Part shown: positions 1 to 64,000 of the stretch, piece after piece
How positions within the stretch are numbered: position 1 is the stretch's first letter
How the letters are laid out: the number at the start of each line of letters is the position of its first letter
NCBI RefSeq assembly: GCF_032854445.1
Contig: NC_088297.1
Span: 24,749,127 to 24,813,126, forward strand
Length of the DNA stretch: 64,000 nt
DNA from: Liolophura sinensis
Lineage: Eukaryota; Mollusca; Polyplacophora; Chitonida; Chitonidae
Direction of reading: 5' to 3'
The notes under the pieces: generated by a model
What the model saw: the letters and a program-made list of their open reading frames with translations, nothing else
The model's database searches: none
What the model was told of the DNA's origin: nothing
Translations under genes and position numbers: made by a program

Positions 1-55
1 CAACAAAATCCCTTCATAACCTTTCATCTGAAGTCGTTGACAAAATCGGAGACAA

Positions 56-425
56 ACAAACAAACAGGCATGCAGACAGATAGGCATGCAGGCAGACAGA
101 CATGCAGGCAGAGCGGCATACGGAGAGACAGACAGGCATACAGGCATACAGGCATACAGACATACAGGCATACAAGCTTAGAGACAGACAGACAGACAAG
201 CACACTTACAGAGAGACAGGCATACAGACAGACAAGTATACAGACAGACATGCAGACAGAGAGGCATACAGAGAGACAGACAGGTATAGAGGCATATAGG
301 CATACAGACATACAAGCTTACAGACAGACAGACAAGCACACGGACAGACAGACAGGCATACAGACAAGCATACAGGCATGCAGAGAGACAAGCATACGGA
401 CATACACGCAGACTCACAGCAGATA
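56..425. repeat. Degenerate tetranucleotide tract (CAGA/TACA/GGCA)
   Basis: About 370 bases built from four-base steps such as caga, taca and ggca, with no fixed higher period. Open frames on both strands (poly Arg/Gln/Thr on plus, Cys/Leu/Val on minus) are by-products of the low complexity. I see no gene. Confidence 0.9.
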
Positions 426-1130
426 GACAGAAATAAAGCAGTCAAATAAACCCATCACTCCGCAATCTCCCAGGCAAACGCAAATATGCAGTTCGCCCGT
501 GATGCTAACGGAAAGCTAATTGCTAACTTTTGTTACTTTTGACTCCAGATCAAAATGCGGTTGGTACATGCAACAGTCGTGGCACAACTGAGAAGTCTGT
601 ATGTTTGTTTGCCTCATCCAAAGAATTTCCTTACTTCAGCCGGTTTGAATTCCAAGTGAGTATTGTATTATTTAGCTATACAATACTGTTCTACATAATA
701 ATGTAAAATCCGGATACACGCTATAGCGAGAGCTGGATTCGAACATGAGCTTTGTGATCATGTAACACGGACTCCATCGGAAAACCATCGGTTCTGGATT
801 GTGTTATACAGAATTCCTGCTTCTGAAATTAGTGAACCAGGCAAAACATGTGAGAAACTTTCTCCTCCCTCTTAAATAGAATACCAGACTTAAACGGAAA
901 TGACGTCATCGATGAACATAATTGAAACTCGCATCCTCAGTTCGGACTCTCCCTCCTAAGTTAATTACACGTGTGAACTAAAGCAGGCTATGTAATGTTC
1001 GAACTGACCGTTGGGATAAGATATATTTACGCCCAAGAAGAAAACTGAGAAGCTTTTCGGTGCTTTTATATATTATGCCACATAACTCCATATTAAGAAA
1101 TCACAACCAAATGTTTCACGTGTCCTTTAA
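426..1130. other. Unassigned non-coding stretch
   Basis: No long frame, no recognisable domain and no repeat structure seen. Composition is AT-rich, like the other quiet stretches of the window. Confidence 0.6.
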
Positions 1131-1407
1131 CATTTATTTATTTATTTATTTGACGTGTTTTACGCCGTACTCAAGAATATTTCACTTATACGACGGCGGC
1201 CAGCATTGTAGTGGGCGGAAACCGGGCAGAGCCCGGAGAAAACCCACAACCATTCGCAGGTTACTGGCTGACCTTCCCACGTAAGGCAAGAGAGGCAGCC
1301 AGCATGAGTTGGATTCGAAGTCACAGCGACCGCATTGGTAAGGGGCTCCTAGGTCATTACGCTGCCCTAGCGCGCTAACCAACTGAGCCACGGACCCCTC
1401 CCCCGTA
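1131..1407 (-). mobile_element. tRNA-headed SINE, family A (complete copy)
   Basis: On the minus strand this reads as a tRNA-like head (gtggctcagttggttagcgc region, then a box-B-like gttcgaa/gttcaag segment), a conserved body, and a tail ending in gtacggcgtaaaac and a tttatt run. It lies between a near-perfect duplication, cctttaacat at 1124-1133 and cctttaatat at 1409-1418, which fits a target-site duplication. About 20 whole or partial relatives occur in the window. I use the local name family A; matching it to a named family needs a repeat library. Confidence 0.88.
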
Positions 1408-1540
1408 CCCTTTAATATCATTTGACTGTACACATATTATTATTGGGTATTTAATAAACATAATTTCCATGCTGACACACACAGTCTGACGCCGTTATAA
1501 ATAAGCAATTGCTAATTATAAAATGTCATTTAATTAGATT

Positions 1541-1811
1541 TGTTTATTTATTTGATTGGTGTTTTACGCCGTACTAAAGAATATTTCGCTTATACGGTGG
1601 TGGGAGGAAACTTGGCACAACCCGGTGGAAACCCACGACCATCCGCAGGTTGCTGTCAGATCTTCCAACGTAAGGCTGGAGAGGGAGGCAAGCATGAGCT
1701 GGACTCGAACTGACAGCGACCGCCTTTTTAAGAGGCTCCTGGGTCAAACACGCTGCGCTAGCGCGCTAACCAACTCAGCCACGGAGCCCACCCCCACCCC
1801 CCCCCCCCCCC
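1541..1811 (-). mobile_element. SINE family A (complete copy with poly-C edge)
   Basis: Same body as the 1.1 kb copy, minus orientation, ending at its head in gccacggagccc followed by about 20 C residues. A perfect 12-bp duplication, catttaattaga, flanks it at 1527-1538 and 1812-1823, so the poly-C run arrived with or grew inside the insertion. Confidence 0.9.
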
Positions 1812-1823
1812 CATTTAATTAGA

Positions 1824-2344
1824 CGAAATACGCTTACCCTCAAGTTAATAACTTTAACATTAATTTTTTTTGTCCCCTGGAGCTCTTCACCGAAATGTTC
1901 AGATGGGTAAGTTTATAGTTTTATTGCAGTCGGGGTTAAATATGAAAAAAAAAAACAGCCAACAGAAAAACAAAATAACATGGTAAAGTTTCAGGAAGTT
2001 AATTTGCCACCGGTTAAAACTATATTTGATCTAAACTTAATTATTAATAACTAAAATATGAGATGTCAGAAATATGCCTCATCGGGTTATGTCGTGAATT
2101 GCCGAAATTTACCTCCACGGAACCCATGAAAATATATCTTTTAAATTCTACTTAAATTGCCAAGGAAGGCACCCTGCGGTGTACAGTAGGCTTACTACAG
2201 TGATCAAGAAACTATCGCAGTGTTAAGATGGACTTAATCCTTAATTCAAAACAGTTTACTGATCTAGTACTGTGACTTATTCCAGGGACTTTTTACTTTA
2301 ATATTTTTATATTAATATGCCTTAGAACACTGAAAATTAGGATA
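1824..2344. other. Unassigned AT-rich stretch
   Basis: No open frame of interest and no repeat family recognised. It leads directly into the GC-rich 49-bp array, with an abrupt change of base composition near 2345. Confidence 0.55.
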
Positions 2345-3607
2345 AGGGAGCGGGTCAGTGTACCGGTGCGGGGCAATGGCCCACGCCAATGCGGTCGCGG
2401 GGTTCAGTGTACCGGCCCGGCTCTATGGCCAACACCAATGTGCGGGGTTCAATGTACCGGCGCGGCGCAATGGCCCACACTAATGTGGTCGCGGGGCTCA
2501 GAGTACCAGCGCGGGACAATGGCCCACACCAATGGCGGTCGCGGGGGTCAGTGTACCAGCGCGGGGCAATGGCCCACACCAATGCGGTCGCAGGGGTCAG
2601 TGTACGAGCGCGTGGCTATGGCCCACATCAATGCGGTCGCACGGGTCAATGTACCAGCGCGGCGCAATGGCCAACACCAATGTGCGGGGTTCAATGTACC
2701 GCCGCGGCGCACTGGCCCACACCAATGCGGTCGCGGAGTTCAGTGTACTAGCGCGGCGCAAAATGGTCCACACCAATGCGGTCGCGGGGTTCAGTGTACC
2801 AGTTCGGCGTAATGGCTTACACCAATGCGGTCGCAGGGGTCAGGGTACTAGCGCGGCGCAATGGCCCACAGCAATACAGTTGCGGGGTTCAGTGTACCAG
2901 CGCGGCGCTATGGCCAACACCAATGCGGTCGCAGGGTTCAGTGTACCAGCGCGGCGCAATGGACCACACCAATGTGCGGGGTTCAATATACCGGCGCGGC
3001 TCTATGGCCAACACCAATGTGCGGGGTTCAATGTACCGGCGCGGCGCAATGGCCCACACTAATGTGGTCGCGGGGCTCAGTGTACCAGCGCGGGGCAATG
3101 GCCCGCACCAATGCGGTCGCAGGGGTCAGTGTACGAGCGCGTGGCTATGGCCCACATCAATGCGGTCGCACGGGTCAATGTACCAGCGCGGCGCAATGGC
3201 CAACATCAATGTGCGGGGTTCAATGTACCGCCGCGGAGCACTGGCCCACACCAATGCGGTCGCGGAGTTCAGTGTACTAGCGCGGCGCAAAATGGCCCAC
3301 ACCAATGCGGTCGCGGGGTTCAGTGTACCAGTTCGGCGTAATGGCTTACACCAATGCGGTCGCAGGGGTCAGGGTACTAGCGCGGCGCAATGGCCCACAG
3401 CAATACAGTTGCGGGGTTCAGTGTACCAGCGCGGCGCTATGGCCAACACCAATGCGGTCGCAGGGTTCAGTGTACCAGCGCGGCGCAATGGACCACACCA
3501 ATGTGCGGGGTTCAATATACCGGCGCGGCACAATAGCCCACACCAATGCGGTCGCAGGGTTCAGTGTACCAGCGCGGCGCAATGGCCCACAACAATGCAG
3601 TCGCTGT
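2345..3607 (+). repeat. 49-bp tandem array derived from the SINE-A tRNA-like head
   Basis: About 25 GC-rich units of roughly 49 bp (some about 45). The unit contains caccaatgcggtcgc followed by gggttca, and agcgcggcgcaatggccca. The same strings, in the same order, occur in the SINE-A head (agcgcagcg-taatgaccca, then caccaatgcggtcgc-tgtgagttca), with about 9 bp missing between them. The right end of the array runs without a break into the rest of a SINE-A body. A higher-order repeat of 530-580 bp is also visible: the variant agttcggcgtaatgg occurs at 2801 and 3330. Overlapping open frames here reflect CpG-rich low-stop sequence and are not genes. Confidence 0.88.
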
Positions 3608-3745
3608 GAGTTCTTCTCCGGCCACACGGAGGGTCGTGGATTTCCTTCGGCTTTGCTCGGTTTCCTCCCACCATAATGCTGGCTGCCGGCTTTTAAGTGA
3701 AATATTCTTGAATACGGCCTAAAACACCAATCAAATTAAAAAACA
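3580..3745 (+). mobile_element. SINE-A body and tail completing the array's parent copy
   Basis: From caatgcagtcgctgtgagtt onward the sequence leaves the array and continues as a normal SINE-A: ctccggcc, ggtcgtgga, ggtttcctcccaccataatg, ccggcttttaagtgaaata, and a tail like aaaacaccaatcaaat. Its 5' head is represented only by the array units, which supports the array having grown inside this copy. Confidence 0.85.
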
Positions 3746-4895
3746 AATAGTCAGGTACAGGCCTACCTAGCGAGATGTGTTGTTTTTCTTCACACTCTGT
3801 CTGGAATTCTCAACTGTAAACCTGACCGCTGTAACGTTTTCTCAAATATGACGACAATGCTCAACGACATTTGCGCGAATGAAGTACATGAATGATAACA
3901 CACGCATATAAAGGCCTGAGGTTTTCAATTTTTGTTAGTTTTTGTTACAGATTAATGTCGCTTTCAGCACAGTTTGGGGTCATATCCTGACAGTGTTGTG
4001 GTGTATTTTAATCTGGTGCCCCTCCCAGCCACTGTGTACTCATACACAAATAACGAACCAGTCATTAGAATGGTTTGACCAGGATTTTGGGTCTCCGCGC
4101 ATGTGAAGATTTGGGTAAAATGGGGCGTTTATAATGCTTTTTATTATTTTGTACTGAAATACAAAATCGTTTCTTTGTTTCCCTCCGATTGTGACTTCCG
4201 GTATTTGGGTCACACGTCACTGTGTGTTATTTCTCCTGACTTTTCAGAGCACGTAGCGCAGTGCTCAGAGAATGTGGGAGCGGACGAGTCATTATCTGTA
4301 TCGACACGCCCTCTACACGTCTCGCTCTGATGACCCCAAGTCTCGCGCGAAAAAGCTGTGACTCTCTGTCATCTATGACAGGTATTCGACTGCTTTGCAG
4401 CCCGCCATAATAATAATAAATAACAGATAAAATCTACACTCCAGGAGTGATGATATGCCTCGGGTGAATATTTACAAAAAAATATACATTCTCCCTTCTC
4501 CCAAACAAATCTCTCTTCCCACTCCCCAAAAATGAAAAACGAAACGGATAGGTTCCCGAACCATATCAAAACTTAACCTGAGAGAGGGGCGAACTGCACA
4601 GGTTAACGCCCTCCTAACCACGGATGCTCTCGTCGACGCCCACCCCCTGGATTCACATGGATTCTGCACAAAGTGCACACAAAAGTAACCTTAGTCTAGA
4701 TCTGAATTGTAGAGGATAAATAAATAAAAGGAAACACAGAGAGGTCAATGACCTATATATTGGTGAGTTCTTTTTTCGCATCTCAGTGATATTGTTCCCC
4801 TTCCAAATAAACATAAAAAGTAGCCTGTGCTAAGAATTTTAATTAAATTTTCTCTTGTTGACCTCCAAAGTGTTAAATATAGACCTACACATCAC
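3746..4895. other. Unassigned stretch
   Basis: Short frames on both strands with no domain I recognise and no repeat structure. Nothing supports a gene. Confidence 0.5.
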
Positions 4896-5160
4896 AAGGG
4901 CTAGTGGTTAGCAATTGCGTGCTAATCTATTACACTAGCCAGGAGCCTCTCATCAATACAGTCGGTGCAAGTTCAAGTCCGGTTCATGCTGGCTTCTTCT
5001 CCAGTCGTACTTCGTACAGTCTTCAGCAACCTGCGCATGGTCGGGAGTTTCCCCTCGGACTATGCCCGGTTTCCCCTCACCATAACACAGGTTGCCGTCG
5101 TATACGTGAAATATCCTTGACTACGGCATAAAATACCAATCAAATAAATAAATGAATAAG
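4896..5160 (+). mobile_element. SINE family A (diverged, near complete)
   Basis: Head ctagtggttagc..., box-B-like gttcaagtccggttc, body tgcccggtttcccctcacc, tail gaaatatccttgactacggc and aataaataaat. It is more diverged than the 1.5 kb copy. No clean target-site duplication seen. Confidence 0.85.
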
Positions 5161-5254
5161 AAAACAATGCAGGTGGATCGGGCACCGATTCAAAAAAAAA
5201 CATTTCTGGTTTAAGTCAAAATTTGAAAAACTTCCAGTGACGTAAACTAAGAAT

Positions 5255-5458
5255 TTATTTATTTATTTATTTGATTGGTGTTTTGCGCCGTACTCAAGAA
5301 TATTTCACTTATACGACGGCGGCAAGCAAAATGGTGGGAGGAAACCGGGCAAGGCACGGGAAAAACCTAGCACCATCCGCAGGTTGCTGCAGACCTTCTC
5401 ACGTATGGCCGGGGAGGGAGCCAGGGAGGGAGGGACTTGAACTGACAGCGAGGTCCCA
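5255..5458 (-). mobile_element. SINE family A (5'-truncated) with target-site duplication
   Basis: The tail (tttatttatttgattggtg) and body are intact; the tRNA-like head is missing beyond the cagcgag position. A perfect 11-bp duplication, aaactaagaat, occurs at 5244-5254 and 5459-5469, so the copy was already 5'-truncated when it inserted. Confidence 0.9.
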
Positions 5459-5469
5459 AAACTAAGAAT

Positions 5470-5744
5470 CATACAGAGTTTTTAAATTTAGACTTAAGAC
5501 AGAAAGAGCTTTGCGGAATCGGCCCCTGTACAAATTAAATACCAGAATGATTAGATAGGGAGATATATTACAATCCGATTACGCGATATATATTTCGCAA
5601 TCAGAAACAGGAAGTTTTTGTTGTTGATGGTTTTTTTCTTTGTTTTTTTTTTGTTGTTTTTTTTTTGTTGTTGTTGTTGTTGTTTTTTTGTTGTTGTTGT
5701 TTTTGAGTAATTAAGTTATTATTATTATTTGTGCAAGTTAGGAA
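5470..5744. other. Unassigned stretch with T/TTG runs
   Basis: Includes a simple T-rich and TTG-repeat tract at about 5608-5705. The words cggaatcggcccctgt near 5514 resemble the arms of the inverted repeat at 29921-29980. No gene seen. Confidence 0.6.
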
Positions 5745-5930
5745 GGACATTAGATTACTTCAGGTGTAACCTCCGGAAAGGGACATGTAGGTAAGGAATT
5801 TAGATGACTTCAGGTGTGACGGCCGGAAAGGGACATATAAGCATGGAATAAAGATCACTTCAGGGGTGACGGCCGGAAAGGGACATGTAGGGAAGGAATT
5901 TACATCACCTCAGGTGTGACATCCTGGTGT
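5745..5930 (+). repeat. 57-bp tandem repeat, about three units
   Basis: Three successive units share ggccggaaagggacat, aaggaattta and acttcaggtgtgac at a spacing of about 57 bp. Unit-to-unit differences are moderate, so this is not a recent duplication. Confidence 0.8.
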
Positions 5931-6061
5931 TTTTGTGTCTGTACCAGAAGGACGGTATGGCGTACACCTGCTAAGCCGGAGCTGTGGAGGTTCTTAACAC
6001 AAACAGAAAAATGATCTTTTTTATTTTCGTCTATAAACCAGTCATTAAAGGTGCTCGAGGC

Positions 6062-6187
6062 ATCCTGGGAACATAAAGTGGTCGCTGACGCTCACGTCGC
6101 CATTTGGGCAACCTTGGGTTCGCTGGGAACATAAAGTGACCGCTGACGCTCACGTCGCCATTTGGGCAACCTTGGGTTCGCTGAACA
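6062..6187 (+). repeat. 63-bp direct duplication, two units
   Basis: The segment gggaacataaagtg...cgctgacgctcacgtcgcc...aaccttgggttcgctg occurs twice in succession with one or two differences, at about 6067 and 6130. This is a young two-copy duplication. The minus-strand open frame across it is probably incidental. Confidence 0.85.
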
Positions 6188-6469
6188 CCACTGACCCCAC
6201 GAGGCGACTTTGGACTTTTAATGACTTTAATCATTAAATTCGGCAGGGTCCTTTCTTTTATTTTAACTGAAATTTGTTGTACAAAAACTTACCCTGAATT
6301 TACGTTGCCAAGCAATGTTTTGACCTTCTTACATCAGAAAAATTATTTATTATTACACGAATTTCAAAGTCATTTGAAAGTTTGACTTAAGTTTAAGATT
6401 GCTTCGTTATTCCGGGGCCAAGTCTTCCATCAAAAATGGTGTACATATCTGTACTTCATACTTGGGAAT

Positions 6470-6597
6470 GTTCGTTAGGTCAATGGTTTTTGAAGGGCAT
6501 TCCCGTTTCCTCAAGCTCACCATAAAACTAACATCGTATAGGTGAAAACGTCTTGAGTATGGCATAAAACGACAATGAAATAAATAAATAAATCAAC
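6470..6597 (+). mobile_element. SINE family A tail fragment
   Basis: Diverged 3' half: cccgtttcctcaagctcacc, aactaacatcgtataggtga, gtcttgagtatggc, aaataaataaataaat. The head is absent. Confidence 0.65.
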
Positions 6598-7078
6598 TTT
6601 TCGCGATGGTTGTGTGCCTTCCTATAGCTGCAGAATGGCGGAAAATGAGTCCGCAGGTTTTGCTATGCTACAAAATATGACTTCACATGTACGCCTGGAA
6701 TCTAGACGTTAGATGTGTCGTCGTCTTTGTTATCGTTTTCATTTGTAAATGAGTCCATGAACTGGTTGGCTTTACATGCACCTTAGGCCTCAACTGGATT
6801 TGTTTTAGCCCAGGTATTATTTCTACCGGTCAAAAAAAGAGACATGTAGCGTGATGACCTACTTCCGTTCCACGAGATAACTACATCGCCAATATCCAAA
6901 ATGGCGGACGTTGAAACCGAGAAGATTTTTATTCGGGATTTTTTTAACGGTTTTCTAGATCAAGCATTACTTTATTATCTGCGTTCAGTTCCAGAGGTTT
7001 CCTAACCGGTTTGACGCACGTTCTGTCTGATATCACCGCGAAAACTGAATATAGACTTGACTCAACACCCACTCCGTC
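6598..7078. other. Unassigned stretch
   Basis: No domain or repeat recognised. It lies downstream, in the minus sense, of the possible membrane-protein exon that ends at 7079. Confidence 0.45.
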
Positions 7079-7489
7079 TTATAAAAAAGCAAGGTAATTA
7101 AGTAAGATAGAGGTGACTGTACAGACGTTTTTCTGCCATGATCTGAAATGTGTGTTTACCGATGATAGGGAACATGCAAACATCAGCAAAGCCACGTTCA
7201 GCATTTCTAGCATATGAAACAGCGAATTTCTACAGCATTTCTTACCCCCATGACATGCATGATATTGCTTAACTTCATACGGCGGCAACGCATGCAAGTC
7301 ACAAAATGATATGCAGCCCACGAAGATAAAGTACACCGTCCCAAACAACAAAAACAACAACAGCAATAAGGCTCTAACCATTGAGCTCTTCGCTAAAAAA
7401 ATAACCTTAATACGAGGCGTTTTGCAAGTTGTCAACATTTTTCTTTCGATCGGAATAATTGTTTGTCTCATGAATCTCATAAAACACAC
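7079..7489 (-). CDS. Possible coding exon or relic with membrane segments, unidentified
   Basis: An uninterrupted 136-codon frame, one of the few long frames here that is not repeat-driven. It starts at GTG in the track, so it is probably an internal or last exon and not a complete gene. Upstream on the coding strand is a pyrimidine-rich stretch (7490-7520) with AG dinucleotides near 7478 and 7471 that could serve as a splice acceptor. The product has a strongly hydrophobic stretch around residues 37-58 (LLLLLFLLFG), a Cys/His-rich loop at residues 63-87, and a second hydrophobic stretch at about 91-105 (MLEMLNVALLMFACS). The layout recalls the last two helices of a seven-helix receptor, but I do not see CWxP or NPxxY, so I assign no family. 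Confidence 0.25.
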   Translation of the reverse strand: MCFMRFMRQTIIPIERKMLTTCKTPRIKVIFLAKSSMVRALLLLLFLLFGTVYFIFVGCISFCDLHALPPYEVKQYHACHGGKKCCRNSLFHMLEMLNVALLMFACSLSSVNTHFRSWQKNVCTVTSILLNYLAFL

Positions 7490-7526
7490 GTTACAATAAA
7501 TAAGGGAAGAGAAGAACTATTTTGTT

Positions 7527-7556
7527 GCTGAGTGAGTGAGTGAGTGAGTGAGTGCT
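7527..7556. repeat. GAGT microsatellite, possible V-SINE tail
   Basis: gagtgagtgagtgagtgagt followed by gcttgggtggtt. The V-type SINE at 20183 ends, on this strand, in the same arrangement (gagtgagcgagtaagtgctt then tgggttt), so this may be the end of a decayed copy. Confidence 0.6.
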
Positions 7557-8559
7557 TGGGTGGTTGTTGAGGAGCTACTTTATCACGACCTGAACATTCA
7601 CAAATCAGGCACAACACAAACCAAGCATAACGTCTAGGTAAACCTACTTGTTATAGCCACACCAAACACTTAACTGCTGCTCTAAGGCTTTCCCCCTTCC
7701 CCTGGGGCTAGGCATTTTGTATAAGTATCACAACTTTTACGTCGTACTTGCCTACAGGCTTTTGCGATATACAAAAACGCTTCAGAGACCAGGGCATTAA
7801 ATATTAGACTTGATGTTTGTATATCTTGTTTAAATTTAACCTACAGCTAAGTTCCTCCACTGCCATTAAAAAGCTGAAAAACCTTCTATGCCACTCAGAG
7901 TACACCTTTTGATCCATATGGTCTTTCAAATTAATAATTCTTGAATGTGGCTTTGAAACGAATACAAACAAATTGTTTGTGTCTGGCACACGGCTTATGC
8001 CCTATACATTGTTGGATTTGACATCCATTGTTCCCTCCTCACATCAAAGCCCATAACTAGTGCTCAGGTTACATGCATTCCCAGGGTAAATGCAGGTGGA
8101 ATTATGTTAAGACTTGACGTTTAAATTATCCACTCTTTGTTTACCCAGGGGCTCAGGTGTGCTGACATACAGTATAAAACAAAGAAGAAAGAAAAACAAA
8201 AAGAGAGAATAGATTTGCGACGTTTTGTTTAAGTACGGAGGTTAGGAATAGTTAAGTATTACGTCGTAACGTAACGGTAATTATACGTCCGCGTAACGTT
8301 ATACATTCTTTGTTAAACGGACTCCACAACGTATCACGTACACGGTTTATTTACTTGTGTCTTTCAGGTGTAAAGCCAGTCTCGGTCTGCCCTAATGACT
8401 GGATAACACTTTAAAGAAAACTTTAAAAGTAATTTCTGCAATGGAATCTAGACTGCAGGATTGTGTTATCCTTTACTCTCACGGGATATGGGGAAATATA
8501 CATATTATTTTTTATACAACGGTGAAAAATCTTATTTTCCTATAGGTGCAAACTCACGG
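7557..8559. other. Unassigned stretch
   Basis: Short frames only and no domain recognised. A cluster of acgtaacg words at 8260-8300 is too short to call a repeat. Confidence 0.5.
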
Positions 8560-8812
8560 TTTTTTATTTATTTAGCGTTTTGTGACGTACTTAAGAATTT
8601 TTCACTTCTACGACTGTGGCCAGCACTATGGCGAGAGGAAACCGGGCAGAGCCCGGGAGAAGCCAATAACCATCCGCAGGTTGCTGCAAACATTCCCACG
8701 TACGGCCACAGAGGAAGCCAACATGAACTCGACTTGAACTCACAGCGATCGCGTTGGTGAGAAGCTCCTGGGTCATGTATTGCACCGCGCTAACACGCTC
8801 AGCACCACAATA
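8560..8812 (-). mobile_element. SINE family A (near complete)
   Basis: Tail tttttatttatttagcg, body gaggaaaccgggcagagccc, then ccatccgcaggttgctgc and cagcgatcgcgttggtgag, ending at the head near gctaacacgctcagc. Diverged at the tail (gtgacgtacttaagaattt). Confidence 0.85.
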
Positions 8813-8904
8813 CAATATACATATATTTGGCACTTTCGCATGAGCGATGCTTGTCTGTTTCATGGGTTTACAGGTGTAAAAGTGCAAATTTCAGAAAAAC
8901 GCAA

Positions 8905-9080
8905 AATTTTATTTATTTGTTTGATTGTTGCTTAACCCCAAACCCGCCAAGACTTTTTCACTTTTTCACTTATACGATAGTGATCAATTTTATTAAAAGT
9001 ACTTGTAATAAACCACTGGCGAGTTACTGGTGAACTCTCTCACCTGTGACTCCTGGGGCTGGAAATCAAGCGATCTCCCG
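8905..9080 (-). mobile_element. Diverged SINE-like fragment
   Basis: A tttatttatttgtttgattg tail, then cttaacccc and ttcacttatacgatagtg, which are the SINE-A tail words in the right order. The rest is too diverged to align by eye. Confidence 0.4.
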
Positions 9081-10430
9081 TGGAGTTCACATAAGCCCAC
9101 AAAATACACACCTGTCGACTACTTGCTGCCTTAATGACACCGCGGAACACTGAAAAACTACAGATCACTTTGCCCTAAAATTCGAAAACTTAACATTCTT
9201 GTGATTTGATGATTGCCCCTTAACCACTCGACCAGGGCCCGCTTTGCTATTCGTACGCAAAAAGGTGAACTGGCATTGACCTATATCAGCAGCTCCCCAT
9301 GATTATTCATACATGAGCTTCCTATCCACCAGCTGTGCTCTGTACATACATACATATATTAGTTTAAAGGGCGACTCCTCTGTGCTTTGTAACACTCAAC
9401 ACCACTTTGGCAAATACTGACCTAGGTCTGCCTTTTTTTTAATTGTTTTCTTTTTTTAACGATAAGACAAAAAAGTAGGTCACCGGTGTATACATTGCTA
9501 TAAAGAGTATTAATGTATTCGGTTAACTTTATTAGTTTTACTTGACCTTCATTTTTAAATGGTCAGAGTTACATGTTGTTGTTGTGTTGTTGTTGTTTTT
9601 TTTTGTTTTGTTTTTTTGTGTTTCGTTTTTTTGCTCGCCCACATCTATTTAACCTCTAGATGTTGGCGAGCAATTACAAAAAAAATTACAAATGATCGGA
9701 AAAATTAGCAGAAATAATATTTGTTTCATTAAACGCCCGAGGCACAAATGCAAAAAAGCGGAATAAGGGGGTTGTGGATTATCCCCTGAACGTATAAACA
9801 CAGTTGGTTTGCATACACAAAACCATGATATACCGTTATTCCTGTAATAAGCGGTGATATGCATAATGAAAGAATAGCTTACTCTGTGGTGTCAATACAC
9901 CAGATTTGCTGGTGTAAGCTATACCTACCAGGGCGTAGCTTTAAGGCCAATGGCAATACTGAAACTGATCGTATCATCAGATTCGTGTCGTGTTCCAGGG
10001 GATGATGCTGATTAGCTCCATGCTTGTGATGTTTAAATAATTTTCCAACCCTCATATGTAGATATTTGTTCGGGCTGTTACCATATGTACATACCATACT
10101 TACTTCCACCACCCCCCCACCCCCCACCCCACCATCCCCGCTCCACCCACACACCAAGCACTAACTGCGGGTCTAATATTGATCTGATCGGATACGTCAT
10201 AGTTGTAATACGATTTCCTCCACCCATAGAACTAACATAAAAGTGAGAAATTCCTGAGTATAGTGATGTTACACAAATAACAAATATTACACATGTTACA
10301 TGGAGTGTAACAGTTCAATTAATTCAGTCTACGACATCTTTACAAGTGATATTGTAAAAGCCTGAATTATGTAAGATTTATCATAGAATACTAGTAAGAT
10401 GAGTACTGCCAGTATGACTCCTATACATGT
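9081..10430. other. Unassigned stretch with simple tracts
   Basis: Contains a TTG/T-rich tract at about 9573-9633, a C-rich tract at about 10108-10155, and a faint SINE-A tail at 10211-10275 (ttcctccacccatagaac, then gtgagaaattcctgagta). Two minus-strand frames at 9649-9864 and 9879-10157 match nothing I know. Confidence 0.5.
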
Positions 10431-10820
10431 ACGTAGTTACATTGGTACTTACATGCATATAAAGTTACGATGGTAGTTACATGTACCTAACGTTAGGATG
10501 GTAGTTACATTACATAACGTTACTATGCTAGTTACATTACATAACGTTACCATGGTAGTTACAGACATGTAACGTTATGATGGTAGTTACATGCACATAA
10601 CGTTGCGATGGTAGTTACATTACATAGCGTTACTATGTTAGTTACATTACATAACGTTATGATGGTAGTTACAGGCACGTAACGTTATGATGGTAGTTAT
10701 ATGCACATAACGTTGCGATGGTAGTTACATTAAATAACGTTGCGATGGTAGTTACATTACACAACGTTACTATGGTAGATACATGTACGGAGCGCTACTA
10801 TGGTAGTTACATTAGGCTAC
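10431..10820 (+). repeat. 27-bp tandem array containing ataacgtta
   Basis: About 14 units of the form ataacgttacgatggtagttacatt(ac), period about 27 bp. Each unit carries the self-complementary word taacgtta. Units differ mainly at the base after cgtta and in the spacer (catgcac, cattac, caggcac). One outlying unit remains at 10891-10912 beyond a SINE-tail fragment. Confidence 0.88.
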
Positions 10821-10832
10821 GCAACGTTTCTC

Positions 10833-10892
10833 GCCACGATATGACTGGATGTGGTGTTAAGTCATAATCAATCATTCATTCATTCATTCACA
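10833..10892 (+). mobile_element. V-SINE 3' tail fragment
   Basis: cgatatgactggatg, gttaagtcataatcaat, then four cattcatt steps. This resembles the 3' ends of the V-type copies at 17003 and 32390 (catatgac..., gttaagcacgacgt...). Confidence 0.5.
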
Positions 10893-10959
10893 AGACGTTT
10901 CGATGGTAGTTACGTCACGATAGTCAACCCCGTTACACTAGGGTGTTTAGGAAGCCGGT

Positions 10960-11220
10960 GAGGTACTGTGATACATAATACAAACGATTACAACAGCGAC
11001 GAGAGTGTGATGTCTGGCACACAAACCTGTGAAATTCGGCCTCTTGTCAGTTTACCTAATTTAGGATTTTGTTCTAACAATTCATGTAATTGCTTAAGAA
11101 GTAATAACACAATGATCCTTAACATAATGGCTTAGCCAGAATTAGGAAACCAAAAAATGGGAATGCAGTGATCTTAATTACAATTTATTAGATGTCAGTG
11201 GTCTAGAATTGCTCAGTGCT
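10960..11220 (+). mobile_element. Single-monomer copy of the element that also carries the 81-bp and 58-bp arrays
   Basis: At 10991-11012 one monomer-like core is present (acaacagcgacgagagtgtga), matching the core of the 81-bp units (agagcagcgacgacagtgtga). It is followed by ggcctcttgt, ttctaacaattcatgtaa and tgcttaag, the same order as after the 81-bp array (ggcctcttgt, ttctaactattcatgtaa, tgcttaaa). Further right, gtgatcttaattacaattta and ttagatgt match gtgattttagctgcagttca and ttagacgt after the 58-bp array at 63670-63700. This copy therefore appears to hold the element with about one monomer. Confidence 0.65.
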
Positions 11221-11805
11221 GTATTGTAATCAAGAGTCTACCTGTATACATTCCAGGTAAAGCTATTGAAATCCCTAAAGCATGTATATGAGGTATAAAC
11301 TACATGGAGCCCCTGCCGTAATAAAGAAATCAGCCCGTCGGTGCCCTATTATTTCCATGTCTCCTGTAATTGACTTTCAGTATTTAATAGAATTCTTAAT
11401 TGAGTATCTCGTTAATCAGTAGTCAATCAACGAATCAATATTAATGGAATAATGGCGTTTTCATAATTGCTCTAGACGCTTGTCCTTCTAGGTTAATTCA
11501 TCGATTTATTGATTTGTGATTTTTTATGTGTAACCTGGACGAGTCACGTTTGGATTCTGCTAGATTATCAGTTGATAACTCCTTGGTACTCTTCATGTTT
11601 TACTTTTCACTTTTACTGTCCATTACATATACTGGGTTTAAAACTGCCGCAGTTCAGTTGGATCCTGTATTGACACTGATACCTCACACATAATAATCCA
11701 AATCATACATCATATAAATTTGGTTATCAATGTAAGTAACAGAAGTGTACACCAAGGAAATCGTATCCGATTGGTATAAACAGATAAAAAACGAAGATGT
11801 CGAGG
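11221..11805. other. Unassigned AT-rich stretch
   Basis: No frame or repeat of note. Confidence 0.5.
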
Positions 11806-11930
11806 ATTTATGTCCGATCACTTAAGAATACTTCACTTACACAACATCGGCCGGCATTATGGTGGAAGGAAACCGGGCAAAGGTTGAGGGAAACCCAGGA
11901 CAATCCGCCGGTCAGACCTTCTCCGGACAT
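11806..11930 (-). mobile_element. SINE family A fragment
   Basis: ttaagaatacttcacttaca, ggccggcattatggtgga, ggaaaccgggcaaagg, caatccgccgg, then agaccttctccgg. The tail tip and the head are missing. Confidence 0.75.
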
Positions 11931-12170
11931 TTTAGTCTCGGTGGACATATTAGTAATGCTCTTGTATCAGTCTGAAGCAGTGTTAGCGGTTTTAGCGAAG
12001 CTCTAGGCCACTTAAACTATAAAAATCTGCTGTTTACATCAGACCTAACACAGGTGCAAAACCAAAACACAAAACATTATGACGTTAAAATAGTGAAAAT
12101 ATATATATTTCCCTTTTAGATAAACGTAAAATACTAGTTCAGCTGATGGTGTATAACATAATAAAATACG
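11931..12170. other. Left flank of the 81-bp array
   Basis: AT-rich. Its right part (taacataataaaatacggct, then acagaatagagagtaaacc) runs into the first, diverged unit. It may be the left side of the repeat-bearing element, but I could align it only loosely to the left sides of the other two copies. Confidence 0.4.
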
Positions 12171-12171
12171 G

Positions 12172-13627
12172 CTACAGAATAGAGAGTAAACCAGAGCAGC
12201 GACGACAGTGTGGTAGGTGGCAAATGGTCACACATAACCGGTGAAACATGACTACAGCAAAGAGGATAAAACCAGAGCAGCGACGACAGTGTGATAGCTG
12301 GCAAATGGTCACACCTAACCGGTGAAACATGACTACAGCAAAGAGGATAAAACCAGAGCAGCGACGACAGTGTGATAGCTGGCAAATGGTCACACCTAAC
12401 CGGTGAAACATGGCTACAGCAAAGAGGATAAAACCAGAGCAGCGACGACAGTGTGATAGCTGGCAAATGGTCACACCTAACCGGTGAAACATGACTACAG
12501 CAAAGAGGATAAAACCAGAGCAGCGACGACAGTGTGATAGCTGGCAAATGGTCACACCTAACCGGTGAAACATGGCTACAACAAAGAGGATAAAACCAGA
12601 GCAGCGACGGGAGTGTGATAGCTGGCAAATGGTCACACCTAACCGGTGAAACATGGCTACAACAAAGAGAATAAAACCAGAGCAGCGACGACAGTGTGAT
12701 AGCTGGCAAATGGTCACACCTAACCGGTGAAACATGGCTACAACAAAGAGGATAAAACCAGAGCAGCGACGGGAGTGTGATAGCTGGCAAATGGTCACAC
12801 CTAACCGGTGAAACATGGCTACAACAAAGAGGATAAAACCAGAGCAGCGACGACAGTGTGATAGCTGGCAAATGGTCACACCTAACCGGTGAAACATGGC
12901 TACAGCAAAGAGGATAAAACCAGAGCAGCGACGACAGTGTGATAGCTGGCAAATGGTCACACCTAACCGGTGAAACATGGCCACAGCAAAGAGGATAAAA
13001 CCAGAGCAGCGACGGGAGTGTGATAGCTGGCAAATGGTCACACCTAACCGGTGAAACATGGCTACAGCAAAGAGGATAAAACCAGAGCAGCGACGACAGT
13101 GTGATAGCTGGCAAATGGTCACACCTAACCGGTGAAACATGGCTACAACAAAGAGGATAAAACCAGAGCAGCGACGGGAGTGTGATAGCTGGCAAATGGT
13201 CACACCTAACCGGTGAAACATGGCTACAACAAAGAGGATAAAACCAGAGCAGCGACGACAGTGTGATAGCTGGCAAATGGTCACACCTAACCGGTGAAAC
13301 ATGGCTACAGCAAAGAGGATAAAACCAGAGCAGCGACGACAGTGTGATAGCTGGCAAATGGTCACACCTAACCGGTGAAACATGGCCACAGCAAAGAGGA
13401 TAAAACCAGAGCAGCGACGACAGTGTGATAGCTGGCAAATGGTCACACCTAACCGGTGAAACATGGTTACAACAAAGAGGATAAAACCAGAGCAGCGACG
13501 GGAGTGTGATAGCTGGCAAATGGTCACACCTAACCGGTGAAACATGGCTACAACAAAGAGGATAAAACCAGAGCAGCGACGGGAGTGTGATAGCTGGCAA
13601 ATGGTCATACCTAACCGGTGAAACATG
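12172..13627. repeat. 81-bp tandem array, about 18 units, frame-preserving
   Basis: Near-identical 81-bp units containing agagcagcgacgacagtgtg, atagctggcaaatggtcaca, cctaaccggtgaaacatgg and caaagaggataaaacc. The first and last units are the most diverged. Variation is concentrated at a few sites (gacgaca or gacggga; tacagc or tacaac). Because 81 is 27 codons, two minus-strand frames of 488 and 484 codons stay open with a 27-residue repeat. I do not regard them as genes: two frames are open at once, there is no unique coding sequence at either end, and the variable sites show no codon-position bias that I can see. Confidence 0.9.
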
Positions 13628-13760
13628 GCCTCTTGTAAATTTAGGTCACTAAGGGTTTCATTCTAACTATTCATGTAAATGCTTAAAAGTCGAAAATTAC
13701 ACGCAGAATTAGGTAACAAATGCAATTTACAGGACGTAACTGGTGCTGTATTATCATCAC
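13628..13760 (+). mobile_element. Right flank of the 81-bp-array element
   Basis: cctcttgtaaatttaggtca, ttctaactattcatgtaa, tgcttaaaa, then cagaattaggtaacaaatg. This matches the right flank of the single-monomer copy at 11040-11215 and, more weakly, the sequence after the 58-bp array at 63570-63700. Confidence 0.65.
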
Positions 13761-15000
13761 ATTTAACACAGAATAATATTAAAGCTTTTTAAAAACATGT
13801 GAAATCTGATGAGGCGCTAATCTCTTACGGCAGCTTGATTAGCTTACGCCTGCAGGTAAACCCGAAACGGGTCTTGACACATTATGGAGGCATTTTAGCT
13901 CCACTGTTCGCAGGTTCCCGGGAATGACACCAGCTTTTAGCTTGCAGCCCATGTGAACGTCTCAAACACTGTTATAGCTGATTTTTTCAACCATTCATTA
14001 ATTTTCGACAAGACAAACCCTTGACCCTAAACCCCGTCCACACAACTATCTTATCACACATATATCGCAGCGAGTTAGTCACGTGGAACGTTGTCCGACC
14101 CAGTTAGGCTATATTACCACGTGATAATAAAGGAGTCCAGTTTGGGCTTGACTCATTTTGCTCGGCGCATCTGTGTCTGAGTTTTACCAGTGAGGCATAC
14201 AGACTAGGGTTCAGGGGTGATTGCTCTGCCGATGTAACTAGGTCGTCCTTTCTGCCGTGTTTATGGATACAGACGACAATATTTACAACTCATTATATCG
14301 TAACTTATCACAGTGTTTTCTCAGCGTAACTTCATTTCTCTCAGTAAACAACCTGTCATAAGCTGTTGTATAACTCCATGCGATGTAAACCTTAGAGGTT
14401 TCCGAATGCACGTGTTCAATACTAATCCACTGTTTAAGTGTTTAGACAAGTGTTTACATAATGTGATCTTATTTGAAGTCATGGTGCTGCTTTATCTGGA
14501 AAGGGTGGCTGTACTTAAGACTTTATGCAGTCTAGAATCACATTTTTGACACGATTTCCAACATACATCTCTGTATACCATAGCAAATCATTAAGGTCAC
14601 ATGCTTTTGTCGTGAAGACCTACGTGATTTACAAAACACGGTCCACACTGACGATAATTTATAATGGCACACAATTTTATCTAGGGAAAGGTGATAATAC
14701 GTGAAACCCATAAGCAAGCATAAGAAATCTTCAAGTGCGCGTTACAAATTCACCAATTTCGCTGTGGCTAAATGTTTTGCTGTTGCTCAGAGGTTTAAGT
14801 TCTGTTTATATATTGCTCTGTTTTTACACAATTGTATCTCCCGAAGATAGTCTTAAAAGATACAATGTACAACGCATGTGGTGAGTGTCGCAAAGCACTT
14901 GTGTGAAGAATGGCAGGGCATTTTCCTCTCAGAAATCTTCACGTGCGTATTAGAAATTCACCGTTTACGTTCTGTTTAGCGGGCGTTGTTCTGTCCACCG
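13761..15000. other. Unassigned stretch grading into the 37-bp array
   Basis: No domain recognised; the 78-codon plus frame at 14313 has no support. From about 14740 onward, words such as tttaagttctgttta and ttacgttctg appear irregularly. They may be the oldest, decayed units of the following array. Confidence 0.45.
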
Positions 15001-16498
15001 TACACTTTTCGGTTCAGGGTTTTTCTGTTGTTAACCGTATACGTTCTGTTGCCCACAGTTTACATATAAGTGTAGGTCTTGTTTATAGTTTACGATCTGT
15101 TTAACTGTTGGTCTGTTGTCTACAGCTTACATTCTTTTTAAAAGGGGGCCTCCGTGGTTCAGTTGGTTAGCGGGCTAGCGCAGCGTTGAAGCCTCTGCCC
15201 AGTGTGGTCAATATGAGTTCAAGTCAAGCTAAGTGGGAAGGTCTCTTAGCGAATGGTCGTGGCTCTGCCCGGTTTCCTCCCACCATAATGCTGGCCGCCG
15301 TCGTAGAAGTGAAATATTCTTGAGTACGGAGCAAAACTCTAATCAAATAATAAATAAAATAAAATCTGTTTAAGTGTTTGTCTCTTGCCTACAATTTATC
15401 TTCTGTTTAAGTGTAGGTCTGTTGTCTACAGTTTATGATCTGCATAAGTGTTGGTCTCTTGTCTACAGTTTACGTTCTGTATAAGTGTTGGTCTTTTGTC
15501 CACAGTTTATGTTCTGTATAAGTGTTGGTCTCTTGTCTACAGTTTATGTTCTGTATAAGTGTTGATCTCTCGTCTACAGTTTATGTTCTGTATAAGCGTT
15601 GGTCTCTCGTCTACAGTTTGTGTTCTGTATAAGTGTTGGTCTTTTGTATACAGTTTATGTTCTGTATAAATGTTGGTCTCTCGTCTACAGTTTATATTCT
15701 GTATAAGTGTTGGTCTCTCGTCTACAGTTTACGCTCTGTATAAGTGTTGGTCTTTTGTCCACAGTTTATGTTCTGTATAAGTGTTGGTCTCTTGTCTACA
15801 GTTTATGTTCTGTATAAGTATTGGTCTCTTGTCTACAGTTTATGTTCTGTATAAATGTTGGTCTCTCGTCTACAGTTTATGTTCTGTAATAAGTGTTGGT
15901 CTCTCGTCTACAGTTTACGTTCTGTATAAGTGTTGGTCTCTCGTCTACAGTTTACGTTCTGTATAAGTGTTGGTCTTTTGTCTACAGTTTATGTTCTGTA
16001 TAAGTGTTGGTCTCTTGTCTACAGTTTATGTTCTGTATAAGTATTGGTCTCTTGTCTACAGTTTATGTTCTGTAAAAGTGTTGGTCTCTCGTCTACAGTT
16101 TACGTTCTGTATAAGTGTTGGTCTTTTGTCTACAGTTTATGTTCTGTATAAGTGTGGGTCTCTTTACAGTTTTACTCACTGATAACGTTCTGTATAAGTG
16201 TTGGTCTCTTGTCTACAGTTTATGTTCTGTATAAGTGTTGGTCTACAGTTTTATTCACTGATAACGTTCTGTATAAGTGTTGGTCTACAGTTTTACTCAC
16301 TGATAACGTTCTGTATAAGTGTTGGTCTACAGTTTTAATCACTGATAACGTTCTGTATAAGTGTTGGTCTACAGTTTTACTCACTGATAACGTTCTGTAT
16401 AAGTGTTGGTCTACAGTTTTACTCACTGATAACGTTCTGTATAAGTGTTGGTCTACAGTTTTACTCACTGATGACGTTCTGTATAAGTACAGGTCTTC
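15001..16498 (+). repeat. 37-bp tandem array changing to a 42-bp unit
   Basis: Degenerate at the left (15001-15145), interrupted by a SINE, regular from about 15366 to 16150 with a 37-bp unit (gttctgtataagtgttggtc, then tcttgtctacagtttat). From about 16165 to 16490 it becomes a 42-bp unit in which tcttgtctac is shortened and ttttactcactgataac is added. The 42-bp part is a multiple of three, so frames stay open on both strands. Neither part looks coding. Confidence 0.9.
15146..15365 (+). mobile_element. SINE family A inside the degenerate edge of the 37-bp array
   Basis: Head ggcctccgtggttcagttgg and ttagcgggctagcgcagcg, box-B-like gagttcaagtcaagc, body ctgcccggtttcctcccacc, tail gtacggagcaaaac and aataataaataaaataaaat. 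Tandem units lie on both sides, so the SINE inserted into an existing array. No clear target-site duplication. Confidence 0.9.
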
Positions 16499-16510
16499 AG
16501 TCAACAGTTA

Positions 16511-17002
16511 ACAATGTGATAATTGCCAGTCGATGGGACTTTCGTGTTTTACTCCTTTTGGAGAAGCACAGAAGTTCGGTTAATAAACACATTGAACATA
16601 CAACATGCCAAGCGTATATTTAACCCCAGATTGTAGCTAGAGTGTCACATTAGGAGTTTGCTGGCCTCTGTGAAGACTAATTCAACGCTTTTACTACAAC
16701 AACACGAGGGCGTAAGAAAGCCGCTGGTCATTGACCGATCATATAGAAGCATCTCGCTACACGAACCTACCGCGCGGTTCATTTTGGAAAACCTTTGTGG
16801 TAAATGACAAGCTTGAAGAGCGATGCGTGATCGAAGATTGGACCTGGTTTGTAGGTTTTCTATGGCAGCACCGGCATTAGTAGGGATGCTGGTTTGCGCG
16901 AAGCACGTCATGTGTATATAGGACTAGTTCTGTCTGTGGCTTCAAGAGAAAATGGGCACTTGATATGAATGTAGCCTTAAGTACTGCCCAAGCTTAAACA
17001 TG
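16511..17002. other. Unassigned stretch
   Basis: Small frames only; no domain or repeat recognised. Confidence 0.5.
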
Positions 17003-17345
17003 GGACCGGCCAAAGTAGCACAGTTGGTAGAGCGACCGATTCGGGAGCGGTAGATCCAGGGTCGGTCCTGTGTCGAGCCACACCTGAGAAGAAGAAGTCA
17101 TAACTTCCTCGCTTGGCGTTAAGCATGAAGGGGATAATGCAGCATGAAAGGGATAGTGCGACAATTGGTTGACCGGGGCAGGCGGCTTACTTGCCTCCGT
17201 TAAGGCGTCTCGGTGAAGCACCACTATATAAAAGAGGGATGGAAATCCGTTCTGCAACAAGGAGGCACATAACATGCACTCTAAGGATTCCTTCGTCGTC
17301 ATATGACTGAAAATTTGTTAAGAACGACGTGAAACCCCAAGCAGA
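17003..17345 (+). mobile_element. V-SINE (RUDI-like), complete copy
   Basis: The tRNA-like head has box-A-like tagcacagttggtagagcg and box-B-like gtagatccagggt. The long body includes aagaagaagtcataacttcc. The 3' end reads tccttcgtcgtcatatgact, then gaaaatttgttaag and acgacgtgaaacccc. The V-superfamily 3' domain with this ending is known from molluscan RUDI elements; the family name is by resemblance only. Confidence 0.8.
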
Positions 17346-18889
17346 GGCTAAATCGTGTACACGAAATTCAGAAACACTCCACAAGTCTCTCCTTTTATAC
17401 ATGCAGTTTATATATATTCTACGCGTACAGAATTACACTTCGTTACCCATATTCTGTTGGTACAAGGTATGAGTAGTTTTCATTTACGTGTATGCACGGA
17501 ATTTTACGTCGGTACTTACGATTCTATCGTATAAGAACACAGATATTGTCAGTGTACACGAATAATGGTCTAGAAACGTCCATTGTTCTACGTGTACACG
17601 ACCGCATTACAGCAGTACAGAAAACGAGTAAAGATACACAAAACGTGTAAAGATACACAAAACGTTAACGTTATACACACATACACATATAAACATGTAC
17701 GCGATCTCAGGATTCAATAAACATGGCCATCTTACACAGCATAAACACACACTCTCTGTCTTACCTGAAAGCCTTCTTGTATCGGCCAGGTAAAAAACCT
17801 CTCAGGTGCGTCTGAGTTGTTTGTGCTGTTTGCCTGTGCCCTGGGTAATCAAGTCTATATGCAGCACCCTGTGATCTGCTCAGGTCCGTGTCACAAAATT
17901 ACAATGTATAATGCCTTGTGTATGGAATCGGCCTAAGAGAAATAAGCGATGGAAATTACCCGTTGATTGCAGTACGATGTTCTAGCGCGGACAGAAACCC
18001 GGTTCCTCTGTACAGGCGTGGCAAACACGATCGATTCGCTGACGGTACTGCAGCGCTCTGCTTCACAGGTATGAATCAGAGGTTGCCTATATACCTGGGA
18101 GTACACATCAAAAGAATGTTGTCACACTCGGCAGCCTCAGCAGATTGCCACTGTACGTGTAGGCTATACACCTGAACAGCGCTGATTAAATGTCACAATT
18201 ACCTGTAATCAAGTAAGCGTTTATTTCTGTGCTATTTTTTTTTTCGCTCTAAAAACTATACATGCAAAGTTTCATGCCCATCGTTTGCATTCGCACGGGT
18301 AAGAAACAAACATATGCCATCTGCCGCAGACCGGATCTTTACTATCTATTTAGACAAGGAACCTACTTATAAATTACTACAGATGAAAAAGATGAAAGAG
18401 TATCTTTGTGCTTCTCTAGTACTTCTGTGAATGTTTTACACCCTCCTTTGACTACACTTAGATGTAGCTCCGCTTATGTTTGCGCACACAGCACATTTGA
18501 TTACTTTTCACTTTTTCGTAACCAAATAATGTATTCATTCACTTATGTTCATTTGTGACGGGCGAATTGTTTCCAATTCCTAAAAGACCTTGATAGCTTT
18601 AAAATGAACTGACAAAATATTGAATAGAAGCTCTCGTAACGGTTGTATATAGAAATCCTAAACAAACCATGTTCAGTGGAGATGGGCATTCAGTAATAGC
18701 AGGCTTTACTCAGTTTTAGTTCTTCAAGGACTTGGATTAGCCCTCGCGAGTAAATGAGTAATTTACATATTTTGATATCTGTTTTATTATCCTGTATTGT
18801 ACATACATACAAATGTAATTAAGATAGCATAAAAACACGGCAATGTACAATGCATATATAGCTTTTAACTAATTAATAGGCTCTTGATC
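17346..18889. other. Unassigned stretch with an inverted repeat
   Basis: An imperfect inverted repeat sits at 17552-17599 (gtgtacacgaataatgg against ccattgttctacgtgtacac). A short direct duplication of taaagatacacaaaacg occurs at 17630-17665. The 85-codon frame at 17918 has no recognisable homology. Confidence 0.5.
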
Positions 18890-19060
18890 GTATTTGCTTG
18901 GTGTTTTACGCCGTACTCAAAAATGTTTAACTTATCACCGGAAACGAACGGCCATTCGTAGGTTGTTGGCAAACCAGGACGACACAAGACGCCATCAAAA
19001 ATAAATTGGATTTGTCACGCAGTCGACGTCATTGCATTGGGTAGCGCGAATTTCTCCAAT
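18890..19060 (-). mobile_element. SINE family A fragment, internally deleted
   Basis: tttgcttggtgttttacgcc, gtactcaaaaatgtttaact, tcaccggaaac, then ggccattcgtaggttgttgg. The block between tail and body (the ggcggccagcattatgg part) is missing. Confidence 0.65.
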
Positions 19061-19950
19061 GAGAGGAAAAGAAACTTTCATAAGATATAATAATTAAGGA
19101 TATACCATTTCTTATCGCTAGCCGTTGGCTTTATTATTACTTTTACAAGAAGCTATATAAACACCCATCTGTTAATTTCCGAATCGCATTCAAACCCTGC
19201 TATCACCTATTTGTGTATTTAGTATTTGGGCTGGTAAGTTGCTTAACTACTTAAAATTCATGGTCTATACATATCATTTCACAAAACTTTCCTTTCCAAT
19301 TTTTCATAACCTTGCTCGTAAAGCATGACGCATCATGTTATAATGCAACATCATTCATGAGGTAAGTGATCACCTGTATGAAAAAATGGATGGGAGACAT
19401 ATCAACAGGAAATCTGTTTTCCTCTCGTCCCCGAAAACACAACGGACGATGACATACACGGCGAATGACGTCGTATCATCAAACACGAGATTCTGGTGCG
19501 AGATGTTGCCATGGGGACGGTTGCCATGACCCCTTTTTCACGTTATTTGCGTCTTTCTTCGCTTCTACCTTACCCCAGTTTCTCCCACGCTAGACGGCTG
19601 ATAATTATTGATAAAGTGTCATCAAGCGTTTGGGTCTGTCTAACATTCGAAGTACTAGACCGTAGAGCTTAACGGGCGTAGAGCAATGTTTAAACTTTAC
19701 ACAGCTCTGACAGGGAACACTCTATACTTGAATAATCTCAATTCATTGTCTCCGTCGATAAAATCAGTGTAAGTTATTTCACGTCTTTAATCTGGCCATT
19801 TGACTCATGATGCCTAATCTATAGGCCTATAAAGGAATATAACACGACGGCTATTTTCGCTCATAAAATGGCGGATTCAAAAGTTGCATTTCATGATCGA
19901 AATAAATGCATTACAAGAAACCCATTTCAAGCAATATTTTAACACATAAT
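19061..19950. other. Unassigned stretch
   Basis: No frame, repeat family or hairpin of note. Confidence 0.5.
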
Positions 19951-19951
19951 G

Positions 19952-20018
19952 TTCTAATGGGCCGCCGTCGTATAAGTAAGATATTCTTGAGCACGGTGTA
20001 AAACACCGATCTGAATAA
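19952..20018 (+). mobile_element. SINE family A tail fragment
   Basis: gggccgccgtcgtataagta, gatattcttgagcacggtgt, aaaacaccgatc: the last 65 bases of the family only. Confidence 0.75.
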
Positions 20019-20182
20019 ATCGATGACTGTTCTACTGGTATTCTGTGAAAATCCATTCTGGACAAAGTCATTTGAAATTTAAAACTGACAACTCGGTATT
20101 TACTCGCTTGACGTCCTGCCCAGGCGGATAATGTGATCTAGATGTGACTGGGTGGGGTACGCGTCATCTTTAGTGAGGTGGT

Positions 20183-20378
20183 GTTTTAGTGAGTGAGCGA
20201 GTAAGTGCTTTGGGTTTAATATCGTACTTAATTTTTCAATCATATGACGACGAAGGAATAATTAGAGTGAACTCTTCCGTTCATGCTGAACGCCTAGGGA
20301 GGAAGTTACAACTTCTTCTTTTTAGGTCTCGACTCGCCCGAAGCGGACACTCCACCAACTGTGCTATCGGAACGTGTT
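20183..20378 (-). mobile_element. V-SINE (RUDI-like), internally deleted
   Basis: On this strand: gagtgagcgagtaagtgctt, tgggtttaatatcgtactta, tcaatcatatgacgacgaag, then aagttacaacttcttctttt and a tRNA-like head ending accaactgtgctatcgg. About 140 bp of the 17003 copy's middle is absent. Confidence 0.75.
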
Positions 20379-20671
20379 TTAGTGAGGTAGAATCATATAT
20401 TCACGCATATCGGCCATGGGTCCGACAAAAGTATTCGGATGAAATAACCCAACAAATCTATCATTTAATACATAATAGTTTGTAGCAATGACATAATCAT
20501 TTCTGCCATCAATTAGAGAAACACAGTATTATGAAAATTTAATAGATCAGTTTTTAGAGAATATACGATAGGCGTTCTTCTCGTGCTGACGTATAACTCG
20601 TACATCAGAAGCTCGATTTTAACACGTCTTGGTTTTATGAATGACAGGTATGATACCATGTCAAAGAACAT

Positions 20672-21375
20672 TCAGAAACCCGAATATGTCGAGAACATTC
20701 AGAAACCCGAATATGTCAATGGTGGAGGACATTCAAATTTGGCAACGGTGGAAGAAACCCGAATATGTTATGGGTGGAGGGAACCCGAATATGTCAACGG
20801 TGGAAGGAACCCGAATATGGTATGGATGGAGGGAACCCGAATAAGTTATGAGTGGAGTAAACCCGAATATGTTATGGGTGGAGGGAACCCGAATAAGTTA
20901 AGAGTGGAGTAAACCCGAATATGTTATGGGTGGAGGGAACCCGAATATGGTATGGATGGAGGGAACCCGAATAAGTTATGAGTGGAGTAAACCCGAATGT
21001 GTTATGGGTGGAGGGAACCCGAATAAGTTAACAGTGGAGTAAACCCGAATATGTTATGGGTGGAGGGAACCCGAATATGTCAACGGTGGAGGGAACCCGA
21101 ATATGGTATGGATGGAGGGAACTCGAATAAGTTATGAGTGGAGTAAACCCGAATATGTTATGGGTGGAGGGAACCCGAATATATCAACGGTGGAGTAAAC
21201 CCGAATATGTTATGGGTGGAGGGAACCCGAATATGTCAACGGTGGAGGGAACCCGAATATGTTATGGGTGGAGAAAACCTGAATATGTTATGGGTGGAGA
21301 AAACCTGAATATGTTATGGGTGGAGGAAACAAGAATGTGTTATGGGTGGAGGAAACCCGGAGTGACTGGAGTAAA
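20672..21375 (+). repeat. 26-bp tandem array with cccgaatatg
   Basis: About 27 units of aacccgaatatgttatgggt plus ggaggg, period 26 bp, with two recurring variants (gtcaacggtggaggg and aagttatgagtggagta) alternating in blocks. It begins with two shorter units (cgagaacattcagaaa). Open frames across it are repeat by-products. No parent element recognised. Confidence 0.9.
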
Positions 21376-22120
21376 CCATCGGCCTTTGGCAAGTTAAAAT
21401 GGCGGATTCATACTGGTTGAAGACAAGTGACCTCTAGCCAACTTCAGATAAGACTACACTAAAGATAAGCATTGATGGCTAATTGCCACCAAGGCCCTGA
21501 GAACAAAAGAAACAGTGAAATCTTAGGAATTCTTAGTCCGCGCACACTTACTGTTATTTGAGGAGTATTTGGATACGCGATATTCATGGCTGTTCAACCT
21601 ACGGTCAGAAACCAGCAATGTTGTCTCACGGGTGGGAAACAGGTAGCGGCCTGAATAACCACTCCACTAACCTCTAGCTGGTCAAATCCACATCATAACG
21701 TGCCGTCCTTTCCAATTCCCACACCAAATTTTGTAATGATAATCGTATAAACTATCATTTCACGAGTAAAATTCCTCCCGGCCATGTGGGACCGTCGAGT
21801 TTTCAGGACATCCGCCATGTATTTAAAATGGGTGAATGCAATTTTGGGAACGTGCACAAAAACGGGTTTTGCAGTTTTTGCGCCATCACCTGTGTCCCAC
21901 CATTGAGACATTGCTGGTCCCTGACTATAGATCGAGCAATGAATGTGGCACATCCAAATATTCTTCAACCAACAGTCAGTGTACTCGGACTTAGCACTTA
22001 GGATGGTGCTGAGCCCAGGAACCGTGTTTAATTTGTCCTACACAGTTTGCTGGTGTGTCCTAGTGCACATCTTACAGCAGTATGTCGCTCTGATTATCAG
22101 GCCGTTGACCAAAAACAGCC
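21376..22120. other. Unassigned stretch
   Basis: A minus-strand frame of 91 codons at 21693-21968 has no domain I recognise. Otherwise nothing seen. Confidence 0.45.
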
Positions 22121-22124
22121 AGTT

Positions 22125-22240
22125 GTTGTGAGTTTAAGTTGAGGGCTCTCCCGTAGCGCGCCAGGGGCCATCAAACCGCCGTCACAAGTGAAAAATACTT
22201 GAGCACGACGTTAAACACAAATCAAAGAATCAATCAATTA
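22125..22240 (+). mobile_element. SINE tail fragment with mixed family-A and V-type words
   Basis: gagggctctcccgtagcg and caaaccgccgtcacaagtga, then aaaatacttgagcacgacgt and taaacacaaatcaaag. It joins the accgccgtcacaagtgaaa word of family A to the gagcacgacgttaaac word of the V type, so it is either a third family or a recombinant. Confidence 0.55.
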
Positions 22241-22475
22241 AAGAAGTATCTACGAAATTTCTTACACAACCCCTCGTAGTCACATATACTTACTGGTTGC
22301 AGCGACTCATGGTTTACCCGTACGCAAGGCTGTTGATAAAACTTTAAAATAAAAACAGAAAGTACGCAACCAAGGGAGAGAACTCTAAAGTATCAAAATA
22401 AATTTGCCTTTTATCTCCCTTGATCGGATTGGCGCTTAATGTGGATTTCTCATATACATGGGCTTTGTACACCAT

Positions 22476-22512
22476 GTTATGGTCTGAAAAGAAGTTTTTT
22501 TCAGACCATAAC
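22476..22512. other. Perfect 15-bp hairpin, 7-nt loop
   Basis: gttatggtctgaaaa at 22476-22490 is the exact reverse complement of ttttcagaccataac at 22498-22512. It is too short for a typical animal microRNA precursor unless the pairing extends further, which I do not see. Confidence 0.85.
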
Positions 22513-23148
22513 GTGCATCAGCACTGACGCATTTTCTTGACGCCGTTTCTAGAAGAAGCGGCATCTGTGGGTATGTAATGTCTCCACACAGGCTTGACAA
22601 CCCGGCCGCCATGAGGTAGGCCCTACACGCCAACAACTTTATTTCCAGTTTACAAACTATACTGAATATGCACGAGGTCGCATAACACATCACACGGTAA
22701 AAGAAATAATTATATTTATAGGTTATTGGATTGTATGGTCCTGTATGGACGAGTCCTGGGAGCCCAGCTCGTCCCTTTCCGGTGCCCACTTGTCAAAAAC
22801 GTAAGTAAATAAACTCGAACGCTAAACAAATTGGGTAAAACCGTGCTAATTATTTCATATCGCGTAACAATAGCGGACAGCCGGTTGCGGATGAATATGG
22901 AATACTGAATGGAGCACTTTCATCGGCTGACGGAAAACTGGGCCAGACGCACGTGGCCGAAGCGGTATTTTACATACAGAAGTGTAAAGAAAAGGAATGT
23001 AGACGTTTCAGTGAAAATTAAAAGTGCAGTTATTGAAAACTGCGCCACCGAACAGACTAGTGTAATCTTTACAGGATGAGGACGAAAGAGAAGTAGAGTT
23101 TGCTGACTTGGCCAGCGCGGGAGTCGTGAAAACTTCCTTTGTGTGCAC
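22513..23148. other. Unassigned stretch
   Basis: Small minus-strand frame only (to 22789). It abuts the 3' end of the recombinase relic. Confidence 0.45.
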
Positions 23149-23690
23149 TTAAACTGACCGGCCAGCGCGGGAGATGATTGACTGAAGGCGCGACATTTGC
23201 TTCTGCTCTACGTGATCTAATTTAGAATCATACTCCTGGATGCTAGCAAGGGATTTGTGTCCCGTGACTTGCATAATTTTATGTGGAGCGACGCCAGATT
23301 TTACAAGGGTTTGAACGGTTGTTTTTCGGACCGAGTGATTAGTTTTCCGGCCTTTCAGTCCAGCAGCCTCGGCTGCCCTCTTCATTAGCTGTCCCAAACG
23401 ATGCTCTCCCATTGGAGTGGAGTAATACCACACAGCTGCATCAGGTTTGAGATTTGTTTGCCACAACCATCTCTGCACATTTTTAACATCGCGATTTGTG
23501 CTCACAACTGTGTTTTTCTTCTGTTGCGAATCAATAAAGGCATTTACATCATTTACTACTTCATCTCTACTGGTACTTGGTGTTGCTTCTAAATGTTGCC
23601 CAGCTCTGGGTCATCAAATGGATCAAGTAGCATGCAAATTTCAGCGTCGGTGAGATCAAAAGGGTCAGAATCTGATTGATCGGCAGCCAT
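23149..23690 (-). pseudogene. Tyrosine recombinase (Crypton/DUF3504-like) relic with internal deletion
   Basis: The plausible original start is ATG at 23690, giving an acidic N-terminus (MAADQSDSDPFDLTDAE). The first frame hits TAG near 23595; a neighbouring frame then continues (STSRDEVVNDVNAFIDSQ...) and remains open to the stop at 23149. The C-terminal part carries tyrosine-recombinase landmarks: TNHSVRKTTVQTL (HxxR box), VTGHKSLASIQEYD (GH box, then the candidate nucleophile Tyr). The N-terminal segment is joined abruptly, within the RWLWQTNLKPDA region, to the late catalytic part. The central region with the first catalytic Arg and the Lys is missing, so this is an internally deleted and probably inactive copy of a Crypton-type element or a derived host gene. 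Family membership is inferred from motif order. Confidence 0.8.
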
Positions 23691-23753
23691 GCTTGTTGTG
23701 TCGTGCGCTTGTTGACAAACAAAAAGTAGTCCGCACGCGTGACGTCACAGTTA

Positions 23754-23788
23754 CAATTGTCCAATATATTAAAAATATTGGACAGTTG
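23754..23788. other. Palindrome upstream of the recombinase relic
   Basis: caattgtccaatat (23754-23767) pairs with atattggacagttg (23775-23788) with one mismatch and a 7-nt loop. It lies 64 bp upstream of the relic's ATG, so it could belong to the element's end or promoter. Confidence 0.75.
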
Positions 23789-23978
23789 TGTTTACTACAT
23801 AATATAGTAGGCGCTGGACACTTAGGTGTATAATAATATTATATGCAGCACTCAGAAACGATGAATTTAAGGACACTGTAAATACATTCCAGGAGATACG
23901 GCAGCTTGAAAAAAAGAGTGGTCGATAGTCACAGTTCAGCACTCAGTACCGAGAGTGCCCACCGTTAGCGTCACGAAG

Positions 23979-24032
23979 AGCGTGAACTGTGGTTAGCGAT
24001 CACTCCCTAACGCTAACCACAGTTTTCACGCT
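23979..24032. other. 20-bp inverted repeat
   Basis: agcgtgaactgtggttagcg (23979-23998) pairs with cgctaaccacag...cacgct (24011-24032); the right arm has two extra T. The loop is about 12 nt. Confidence 0.85.
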
Positions 24033-24609
24033 GCTATAGCTCCTGGATTATTGCCCTAAAATGTGAAAATCTGGTGGAAATTGAAGCCACAATCCATAAT
24101 GATTACCTACCCTAATTGTTGAGTAAACGCATTATTTAATACTGAGAGAAAACAATATAACATTGCTCCGTGCGTTAATATTTTTGTTGAGTATATATAA
24201 ACACGTCAATGCGGAATCCTAGGTGAAAAATCAACTTTACTTGAAGCCCTGTAACTCCAAATCTAACACGTGGGAAATTTAGTGTTTACGTCTTCCATGT
24301 CGTCTGCCACGAAGGTTTACCTTAAACCACATCACGCAGCTGTGGACGAGACAATCGGAAGGTGAGGGCTCTGGAAAACTAACATTGTGTTGCGCTTGCA
24401 CGTTAACCATTCGGCCAGGGGGAACAACCTTGCCCCCTATCCACACCCCCAAACCTGGGTGATCTTGTGAATATATGTAGGCAAAGACGGACTTAGTTTT
24501 ACGATGGGGACTGTGTTTTTTAAGGGTGTATTATTGATTTTTTCTTTCCCAACGCATTGGCCATTTTAACACCTGAACTTGAAATTAACACATTCGCACC
24601 TAAAAATGA
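24033..24609. other. Unassigned stretch before the LINE relic
   Basis: No coding sequence seen. The LINE homology begins abruptly near 24615, which fits a 5'-truncated copy. Confidence 0.5.
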
Positions 24610-24615
24610 CAAAGT

Positions 24616-24890
24616 GTGATCATAGAAAACTTTAATATCGACCTATTCAAAACCGGCACCCACCGCCCATCTAAACAGTTTCTAGAAACTATCAAATCCT
24701 ATTATTATTTCCCCCAAATTGCAAAACCGACCAGAATCAAATCTAATAGTGCCACCTTAATTGGCAATATTTTTACCAACTTTCCCGAAACCAACATCTT
24801 GTCAGGAATTCTCCCAGATGTAACCGATCATTTTCCCGTTTTCCAAATTGACCGTCAAAATATCCCCACCTCACTGAGGGGGTGCTATAT
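24616..24890 (+). pseudogene. LINE endonuclease C-terminal fragment
   Basis: The frame begins at ENFNIDLFK, matching the (G)DFNIDLL motif of apurinic-type LINE endonucleases, with the first Asp replaced by Asn. It continues through SYYYFPQIAKPTRI and NSATLIGNIFTN (the family pattern is ITKPTRITxxSATLIDNIFTN; here Asp to Gly) to VTDHFPVFQID, the terminal S/T-D-H catalytic motif. Two catalytic-type acidic positions are changed, so it should be inactive. The sequence coding for VTDHFPVF is where array 1 begins. Confidence 0.85.
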
Positions 24891-26577
24891 TATGTATCGC
24901 ATGTAACCGATCATTTTCACGTTTTCCATATTGACCACCAAAATATCCTTATCCCACGGGGAGGGGGGGGGGGGGCGAGATTATGTATCTCATGTAAACG
25001 ATCATTTACCTGTTTTCCGTATTGACCACCAAAATATCCTTATCCCACGGGGAGGGGGGGGGGGGCGAGATTATGTATCTCATGTAAACGATCATTTACC
25101 CGTTTTCCGTATTGACCACCAAAATATCCTTATCCCACGGGGAGGGGGGGCGAGATTATGTATCTCATGTAAACGGTCATTTACCCGTTTTCCGTATTGA
25201 CCACCAAAATATCCTTATCCCACGGGGAGGGGGGGGCGAGATTATGTATCTCATGTAAACGGTCATTTACCCGTTTTCCGTATTGACCACCAAAATATCC
25301 TTATCCCACGGGGAGGGGGGGCGAGATTATGTATCTCATGTTAACGATCATTTACCCGTTTTCCGTATTGACCACCAAAATATCCTTATCCCACGGGGAG
25401 GGGGGGGCGAGATTATGTATCTCATGTAAACGATCATTTAACCGTTTTCCGTATTGACCACCAAAATATCCTTATCCCACGGGGAGGGGGGGCGAGATTA
25501 TGTATCTCATGTAAACGGTCATTTACCCGTTTTCCGTATTGACCACCAAAATATCCTTATCCCACGGGGAGGGGGGGGGCGAGATTATGTATCTCATGTT
25601 AACGATCATTTACCCGTTTTCCGTATTGACCACCAAAATATCCTTATCCCACGGGGAGGGGGGGGGGGGCGAGATTATGTATCTCATGTAAACGATCATT
25701 TACCCGTTTTCCGTATTGACCACCAAATTATCCCCACCACTTGGAGGGAAAGCGAGATTATGTATCCCATGTAACCGATCATTTTTCCGTTTCCGAACTG
25801 ACCACCAAAACATCCCAACCCAACGGAGGGGGCTGCGATATTATGTACCACATGTTACCGATCCCTTTTCCATTTTCCGTATTGACCACCAAAATATCCC
25901 CACCCCACGGAGGGGTGGGATATTATGTACCACATATTACCGATCCCTTTTCCATTTTCCGTTTTTCCGTATTGACCCACGGAGGGGTGGGATATTATGT
26001 ACCACATATTACCGATCCCTTTTCCATTTTCTGTATTGACCACCAAAATATCCCCACCCAATGGAGGGGTGCAATATTATCTATCACATGTTACCGATCA
26101 CTTTTCCATTTTCCGTATTGACCACCAAAATATCCCCACCCCACGGAGGGGTGCGATATTACCTATCACATGTTACCGATCACTTTTCCATTTTCCGTAT
26201 TGACCACCAAAATATCCCCACCCCACGGAGGGGTGCGATATTATCTATCACATGTTACCAATCACTTTTCCATTTTCCGTATTGACCACCAAAATATCCC
26301 ACCCCACGGAGGGGTGCGATATTATGTATCGCATGTAACCGATCATTTTTCCGTCTGCCATACTGACCACCAAAATAACCCCACCCCACGGAGGGGGTGC
26401 GATAGTATGTATCGCATGTAACCGATCATTTTTCCGTCTGCCATACTGACCACCAAAATAATCCCACCCCACGGAGGTGGTGCGATATTATGTATCGCAC
26501 GTGACCGATCATTTCCGCTTTTCCGTATTGACCACTAAAATATCCCTATCCCACGGAGGTGGTGCGATATTATGTAT
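24818..26577 (+). repeat. 84-90-bp tandem array grown from the LINE endonuclease TDHFPVF codons
   Basis: About 21 units. The LINE sequence gtaaccgatcattttcccgt followed by tttccaaattgaccg is the first unit. Later units repeat gtaa(a/c)cgatcattt(a/t)cccg, ttttccgtattgaccacc and aaaatatcc. Two sub-blocks differ: 24900-25730 has ccttatcccacgggga and a G-run of 7 to 13 before cgagattatgtatctcatg; 25730-26577 has ccccaccccacggagggg and atattatgtaccacatg. The changing G-run length changes the reading frame from unit to unit. Confidence 0.9.
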
Positions 26578-26992
26578 AGGAGGGTAACTCACGAATCAAT
26601 ATTACAGGTTGTTAAAGATCTGAGAAACTCTGGACTCATTTCTCAGAAATAGTGGATGTAAATAACGCTCTAGACTCTTTAGGCCTCGATTTCACAAATA
26701 CATGTCATGAATGTCAACCCCTTATCAAAATAGCAATCAAAAAAAGCTACAATTACCAAGTCCTCAGTTTCCAGTCTCACCTCTATACAAATAAAAGGCT
26801 ATATATAGATTACATATATCAAATGAAATCATCAATACAAACTGTTCAGCCTAAAAAGTAAAGAAACAAATAGAATAATACCCTGCTTATAGGAAAAATA
26901 AAATACTTCGAAGAACAACTGATTAAAGCCAATAATAATATATAAGGTACTTGGAAAATAGTTAATAAACTCATGAACAAAACCAAATCAAG
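26578..26992 (+). pseudogene. LINE ORF2 linker between endonuclease and RT
   Basis: Reads RRVTHESILQVVKDL, then (after a stop and frame change) VDVNNALDSLGLDFTNTCHE and IKKSYN, then EEQLIKANNNI, stop, GTWKIVNKLMNK. The pattern RR..T.E.I..., then VNNA...F...F, then GTWK.(I/V)N(K) is the usual linker and start of RT in CR1/L2/Rex-type elements. Several stops and frameshifts: dead copy. Confidence 0.78.
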
Positions 26993-27260
26993 TTTATTTA
27001 TTTATTTATTTGATTGGTGTTTTATGCCGTACTCAAGAATATTTTACTTATACGACGGCGGCCAGCATTATGGTAGGAGGAAACCGGGCACAGCCCAGGG
27101 GAAACCCACGACCATCCGCAGGTTGCTTTCGACCTTCCCACTTACGACCGGAGAGGGAGCCAGCATGAGCTGGACTTGAAATCACAGCGACCGCATTGGT
27201 GAGAGGCTCCTGGGTCATTACGCTGCGCTAGTGCGCTTCCGACTGCGCCACGGAGGCCCC
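26993..27260 (-). mobile_element. SINE family A inserted in the LINE, with target-site duplication
   Basis: A well-preserved copy from the tttatttatttatttgattg tail to the gccacggagg head. ccaaatcaag is perfectly duplicated at 26983-26992 and 27261-27270. The LINE reading continues across the insertion, which dates the SINE after the LINE. Confidence 0.95.
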
Positions 27261-27505
27261 CCAAATCAAGTAAGTGATCTAATACTTTACCAATCGTATA
27301 ACGTCAGAATCCCAAACAACAGCTGATGGCTTAAATGATCACTTCTCAAATACAGCTCTAACACTGGATCATAGTTTACCTCAGCCCAGTAAAAGCTTTT
27401 AGGGCTATCTCCCAGAACCATTCAGGTCAGGTTTTGTTTTTGAGCCATGCACGCAAACAGAAATGGTAAATAAGGTTCCTAATCTGAAAAATGTGTAACC
27501 TTTTA
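27261..27505 (+). pseudogene. LINE ORF2 early RT-region fragment
   Basis: Reads ITSESQTTADGLNDHFSNTA (family pattern I.........A..FN.FF.N), stop, GYLPEPF, then GFVFEPCTQTEMVNKVPNLK (family pattern F.F.P.T..E......NLK). The copy then jumps to late RT, so most of the catalytic palm, including the FADD region, is deleted. Confidence 0.75.
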
Positions 27506-27539
27506 CATATCGGACAAATTGTTGGAAGGAGTCAGCAAT

Positions 27540-27720
27540 TATAATTTTTTTGGCGTATATCTTAATGACAAATTAAATTGAACTAGACAAATTAAAGAAA
27601 TTTCAAAAACAATTTCGAGAAACATCAGCTTTTAACAAATTAAAGAAAGTCTCCATATGAGAATCATGCATATCTTGTATTATTCCTTGATATATACTTA
27701 CTGGTCAATATGAAAACCCT
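27540..27720 (+). pseudogene. LINE late reverse-transcriptase fragment
   Basis: Reads FFGVYLNDKLN, stop, TRQIKEISKTISRNIS, then after frame damage MRIMHILYYSLIYTYWSI. The pattern FLG..(I/L)D..L.W...I..I..KISRN...(LNK)..., then ILYYSLI.PYL is highly characteristic of the RT thumb of CR1/L2/Rex-like LINEs. The second part (MHILYYSLIYTY) is the founding unit of array 2. Confidence 0.85.
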
Positions 27721-29425
27721 GTATATCTTGTACTATTCCTTGATATATCCTTACTGGTGAATATAAACACCCTGCACGTCTTGTATTATTCCTTGATATA
27801 TCCTTACTGGTAAATGTTAAAACCCTGCATATCTTGTATTATTCCTTAATATATCCTTACTGGTAAATGCTAAAACCCTGCAAATCTTGTAATATTCCTT
27901 GATATATCTTTACTGGTGAATGTTAAAACCCTGCATCTTTTGTATTATTCTTTGATATGTCCTTACTGGTGAATGTTAAAACCCTGCATCTCCTATATTA
28001 TTCCTTCATAGGTCCTTCCTGGTGAATGTTCAAACCCTGCATATCTTGAATTATTCCTTGATATATCCTTACTGGTGAATGTTAAAATACTTCATATCTT
28101 GTATTATTCCTTGATATATCCTCACTGGTAAATGTTAAAACCCTGCATACCTTGTATTATTCTTTGATACATCCTTACTGGTAAATGTTAAAACCCTGCA
28201 TTTCTTGTATTATTCTTTGATATGTCTTTACTGGTGAATGTTAAAACCTTGCATATCTTGTATTATTCCTTGATATATCCTTACTGGTAAATGCTAAAAC
28301 CCTTCATATCTTGTATTATTCCTTGATATATCCTTACTGGTGAATGTTAAAACCTTGCAATTATTGTATTATTTCTTGATATGTCCTTACTGGTGAATAT
28401 GAAAACCTTGCATTTCTTGTATTATTCTTTGATATATCCTCACTGGTGAATGTTAAAACCCTGCATATCTTGTATTATTCCTTGGTATATCCTTACTGGT
28501 GAGTGTTAGAACACTGCTTTTCTTGTATTATTCCTTAATATGTCCTTACTGGTGAATATGAAACCCCTGTGTATCTTGTATTATTCCTTGATATATCCTT
28601 ACTGGTGAATGTTAAAACCCTGCATATATTTTATTAATCCTTAATATATATTCTTACTAATGAATTTTAAAACCCTGCATATTTTGTATTATTCCCTGAT
28701 ATATCCTTACTGGTGAATGTTAAAACCCTGCAAATCTTGTATTATTCCTTGATATATCCTTACTGGTAAATGTTAAAACCCTTTACATCTTGCATTATTC
28801 CTTGATGTATCCATACTGGTGAATGTTAAAACCCTGCATCTCTTGTATTATTCCTTAATATCTCCTTACTGCTAAATAAGAAAACCATGCATATCTTGTA
28901 TAATTCCTTGATATATCATTACCGATGAATATGAAAACCCTGCATATTTTGTATTATTCCTTGATATATCCTTACTGGTGAATGTCAAAACACTGCATTT
29001 CTTGTATTTTTTCTTCATATATCCTTACTGGTGAATGTTAAAACACTGCATTTCTTGTATTATTCCTTAATTTTTCCTTGCTGCTGATTATAAGAACCCT
29101 TCATCTACTGTATTATTTTTTAATATATTTTTACTAATGAGTATGAAAACCCTGCATATTTTGTATTATTCCTTGATATATTCTTACTGGTGAATATGAA
29201 AACCTTGCATTTCTTGTATTATTCCTTGATATATTCTTACCGGTGAATATGAAAACCTTGCATTTCTTGCATTATTCCCTGATATAACCTTACTGGTGAA
29301 TATGAAAACCCTGCATATCTTGTATTACCCCTTGATATATCTTTACTGGTGAATGTTAAAACCCTGCATATCTTGTATTATTCCTTGATATATTCCTACT
29401 GATGAATGTTAAAACCATGCAAATG
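27664..29425 (+). repeat. 53-bp tandem array grown from the LINE RT LYYSLIYPY codons
   Basis: About 33 units of gcatatcttgtattattcct, then tgatatatccttactggtga and atgttaaaaccct, period 53 bp. Unit divergence is higher than in the 81-bp array (variants tatgaaaacc, cttgcatttcttg). 53 is not a multiple of three, so no long frame exists. The first unit is continuous with the LINE RT fragment. Confidence 0.92.
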
Positions 29426-29560
29426 TTTCAGTCAATAAATGATTTTCTTTTACTCCTACTTGTGCATGAATACTTTTATGACCCATATCTACTACCTGTA
29501 AATTTCCCCTCGATATTTGACAGGATTCAAAACATTTTGGCCATCTAACAGAACAAGTCT
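29426..29560 (+). pseudogene. LINE ORF2 C-terminal fragment
   Basis: Reads FQSINDFLLLLVHEYFYDPY and LLPVNFPSIFDRIQNI. This resembles the post-RT segment of the same LINE type, roughly (D)IN.F......F.Y.....LP..F...F.....I. About 60 residues between the YYSLI motif and this segment are missing; array 2 lies in their place. Confidence 0.65.
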
Positions 29561-29587
29561 TTTTTTTTCTTGTGTGCCAATGATCCC

Positions 29588-29623
29588 CAACCCTCCCCCC
29601 CCCCACCCCCCCCCCCCCACCCC
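29588..29623. repeat. Poly-C tract
   Basis: About 36 bases almost wholly C with two A interruptions. Possible i-motif/G-quadruplex strand pair. It may mark the end of the LINE copy. Confidence 0.85.
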
Positions 29624-30833
29624 ACCAATGGAATTAATTTCCTCAAAGCCTTAAAGTATGCCCCTATTTATCTGCTTACAAAAGGAACCTTAATCTGTAC
29701 TTACTTAAAATGGGGGCTTAGTCTACAAATATTTTGTTTTTGTACTCTATAGGCAGTTGTATTTGTAAGCATAACATTATTACTTATTTTCACCTTTATC
29801 TCAATCCCATTAAAACCAAGTTTATTAAAGTTTGAACAGGGATAGAAATTTAATAAAAAGATGAGAGAGTTGATAAAACTTACTGATGCCATCACAACTA
29901 TAATTTTTTGACAATATGCCAGGGGCCGATTTCATAAACCTCACTTAAGTGAACCGTTAAACTTAATGAAACCGGCCCCTGAGTGCTAAGAATATACAAA
30001 CAGTCTTTAAACGCGTCAGGTAAAGCAAAAAGTTTTTCGTGTTCTAGGCCCAGTTGTTTGAAAGTGTATCAGACAATACTGGTATTTAGCTATATTCTAT
30101 AATTTAAATTTTAACTAAGCTCAGCAGCCGACGCAGCTCTGCAAAGTCAAAGTAACACAACAGCAGCTTTAGTTCATATTTAATATACTGTTATACAATT
30201 TTTTTCAGCTAAGTACAAAATTGAAGGCTTGGCTTATAGGTAAATCTGGTATTAAATATTAAACCAGTTTGAACAACCGGGCCCTGGAACCGAAGAAAAT
30301 AACATTTCTTTGTAGCAGCGGCTAAATAAGATGTGTTAGTAAGAATGTCCTCTACACGTCATCATTTTTCCTATAATGTCGGCCCACAGATTTGAATAAG
30401 TATACTTACCTGGCGGATTTAAATATTTTCCTTTGATATACAAAAACTTCGCACATTAAGTTAGGATCTCAAAGGAATAACTTACAGCAGAAGTCTGTTC
30501 AACAGTTATTCGTGAATCACATGAAAACTAATACCAAAAAGTTGAAAAGATGAATACAGTATTTTAGTACCAGAGAAGTTTTACAGGGAATATGTAGATG
30601 GTACTGGAAAACACAACGCTGGGCCATGCCTCGTACGTGCACATGGTCACAAAGGTCACGTATGAACCAGGATTTCTTTATAGTAGGCTAGTCTCACAAT
30701 GAGATTTCCGTTTGTATTGCGTCACATGAGGTTCAGCGAACAGTCTGGCAGTATAAAGACAATAACGGAGGTTCAAAACGATGACGTCAATAATGGTGGT
30801 ATTCACACCTTTAATTTCACGTAAACTGCAACT
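29624..30833. other. Unassigned stretch, 3' side of the sulfotransferase exon
   Basis: Includes the inverted repeat at 29921-29980. The part next to 30834 could hold the 3' untranslated region of the minus-strand gene. I do not see an unambiguous polyadenylation signal close to the stop. Confidence 0.45.
29921..29980. other. Terminal-inverted-repeat-like hairpin (aggggccg...cggcccct)
   Basis: aggggccgatttcat pairs with atgaaaccggcccct with one mismatch across a 30-bp centre. The same edge words recur near 5515 (tcggcccctgt), 44248 (aggggtccgtatcacaaag) and 47530 (ggggccgcttgcacaaa), suggesting a small dispersed palindromic family. Confidence 0.7.
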
Positions 30834-32019
30834 TTAACCGGTGAAAGTTTTCTTGTTTGCGTCGGAAAGCATTTGGGCATGTTTCCATCGTGATTTTCTC
30901 ACAAATGGTATCTCCGAAATAAGCATGAGGCTGCAGTCATTTCTATTTATTGCGAAAACATCGTTGAATTTTGTTTCTTGGAATAACAAAGAGCTGTTGG
31001 CATGAGTGTCCGTGCCATTGTTTTTTACACTAAGACAATATGATTCTGTTTTCCCCAACATACCCTTAAAGACACTAACTTCCTCCCAAAATTCCCTGTT
31101 CTCTTGTGTTAGTCTTAGCTTGAATCGACTCAGGAAGTGGTCGTACAACATGGTGTCCGCCATTGAAAAGTTTTTATGATACGACAATTCCTCTTTGCTG
31201 AAAACAATATGGGGTCTCTTATTTTTCATGGCGTTCCTTTTGATGTAGAGCACGTCTTTGAGCTTCCAACACATCAAGCGTTTGAGGAAAATCAGAGATT
31301 CGGCGAAATATTCCAATATCATCACCAGGTCAAATTCCGAGTCCAGTTTTTTTAGATATTTAGTGATAAAAGTTCGATTACGGAACATGCGACCAGGTAA
31401 CCCGAAATCAAAAGCCATGCGATTATTGGTGAAGGATCCAGGTGAATTGTCGTACTTTTCCCGGTGACGTAAATATTCTCTTAACTTATCATTTCCTGGA
31501 ATCTTGGTATAACGCTTCAAACGCCAAACCACTCTGTAATACTCGAACGCCGATATCGTCAGCGAAAGCGGCTCTCTAACGATGCCGATGTACTTTGCGT
31601 CCGCTGGTAAAAGTTTAGCGAACTTCTTCCGGTCATAGTGATGCACGTGGTTGAACAGCATGTCGTACGAGTTGCGTCCCTTTGGAAGGAACAGCAAATT
31701 CTTAAAGTTACTGTGTATTATGTGGCTAGGAGAAGGCAGGGCTACCAACAGGTTATTGTCCCATGCAAATCTTTGTAGGATGTTCATGATGGTAGTGGAC
31801 CCGGCTTTGTGCACCTTGAGAAACGCTAGGCTGGTGTGCGCAAGCGTGCATTTTGTATGAGATGCACGAGATGGTGGAGCTTGGAGGTGTTGTTGTTGCT
31901 TCTGGCCCTTAAACACATTCTGCCACGTTATATGTGCCCGTTGTAAGGGAAGAAAATCTTGAGAGTAGAGTAGAACACATGCAACAGTGGCAGTTGCAAG
32001 ACCAATAAATGTGGTTCTA
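30834..32019 (-). CDS. Galactose-3-O-sulfotransferase-like enzyme, main coding exon
   Basis: Sulfotransferases of this family move sulfate from PAPS to the 3-OH of galactose on glycolipids or glycoproteins in the Golgi. Counting from the GTG at 31916, residues 32-42 are FLKVHKAGSTT (5'-phosphosulfate loop) and 110-127 are IGIVREPLSLTISAFEYY (3'-phosphate site). NNRMAFDFG (164-172), LEYFAESL (201-208) and SMADTMLYDHF (251-261) follow in family order. The frame is open upstream past 31916 through TTFIGLATATVACVLLYS, a good type II membrane anchor, to a splice-acceptor-like end (cttgtcttcag) at 32020. I therefore place the exon edge at 32019. The short cytosolic N-terminus must lie in an upstream exon I could not find. 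The frame is intact to TAA at 30834, about the family's usual length. Substrate cannot be read from sequence; chondroitin/HNK-type sulfotransferases are less likely. Confidence 0.88.
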
Positions 32020-32189
32020 CTGAAGACAAGAAAAACAAAACAAAATAATTAAAGTCAGGCTGAATACAAACATAATAGTTCTGAAAATATATTCGTAAAG
32101 AAAAATTCTGACATTTTTAAGGAACAAAGCTTTTTTACTGTTGGCGCGTTAATGGTCATCTGGTTTCCCCATGTAGACTGTGCGATTTC

Positions 32190-32298
32190 TCCCAGATCTA
32201 CGGATGGTCGTGGTTTCCTCCCACCATAATGCTAGCCACCGTCGTATAACTAAAATGTTCCTCTATGGCGTAAAACACCAATCAAATAAATAAATAAA
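32190..32298 (+). mobile_element. SINE family A tail fragment, upstream of the sulfotransferase exon
   Basis: gatctacggatggtcgtgg, tttcctcccaccataatgc, caccgtcgtataac, ggcgtaaaacaccaatc, aaataaataaataaa. Head absent; likely intronic if the gene continues upstream. Confidence 0.85.
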
Positions 32299-32389
32299 AG
32301 TTGCCACTATGGCAGGAATACTGTCTTAGCACGAAGGTCATATGACAGGTTAACCAGATCGATAGACTTAGATAGATCTTTAGCACGTG

Positions 32390-32712
32390 ACCCCTTCTGT
32401 GACCTAATGGCCTCAAAGCCTGGAGGCCCTGGATCAAATCCGGGTCCGGTCATACCAAAAACGTGTAGTTGTTTATATTTAGATTGGCGTTATGCACTGA
32501 TAGGTTCGATCAAGGAACAGGGACTGGTTGGGGCGGTTCAGTATAATGTGACTGGCTGGGGTGTCATGTTTGGTGTCTTCGGCATGATGAAAGCACTTTG
32601 GCGGAATGAACTCGCCTTGCCAAAAGAACACATTGCATATGTTCAAACACAAAATCACTTCTCGTCGTCATATGAATGAAAAATTGTTAAGCACGACGTA
32701 AACCCCCCAGCA
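32390..32712 (+). mobile_element. V-SINE, second subtype
   Basis: A tRNA-like head with ctggatcaaatccgggtccg, a body with gtgactggctggggtgtcat and gtcttcggcatgatgaaagc, and the V-type 3' end tcgtcgtcatatgaatgaaa, then aattgttaagcacgacgtaa. Head and body differ from the 17003 copy; the same subtype occurs at 34180 on the other strand. Confidence 0.78.
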
Positions 32713-34175
32713 TTCACACATACAGAAAATTTACCGTTCCCTGTACGCTTGCTTTACACCACTGCCACTACTAGACAAGCTTGACTTTAGGTGCCTGTGA
32801 GAAGAACGCATGTCAAAATGTTAGCGGGATAACCTTTAACAAAACCCCCAGAATATATATTAAAAGGCTTAAAGTACTGCACTGAAAATTATCTCACGCC
32901 GTTTGGGATTAGGATATCAAAATGCGGGCTACAAACTGTTATTGTGGAAAATGTCGCTCAGCTCTCGGCAAATGGCGTCCGACTATAGCGTGCCTTAGGA
33001 TAAAAACCATATTGTGCATACGATTCGTGTCAGCACAGCATAGTGGCAAAAGGAACATGCACACGATTTCACGTAAAATCCAGCATTACACACACCCTGT
33101 AAGTTTAAACGTTACAAGCTAATTTGTACACATTTTTTCTTTCTTTCTACTTTATTTTTCCTTATACACCTCCTCGTTTAGCGCATTTTGTCGTCGATCT
33201 ACCTTTATCATTCGCCCCCAATCTCACTGTGTTAGTGACAACAAAAAAGAGGTTGACGATGCTCACTTGACCGTTTGCGCACTCTAACTTTCGTTAAAGA
33301 TCGCTTGTCTTTCCCCATTATGATGTGTATATCTGTATGCCAGAGGTAGAGAAGTTCGTCAATCACTTGCCAAACGTCCGTGGTTTCCGCCAGGCATTCT
33401 CGTTCTTTTTATAAAATGACCTTCAACTGAAACATACTTCAGCCTTGTTTTAAACAACAATGAAATAAATAATTAAATATTATTTGTAATTCGCCGAGCT
33501 AAATTAAAACAAAAATCTTGCTCGTCTTACCTTGATATAGTTATCTTTTCCATCCTCTTTGTTCTCCGAATAACTGCCTTCTCCTCTGTACACAGCAGAC
33601 TCGTTTAGAGAAATCCAATGTCGTCGTATACACTGTAAAAAGTGAACTTTGAATCACCACATGAAAAGCCACGCGCCAACGTGTAAAAGTCGGTATAATT
33701 AGGTAAAGAGTATACAGTCTGCGCACTGGCTGTGTAGCCGTACATGTCGCTTCTCTATGTATGCTCCTGGTCATTGTTAGGTGCGATGGATTTTTAAGAC
33801 GTTGGCTCAATATTGTTACAAAGTATTGATTGCAAAGAACAAATAATAAAATGCTGACATTCAAATATGGACGTTTGTATGTATATCGATCGATGTGTGT
33901 GTGGCGACAGATATGAAGACAATACAGTCAATTTGTCAGTCAGACATTGTCTCGAAACAGGATGATTTGTTTGGATGAATTCGTTACACCAGTGGCCATC
34001 CATTCATCTCTTGAGTTTTTTTTTTTAATTCCTTGTTGAATCTGCAGGCTTCTTTGGTGGGTAATTCCAGTGAAGTTGAAATACATGTAGTGCTTCGATC
34101 AATGAAGTGTCACAGGGGAGGGACTGCTGACCAAGTGCCCGTACTGAGTGCCCGTATTAAGTGCACATATGCATA
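32713..34175. other. Unassigned stretch with a SINE-tail remnant
   Basis: A diverged SINE-A 3' end lies at about 33370-33475 (cgtccgtggtttccgcc, then aaacaacaatgaaataaata). A TTTTTT-rich tract is at 34017-34026. No exon with a start codon and donor site for the sulfotransferase gene could be picked out reliably. Confidence 0.45.
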
Positions 34176-34179
34176 CTGG

Positions 34180-34470
34180 GCGTTTTACGTCGTACTTAAC
34201 AATTATATAGTCATATGGCAACGAGGAGTCATTAGGTGTGTATATATATACTGTGTCTTCTTGTGACAAGGCGCGTCCATGCCACCAAAGTGATGCCACC
34301 AGTATCATGCCGGAGACACCATACATGACACCCCTCTCAGTCACATTGTACTTGTTTACTTCCTTTCGCCTCTCAGTGCGGAGCACTAGGTAAGGCACCA
34401 ACAAGTATCATTTTTAAAGTCTGGTATGACCGGATCCGGATCTAATCATTAGGCCACCGCCGAGGTCCGT
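34180..34470 (-). mobile_element. V-SINE, second subtype, opposite orientation
   Basis: On the minus strand it reads head ggacctcggcggtggcctaa and ccggatccggtcataccaga, body with gtcatgtatggtgtctccgg, 3' end catatgactatataattgtt then aagtacgacgtaaaac. With the copy at 32390 it forms a widely spaced inverted pair 1.5 kb apart. Confidence 0.75.
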
Positions 34471-35331
34471 ATTGTGTGTATACCGCCCACCTCAGGTCAC
34501 GTGATCACTCAACATGTGACCGAAGAGATTTCATTGGAAGACCTGGGGCACGAACCTGTAACTGGGTGCGACTACCTGGAGTGTTTAATTTAGTCAGGGT
34601 CCTACTGAAGCGAACCGAATGATGGAGAAGCTGTGCAGCGCAGGCTTTTGCAAGATGCTACGATGGCAGGGCTGGCGAAGAATTATGAACAGACGAACAA
34701 ATTTCAAGACAACATGTTCGAGAATTTTGCTACCATCTTTCAACAGCCGCAATCTACAGTTTTCTAGAAAAAAACCCACAAAAGACATTGTCACTAAACA
34801 ATTTCTCGTTACAACGTTACATTTTTTTTCCATTCCAAGTGAATCGGTATATTTTTTTTAATCCCGTGAGGCGGCTCTAATGTGAAACAGGATCTCGAGC
34901 CATTGTTACGTCAAAAATGGATTGTAGCGAACGTCTACACGGTTACAATGTATCAGTTTCTGTTGTAATATCGTATTGTCTGTAATGTAACTCCATAGTG
35001 AGGAGCTGGGAAAGGAACATTTGACGTCAATGAAATGACGTCAAGGTCCTGCTGCCGGGTGTAGGACAGGTTCCCATTGTGACGTTAGGATATTACAGAA
35101 AGATTGAACATTTGTAACCTATGTGCGGGAAATCCGGTTAACCTGCTTGCAACAATATTGATTATGAATGGCCAAATGCATGTTCTTGCTTGACAGTTCG
35201 GAAAGGTCCAGTGTCCAGCTTTCAGCTTGGACGCCAAGTAAATACAAGTATCTGTTCAATATGGCCGCCAAACGACCTGTTCTCTTCTACAGTTTAAACA
35301 TTCCATAGAATTCATGAATTTCTTCGGGGGG
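34471..35331. other. Unassigned stretch
   Basis: Opposed 79-80-codon frames at 34594-34861 overlap and neither shows a domain. Confidence 0.45.
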
Positions 35332-35510
35332 GATCCCCCGTGGCCGAGGTGGTTACCACGCCAGCGCGACGGAGTGACCCGGGAGCCTCTCACCAATGCA
35401 GTCGATCTGAGTTCAAGTAAAAGCTCATGCTGGCCTCCTCCCCAGCCGTATGTGGGTAGGTCTCCCAGCAGCCTACGGATAGTCGTAGGTTTCTCCCAGG
35501 ATTATAATAT
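35332..35510 (+). mobile_element. SINE family A, 3'-truncated
   Basis: Head cccgtggccgaggtggttac, then gggagcctctcaccaatgca and gagttcaagtaaaagctcat, body ccgtatgtgggtaggtctcc. It stops after cgtaggtttctcccagg; the conserved tail is missing. Confidence 0.85.
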
Positions 35511-35792
35511 TGATCACGACAATTCTTTATCGCCGCCGTCTCATCCACATTGACCGTAACACCTGTTCAAATATAGTTCAACAAAACCCTAATTGCTATT
35601 TTCATAGCTTGTGATATGGGAGTGTACAAGACAATAACGACTTTTTATTTTCTTCTGTATTAACAGAAACACAGGTATAAAAGGGGGAGTTCATCGTCAC
35701 CAGTTACCCAGTTTTCGAACATATCGATCATTTTCTGTCCCTGTTTTGTGTGTTTTTCATTTTTTTAAAGAAGAATGTCCATTTCTTTAGAT

Positions 35793-35905
35793 TAATTGAA
35801 TTATTTGCTTATTTCATTAGTGTTTAACGCCATTCTTCTGAATTTTTCATTTATGGCACCGGCAGTCGTATTTATGGGTGGGGGAGACAGGATTGCCGTT
35901 TTCCA
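35793..35905 (-). mobile_element. SINE-like tail, diverged
   Basis: ttatttcattagtgtttaac, gccattcttctgaatttttc, atttatggcaccggcag resemble the family A tail (ttgattggtgttttacgcc, gtactcaagaatatttcac), but many positions differ. Confidence 0.5.
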
Positions 35906-36028
35906 TTACTTCATGCTTGACAACTTTCTTGACTTATAGCTTCGACAGAAAAAGCCAGAGATGGATCGAACACACGAGTTTAGAGGATCACTTGGGTGGT
36001 GACCAACGCTAAGGAGGTTATATTTATG

Positions 36029-36126
36029 CCGTCGTCCGTCCGTCCGTCCGTCCATCCCTCCGTCCCTCCGTCCCTCCGTCCCTCCGTCCCTCCGTCCCTC
36101 CGTCCGCCCGTCCGTCCGTCCGTCTC
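36029..36126. repeat. CCGT/CCCT tetranucleotide tract
   Basis: gtccgtccgtccgtcc followed by eight-base ctccgtcc steps and again gtccgtcc. The minus-strand frame reading RDGGTEG repeats is a by-product. Confidence 0.9.
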
Positions 36127-37369
36127 TCGATCTGTAAGTTTACAGGAATAGTTATGTAGGCATTTGAATGAAATTTTATGCGCAGATTGGTCTCGTGCTG
36201 ATGATGGATCCAGTAAATTAAGGTGTTGATGGGGATCGATTTTCAACCGCTAGCGGACACACCAAAAATGTATTGTCCCTTGGTCAGCAGAGCTGGAACC
36301 CAAATAATCCTTACGCTGTTTAAGTGTTTTCTAATGTTAAAATAGGCTCATCTCGTACATTTATAATTATTTTATTTTTATTTCACTAATTTAAGGTACC
36401 GAAAGCGGTGTGCTGAGACATGTTTGATGTGAAACAAATTGATTGTCTTTAGGTTGATCTGTTTCTGAATATATAGGATTGAAGTCTTTTGGGCGTCTAA
36501 AAATGGCGTTATATGTTACATTAATCTCCTGCAAAATACCAAAAGGCTGGTGGTTTTCTCTCAAAACCATCAGGGTTGCACCGAATTACCTCCCTTGAGG
36601 TCACTCTCACGTTTAAAAGGTGCGTTTTTAGGGATAAGCAACGGATAGACAATGGATAAGTTCAAGAGGTAAAGCGACTTGCTAGTTAAAGAACTAACAT
36701 TAAGACAGATTTTAAGTTTGTAAACTTATTTGGAAAGCTCAGGTTAAAATGAGTTTTCTGTAACCTACGGAATTAACACTAACAAATTGCTACAGATGAC
36801 ATGCCACATACAAATCGTCAAATGCCCATGCATTTACTCTTTATTGTACACCATTGCATACCAATACATTGCTGGTACTTTGCCGGGTAAATGTAATGTA
36901 GTCCTGTGAAAGTTAGTAGTAAATACAAATTCGTTGTATTGTGGCTTTTACTTCATATCCTAAGAAACATTTCACATGCATGTACAAAATCTTCAAATAT
37001 GTTATCTTTCAATATGGTAGTTATGTCACAGGTCATTTTAAAGTACAGTTATATTCAAACCCTTCATTGTTGTATACAATATCCTTCATATACACTGACC
37101 TCCAGTGTACATGATTTTAGGTGGTAAACAAATTTCACTTGATAATATTTCGTGTACTATAGTCACGTGGCTGTACTCCTGTGTTTACATAGTTTTACCT
37201 ACTAGATGTACGAATCCAGTGTTTTCACATAGTAAATCATTACAAACTGTAAGTGATATATATTTAAATGCAACTTATTTAATAATGCCTTACGTATGTG
37301 TTCTTTATAACCATGCCTCAACATTCGGTAAGATTCAATAGTCTAAAATTCTTTCTTTAAATCTGATCT
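36127..37369. other. Unassigned stretch
   Basis: No domain, repeat or hairpin recognised. Frames of 73 and 78 codons near 36906-37341 have AT-rich, non-coding-like composition. Confidence 0.5.
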
Positions 37370-37488
37370 GGCAGTGGGTTTCCCCGGGTTTACCCCTGTT
37401 TCCTCCCACCATGATGCTAACCGCCGTCATATCAGTGAAATATTCTTGAGTAAGGAGTAAAACACCATTCAAATAAGTAAATAAATTA
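37370..37488 (+). mobile_element. SINE family A tail fragment
   Basis: gtgggtttccccgggtttac, tgtttcctcccaccatgatg, accgccgtcatatcagtga, attcttgagtaaggag, aaataagtaaataaatt. Confidence 0.82.
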
Positions 37489-38840
37489 AATCTTACCTGG
37501 CCCGAGCATGCTTCTGGAATAGTCGGAAGTTGAAGGATCCCACTTATTCCAAATCCACATATCCGGTGTTCGACATAAGATGCTCGAAGTTCATCGCTTT
37601 AAGCCTCAAACTGTACAATACAGATCCGTGCTTTCCCTCCAAGTGCACCGTCCTCGTGTGTGTTCGGCACTTCGTCCATCCGGTTCATTCTGCGAAATCA
37701 TATAAATGGAGTGTCTATAAGACGCCCTATTTATTCGGTAAGCGCGGACCTTGTCGATAGTATCGTTTGGTAGACTCGCGCAGAGACACCCGGATGTTCG
37801 AATTTGCATTTATTTCTAGGTTAAACGAAGTAAAAGTAATGAATTTTGAGGGTTTTGCGCTACTAATGTTAACGTGTCTAAATCGTTGTATACATAATAT
37901 ACATCAAATTCCAGAGCGTTTCAGGGTGTATAACTTGATATCCGTTTTAATCGTTTTGACTGTATAAGTAACCAGATATCTTACCTGGAATTTTAAAAAG
38001 AAACACACTAGTATCAGACATTGCTTTTATGTTGCCTTGGTTGGAGTATTGTATATGGGCTTAATAAAAAGAAAGCCTGGATTTCTACATCATTGTATTC
38101 CAACACCAGTTTCGAACTTTCGTTCTTCTCAGAGATATGAAGTACTAATAGTGTAAATGAATGATTTTGAAAAGTAAGGTAGGCATTTATTTGACATCAA
38201 CAACATAAACACAAAATCAGATCGGTCTAGTACAACAATCTCACAATGCAGAGATTAAATAATCCTTATAATGTAGCACATACAAGGACAGTTGTTTAGT
38301 TTGATAAACAGGTCTAAAAAACCCCGGTATAAATTTGTATCTGCTAAACACGAATTAAGGAAAGTGATTTCCATTTAATAAAAAGGCTTGTGTAGTTCAA
38401 TAAATACAATTTCTTTAACATCTATCACGATTTGGACCCGAGCTCTTGGTTTAATTGTTAGATATCGTGACGTGTGCCTTACACGGATTATCAGAAGAAA
38501 AGTTACAGGGGCTATCGACAATAAATGACTTGGATTATAATAGTTCAGTCTACCACTATTATTCAATTTGGGTAAAGTATGAATGACAATGGGAAAATCT
38601 GTTGTTAGGAATGTACATAGTTACCAGAGGTATGATAGGTTTTGTGTTTTACTAAAACTTTTCTTAATTCACTGGTGGGTCGGGAAGTGGCTTTCTTTAA
38701 CTCCTGATCAATGGCCTGCTGGGCACCCCTTAGTGATTAAGGTTTTTTTGACGTACAAAAATGCGCACCACATTCCCACAGCAAGAACGCAATGCTCTAC
38801 CAATTCACTCACCGACTATATAGTTTTTTAGTCCCCTGAT
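37489..38840. other. Unassigned stretch
   Basis: Several short frames on both strands with no recognisable product. The SINE-like word ttttttgacgtacaaaaatg at 38745 is too short to call. Confidence 0.45.
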
Positions 38841-39078
38841 TTATTTACTTTATTTATTTGATCGGTGTTTTACGCCGTACTCAAACCGTACTCGCATTAT
38901 GGTGGGAGAAAACCGGCCAAAGGCCGGGAGAAACCCAGGACCATCCGAAGATGGCTAGCAGATCTTCCCACGTACGATCCGACAGGAAGCCAGCATGTGT
39001 TGGAGCGACCGCATTGGCAAGAGGCTTGTGGGTCACGCTCCGCTAGCGCGCTAACCAACTGAGCCACGGAGGCCTCTT
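38841..39078 (-). mobile_element. SINE family A, near complete with small deletions
   Basis: Tail tttatttgatcggtgtttta, then gccgtactcaaaccgtactc (about 25 bp missing), body gcattatggtgggagaaaac, head gcgctaaccaactgagccac and ggaggcctc. Confidence 0.9.
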
Positions 39079-39084
39079 AATTGC

Positions 39085-39500
39085 CTGAAACCTGGTACAT
39101 GGTAATACGATAATAAGCTGTAGATCAAGTATAATTTTCGGACCTCTATGTCTAAATTAGACAAAATTACGGCTGTCTGTAATTTTTCTCCAGACTGATT
39201 TTAACACAATTCATTATTTGAATTGAAACTTGGTACATGCCTTACTCGTAACAATTACAAACCAATTTCCAGTTTGGACCCTTTAGTCCAATTTCTACAA
39301 AATTACGCACGCTTTTGTCCAGTTGTGGACTTCAACAGTTTCCCAGACTCTTTTTCAAAACAGTTCATCGTGTTGAATTGGAACTTACTACAGGCCTTTA
39401 CTGTGCCGTGTCTTCCATTTTCAACAAAATTATTACCGTCTTCATCTTGTTTTTGAATTTTGATAGTTACACTGATTATTTTCAAACTGATTAACTGTAA
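39085..39500 (+). repeat. Highly degenerate repeat, period about 140-155 bp, three units
   Basis: The word ttgaaacttggtacatg (or a variant) occurs near 39087, 39225 and 39380, each followed by caaaattac(g/t) and then by tttttc...actg/actc and a ttcat word. Divergence is high, so this is old. It resembles internally repeated sequences I associate with molluscan genomes, but I cannot name it. Confidence 0.5.
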
Positions 39501-39838
39501 AAAGTCGGGACTATAAACACAGATTCACCATCAGACTTTTTATTGATACGGTTCGACTGTTGAGGAAGTAAGAATGTACAATGTGTATTTGCCCTTTCAG
39601 TTGAAGAACGAGTTTTAACTCTGTATGTCTAACTTTAAGACTTCAAGATTGTCTCGATCATCTGTGTATAACTAGCTCAGCTGCCATACGTTTATCACCA
39701 CGTGCTCTCATGTACAATAGACGCACTCCAAAAGTGCACAGTTTATTTCGTTAAAAGTTGCTGTGGTGATTAAATGCTTCATAAAGTTAATATTTAGGCA
39801 AAGGTTATTTAGCACGTGCGTTTTCCCACCAGCCTTTG
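39501..39838. other. Unassigned stretch
   Basis: Nothing recognised. Confidence 0.5.
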
Positions 39839-40056
39839 CTTATTTATTTATATGACTGTTGTTTTACGCCGTACTCAAGAATACTTCACTTACATGTCGG
39901 CGACCACCATAAGTTGGTGGGGTAGTGGTGGTGGGGGTTGGGGGGGATTGGAAAACCTACGACCATCCAAAGGCTGCTAAAAGACCTTCCCACGTAGGGC
40001 ATTGGTGAGAGCCTCCTAGGTCATTGCGCAGGGCGAGCTCTCTAACCACCTCTGAA
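39839..40056 (-). mobile_element. SINE family A with G-rich insertion
   Basis: Tail ttatttatttatatgactgt and tgttttacgccgtactcaag, then a G/GGT-rich block (39915-39950) in place of ggtgggaggaaaccggg, then ccatccaaaggctgctaa, ccttcccacgtagggc and a shortened head. Confidence 0.8.
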
Positions 40057-41212
40057 AATGTTTGTAGTCATCGACGTTCCATACCATATACAAAGTGTTG
40101 CAATTACATATACAAGCCTGACCGACACCGAAATGAAATGTGTGTAAAACTGTTAGATTTATTTTTTTTTCTTCTGTGAGAAGTTTATATACTTGTAAAT
40201 ATAACAGATTCGTGCGGTTTTATTATGCGTATATCGGAAATGAATGTGTGCAAAACAGGATGTGATACATCACCAAGTAAGCTTAAATACATTTAAATAT
40301 GCCTCAAATCTAAGCTTTTATTCAAGCATTATGTGAAATATTTGCAAAATGGTCAGCCAGATGCAACTGTTTTAGCCAGCAGATTTAAAGTTCCGAAATA
40401 TAACAATTATATCTAGTTTCACTATACAGATATGACAAATATTATCAAAACCTTCCTTTTCATGACCAGAACTTCGCGCACTAGGTTAAATGCTATGAAA
40501 TAAAAGACATGTATTCAATTTAATCCAAAAGGTTTAGTAAATATTTGCAAAGGAATACAGTTTTATTACATTTGCTTTGCTACATTTTCAAAACAAAAAC
40601 ACGTACATCTAAAACATTTGGTCTTAATAACAGTTGCAAATGCATGAGTATCATGGACTAATATAAACAACCACTTTCATTCACTGCAAATATTTCGAGA
40701 TTTTGTGGAAATATTTAGGGTGATATTGGTTTCTTGGTAATTATTGATATTCAGTGTCAAGTGGCTATCATTGCATGGTAAACATTTGCACATGAAATGG
40801 TTACATTTACATATCTGCGTAGCACATATAAAATACAATGTAATATATTTGCTTTGACATACTACTATTGTTAAAACTTTGTGAAGTTGCAGCCTTCACA
40901 ATATTGGATGAATTAGTGTGAAATAATATGAATATAACTAAAATTCATTGTAAATGTTTGCTAAATCTGTATGAAACACTGTCCTTTAACACAACTGAAC
41001 ATAGCATATAATATATTCAGTATTCGTTTACCTGTACTCCCCATGTTTAAGTTTGACAAACAAAGCACATTGTGGCAAATAAATCTTCAAGATATGCAAT
41101 ATTTGCACCACAATTAGTAAATTTTATTAAATTTACGTTTTCTTGTAGTATAGGAAATCACCCGCCGGTCAGCAGCAACGCTGTTTTCCTAAAAAAATTA
41201 TCAACAATAAAC
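40057..41212. other. AT-rich stretch with recurring atatttgca
   Basis: The word atatttgca (or aaacatttgca) recurs near 40337, 40540, 40787 and 41098 with irregular spacing of about 100-300 bp. It may be a decayed tandem repeat. No gene seen. Confidence 0.4.
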
Positions 41213-43790
41213 ATGGCGTCGACGACAGGTAGAAAACGTTTGGTGAGTCACAATTTATCGAAATTATCGAATACCGGGCTAGTGTAGTTCCCCAAAAATG
41301 CTTAGAAAGCCAACGAGAATGCATCAAACATGTTAAAAGAGTACTTACGGAAAAAAAGGATAGGACCAGGAGTTTTCCAACTTTTCTTCTGAACAACTAT
41401 GTGAAGTGCTGTGTCACCTCTATGTGGATGCCAGGAAGGGTGATGGACAGCGATATGATACCAGGAAAGGTGACGGGCAGTGGTATGATGTCAGGAAGGG
41501 TGATGGACAGCGGTATGATGTTAGGAAGAGTGATGGACAGCGGTATGATGTCAGAAAGGGTGATGGGCAGCGGTATGATGTTAGGAAGGGTTATGGACAG
41601 CGGTATGATGTCAGGAAGGGTGATGGGCAGAGGTATGATGTTAGGAAGAGTGATGGGCAGCGGTATGATGTTAGGAAGAGTGATGGGCAGCGGTATGATG
41701 TCAGGAAGGGTGATGGGCAGCGGTATGATGCCAGGAAGGGTTATGGACAGCGGTATGATGTCAGGAAGGGTTATGGACAGCGGTATGATGTGAGGAAGGG
41801 TGATGGGCAGCGGTATGATGTCAGGAAGGGTGATGGGCAGCGGTATGATGTCAGGAAGGGTGATGCCAGAGAAAGGGTGATGGGCAGCGGTATGATGCCA
41901 GGAAGGGTTATGGACAGCGGTATGATGTCAGGAAGGGTGATGGACAGCGGTATGATGTTAGGAAGAGTGATGGACAGCGGTATGATGTCACGAAGGGTGA
42001 TGGACAGTGGTATGATGTCAGGAGGGTGATGGGCAGCGGTATGATGTCAGGAAGGGTTATGGACAGCGGTATGATGTCAGGAAGGGTGATGGACAGCGGT
42101 ATGATGTCAGGAGGGTGATGGGCAGCGGTATGATGTCAGGAAGGGTGATGGACAGCGGTATGATGTTAGGAAGAGTGATGGGCAGCGGTATGATGCCAGA
42201 GAAAGAGTGATGGGCAGCGGTATGATGTGAGGAAGGGTTATGGACAGCGGTATGATGTCAGGAAGGGTGATAGGCAGCGGTATGATGCCAGAGAAAGGGT
42301 GATGGGCAGCGGTATGATGTCAGGAAGGGTGATGGACAGCGGTATGATGTTAGGAAGAGTGATGGGCAGCGGTATGATGTTAGGAAGAATGATGGGCAGC
42401 GGTATGATGTTAGGAAGAGTGATGGGCAGCGGTATGATGTCAGGAAGGGTGATGCCAGAGAAAGGGTGATGGGCAGCAGTATGATGTCAGGAGGGTGATG
42501 GGCAGCGGTATGATGTCAGGAAGGGTGATGGACAGCGGTATGATGTCAGGAAGGGTGATGGACAGCGGTATGATGTCAGGAGGGTGATGGACAGCGGTAT
42601 GATGTCAGGAAGGGTGATGGACAGCGGTATGATGTCAGGAAGGGTGATGGACAGCGGTATGATGTTAGGAAGAGTGATGGGCAGCGGTATGATGCCAGAG
42701 AAAGAGTGATGGGCAGCGGTATGATGTGAGGAAGGGTTATGGACAGCGGTATGATGTCAGGAAGGGTGATGGGCAGAGGTATGATGTTAGGAAGAGTGAT
42801 GGGCAGCGCTATGATGCCAGAGAAAGGGTGATGGGCAGCGGTATGATGTCAGGAAGGGTGATGGACAGCGGTATGATGTTAGGAAGAGTGATGGGCAGCG
42901 GTATGATGTCAGGAAGAATGATGGGCAGAGGTATGATGCCAGGAAGGGTGATGGGCAGCGGTATGATGTCAGGAAGGATGATGGGCAGCGGTATAAAGTG
43001 TCCACAATCGAACATTTTTGTCATTCCTTAAACATGTATTGAAACTTGCCACCACACTTAAAACTGTCTGATATAGTAAAGGACAGGGAGTTCCACGAAG
43101 CCAATAAGTGTTTTAAAATCGTGAAGTCCATGGGAATGGGCGCCAAAGCTAACCACCTTCGCGTCACAGATGATGACAGATATAAACTGTATTCATCTTT
43201 GCACATGTGTCCAAACACACTGAGTGGATTGGCAAAATAAAAGTCAATTTGATATCCGGCTGTATTTTTGCTGTCGAGGCTGTGAAAATACGCATACCAT
43301 GACGAAAAACACTTTCACTGTTGACAACGTTGTCATTATGGAAATTTCTCCGCATTTATGCCAGAAATTCCAGACTCTGAATTTGGCCCTGTGAAATCCT
43401 TTGTGAAATACACGCAGAAGGTGCATCCAAGCTGTGAGCGCCTTTGGCAGTATCTCCAAGCTAGTGTCCTTCACAATAAGGAAGTGTGGTTTGAAAACCG
43501 GTCAAAGGGAATAAATCCCATGGGCAAATTCATGAGTGTCCTAAGTACAAAATGTGGTCTATCCCAGTTGTACACCAACCACAGCATTCGATCAACCGGG
43601 ATCACACACTCTCTGGTCAGGCCTATTTTTCCTCAGCACAGATTATGGCAATAAATGGTCATAAATCTGTACAGTCCTGTCCGTGTATCAACAGGTATTC
43701 CCAGGCGAGAAGTTGGAAATGGGTGGAGCTGTTTTATAGAACTGTGTTGGTTTGTCGTCTGACTCTTACATCGTCGTTGCTTAACAACGT
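41213..43790 (+). pseudogene. KIAA1958/Crypton-like tyrosine recombinase relic, split by a 30-bp array of its own codons
   Basis: Candidate start ATG at 41213 (MASTTGRKRLVSHNL). After stops and frame changes: NMLKEYLRKKRI, then EFSNFSSEQLCEVLCHLYVD followed by ARKGDGQRYD. The 30-bp array then repeats RKGDGQRYDV. Immediately after it the protein resumes: GQRYKVSTIEHFCHSLNMY, stop, PPHLKLSDIVKDREFHEANK. Catalytic part, in three frames: FDIRLYFCCRGCENTHTM (first Arg box), TFTVDNV, GPVKSFVKYTQKVHPSCERL, YTNHSIRSTGI (HxxR), then AQIMAINGHKSVQS (GH) and NRYSQA (candidate Tyr). This order is that of the DUF3504/KIAA1958/ZMYM-associated recombinases derived from Crypton transposons, which cut and join DNA through a tyrosine. 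At least three frameshifts and several stops make it non-functional as it stands. Confidence 0.82.
41425..42990 (+). repeat. 30-bp (10-codon) tandem array inside the recombinase frame
   Basis: About 50 units of gatgggcagcggtatgatgt followed by caggaagggt. Regular variants are ttaggaaga and a 32-bp-type unit with ccagagaaagggt; shortened units (caggagggt) break the frame at about 42020, 42110 and later. In the recombinase frame the unit reads RKGDGQRYDV, and this frame is open for 207 codons from 41406. Both array edges fall inside the codons for GDGQRY of the parent gene. Confidence 0.93.
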
Positions 43791-44639
43791 ACACCGGAAC
43801 ATGTTCAGAACTCCATTGTAAATGAACAGGTCAGACCTGTTTTTCCCGCAGGTAGGTCATCTAAATGCTAACCACAGCCGGCATATGCTTCTGGCCTGAT
43901 AGGGCAGCTATTCTGTGACTTTGAATGCCTTTCTAGTCAGCCGCCCTGTCACACAGTACACAATGATTCCCGACTAGTACAGTCAACTACCTAAAACCGA
44001 GGCCCAATTTTTCACAACTGTTCTACTGGAATTGTTAATATCGTGTTCAAGCAATGAACTGAAACTTGTAAACTGTGTCCCGTGCCTAAAAAAGTGCCTA
44101 AAAACAGACTTAGAACAGGAAACCGCTCAAACTTTGCTTAGTACATTGTTTTGCAGTAAAGAATCAGTGTAAAAAAATTAAACTCCCGAGTAGCTATGAT
44201 TGAAGTTTTGACTTAAGTATTAAGACATTTGATAGTTATGGACCTTAGGGGTCCGTATCACAAAGTGCACGTAACCTCAAATTTTCGAAATGAACAGATA
44301 CATTTTTACACGTTGTCAGGTTTCCGAGCAGGGCGGGAGCTCTTGTCATCGCGCTAGCCGTGTAGTCAGCCTCAGCCTGAAGTTCCAGTATTATTTCAAG
44401 AAATATTATCCGTTTCTTCGGGCTTCGTGAAAATATTGATCATCTCGAAGAAATATCAGGCCGTATACCGACGCAACACGCTAATATAACTTCTAGACTT
44501 AATCAGAATTCTGTAATTTTTCTACCTTCTCAGTTAGTCCCATGTCGGGTAAGCTTGTTTCGTCGTCAGAAGCCCTGATCATATCATAAATGGGAAAGGG
44601 AAAGGGAAACGTCTGGTGCCAGTATACCGTGAATGATTG
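43791..44639. other. Unassigned stretch
   Basis: At 44248-44275 aggggtccgtatcacaaagt gcacgtaacc resembles the edge of the small palindromic family seen at 29921. No gene. Confidence 0.5.
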
Positions 44640-45955
44640 AATGGGTGAGGCGAAACGTCTGATGTCAGTATAGTGTGAATGGGTGTGACGCAACGCCTGG
44701 TGCCAGTATACCGTGAATGGTGGAGCGAAACATCTGGTGCCAGTATACCGTGAATGGTAGAGCGAAACGTCTGGTTCCAGTATACCGTGAATGGGTGGAG
44801 CGAAACGTCTGGTGCCAGTATACCGTGAATGGGTGAGGCGAAACGTCTGGTTCCAGTATACCGTGAATGGTGTGACGCAACGCCTGGTGCCAGTATACCG
44901 TGAATGGTGGAGCGAAACGCCTGGTGCCAGTATACCGTGAATGGGTGAGGCGAAACGTCTGGTGCCAGTATACCGTGAATGGTTGAATGGGTGAGGCGAA
45001 ACGTCTGATGTCAGTATAGTGTGAATGGGTGTGACGCAACGTCTGGTGCCAGTATACCGTGAATGGTGGAGCGAAACGCCTGGTGCCAGTATACCGTGAA
45101 TGGGTGTGACGCAACGCCTGGTGCCAGTATACCGTGAATGGTGGAGCGAAACGTCTGGTGCCAGTATACCGTGAATGGGTGAGGCGAAACGTCTGGTGCC
45201 AGTATACCGTGAATGGTTGAATGGGTGAGGCGAAACGTCTGATGTCAGTATAGTGTGAATGGGTGTGACGCAACGTCAGGTGCCAGTATACCGTGAGTGG
45301 TGGAGCGAAACGTTTGGTGCCAGTATACCGTGAATGGTGTGGAGCAACGTCAGGTGCCAGTATACCGTGAATGGTGGAGCGAAACGCCTGGTGCCAGTAT
45401 ACCGTGAATGGGTGAGGCGAAAGTCTGGTGCCAGTATACAGTGAATGGTTGAATGGGTGAGGCGAAACGTCTGATGTCAGTATAGTGTGAATGGGTGTGA
45501 CGCAACGTCTGGTGCCAGTATACCGTGAGTGGTGGAGCGAAACGTCTGGTGCCAGTATACCGTGAATGGGTGAGGCGAAACGTCTGGTGCCAGTATACCG
45601 TGAATGGTTGAATGGGTGTGACGCAACGTCTGGTGCCAGTATGCCGTGAGAGGTGGAGCGAAACGTCTGGTGCCAGTATACCGTGAATGGTGTGGCGCAA
45701 CGTCTGGTGCCAGTATACCGTGAATGGTGGAGCGAAACGTCTGGTGCCAGTATACCGTGAATGGTGTGGCGCAACGTCAGGTGCCAGTATACTGTGAATG
45801 GGTGGAGCGAAACGTCTGGTGTCAGTATACCATGAAGGGTAAGGCACAACGTCTGGTGTCAGTATATCGTGAATGGGTGGAGTGAAAGTCTGGTGTCAGT
45901 ATACCGTGAATGGGTGAGGCTAAAGGTCGAGCATCAGCAGGCCTATACCGTGAAT
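44610..45955 (-). repeat. 38-bp tandem array with about 233-bp higher-order repeat
   Basis: About 35 units of ggtgccagtataccgtgaat followed by a variable block: gggtgaggcgaaacgtct, ggtggagcgaaacgtct or ggtgtgacgcaacgtct. The marker unit gatgtcagtatagtgtgaat occurs at 44661, 45007, 45241 and 45473; the last three are 234 and 232 bp apart. Minus-strand frames of 394 and 165 codons (HTHSRYTGTRRF-like) are repeat by-products: two frames are open in parallel and there is no unique coding end. Confidence 0.9.
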
Positions 45956-46334
45956 GTGTGAGACGAAACCTCCAACAAACAGCGTTGAGCTACTCCGGGC
46001 ACTCCGCCTGCGTAAGTATCGAGGTACACATCTTTCTGATTATATAGATCTGTTCTGTGTTAGAGCGCTGTGTTTTTCTGACGTGTTGCAGGAAACATCC
46101 CCACAATATCCAAGGGTTCCTGATCAGGGTCCCATGGAGAACGCATCGGTGTGTTCAGTGTTTTGTGAAATGTTTCTGTTACAGTTGATGTGAAATCACT
46201 GACACATCCGCACGAGCGTGGACACAGACTGTGAGCCATCTCTGTGTACTGTCCAACAACAATGACGCCATGTCCATAATAAGTTGCACGCACAGAGCCG
46301 AAATATGCATCAGTTAACGCTTTTCCCTGTAAAC
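45956..46334. other. Unassigned stretch
   Basis: Between the 38-bp array and the gag relic. On the minus strand it could hold what remains downstream of gag, but I recognise no protease or RT motif. Confidence 0.4.
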
Positions 46335-46835
46335 ATTAAACGGTCTTGCCTGTCTTCTGTTTTGACAGGCAAACTGAAAAAGTAATGTCCCTTTTCACGG
46401 CAATAGTCACAAGCTGCATGACGTACTGGACACTTTTTACTCTCATGGTATTGGTGTCCACAAAAATAGTAACCATCACGTGGCTTATCTTTTTAAGATT
46501 GTTGTGTTGTCTGATAGCGCGCAGATTTCTTCTGTTTTGATGACAATGCCTTAGTTTGCTGTTTCTTAGGGCGAAACTGTTGGGAATCAAAACTGTCAGC
46601 TATAACGGCTAATCCTTGGGCTGGCGCATTACTGACCTGAAGTCCTTTGCAAATGTCAACTGCTTTCTGCAGAGTAAAATCACTTCCCCTGATCTGATCA
46701 CTAGCGACACTCACAATAATTCGGTCAGTTACGTCACTAATTCGCAGCTTTTAGATGTATCCCTTAGGTGTGTACAGAAACTATCGAACGGTTCTCCAGT
46801 CCGCGGAGGTCTGGTGTTAGGCACATTTCTATCAT
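46335..46835 (-). pseudogene. Gypsy-type LTR-retrotransposon gag relic with two zinc knuckles
   Basis: In gag order on the minus strand: YDRNVPNTR, GEPFDSFCTHLRD (a capsid-type GE.FD.F...LR motif), stop and frame change, DVTDRIIVSVASDQIRGSD, FTLQKAVDICKG, then a Lys/Gln-rich linker and two CCHC-type knuckles. The first knuckle has Tyr where the first Cys should be (YYFCGHQYHESKKC). The second has Leu in place of its last Cys (CDYCREKGHYFFSL). Gag packages element RNA; with stops, a frameshift and both knuckles damaged, this copy is dead. No LTR, protease or polymerase region was found beside it. Confidence 0.78.
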
Positions 46836-49710
46836 AAGAAACATGTTTTACAAATTTTCTCCGTCAACCCATATGAAAATGTTGTATATTCCCTAAGGTT
46901 CTGATCGTTTTACGCGAAGCAGTACGTTGGCTTTGAGACGCCCTGGTTTATTATCAACGCCAGTGGTAGATTTAAAAAGCTTGCGTGAAACCATAGGTGG
47001 CAGAACCGTCCAAACGCTATTTATACCTAATGTATATAACAAGCTACATAACTTCAACACCTAGGACAGAAGACTCAATTTAATATAGCTGAACATATAA
47101 CACGGTAAAATAGTCGCACGTAACACCGGTTATGTGACTTTTTACTCGAATCAGAAATCCGGCCAGGTGTCTTTCGATAGAGCTTCAAATCGATAGAGTT
47201 AAATGGTCAGCCATCAAGAGAATAGTACGTTCCAAAACTACGGAGAGTTTTTATATCTCTCTTATATTAGAGGACAGCTGTTGTTTTAGCTGCTTTTAAA
47301 GGCATCTAAAATAACCAAAATTTAGTTTTTTTTATAAAATATAGCTCTTATGCGATCTATAGTTTTGTACAATTTCCTTATATCCCTGAAACTCCCCCTT
47401 GCATGATTCCGTCCTAATTTTGTACTTTATACATATTTTCTTAGTTGTTTTGAGAACTGGCCATGCAGTTATTGACCCGGAACGTTCATTTTGGTTGACG
47501 GATGGTGTACGAATGTCGTTTTGACGCCCTGGGGCCGCTTGCACAAAAGGATCGAAGGCCTAAGTTGATTGTAAATCACTAAGATCTGAATAGTATAGCC
47601 CTGGATTACAACTGACACCATCTTGCACGAAAGGATTATAAGCCACGATAGTTGTAACTTAGAATCAGAAATTACCATCAGGTAGACCTGGCAGTAAATA
47701 CTTACAATCGCCCCAAAATTAACATTAAGTACAAATACTTGCCCTAGGTAGACTGTTAGTTAGTACTTAAGGACTCGATTTGCCAAGATGTGCAATGTAC
47801 TTGTCATAATAAATATGTTACGAGTATTTCTTTCACATCTTGTTGATAACTGCTGAATCAGTATGGTGTAGAAAATGAAGGCAAGGACAGTTATTGACTG
47901 GTACATTGTCTGTTTACACAGGCCACCTTTGCTGGACTGAAGTTAGCGACCATTAACAGCGACCATTTAGCCTTTATGTACGAAAAATTTGACCACGGAC
48001 GAAAAAATTGCAATCGCCTTACAATTCATTTGTGCATTTCTTTTAATTTTTACAACCAATTGTAAAAACTCAGTTGTAGGGTATACAATCGATTCTAGCT
48101 ACAATATGTTTGTACAAGCGGGCCCAGATCTGTTGGTTAACATATGAGAAAACCTACCAGTATCTTTACCCAGGTAGGTGGGTTACACCTTGCATTCCCT
48201 GTATCCGTAAAACTGGCCAACATCGTGAAAGTAGAATAATTCTTCGGCAGCCTGCCGCGTTAAACAGCCATCAAATAAATAAGTCTCGTAATCGAGCTTC
48301 CCCAAGACACACTGTTCTCTAGGCCTTGGAGGTGATAAGTGGTAGAAAACGCTCGTGAGGCGGGTTAGGAGGCCTTATAGACCAGTGGAGATCAGACACA
48401 CTTCTATCGAGCAAGGGTAGCCCTCGGTTTCCGGTTATTCCAGTACCTGAACCCACGTTACCTCGCCTGTTCAAACAGCATAACTTCCCGTTGTTTCATT
48501 GGCTGAGATATTCTCAACGCAGTCATGCTGAGTTTAAAAGTTTAAACCGCTGCGGAGAGCGCCATCGCTTGAGAATTCTCCTGTCAGAAGCATTACTGTG
48601 CTATAATACATATACTCGGAGAGTGCGCTTAGTTTACACAGAGACGGGAATCCTTTTTGGGTTTGACACATGTAAAGGACATGTACATGTAGGCCTGGGT
48701 GAATCATGGCGAGTAACACAACCATGACGGGTAACAACTGTGACAGCCCCCCGAAATGTAAATGAGACTTTTCTTTCTTCAGGTAGGGGATAATTTCGAA
48801 AAAGAAAGATTCTCCGTATCTCGTTGGCCAGTACACAATATACAGCAGTTATCTGAATACACCTTCGAATAATTCGCTTGACAGGCTTGTTTTAAGAACA
48901 AATGTTAGATCAGGAGGGGATGAGTGTCATAACCATGATTCTAATACGTGTGACTTTACCGGCGCTGTACAGCCATGTTTGTGGGCAATTCCCGAAAGAT
49001 TTGATCCCCAAAAATCTGACCTGTTCGCTAAAACGCTGTCATGATTAAAAGAGATATGCCTGGTTAGTCTCTCACTTTCTTTTTCTTATGTTACGCAAAG
49101 GCTTTGCGCATAAAGTTATGTTCTTAAGGCTATCATTTTTGCATAGTAACAGAATTCACCTCCGGCGTTTTCTTTTTAATTCCTTTCTTTTAAAGAACAT
49201 TCAACTTGCATCGCAGAAACCATGCAGCCTTCTGGCCGTTTGCCCATTTTTTATCCACTTCCTTATGGCGTTTTGTTTCGCCTACCTTTACCATCTCGAT
49301 TTGTTGACAAATGGGAAAGGGAAACGTACTCGTTACAATGTCCAAAAGATGTGAAGACCTTGAGGACAACTAATATACAGTAATGGCACATTCTGGCTTT
49401 CATGTCGTCCCCTTGTCTTTTAAACAAGCGGTGGTCTGGTTGTATTGATTTATGGGGCCTTCTTGGCTTATTTGTTAAAACTGTTATTCTCGCCCCAGCC
49501 GATCGGACGATCGATTGAGGCAATAAAGTGATACTGAAACTACACTGAATGGCTGACACGTGTTTCCTGGGTTAAGCCTTCCAGCTTTAGTCACGTTTGC
49601 AAAAATCTGCCCTACCTAATTGCCTATCTCTCATTCAACCAGTTAGTAACGATTCTGTATCATTTTCAGTGAGGAGGTTTGTTATGGTACCAGTGCAGTG
49701 GTTGATCTCA
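46836..49710. other. Unassigned stretch with two repeat remnants
   Basis: 47530-47662 contains two imperfect copies of a block (cttgcacaaaaggat and cttgcacgaaaggatta, each followed by a ttgtaa word), edged by ggggccgcttgcac, probably one of the small palindromic elements. 48222-48285 has a SINE-A-like tail (ttcttcggcagcctgccgcg, gttaaacagccatcaaataa). No domain seen in the short frames (for example 48491-48727 or 49088-49354). Confidence 0.4.
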
Positions 49711-49822
49711 GGTAGTCGTGTTTCCTTAACCCTCAAACCTCATTGTCGGCGTATAAGAGAAAAATTCGTGAAACTTTTACAAGGTCAAACACCGGTCGAA
49801 AGAAATAATACTTATTTTTGCT

Positions 49823-49876
49823 AAATTTATTTATTTTATTTATTGATGTTTTACGTTGTTCCCAAGAATATAAAAG
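49823..49876 (-). mobile_element. SINE family A tail remnant
   Basis: tttatttattttatttattg, atgttttacgttgttcccaa, gaatat. A further tail-like stretch in plus orientation at about 49715-49790 (tagtcgtgtttcctta, gtcggcgtataagaga) points away from it. Confidence 0.6.
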
Positions 49877-50056
49877 CTAAATAAGCAAATTCAATAAATC
49901 AATAAATAAATGAATGCTCTTTTAACAACAACATTTTTCATACAATTTGCATAATTATTCAAGGAATTGCTCTTGCAATAAATAAGCCGGAAATAAAGTC
50001 ATTATTATTATTATTATTTTTATTGTCTTTCTGTTTCTAAGTTCCGGATCTCCTGC

Positions 50057-50385
50057 TCATTTCTCTGTAAGCATTGCTTTCTGTCTCTCCCTTGACTTAT
50101 TTTCGAGTGGTATTTCCCACATTAGCACAAGCTTACAGTCTTCGGCATTCACCACAAAAATCTCGCTGAATTTTGTTTCCGGGAAAAGCAAGGTACCATT
50201 CGCGATGACCCAACCGCCTTTTGCTTCTAGATCAAGACAAAGAGACTGTACTTTCAGACGCTCAAACTTGAACACATCAACTGCCTCCCAAAATACTGTG
50301 TCTGCTCGTTCCAGTTTTAGCTTAAATTGCTAGAGAAAGTTATCCTAAAACATGGTGTCCGCCATTGAAAAGTTTTTATGATGCT
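50057..50385 (-). pseudogene. Galactose-3-O-sulfotransferase C-terminal relic
   Basis: On the minus strand this reads HKNFSMADTMF, stop, DNFL, stop, QFKLKL, then an FWEAVDVFK block, then SLCLDLEAKGG, GTLLFPETKFSEIFVV, DCKLVLMWEIP, ending TEK at 50057. Each block matches the last third of the intact gene at 30834 (HKNFSMADTMLYDHF, SLLFQETKFNDVFAI, DCSLMLISEIP). The DNA around the SMADTM codons is identical in the two copies for about 30 bp, while the rest is diverged. Two in-frame stops and loss of the PAPS-binding half make it a pseudogene. It ends abruptly at about 50385, where LINE-like sequence begins on the other strand. Confidence 0.85.
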
Positions 50386-50389
50386 GTAG

Positions 50390-50912
50390 TGCCGGGCGGC
50401 ACTTCGTCACAACCAATATCCTTCCGCGCCCTTATATCTAGTTCTGCCATCACTGAAGACCAGAGGCTGTACAAGAAGCTATTAGTTACGTCAGACCGAA
50501 ATTTATACCAGTATGGCAAAATGAATGGGATAACTCTGTTACATGAAGATTCTTTTATTCTCACAACCCTCAAATCTCCGTAAGCTACAATCTCTCTCTC
50601 AACTGTCGCTGTGACGAAATACTCGTATTTAGACTCTTGTCTGGTCACATTAAAGCAAACAGCTATTTGCATAAATGCAATCTCCATGACACGGGTCATT
50701 GTGAGGAATGTTTTGTAGAAGATACTGTTGCGCATGTTCTTTTTCGTTGTAGACCTCATATTGAAGCCAGGCGCGTATTTTAGGCAGAATTAACTCGTGT
50801 GGGTTGTAGGAACCTGTCAGAAGACACGGTTTTAAAACCGGGGAGAAATCACAACAAAGTTTTTCAGGCTGTTGCCAATTTTCTCACTCGCTGCTACAGA
50901 TTCTAACACCTA
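50390..50912 (+). pseudogene. LINE 3'-end fragment with Cys/His motif
   Basis: From about 50577 the plus strand reads ISVSYNLSLNCRCDE, LVFRLLSGHIKANSYLHKC, then C....GHCEECFVEDTVAHV and LFRCRPHIEARRVF, stop, AELTRVGCRNLSED. The pattern RLLSGH...NSYLH followed by C..C......T..HVLF.C is the usual C-terminal zinc-binding segment of non-LTR elements of the jockey/CR1 group. It ends in stop TAA near 50908. The 72-codon frame at 50365-50583 may be part of the same element. It is not obviously the same LINE as at 24.6 kb, which lacks this motif. Confidence 0.72.
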
Positions 50913-51019
50913 AAATGTGTACTTAACGGTGTACCCAAGCATGTCTTGAAATGTTATCTATCGTTGTTTGAACATGCGTAATTTGTCAAGGGTCAAACCC
51001 TAGCATTTTCTGTGGACTC

Positions 51020-51340
51020 AATGTGTTAACATTCCCCCTCTTTACTGTCCACGCGTGTATCCTTATACCATCGGTGTTCTTTACGACAGCTGTGTAAAGG
51101 CTTAGTTCTCTTGGGAAAATAATTTATTCAGCGTTCCGTTATTGGCGTGCATCATTCAACCTTGATGAGGAAACGCCATTACAAATTAATCCCTCCCCCC
51201 CCCCCCCCCACCACCAGAGGAGATCGAGCAAGACAGCAGAGCGAACAAGCAAGCTCTAGAGCCAGGAGCATCGGAGCGAGGAATTCCGCCCGATGAACCT
51301 CTGGTAAGGCCTGCAGTCGTTCGGTCATCTTGCACAACAC
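51020..51340 (+). mobile_element. Possible 5' LTR of a gypsy-type element
   Basis: A stretch from tgtgttaacattcc to cttgcaca lies directly before a primer-binding-site-like word and a gag relic. The edges are TG and CA, as in LTRs, but I found no second copy in the window and no clear TATA box. An 18-C run is at 51187-51209. Low confidence. Confidence 0.3.
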
Positions 51341-51358
51341 TGGTGTCAGAAGTGTAGC
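51341..51358 (+). promoter_or_regulatory. Candidate primer-binding site (tggtgtcagaagtg)
   Basis: Begins with TGG, complementary to a tRNA 3' CCA end, and resembles the tggtgtcagaagtggg leader of gypsy/Mag-type elements. Its position fits: about 1.1 kb before the gag relic on the same strand. The primer tRNA is not determined. Confidence 0.5.
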
Positions 51359-52485
51359 ATTTCGAACTCTATAACTTGGTGTGTTTTTCTTTTTGCTTTT
51401 CGATAGGGGAGAGCGGTGGTAGTGCTATGTCCAACAACGTAACGTTTGTCTAAATTCTCTTTGGCCGCCCTGGGCGAGCTGAGCGGTTACTCCCAGCATT
51501 GGCTACTGCTTTATCTTCCCTTTCGGACCCCCCCGCGACTGTCTCTGCTCTGAAAGCGCGTGCGTTCAGTTCTGCGTTTAGCTCATGTCGTAATCTGCTG
51601 TATCATGTACATAGTTTCTTTGCGCTGGTTTGAAGTGAATATTATTGTTGCGTAGTTCTAGTTGGTGAGTAGTTTGTTATTGTTGTTAGTTTGGCGTAAC
51701 TCATAAAAAGAAAAAAATTAAGGGTAAATTTGTGTACGTGCTACCTCGTGGTGATTTTCGTCTGCCTGAATGGACCTAGCTTGCATTCAGTTAGCCTGGT
51801 TTAATGTAAATATTTCTGAAGATATTTTCCAAAATTGTTATGGTTACTTATTACATGTGTCCCGCTCCCTTACATTAGACTTTCTTCTGTGTCCGTGCTT
51901 GGGGCTGTGAAATTCTGACTGCATTTTTGTGTGTAATGCTAAGGGTGGTGCAGTACTACTGATTGAAGTGGCAATGGCCTTTGGTCCTAGCTCTATATAC
52001 ATAGGGAGAAATTCAGACTATTTCTTTTTTTGTGCTGTTTTTTGCGTACAACATATAATCCTTGTATGCTTAATAATTTGTGTATTATAGCACTGTTTGT
52101 ATTGGTTTATGCTTATGCAGCTGTAGATGCGTTGTGTTGTAGTTTGGTTTGGTTTGGTTATGGTATTTGAGAGGGCTATGTGCTTCAGGGCAATAGTGTT
52201 GTACATACGGTAGGTTGTTTCGGTGACTTTCGGGCTGAGCTATTCATTGTATGGGTGATAGCTCATGTGGTGTTGCAATAGTGTTACGGCGGTCGTCTCT
52301 GTTATGCCCGTCAATGTATGCACGTTGTCCGGTATTGTCGGCCCCTTGTCCTCTCTAGTCATAACCACCCTAGCTTAGCTGGTAATTATAGTTCAGGGAT
52401 GTATGCTGAGTCATATGTATATTAAGCCAATGGAACTACGTGGCTTGGTTAGTTACTTGATAGTGATAGTTGTTTTCTTGTTAGC
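51359..52485 (+). other. Leader between primer site and gag relic
   Basis: No frame of note. GT-rich, and unusually long for a retroelement leader, so it may contain an insertion or be partly genomic. Confidence 0.35.
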
Positions 52486-53184
52486 ATGGCTACTTCAGGG
52501 GATAATTCGGATTACGTTGATGCGCGGCCGCCATTGTGAATTGATGAGTTTGTGGATCGTCTTGTGGATAAGGTAGCGGATCGTTTTGAGCAGAGTTTTA
52601 ACAGACTTAGTCAGGAAGTCAGACAGGGGGTTGGACGATCTGTTGATTAGGAAACAGACCGTGGTGTCGACGATCGGGCTTGGCTGGCGTCTATGGCAAG
52701 CTCGTTCCCTAGTGCAGGTGTAGGTTTAAGAGATAGCAGCTGTTCCCAGGATGGGACTGAGGTTAAAGGGAGTAAGATACATAAGCCTACGTTACGACCC
52801 CAGAGTTTTAGTAGTCGGGGCTGTGAGTGGGGACCCCGGCTCGGTGGCTCTGGTAGTGGTAGGGAAACGTTTAATTACTCGCCAAATTAGACTGCCGGAG
52901 ACCGTGCCTAGGTACAGGAGTCGCTCCAGGGCGAGTACGTTTAGACGTTCAGACAGTTGTCGTAAGCATCTTTTAGTGGTGAGGCTAGTGAGTGGGCTAC
53001 CTTTATTTTTCAGTTTGAGACTGCGGCTAATCGATACAAGTCGTCCGATCGAGATAGGTTAAGGTGCTTCAAAGAAAGTTTGCAAGGTAAGGCCGTTAAG
53101 TTTTATCAGACCAGCTCTCGGCATGATGTTCGCCGGTTGTTCAGAGATTTCAAACGGCTGTACAGTAAACGTGATCCCCCCTAG
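52486..53184 (+). pseudogene. Gypsy-type gag relic
   Basis: ATG at 52486 (MATSGDNSDYVDARPPL, stop) is followed by IDEFVDRLVDKVADRFEQSF, a pre-capsid helical segment, then after more stops KPTLRPQSFS, and near the end WATFIFQFETAANRY, RLRCFKESLQGKAVKFY and VRRLFRDFKRLYSK. The pattern KP.LRPQ.F, then W..F...FE..A......, then L...L.G.A..F is the capsid N-terminal region of gypsy/Mag gags. At least four in-frame stops. No zinc knuckle or polymerase follows, so the element is truncated after the capsid segment at about 53184. Confidence 0.75.
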
Positions 53185-54189
53185 ATAGTTCTGAGGCGGT
53201 TGTTTACGGCTCAAACCTGACGATCCCCCCTATCCCTCAACCCTCTATTTATGCCGTCAGCACGGACGTCAACAAAATTAGAGCGCCAGCGCCAAGTCCG
53301 AGACGATTTTTCCCCCAGCGTTTGTGTTTCTTATTTGCTCGTCGTCTGGTGGTCATTTTTGTGAACTGCTCAACGCAACTTTACAAAGCGACATTTCGCT
53401 CACCCGTCGCCCAATGCTTCGTCCTGCTGTGCAGACGCCAACGAAATCTGATCCGCAAAATTCAAACCACCCATTGGTCCGTTTTAGCCTGCAAAAGCTC
53501 AACACCCAACTCTACAAGCCGGACACTTGGACTTTCACCAGCGCAAACCTCTACTACCTTCGTGCGGGAACATACGTGCCAACCATTGCTCCGTTTTGGC
53601 GGATAACTTGCTTCGCTCAATAACATCGCCGCAATCCTACACGTTTGCAATTTAGTTTACTACTTTTGTGGATCGTACATGTAAACAAAAATTGAAAGCG
53701 AATTACAAGTCTGGTAAACCAAATACAATCTTCATTTCTATCGACCATGTATTATAAAGTATTCGTAATTCGCAAAGTTACAAGGTAGGCTGCATAATTA
53801 CAACACAGTGCCATCTTTGACACTTGAATTTCGCTGAATGTCTCCAGTGTCTACACTTCAAGGGGCGGTAACCCAAAGTCGATCATCGGCCATGTTTCTA
53901 AATATAATGACTGGAGTGACTGGTCCACGGATAAAACTGAACATTCGACTGTCCAGTCAAAGCTAGACACATGCCAATAGACCTCTGGAAGTCTTAACAT
54001 TATGTAGATGACGTTTAAAATAGCAGCACAAATGTATCTTTTAAGCAGAAATTACCTCCGTTTGCCAGATTCTCACAAAATTCCTGTTCACTAAGAGAAC
54101 AGCTTCATGTGCACGGGGATATTAATGTCTCGCTTCTGTGTCGTTGGTTCGATTTTCCACCAAGTTCCATGGATATCGATTAGCCTCTT
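53185..54189. other. Unassigned stretch, partly CpG-rich
   Basis: 53230-53640 is GC- and CpG-richer than its surroundings and has two overlapping plus frames (94 and 99 codons from 53322) with no domain I know. It could be an exon, a promoter-type region or transposon remnant. From 53650 the composition returns to AT-rich. Confidence 0.35.
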
Positions 54190-55998
54190 TGACATGATAT
54201 AGCAAACAAACACACTGGCTAACGAATATTTTGACTTGATATGGCAAGCAAGCAAACTGGGTAACACACTTTTTGACATGATATGGCAAACAAACACAGC
54301 GATTAACGTACATTTTGACGTAATACAGCAAACAAACACAATGGCTAACGAATATTTTCACATGATATGACAAACAAACAAACCGGCTAACGCACATTTT
54401 CACATGACATGGCAAACAAACAAACCGGCTAACGCACATTTTCACATGATATGACAAGCAAACAAACCGGCTAACGCACATTTTGACATGATATGGCAAA
54501 CAAACAAACCGGCTAACGCACATTTTGACATGATATGGCAAACAAACACACCAGCTAACCAACATTTTGACATGATATGGCAAACACACACAATGGCAAA
54601 CGTACATTTTGACATGATATGGCAAACACACACACTGGCTAACGTACATTTTGACATGATATGGCAAACACACACACTGGCTAACGTACATTTTGACATG
54701 ATGTGACAAACACACACACTGGCTAACGTACATTTTGACATGATATGGCAAACAAATCACTGGCTAACGTACATTTTGACATGATATGGCAAACACACAC
54801 ACTGGCTAACGTACATTTTGACATGATATGGCAAACACACACACTGGCTAACGTACATTTTGACATGATATGGCAAACAAACACACTGGCTAACGTACAT
54901 TTTGACATGATATGGCAAACACACACACTGGCTAACGTACATTTTGACATGATATGGCAAACACACACACTGGCTAACGTACATTTTGACATAATATGTT
55001 AAACACACACATGGCTAACGTACATTTTGACATGATATGGCAAACACACACAATGGCTAACGTACATTTTGATATCATATGGCAAACAAACAAACCGGCT
55101 AGGGTACATTTTCACATGATATGGCAAACAAATACACAGGCTAATGTACATTTTCACATAATATGGCAAACAAACACACTGGCTAACGAATATTTTAACA
55201 CGACATGGCAACCAAGCAAACTGGGTAACACACTTTTTGACATGATATGGAAAACAAACAAAGCGATTAACGTACATTTTGACCTCATATGGCAAACAAA
55301 CACACAGGCTAACGAATATTTTGACTTGATATGGCAACCAAGCAAACTGGGTAACACACTTTTTGACATGATGTGGCAAACAAACACACAAGCTAACGTG
55401 CATTTTCACATGATATAGCAAACAAACAAACCGGCTAACGCACATTTTCACATGATATGGCAAACAAACAAAAAGGCTAACGTACATTTTGACATGATAT
55501 GGCAAACGAAGAAACCGGCGAATGTGCAGTTTTATGTGATATGGCAAACAAACAAACGGGTTGACGTACATTTTCACATAATATGGCAAACAAACACACT
55601 GGCTAACGTACATTATGACATGATATTGCAAACAACACACTGGCTAACGCACATTTTCACATGATATGGCAAACAAACAAACCGGCGAATGTGCAGTTTT
55701 ACGTGATATGGCATACAAACAAACCGGCTAACGTACTTTTTGACATGATATGGCAAACAAACACACTGGCTAACGTACATTTTGACATGATATGGCAAAC
55801 ACACAAGCCGGCTAACCTACATTTTAACATGATGTGTCAAACAAACAAACTGTTTAACGTACATTTTGACATATAATGTGGCAAACAAATACACTGGCTA
55901 ACGTACATTTTGACATCATATGACAAACAAACATACCGGCTAACGTACATTTTGACATGATATGGCAAACAAATACACTGACTAAAGTACATTTTGAC
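54190..55998. repeat. 42-bp tandem array, about 43 units
   Basis: Unit atatggcaaacaaacacact, ggctaacgtacattttgaca, tg, period 42 bp. Period equals 14 codons and few stops occur, so up to six frames stay open (for example 212 codons on minus, 140 on plus); parallel openness argues against coding. Blocks with variant units (caagcaaactgggtaacacac, then agcgattaacgtacattttg) recur near 54246, 55211 and 55328, showing block duplication. The central part (54600-55000) is the most homogeneous. Confidence 0.93.
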
Positions 55999-56230
55999 AG
56001 GGATGCGAAACGTATCTCACATAAGTGAATGTTAATAGCTCATCAAAAATTTGTTGACGTATGCTGTAAAATAACAAACAGTATATTTTTGCAGTAAAAT
56101 ATGAATGAATTGTGAGCTATAATACTGTTTCCTGTATGTATACCGCTTTCTTTTGAATTTAGATCTACAGTCAGTTATGCAGTCACGGGATCAAAGAAAG
56201 TGTTGCGTATAAAACAACCTCAGCGTGATT

Positions 56231-56237
56231 TGTTTTT

Positions 56238-56276
<39 letters not shown>
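56231..56276. repeat. Poly-T run of about 46
   Basis: tttgtttttg followed by an unbroken T run. It may be the reverse-strand poly-A of a retroposed sequence, but I see no matching body to its left. Confidence 0.85.
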
Positions 56277-56279
<3 letters not shown>

Positions 56280-58660
56280 TGTCACAACGTATTAGCCTCA
56301 TCTCTGCACGAGTTACAGTTCAAAATTGGTGATAAACTTCCTAAAATTTATCAAGCTGGTCACATTAAAATTTTTTTCAAACAGTAGAGTCATTTTAACA
56401 CCACAGCTAAAAAGGTACGAGTTTAATATTTACTGAAAGGCAATAATTTGATCTATCTTTGGGGGATACCGAAAATTTGATTTGGCTAGCGAATAAGGTC
56501 AAAAATCTCAGGTACAACCTCTTATTACTAAAGTGAACTATTATTGCCTCACCTTGGCAGCCTTAATTAGGACATTCTGTCTGGTTGGACAGAAACAAAC
56601 GAAGGCTGGGGTCATATTTCTTACAGCGCAGGGACCGCTTTCTACATTCGTTTTACATTACTGCCACCACTAGCAAATTTTGAACAGAAATCTTGAACAA
56701 CGCCGAGGTCACTGGGGTCAGGTGATGACGTAGGAAGTGATGCCAGAAACCAATAGAATTTTCTCTCAACATTTGGGTGTAATAATACCGTATACACACC
56801 AATTCTCTTCATCTAAAGCATGCACAAGGTGATTCTAACCAGCACCCAAATCACTTTTGTATATGAATGATGATTAAATAGTTCCGCGCGAGGACACCAG
56901 TGGTGAAGCTAAGCACATGCTCTAAAGGTCAGACTTGTCTGATAGTGGCAGCGGTGTAAATTGAGCGTAGAAAGCGGTACTTACGCTGTAAGGTGTATGA
57001 GCTAGGGATTACTTGACAGAGGCTAGTTCTCTAAATTTCACGTATAAATATGCTCCTGTAAGTTTGACATATTTTGTATCGCCTAATGAGCACAACAACA
57101 TCATTTGTAAAGTCGATATTTATGGCCTCAGCACCTTTGAAAAGAAAGATCTGTCCGGCGAAGCGGCTTTCTTTCTTCACTTCCTGTAAGGGGGTAAGTG
57201 AAGTTCAAACTCTTTTGTCGCTGAAGATAAAAACGTCACTGTATCATGTGACTGGCAACTGTCGATATTAAATATACCGGTAAGCTGTCTCACCGTGTTC
57301 CAGAGACACAAGTGACACCTCTTTCCATCAGGAACATCTTCAGGTCACCATTAAACATTCAGCTTGTCAGTTTTCTTCGTCGTCTGCTGTAATTACCTTA
57401 AAGCGAAGCCTTTCTTCAGGCGCTTAGGTTATACTAATATTTTGACAGATTACAGGCTACAAAAGGACTATTTTTTATCTCCAGTGACAAAAGAGTTCGA
57501 ACGCGTAACTCTCATACTGGCCAAGACATTCCCCAACTATAGGTATAACAATGGAGGTGTTAGTCACTTGACTCCAGCAGAACACATACACAGAGATATA
57601 GTTTATAAGTCGTTACCCGTGACTCTTCGTATTTTTGTAACAAAACCTTTCCACAAAAACTTAGAAGGAGATTGCGTTCTTTAATTTATTCCATTGATTT
57701 TCGCAAAAATAAAGCCGCCGCTTCTGACCACTTATCATAACAACCATAAGCACAGATTGAGGCCCCTGTGATTTTCTTTAAACAGTCACAGATGGTAAAC
57801 CAAGCAATACGTGCAATATCTATCTTCTTCACCATATGAAATAAACGTGGGTAGTTTCGATCTTTATATTGCCTCCTTAAAACCAGAAACTTGATTCAGC
57901 TGGCTAAAGTTCGTATTTTCACCACAGTCAATCGACCTCTGATCGATGAGGTCACAGGCCCTAATTCAGCTTTAGCTGACTTCGTTGAGATTTTATCTTG
58001 GGATGTTTGTCAGGAGACTGGCGTAGAGCAGTGGTTTACTTCAGACATTCAGGTTTCCTCCACCCATAGGTTTGAGACAGTCTAGTAACAACTTGTATTT
58101 ATCTGCAGAGTAAAACAACGCCCTTTTTGACTTTAAATTTACAGCTATTTACGTAGGTACGTTAAAGTACAGCATCACCTGACATGAGACGTCATTTTTC
58201 CTTGGTACGCTAAATTTATACCATGCATCATTAAATTGCTGCTTAAGCTGGCCTCATTTTTCTTTATGGCGCTACATTCCATGTCACGTCTCTATACCAG
58301 CGCTGTCTGCAGTCAACAAAGTAACCATGAGTTTTCTTAGTTAAGTTTTACATATACGCGAGGCTAACTTTCTAGTTGATAAATATTGCAGGGACAAAAT
58401 CGTTATCTGCGCTTTGAGTAGGGGAATTAACCCTCAGGGCTGAAATTTTTACTCCGGGTTTATGTCCCCATATATCATTCTCAGCACCGGGATAAGTTAT
58501 AATGTACAGTGGAGTTGTTCAATCCTTAATGGATACAGAGTTAAGAAACACAGTGCTATCTCCATTCATGGAGATGAGAATTGTGACAACATCGTTGAAA
58601 AAAAGCTCTCACCCTCTAGTAAAATCTGTTATTTATCTGATGTGTTCTTTGATGCCTCTC
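56277..58660. other. Unassigned stretch
   Basis: The 106-codon plus frame at 57364-57684 and the 64-codon frame at 57891-58085 are not repeat-driven, but carry no motif I know. I would not call them genes without a homology search. Confidence 0.35.
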
Positions 58661-58664
58661 TCAT

Positions 58665-58990
58665 GTACGTGGAATGGACGGTTATGCTTTTCCAAGTAAG
58701 TAAGGAACTTCACCGAGAGCGTGAAATGGACGGTTATGCTTTGAAGCGCAGTGACACACTTGTCCAAAGACGTGAAATGGACGGATACTATTTGAAGCGC
58801 AGTAAAACACTTGATTAAGAACGTGAAATGGATGGTTACGATTTCAAGTGCAGTAACACACTTGACCAGGACGGTGAAATGAACGGTTACGCTTTGAAGC
58901 ACAGTAGGCTAGCACATTTGACCAAGAACACAGATTGAACGGTTACGCTTTAAAGACTCTTGGACGAGAACATGAAATGGATGACTACCG
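58665..58990 (+). repeat. 51-bp tandem array, about six units
   Basis: Units with gtgaaatggacggttatgct, ttgaagcgcagtgacacact and tg(t/a)ccaa, period about 51 bp (17 codons), increasingly diverged to the right. The first unit lies in a plus frame that opens at 58462, so the array may extend a once-coding segment; no parent recognised. Confidence 0.82.
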
Positions 58991-59916
58991 AAACAAGTTT
59001 GGTTGTGTCCTATGTATCGATGCGTAAGGAATGGCTGAACGCTGGTCAGATGAACTTAGGATTTATTCCAATATGGCCATGACACTATTCTCAATTTCAC
59101 AACACAAACACAATTCTGACAAAATATCATATCGCTTATAGGACAGGTAATGTTGCTCACATGTAGCCCATATAATCCCCCACTTGAATGGTTTTGCGTA
59201 ATTCTGTGACTTTATGTTGAAAGATCTTGATCTATGTACTAACAAGACCTTCTACCGATGGCAATTTCGACGGCGTTAACAAGCTACACTTGGTGAATGA
59301 GACAAAAAAGGATATATTCTCATACAACATTTTTCAAAATTATTTCCATTTAAGTTTAACTGAATTACCCTGTACACGACAGAACTAAGTTACAAAACTA
59401 GGCCAAATTATGCATTTGGTTGTTGTCACCTACACAATAGCTTTCAGTTTTATTGCTTGATCAAGCCGGAGTTTCCCAGTTAAGCCACTTTTTTTACTGA
59501 CGAAGTTTTTCACTTGTGGCGTACCGACTTGGTCGCCATGTAGGTGGCAGACAAGTTGTCTTCAACGAACATCACACCATGCACGCACATACCGTCAACA
59601 GCACGTTGTTACCATGGCAACATGAACAGTGAGGCTACTATATATCTGACTAAATTAAAACTGAGGAGTGCCCTTGACTTCGGTCTAAAATAGGAATAAC
59701 AAAGTTTGCAAATCCTAGAACTATCATTTCCTTTTTCGAATGTATCTCGAGGTTATAATTTTCAACATTAATTTTAGTGAGCTTTTTCGTGGCATACTCT
59801 TTTCTGTGCTTATGTATGTAAGACGTGCAGTCTTGATTTCTAATTCCGTTCAACCAGGGGTAAAGGGATGTATAAGTACCCATCTTTATTATATCAGCGT
59901 GGTTCTTCAAAAGGCT
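58991..59916. other. Unassigned stretch
   Basis: Nothing recognised. Confidence 0.5.
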
Positions 59917-60081
59917 ACAGAATCGATTCTGATTGGCTGATGTTACAGACATGCAAGTCCTGGCTATACCTGGCGTAAGGTGAATTTTAGGTATGGCAGA
60001 TTTATTCAAGTGTGACCAAGGCTGCTGGGTTTAACCCACGGAATACTATCTCCACTGTCAGCCAATCAGCATCGATTCTGT
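59917..60081. mobile_element. MITE-like palindromic element, 165 bp
   Basis: acagaatcgattctgattgg plus ctga at 59917-59940 is the reverse complement of tcagccaatcagcatcgatt plus ctgt at 60058-60081, with one mismatch in 24. The interior has no coding frame of its own. The arms could extend a few bases outward (aaaggc against tccctttt-like), so exact ends and target duplication are unsure. Confidence 0.72.
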
Positions 60082-61330
60082 ATCCCTTTAATGAACAGTT
60101 GCAGTCAAAGGGTAAAGGCATACCTATATCTGCATTTAATCTAGATAATATCAACCGACAGCGAGTTGGAAATTTGATTAGGATGTTGTTCCTAGAAAAT
60201 TTCTGTATAATAATATATGTTTGGCTATATATTTGTGGTGATAGTTTGTAAATGAACAGAAGTCTGTAGTCTCAGTTAACTTTCCCACCTTTGTCAACGT
60301 TGGATATATATTTATACAAGGGCATAAGAAACCATTTATTTTGTAAATGACAAATATGAAGTTGGTATATATGAGAGGCTGAAATAAAACCTTAGTTATC
60401 AATGAATCTAAATTAAGATATAATGGTTTGCTTTTTTGCTGTGTATTGCGTGAGACAGATGCCGGTGAAATGGATGCACACGCTGTTTGATGAACGAGGT
60501 TTTAACAGATTTCACCAAAATTGTATTATTTTGTTGCACCGCACAGTTTTCATCCCCATACACATGAAGTACACACCAACTTCATATGTATAGCGAATGT
60601 GGGCTCGGGCGATTCTAATTTGAACACAATAGGGGAGACAACCTTTCGACTAATTAGAATGTTTTCTTTAAATATCCGAACTGTACTTTTCAATGGAATT
60701 TGACATGATCTTGTTCAATGATCTCAAGGCCCTCTTCGAGAACTGTGTGTGATTTGTTTAGGTTTTCATTGAAACAGACGATAGTTACATGTAACCTTAA
60801 CCTTTCCAACCTTGTTTTGGACGATTCCAACGTCTCATCAAAGGTAGCTAGTCTTGGCAATATGCCAACATGCATAAAAGAACATGTCAGGTGCATGGTG
60901 TCTGTACGCCGCTTTCTGGGTTACAAAACTCAACAACTGTGCAAATGTAAGTGTTAGAGAGCTAAATTAACAAAAACTACAGATCTGTGCGACCATTTGT
61001 ACTTGTGGATATACCGGATAAGTCTGTAAACTAAGGTATGTTGTGCGTGTACCAATTTAAGTTGACTTGTGCTTGTTAGAGTGCTTTAAGTGGTTTATGC
61101 GACCTGCGTGACGTTGAAAGAGACCAAAACAATATTCTTGTATGATGTCCCCGAAATCTTCTTCCGCGTATATACATACTTCTCCATAAATAAAAAAATC
61201 AATAAAAGAACGGGAGTTTCGTACTAGCTCAAAGGGTTAAACTTCTAGTTAATGTACAAGGTTTGATCTTTAATTTCTTATGGGAGTAGCCAGTGGATAA
61301 TTCCATAAGCTTCTTCTGTGTGATGCGGCA
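60082..61330. other. Unassigned stretch, left flank of the 58-bp array
   Basis: Opposed frames at 60690-60957 (79 codons plus, 68 codons minus) overlap and have no domain I can name. The last 100 bp may be the left arm of the repeat-bearing element. Confidence 0.4.
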
Positions 61331-63408
61331 TAACTCACTGACAGCTCAGAGAGTAAAGTCACAGCCGTGACAACAGTGTGATACAGCATAACTGAACGAC
61401 ACCTCGGAGAGTAAAGTCACAGCAGTGACAACAGTCTGATACAGCATAACTGACCGACACCTCGGAGAGTAAAGTCACAGCAGTGACGACAGTCTGATAC
61501 AGCATAACTGACCGACACCGCGGAGGGTAAAGTCAGAGCAGTGACGACAGTCTGATACAGTATAACTGACCGACACCTCGGAGAGTAAAGTCACAGCAGT
61601 GACAACAGTCTGATACAGCATAACTGACCGACACCTCGGAGAGTAAAGTCACAGCAGTGACGACAGTGCGATACAGCATAACTGACCGACACCTCGGACA
61701 GTAAAGTCAGAGCTGTGACAACAGTGTGATACAGCATAACTGACTGACACCTCGGAGAGTAAAGTCAGAGCAGTGACGACAGTCTGATACAGTATAACTG
61801 ACTGACACCTCGGAGAGTAAAGTCACAGCAGTGACAACAGTGTGATACAGCATAACTGACCGACACCTCGGAGAGTAAAGTCACAGCAGTGACAACAGTG
61901 GCAGTGACAACAGTGTGATACAGCATGACTGACCGACACCTCGGAGAGTAAAGTCAGAGCTGTGACAACAGTGTGATACAGCATAACTGACTGACACCTC
62001 GGAGATTAAAGTCAGAGCAGTGACGACAGTCTGATACAGTATAACTGACAGACACCTCGGAGAGTAAAGTCAGAGCAGTGACAACAGTGTGATACAGCAT
62101 AAATGACCGACACCGCGGAGAGTAAAGTCACAGCAGTGACAACAGTGTGATACAGCATAACTGACCGACACCTCGGAGAGTAAAGTCACAGCAGTGACAA
62201 CAGTGGCAGTGACAACAGTGTGATACAGCATAACTGACCGACACCTCGGAGAGTAAAGTCAGAGCAGTGACGACAGTGTGATGCAGCATAACTGACTGAC
62301 ACCTCGGAGATTAAAGTCAGAGCAGTGACGACAGACTGATACAGCATAACTGACCGACACCGCGGAGGGTAAAGTCAGAGCAGTGACGACAGTCTGATAC
62401 AGTATAACTGACTGACACCTCGGAGAGTAAAGTCACAGCAGTGACAACAGTCTGATACAGCATAACTGACTGACACCTCGGAGAGTAAAGTCACAGCAGT
62501 GACGACAGTGCGATACAGTATAACTGACTGACACCTCGGACAGTAAAGTCAGAGCTGTGACAACAGTGTGATACAGCATAACTGACTGACACCTCGGAGA
62601 GTAAAGTCAGAGCAGTGACAACAGTGTGATACAGCATAAATGACCGACACCTCGGAGAGTAAAGTCACAGCAGTGACAACAGTGTGATACAGCATAACTG
62701 ACCGACACCGCGGAGAGTAAAGTCACAGCAGTGACAACAGTGGCAGTGACAACAGTGTGATACAGCATAACTGACCGACACCTCGGAGAGTAAAGTCAGA
62801 GCAGTGACGACAGTGTGATGCAGCATAACTGACTGACACCTCGGAGAGTAAAGTCAGAGCAGTGACGACAGACTGATACAGTATAACTGACCGACACCTC
62901 GGAGAGTAAGGTCAGAGCTGTGACAACAGTGTGATACAGCATAACTGACTGACACCTCGGAGATTAAAGTCAGAGCAGTGACGACAGACTGATACAGTAT
63001 AACTGACCGACACATCGGAGAGTAAAGTTACAGCAGTGACGACAGTGTGATACAGCATAACTGACCGACACATCGGAGATTAAAGTCAGAGCAGTGACGA
63101 CAGACTGATACAGTATAACTGACCGACACATCGGAGAGTAAAGTTACAGCAGTGACGACAGTGTGATACAGCATAACTGACCGACACCTCGGAGATTAAA
63201 GTCAGAGCAGTGACGACAGTGTGATACAGCATAACTGACCGACACCTCGGAGAGTAAGGTCAGAGCAGTGACGACAGTGTGATACAGCATAACTGACTGA
63301 CACCTCGGAGAGTAAGGTCAGAGCAGTGACGACAGTGTGATACAGCATAACTGACCGACACTTCAGAGATTAGTCAGAGCAGTGACGAAAGTGTGATAAA
63401 TGACAACG
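61331..63408. repeat. 58-bp tandem array, about 36 units
   Basis: Unit agagtaaagtcacagcagtg, acaacagtgtgatacagcat, aactgaccgacacctcgg, period 58 bp. The core cagagcagtgacgacagtgt matches the 81-bp units' cagagcagcgacgacagtgt. Three units carry an extra 16-bp internal duplication (ggcagtgacaacagtg) at about 61901, 62206 and 62742, showing block copying of larger segments. Confidence 0.92.
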
Positions 63409-63416
63409 AAATACTG

Positions 63417-63556
63417 CCTTGTCAACTTTCCGCAACCTACGGATGGTCGTGGGTTTCCCCCGGGTTTGGCTCGGTTTCCTTCCACCATATTGCTGGCCGC
63501 AATCATACAAGTAAAATATTCTTGAGCACGGCATAAAACACCAATCAAATAAAATA
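63417..63556 (+). mobile_element. SINE family A tail fragment
   Basis: gcaacctacggatggtcgtg, ggtttcccccgggtttggct, ccaccatattgctggccgca, ttcttgagcacggcataaaa, caccaatcaaataaaata. It sits between the array and the element's right flank. Confidence 0.88.
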
Positions 63557-63705
63557 TACCAATGTACAGCATGCAGTTTGGGTTTTATTCTAACCGCTCA
63601 TACACAAATGCGTAAATAGTAGCAAATTAGACGCCCCCTAAGATGAATCAAGTAAATAAGAATATTGTGGTGATTTTAGCTGCAGTTCATTAGACGTGGC
63701 GTGCA
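63557..63705 (+). mobile_element. Right flank of the 58-bp-array element
   Basis: gggttttattctaaccgctc, caaatgcgtaaatagtag, gtgattttagctgcagttca, ttagacgt. These match in order the flanks at 13655-13700 (gggtttcattctaact..., aaatgctta) and 11170-11205 (gtgatcttaattacaattta, ttagatgt). Confidence 0.6.
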
Positions 63706-64000
63706 TCACCTCTCTAGTCAGGTCTCTAGCTGCCTCTGTCTCTTACAAGCTGTCACATCATTGTGTCTATCAACAGAGAAGATCTAACCGCTTGGTGGGA
63801 GATTTATTGGAAGGTTCGATAAAGAAGGTGGGGTTTGTGGGGGGGTGGGGGTGGGGTGGTGACTGTCAGATCGCCATTGTAACGTCCAGGTGGAGAGGTT
63901 TGTGACTCACAGCTTACAGGGAATAGCATGAAGGGGATTTCTAAAAAACGGTAGGCAAATTTCCCCAAACCGCCTTTGTTAAGCTTTTTTATATTTTTTC
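63706..64000. other. Terminal stretch with a G-quadruplex motif
   Basis: At 63830-63856 four G-runs of 4, 7, 5 and 4 are separated by loops of 5, 1 and 1, a strong G-quadruplex pattern on the plus strand. Otherwise nothing recognised; the 69-codon frame here is probably chance. Confidence 0.75.

Follow-up and report, generated by a model that had tools for sequence, protein, structure and literature searches.

A minisatellite lies inside the broken remains of a tyrosine recombinase gene in the DNA of Liolophura sinensis analysed here, a window of 64,000 bp. It occupies 41427-42994 on the plus strand, and the recombinase can be followed in pieces on the same strand to its left and right, with stops in both flanks and several changes of frame. 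The two flanks were aligned apart by tblastn, in one-pair searches, to P0001, a 361-aa tyrosine recombinase of Mytilus edulis, the left flank being taken as 41130-41453 (which holds the native unit of the array) and the right flank as 42992-43830. On the left, a piece at 41294-41359 with one internal stop corresponds to residues 4-25 of P0001 (E 1e-4), and a piece at 41364-41453, in a different frame, corresponds to residues 27-56 (57% identity over 30 residues, E 1.3e-10). On the right, 42992-43606 corresponds to residues 57-264 (37% identity over 209 columns, E 6e-39), carries five in-frame stops and contains the H-x-x-R of NHSIR, and a C-terminal remnant with GHKSVQS at 43606-43695, again in another frame, corresponds to residues 264-293 (E 9e-7). 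Four further pieces of the flank alignment have E values of 3 or more and are attributed to chance. By eye, active-site-like motifs (NHSIR, GHKS, DIRLYF and a YQQ) are legible, spread over three frames.

Ahead of these pieces stands a possible N-terminal remnant of the recombinase (41213-41290, plus strand), read from the sequence as MASTTGRKR... and stopped by a TAG; its product may resemble the N-termini of recombinases. The preliminary description had drawn the gene from 41213 to 43790, a fair outline of the remnant, except that no homologue aligned to its first codons (41213-41290).

None of the broken recombinase pieces of the window reaches a Pfam cut-off (nearest QRICH1, E 0.89), and of three homologues scanned, P0036 scores above the cut-offs for both DUF3504 and Phage_integrase and P0001 and P0026 score below them. 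Against PDB sequences, the piece at 43043-43237 matches 7uek_A (E 2.5e-4). Rfam gave no match on the 64,000-bp window at gathering scores. The homology to P0001 is clear. The host gene may be filed as Crypton/DUF3504-like, and the names KIAA1958-like and DUF3504 agree with the labels and Pfam scores of the homologues.

Arrays are a prominent part of the surroundings. Under settings common to both samples (period of at least 10, at least 3 copies, at least 300 bp), they cover 15,490 of the 64,000 bp of the window, about a quarter, and six further stretches of 10 kb, few in number and taken at round coordinates, together hold 6,156 bp of array in 60,000 bp. Three of the six are free of arrays, while one is covered to 39%. 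The window is rich in minisatellites and the genome appears to be so too, so that an array inside a transposon copy is to be expected now and then. Other large minisatellites of the window include those at 2355-3604, 12170-13629, 15365-16488, 24818-26577, 27667-29421, 44638-45916, 54188-55999 and 61318-63398, and between the recombinase remnant and the one at 44638-45916 lie only some 0.9 kb.

Three further features were recorded on the minus strand. A second tyrosine recombinase fragment lies at 23149-23610, with a match to Pfam Phage_integrase (E 3.8e-9) and 35% identity to P0001. A 404-aa open frame at 30834-32048 matches galactose-3-O-sulfotransferase (E 4.1e-46) and is probably a host gene. 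At 46310-46750, short frames show by eye a cysteine/histidine pattern suggestive of a retrotransposon gag zinc knuckle; no Pfam match was obtained for them.

Structure and edges of the array

As determined by TRF and unit-by-unit parsing, the array consists of 51 units of about 30 bp, the native first unit included. Set head to tail and within the range of about 10-100 bp, these units make 41427-42994 a minisatellite in the usual sense, with sharp edges at both coordinates. The native, or seed, stretch lies at 41427-41456 on the plus strand, encodes D A R K G D G Q R Y and matches the single unit of the homologues. The unit of the array reads DVRKGDGQRY in the parent frame, and the 30-bp consensus, when anchored on TAT, reads YDVRKGDGQR in that frame. 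The preliminary description had located the insertion at RKGDGQRYD; its frame and flanks were right, although the array begins two residues earlier, at DARKGDGQRY. Likewise, its unit of exactly 30 bp holds for 40 of the 50 units after the first, whereas the other ten measure 29 bp (4 units), 32 bp (4 units) or 47 bp (2 units). The 40 units of 30 bp comprise 19 distinct sequences.

The unit was found at this one place only. When the window was scanned with a degenerate form of the unit, allowing up to 3 mismatches, 40 matches appeared, every one of them within 41427-42994, against a chance expectation, from 100 shuffles, of 0.00 matches on average. In the genome as a whole, a DNA search that skips common words returned 9 matches to the unit, all within this same array and hence at one locus.

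Homologous proteins and other copies in the genome

The parentage of the unit can be read from homologous proteins. A protein search with the right-hand remnant alone, with X placed at stops, returned 10 proteins, the best of which was P0001 (E 1.1e-37). A second search, for which the first 160 residues of P0001 served as query, returned 30 proteins, all by its design between 0.55 and 1.75 times the query length. The named sources of homologues include the bivalves Mytilus, Ostrea, Pinctada, Mizuhopecten and Ylistrum. In P0001 the motif RKGDGERYK is present once, and in the alignment set of 29 proteins (P0001 with P0011-P0038, P0003 being left out) all 28 that cover the site have a single unit and read straight through it.

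The flanks tell the same story. Far from deriving from non-adjacent parts of the protein or from unrelated proteins, they adjoin, the left ending at residue 56 of P0001 and the right starting at residue 57 with nothing missing between them. Together with the single unit in homologues and in other copies, this bears out the earlier placement of the array inside one DUF3504/KIAA1958-like recombinase frame and points to a local expansion of native codons. The alternative that the gene received a minisatellite of unrelated origin can be dismissed with near certainty: what the unit encodes is a conserved motif of this very gene, of which homologues have one copy, and no point in favour of such an insertion was found.

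Within the Liolophura genome (609 Mb) the recombinase is multi-copy and dispersed, with 116 matches to P0001, many of which cover only the C-terminal half and may belong to different recombinases; a single gene may also account for several matches. Thirty loci were fetched, and the two that belong to the window itself (L001 and L007) were dropped from the comparison of the site. No array was found in 21 distinct stretches that span the site in 20 other loci, some of them shorter than one unit; each such stretch is one tblastn piece, and the count alone is biased toward array-free copies. Since a long array would split a tblastn piece, TRF was run on 33 loci as an independent check, and outside L001 and L007 it found no array of at least 100 bp at the site, with several loci having arrays elsewhere. 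The idea that the array is a shared feature of the recombinase family was accordingly rejected, on the single unit in homologues and the array-free copies examined. As in other single-locus minisatellites derived from transposons, the unit is present once in related copies and the array was found at one locus.

The nearest relatives by DNA in the same genome are L002 (78% over the 3' part) and L003 (84% over 134 bp), neither of which reaches the site. Because the copies that do reach it are distant, the seed DNA before duplication has to be read from the array's own first unit.

Elsewhere in the family, arrays of other kinds were observed. Two copies, at L010:1177-1485 and L017:960-1398 (both on the minus strand), which are 91% alike over 277 bp, have a recombinase domain followed by a 78-bp (26-codon) array. 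This array is open in the frame of the domain, and between domain and array stand two stops in L010 and three in L017, so that both copies are broken. A third copy has a 47-bp array of 4.8 copies at L020:1275-1503, starting near the C-terminal part of the recombinase and with a unit that is not a multiple of three. The recombinase family has thus been hit by arrays at other places too.

Reading frame and timing of growth

The first 14 units, comprising the native one and 13 others, lie in the parent frame, as the preliminary description had said of the unit generally; the array as a whole is off frame, its first and last anchors being 1538 bp apart (2 modulo 3). Counted over the 51 anchors, the same-frame runs before each change are 14, 5, 3, 3, 3, 5, 1, 3, 4, 4 and 6. 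Frame-breaking units, those of 29, 32 and 47 bp, account for 10 of the 51 and recur along the array; all ten fall within 41844-42841 (plus strand), from a 47-bp unit at 41844 to a 32-bp unit at 42810. In the parent frame, no ATG-started ORF that crosses the array exceeds 100 residues; a different frame has one of 123 residues.

Codon statistics looked suggestive of coding constraint when taken as raw synonymous fractions, with 8 of 16 distinct unit variants synonymous in the parent frame, compared with 3 and 2 in the remaining frames. When base type was matched by permutation, this excess fell short of significance (mean 6.26, p = 0.18). In addition, a word-limited search of about 5.8 billion proteins found none bearing the repeat, and none shared three words; the search reaches only proteins 0.55 to 1.75 times as long as the 165-residue query, so that very long in-frame arrays would be missed. 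There is no sign of a present use of the repeat as protein, and we infer no present function for the array.

The recurrence of frame-breaking units along the array implies that part of its growth came after the loss of the frame. A finer indication is given by the order of unit types. The order CHPQ, which includes a 32-bp unit, is present twice, and SCH, which also includes a 32-bp unit, is present twice as well, at nearly equal spacing; later growth therefore seems to have copied runs of units, and since both repeated orders contain a 32-bp unit, at least that growth followed the frame break. The 91% identity of neighbouring stretches of about 450 bp had also been considered as a mark of block copying, and this indicator was set aside when another register gave 91% as well.

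We lean toward growth mostly in the dead gene. In its full form, this reading has the gene die first and the array grow wholly in the pseudogene as neutral DNA, which we regard as somewhat probable. Both flanks are decayed, frame-breaking units recur, the background is rich in minisatellites, and another copy (L020) carries an array of 47-bp units, a length not divisible by three. Nothing dates the first duplications, however, and the in-frame 5' block of 14 units finds no explanation in this sequence of events, though it is compatible with chance.

That block counts, conversely, in favour of the view that the array first grew in frame in a live recombinase, whose protein would then have carried it as a long charged loop until the gene was lost. 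The raw synonymous counts point the same way, as does the 78-bp array of the two other copies, open in the frame of the domain although stops intervene. The predicted structure also has a bearing, as the array site would fall in a loop between two helices in the N-terminal part of the recombinase (non-helical residues 49-61 of P0001, between predicted helices 35-48 and 62-74). The model, built from 25 sequences, is of low overall confidence (mean pLDDT 61.7, pTM 0.40; block confidence 86, 63 and 88 over residues 41-70), and the predicted position would only make early tolerance possible. Against growth in a live gene stand the synonymous count, which does not exceed its matched permutation, the recurrent breaks of frame in 10 of the 51 units, the lack of a repeat-bearing protein in the length-limited search, and the confinement of the one longer ORF to another frame. 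On balance we consider such an origin rather unlikely. The preliminary description had proposed that expansion preceded loss of the gene: growth within the recombinase frame is supported, whereas the order of events is neither supported nor excluded.

A broader version of growth while alive would hold that the family tolerates in-frame minisatellites in its exposed parts, namely, with a 10-codon unit, the N-terminal loop of the present copy and, with a 26-codon unit, the C-terminal tail of two others, and that the transposon itself carries and disperses coding minisatellites. This strikes us as quite improbable.

Birth of the array and known systems

Taken together, the locus is very probably the product of a local expansion of the native codons DARKGDGQRY in one decayed Crypton/DUF3504-like copy, a pseudogene that has given rise to a transposon-born minisatellite at a single locus. 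Its most direct reading would be a 30-bp tandem duplication of these codons that needed no homology where the copies join. The first duplication may have been a slip of replication or repair that relied on homology little or not at all, and the array would later have grown through slippage or unequal exchange among its units, in part by copying runs in which frame-breaking units were already present. The only repeats that bound the seed are TAT/TAT, 33 bp apart, and in a variant of this course the array would have begun with a slip of 33 bp from one of these TAT (Tyr) codons to the other (41421 and 41454), followed by the loss of one codon to leave 30 bp. TAT is indeed found at both places, and homologues likewise have 11 codons from Y to Y; but no 33-bp unit is left except the native one, and a direct 30-bp duplication takes fewer steps, which makes the variant a doubtful one.

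Minisatellites born from transposons are known in humans, where, according to Ahmed and Liang (2012, PMC3389668), 7,276 of 31,472 minisatellites are given as transposon-derived and 5,747 of 5,932 clusters as single-locus. As in those cases, a stretch of transposon has here been duplicated locally into a tandem array at one locus. The human cases, as described there, are largely Alu, ERV and L1, with few units in the Alu cases, whereas the Liolophura array consists of tyrosine-recombinase coding sequence in 51 units. The model of first duplication cited in the same source could apply, but the seed here is bounded by only a 3-bp repeat, and the fit is weak.

Coding sequence of transposons has also been recorded as a source of repeats. 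The review PMC9659126 relates satellites and microsatellites to the ORFs of transposons, namely CR1 ORF2, L1 ORF2, gag in rye and Aegilops, and Tnp2 of CACTA. The repeat stems from transposon coding sequence in those systems as it does here; they belong, in that account, to other element classes. The present array has a 10-codon unit and was found at one locus.

With regard to the host gene, Kojima and Jurka (2011, PMC3212892) derive DUF3504 from the recombinase of Crypton transposons and report Cryptons from the mollusc Lottia. The gene in Liolophura would be of the same kind as the CryptonA/DUF3504 genes treated there, its homologues matching DUF3504 and phage integrase; unlike that family as there portrayed, the copy is broken, and in the copies examined the array is no family feature. 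No array in a Crypton-like gene was found among the matches listed for literature on Crypton, tandem repeats and minisatellites, judged by the openings of their abstracts, and the word Crypton is absent from the available portion of a paper on bivalve transposons (PMC10294476).

Transposon-born minisatellites are already known, and the present case is a neat and ordinary one that leaves the known picture of how such arrays arise unchanged. What makes it a clean case is that the parent, the edges and the reading frame of the minisatellite can all be named from homologues. It can thus serve, for an animal whose genome appears to be rich in minisatellites, as a worked example of how a repeat is born within the coding sequence of a transposon.
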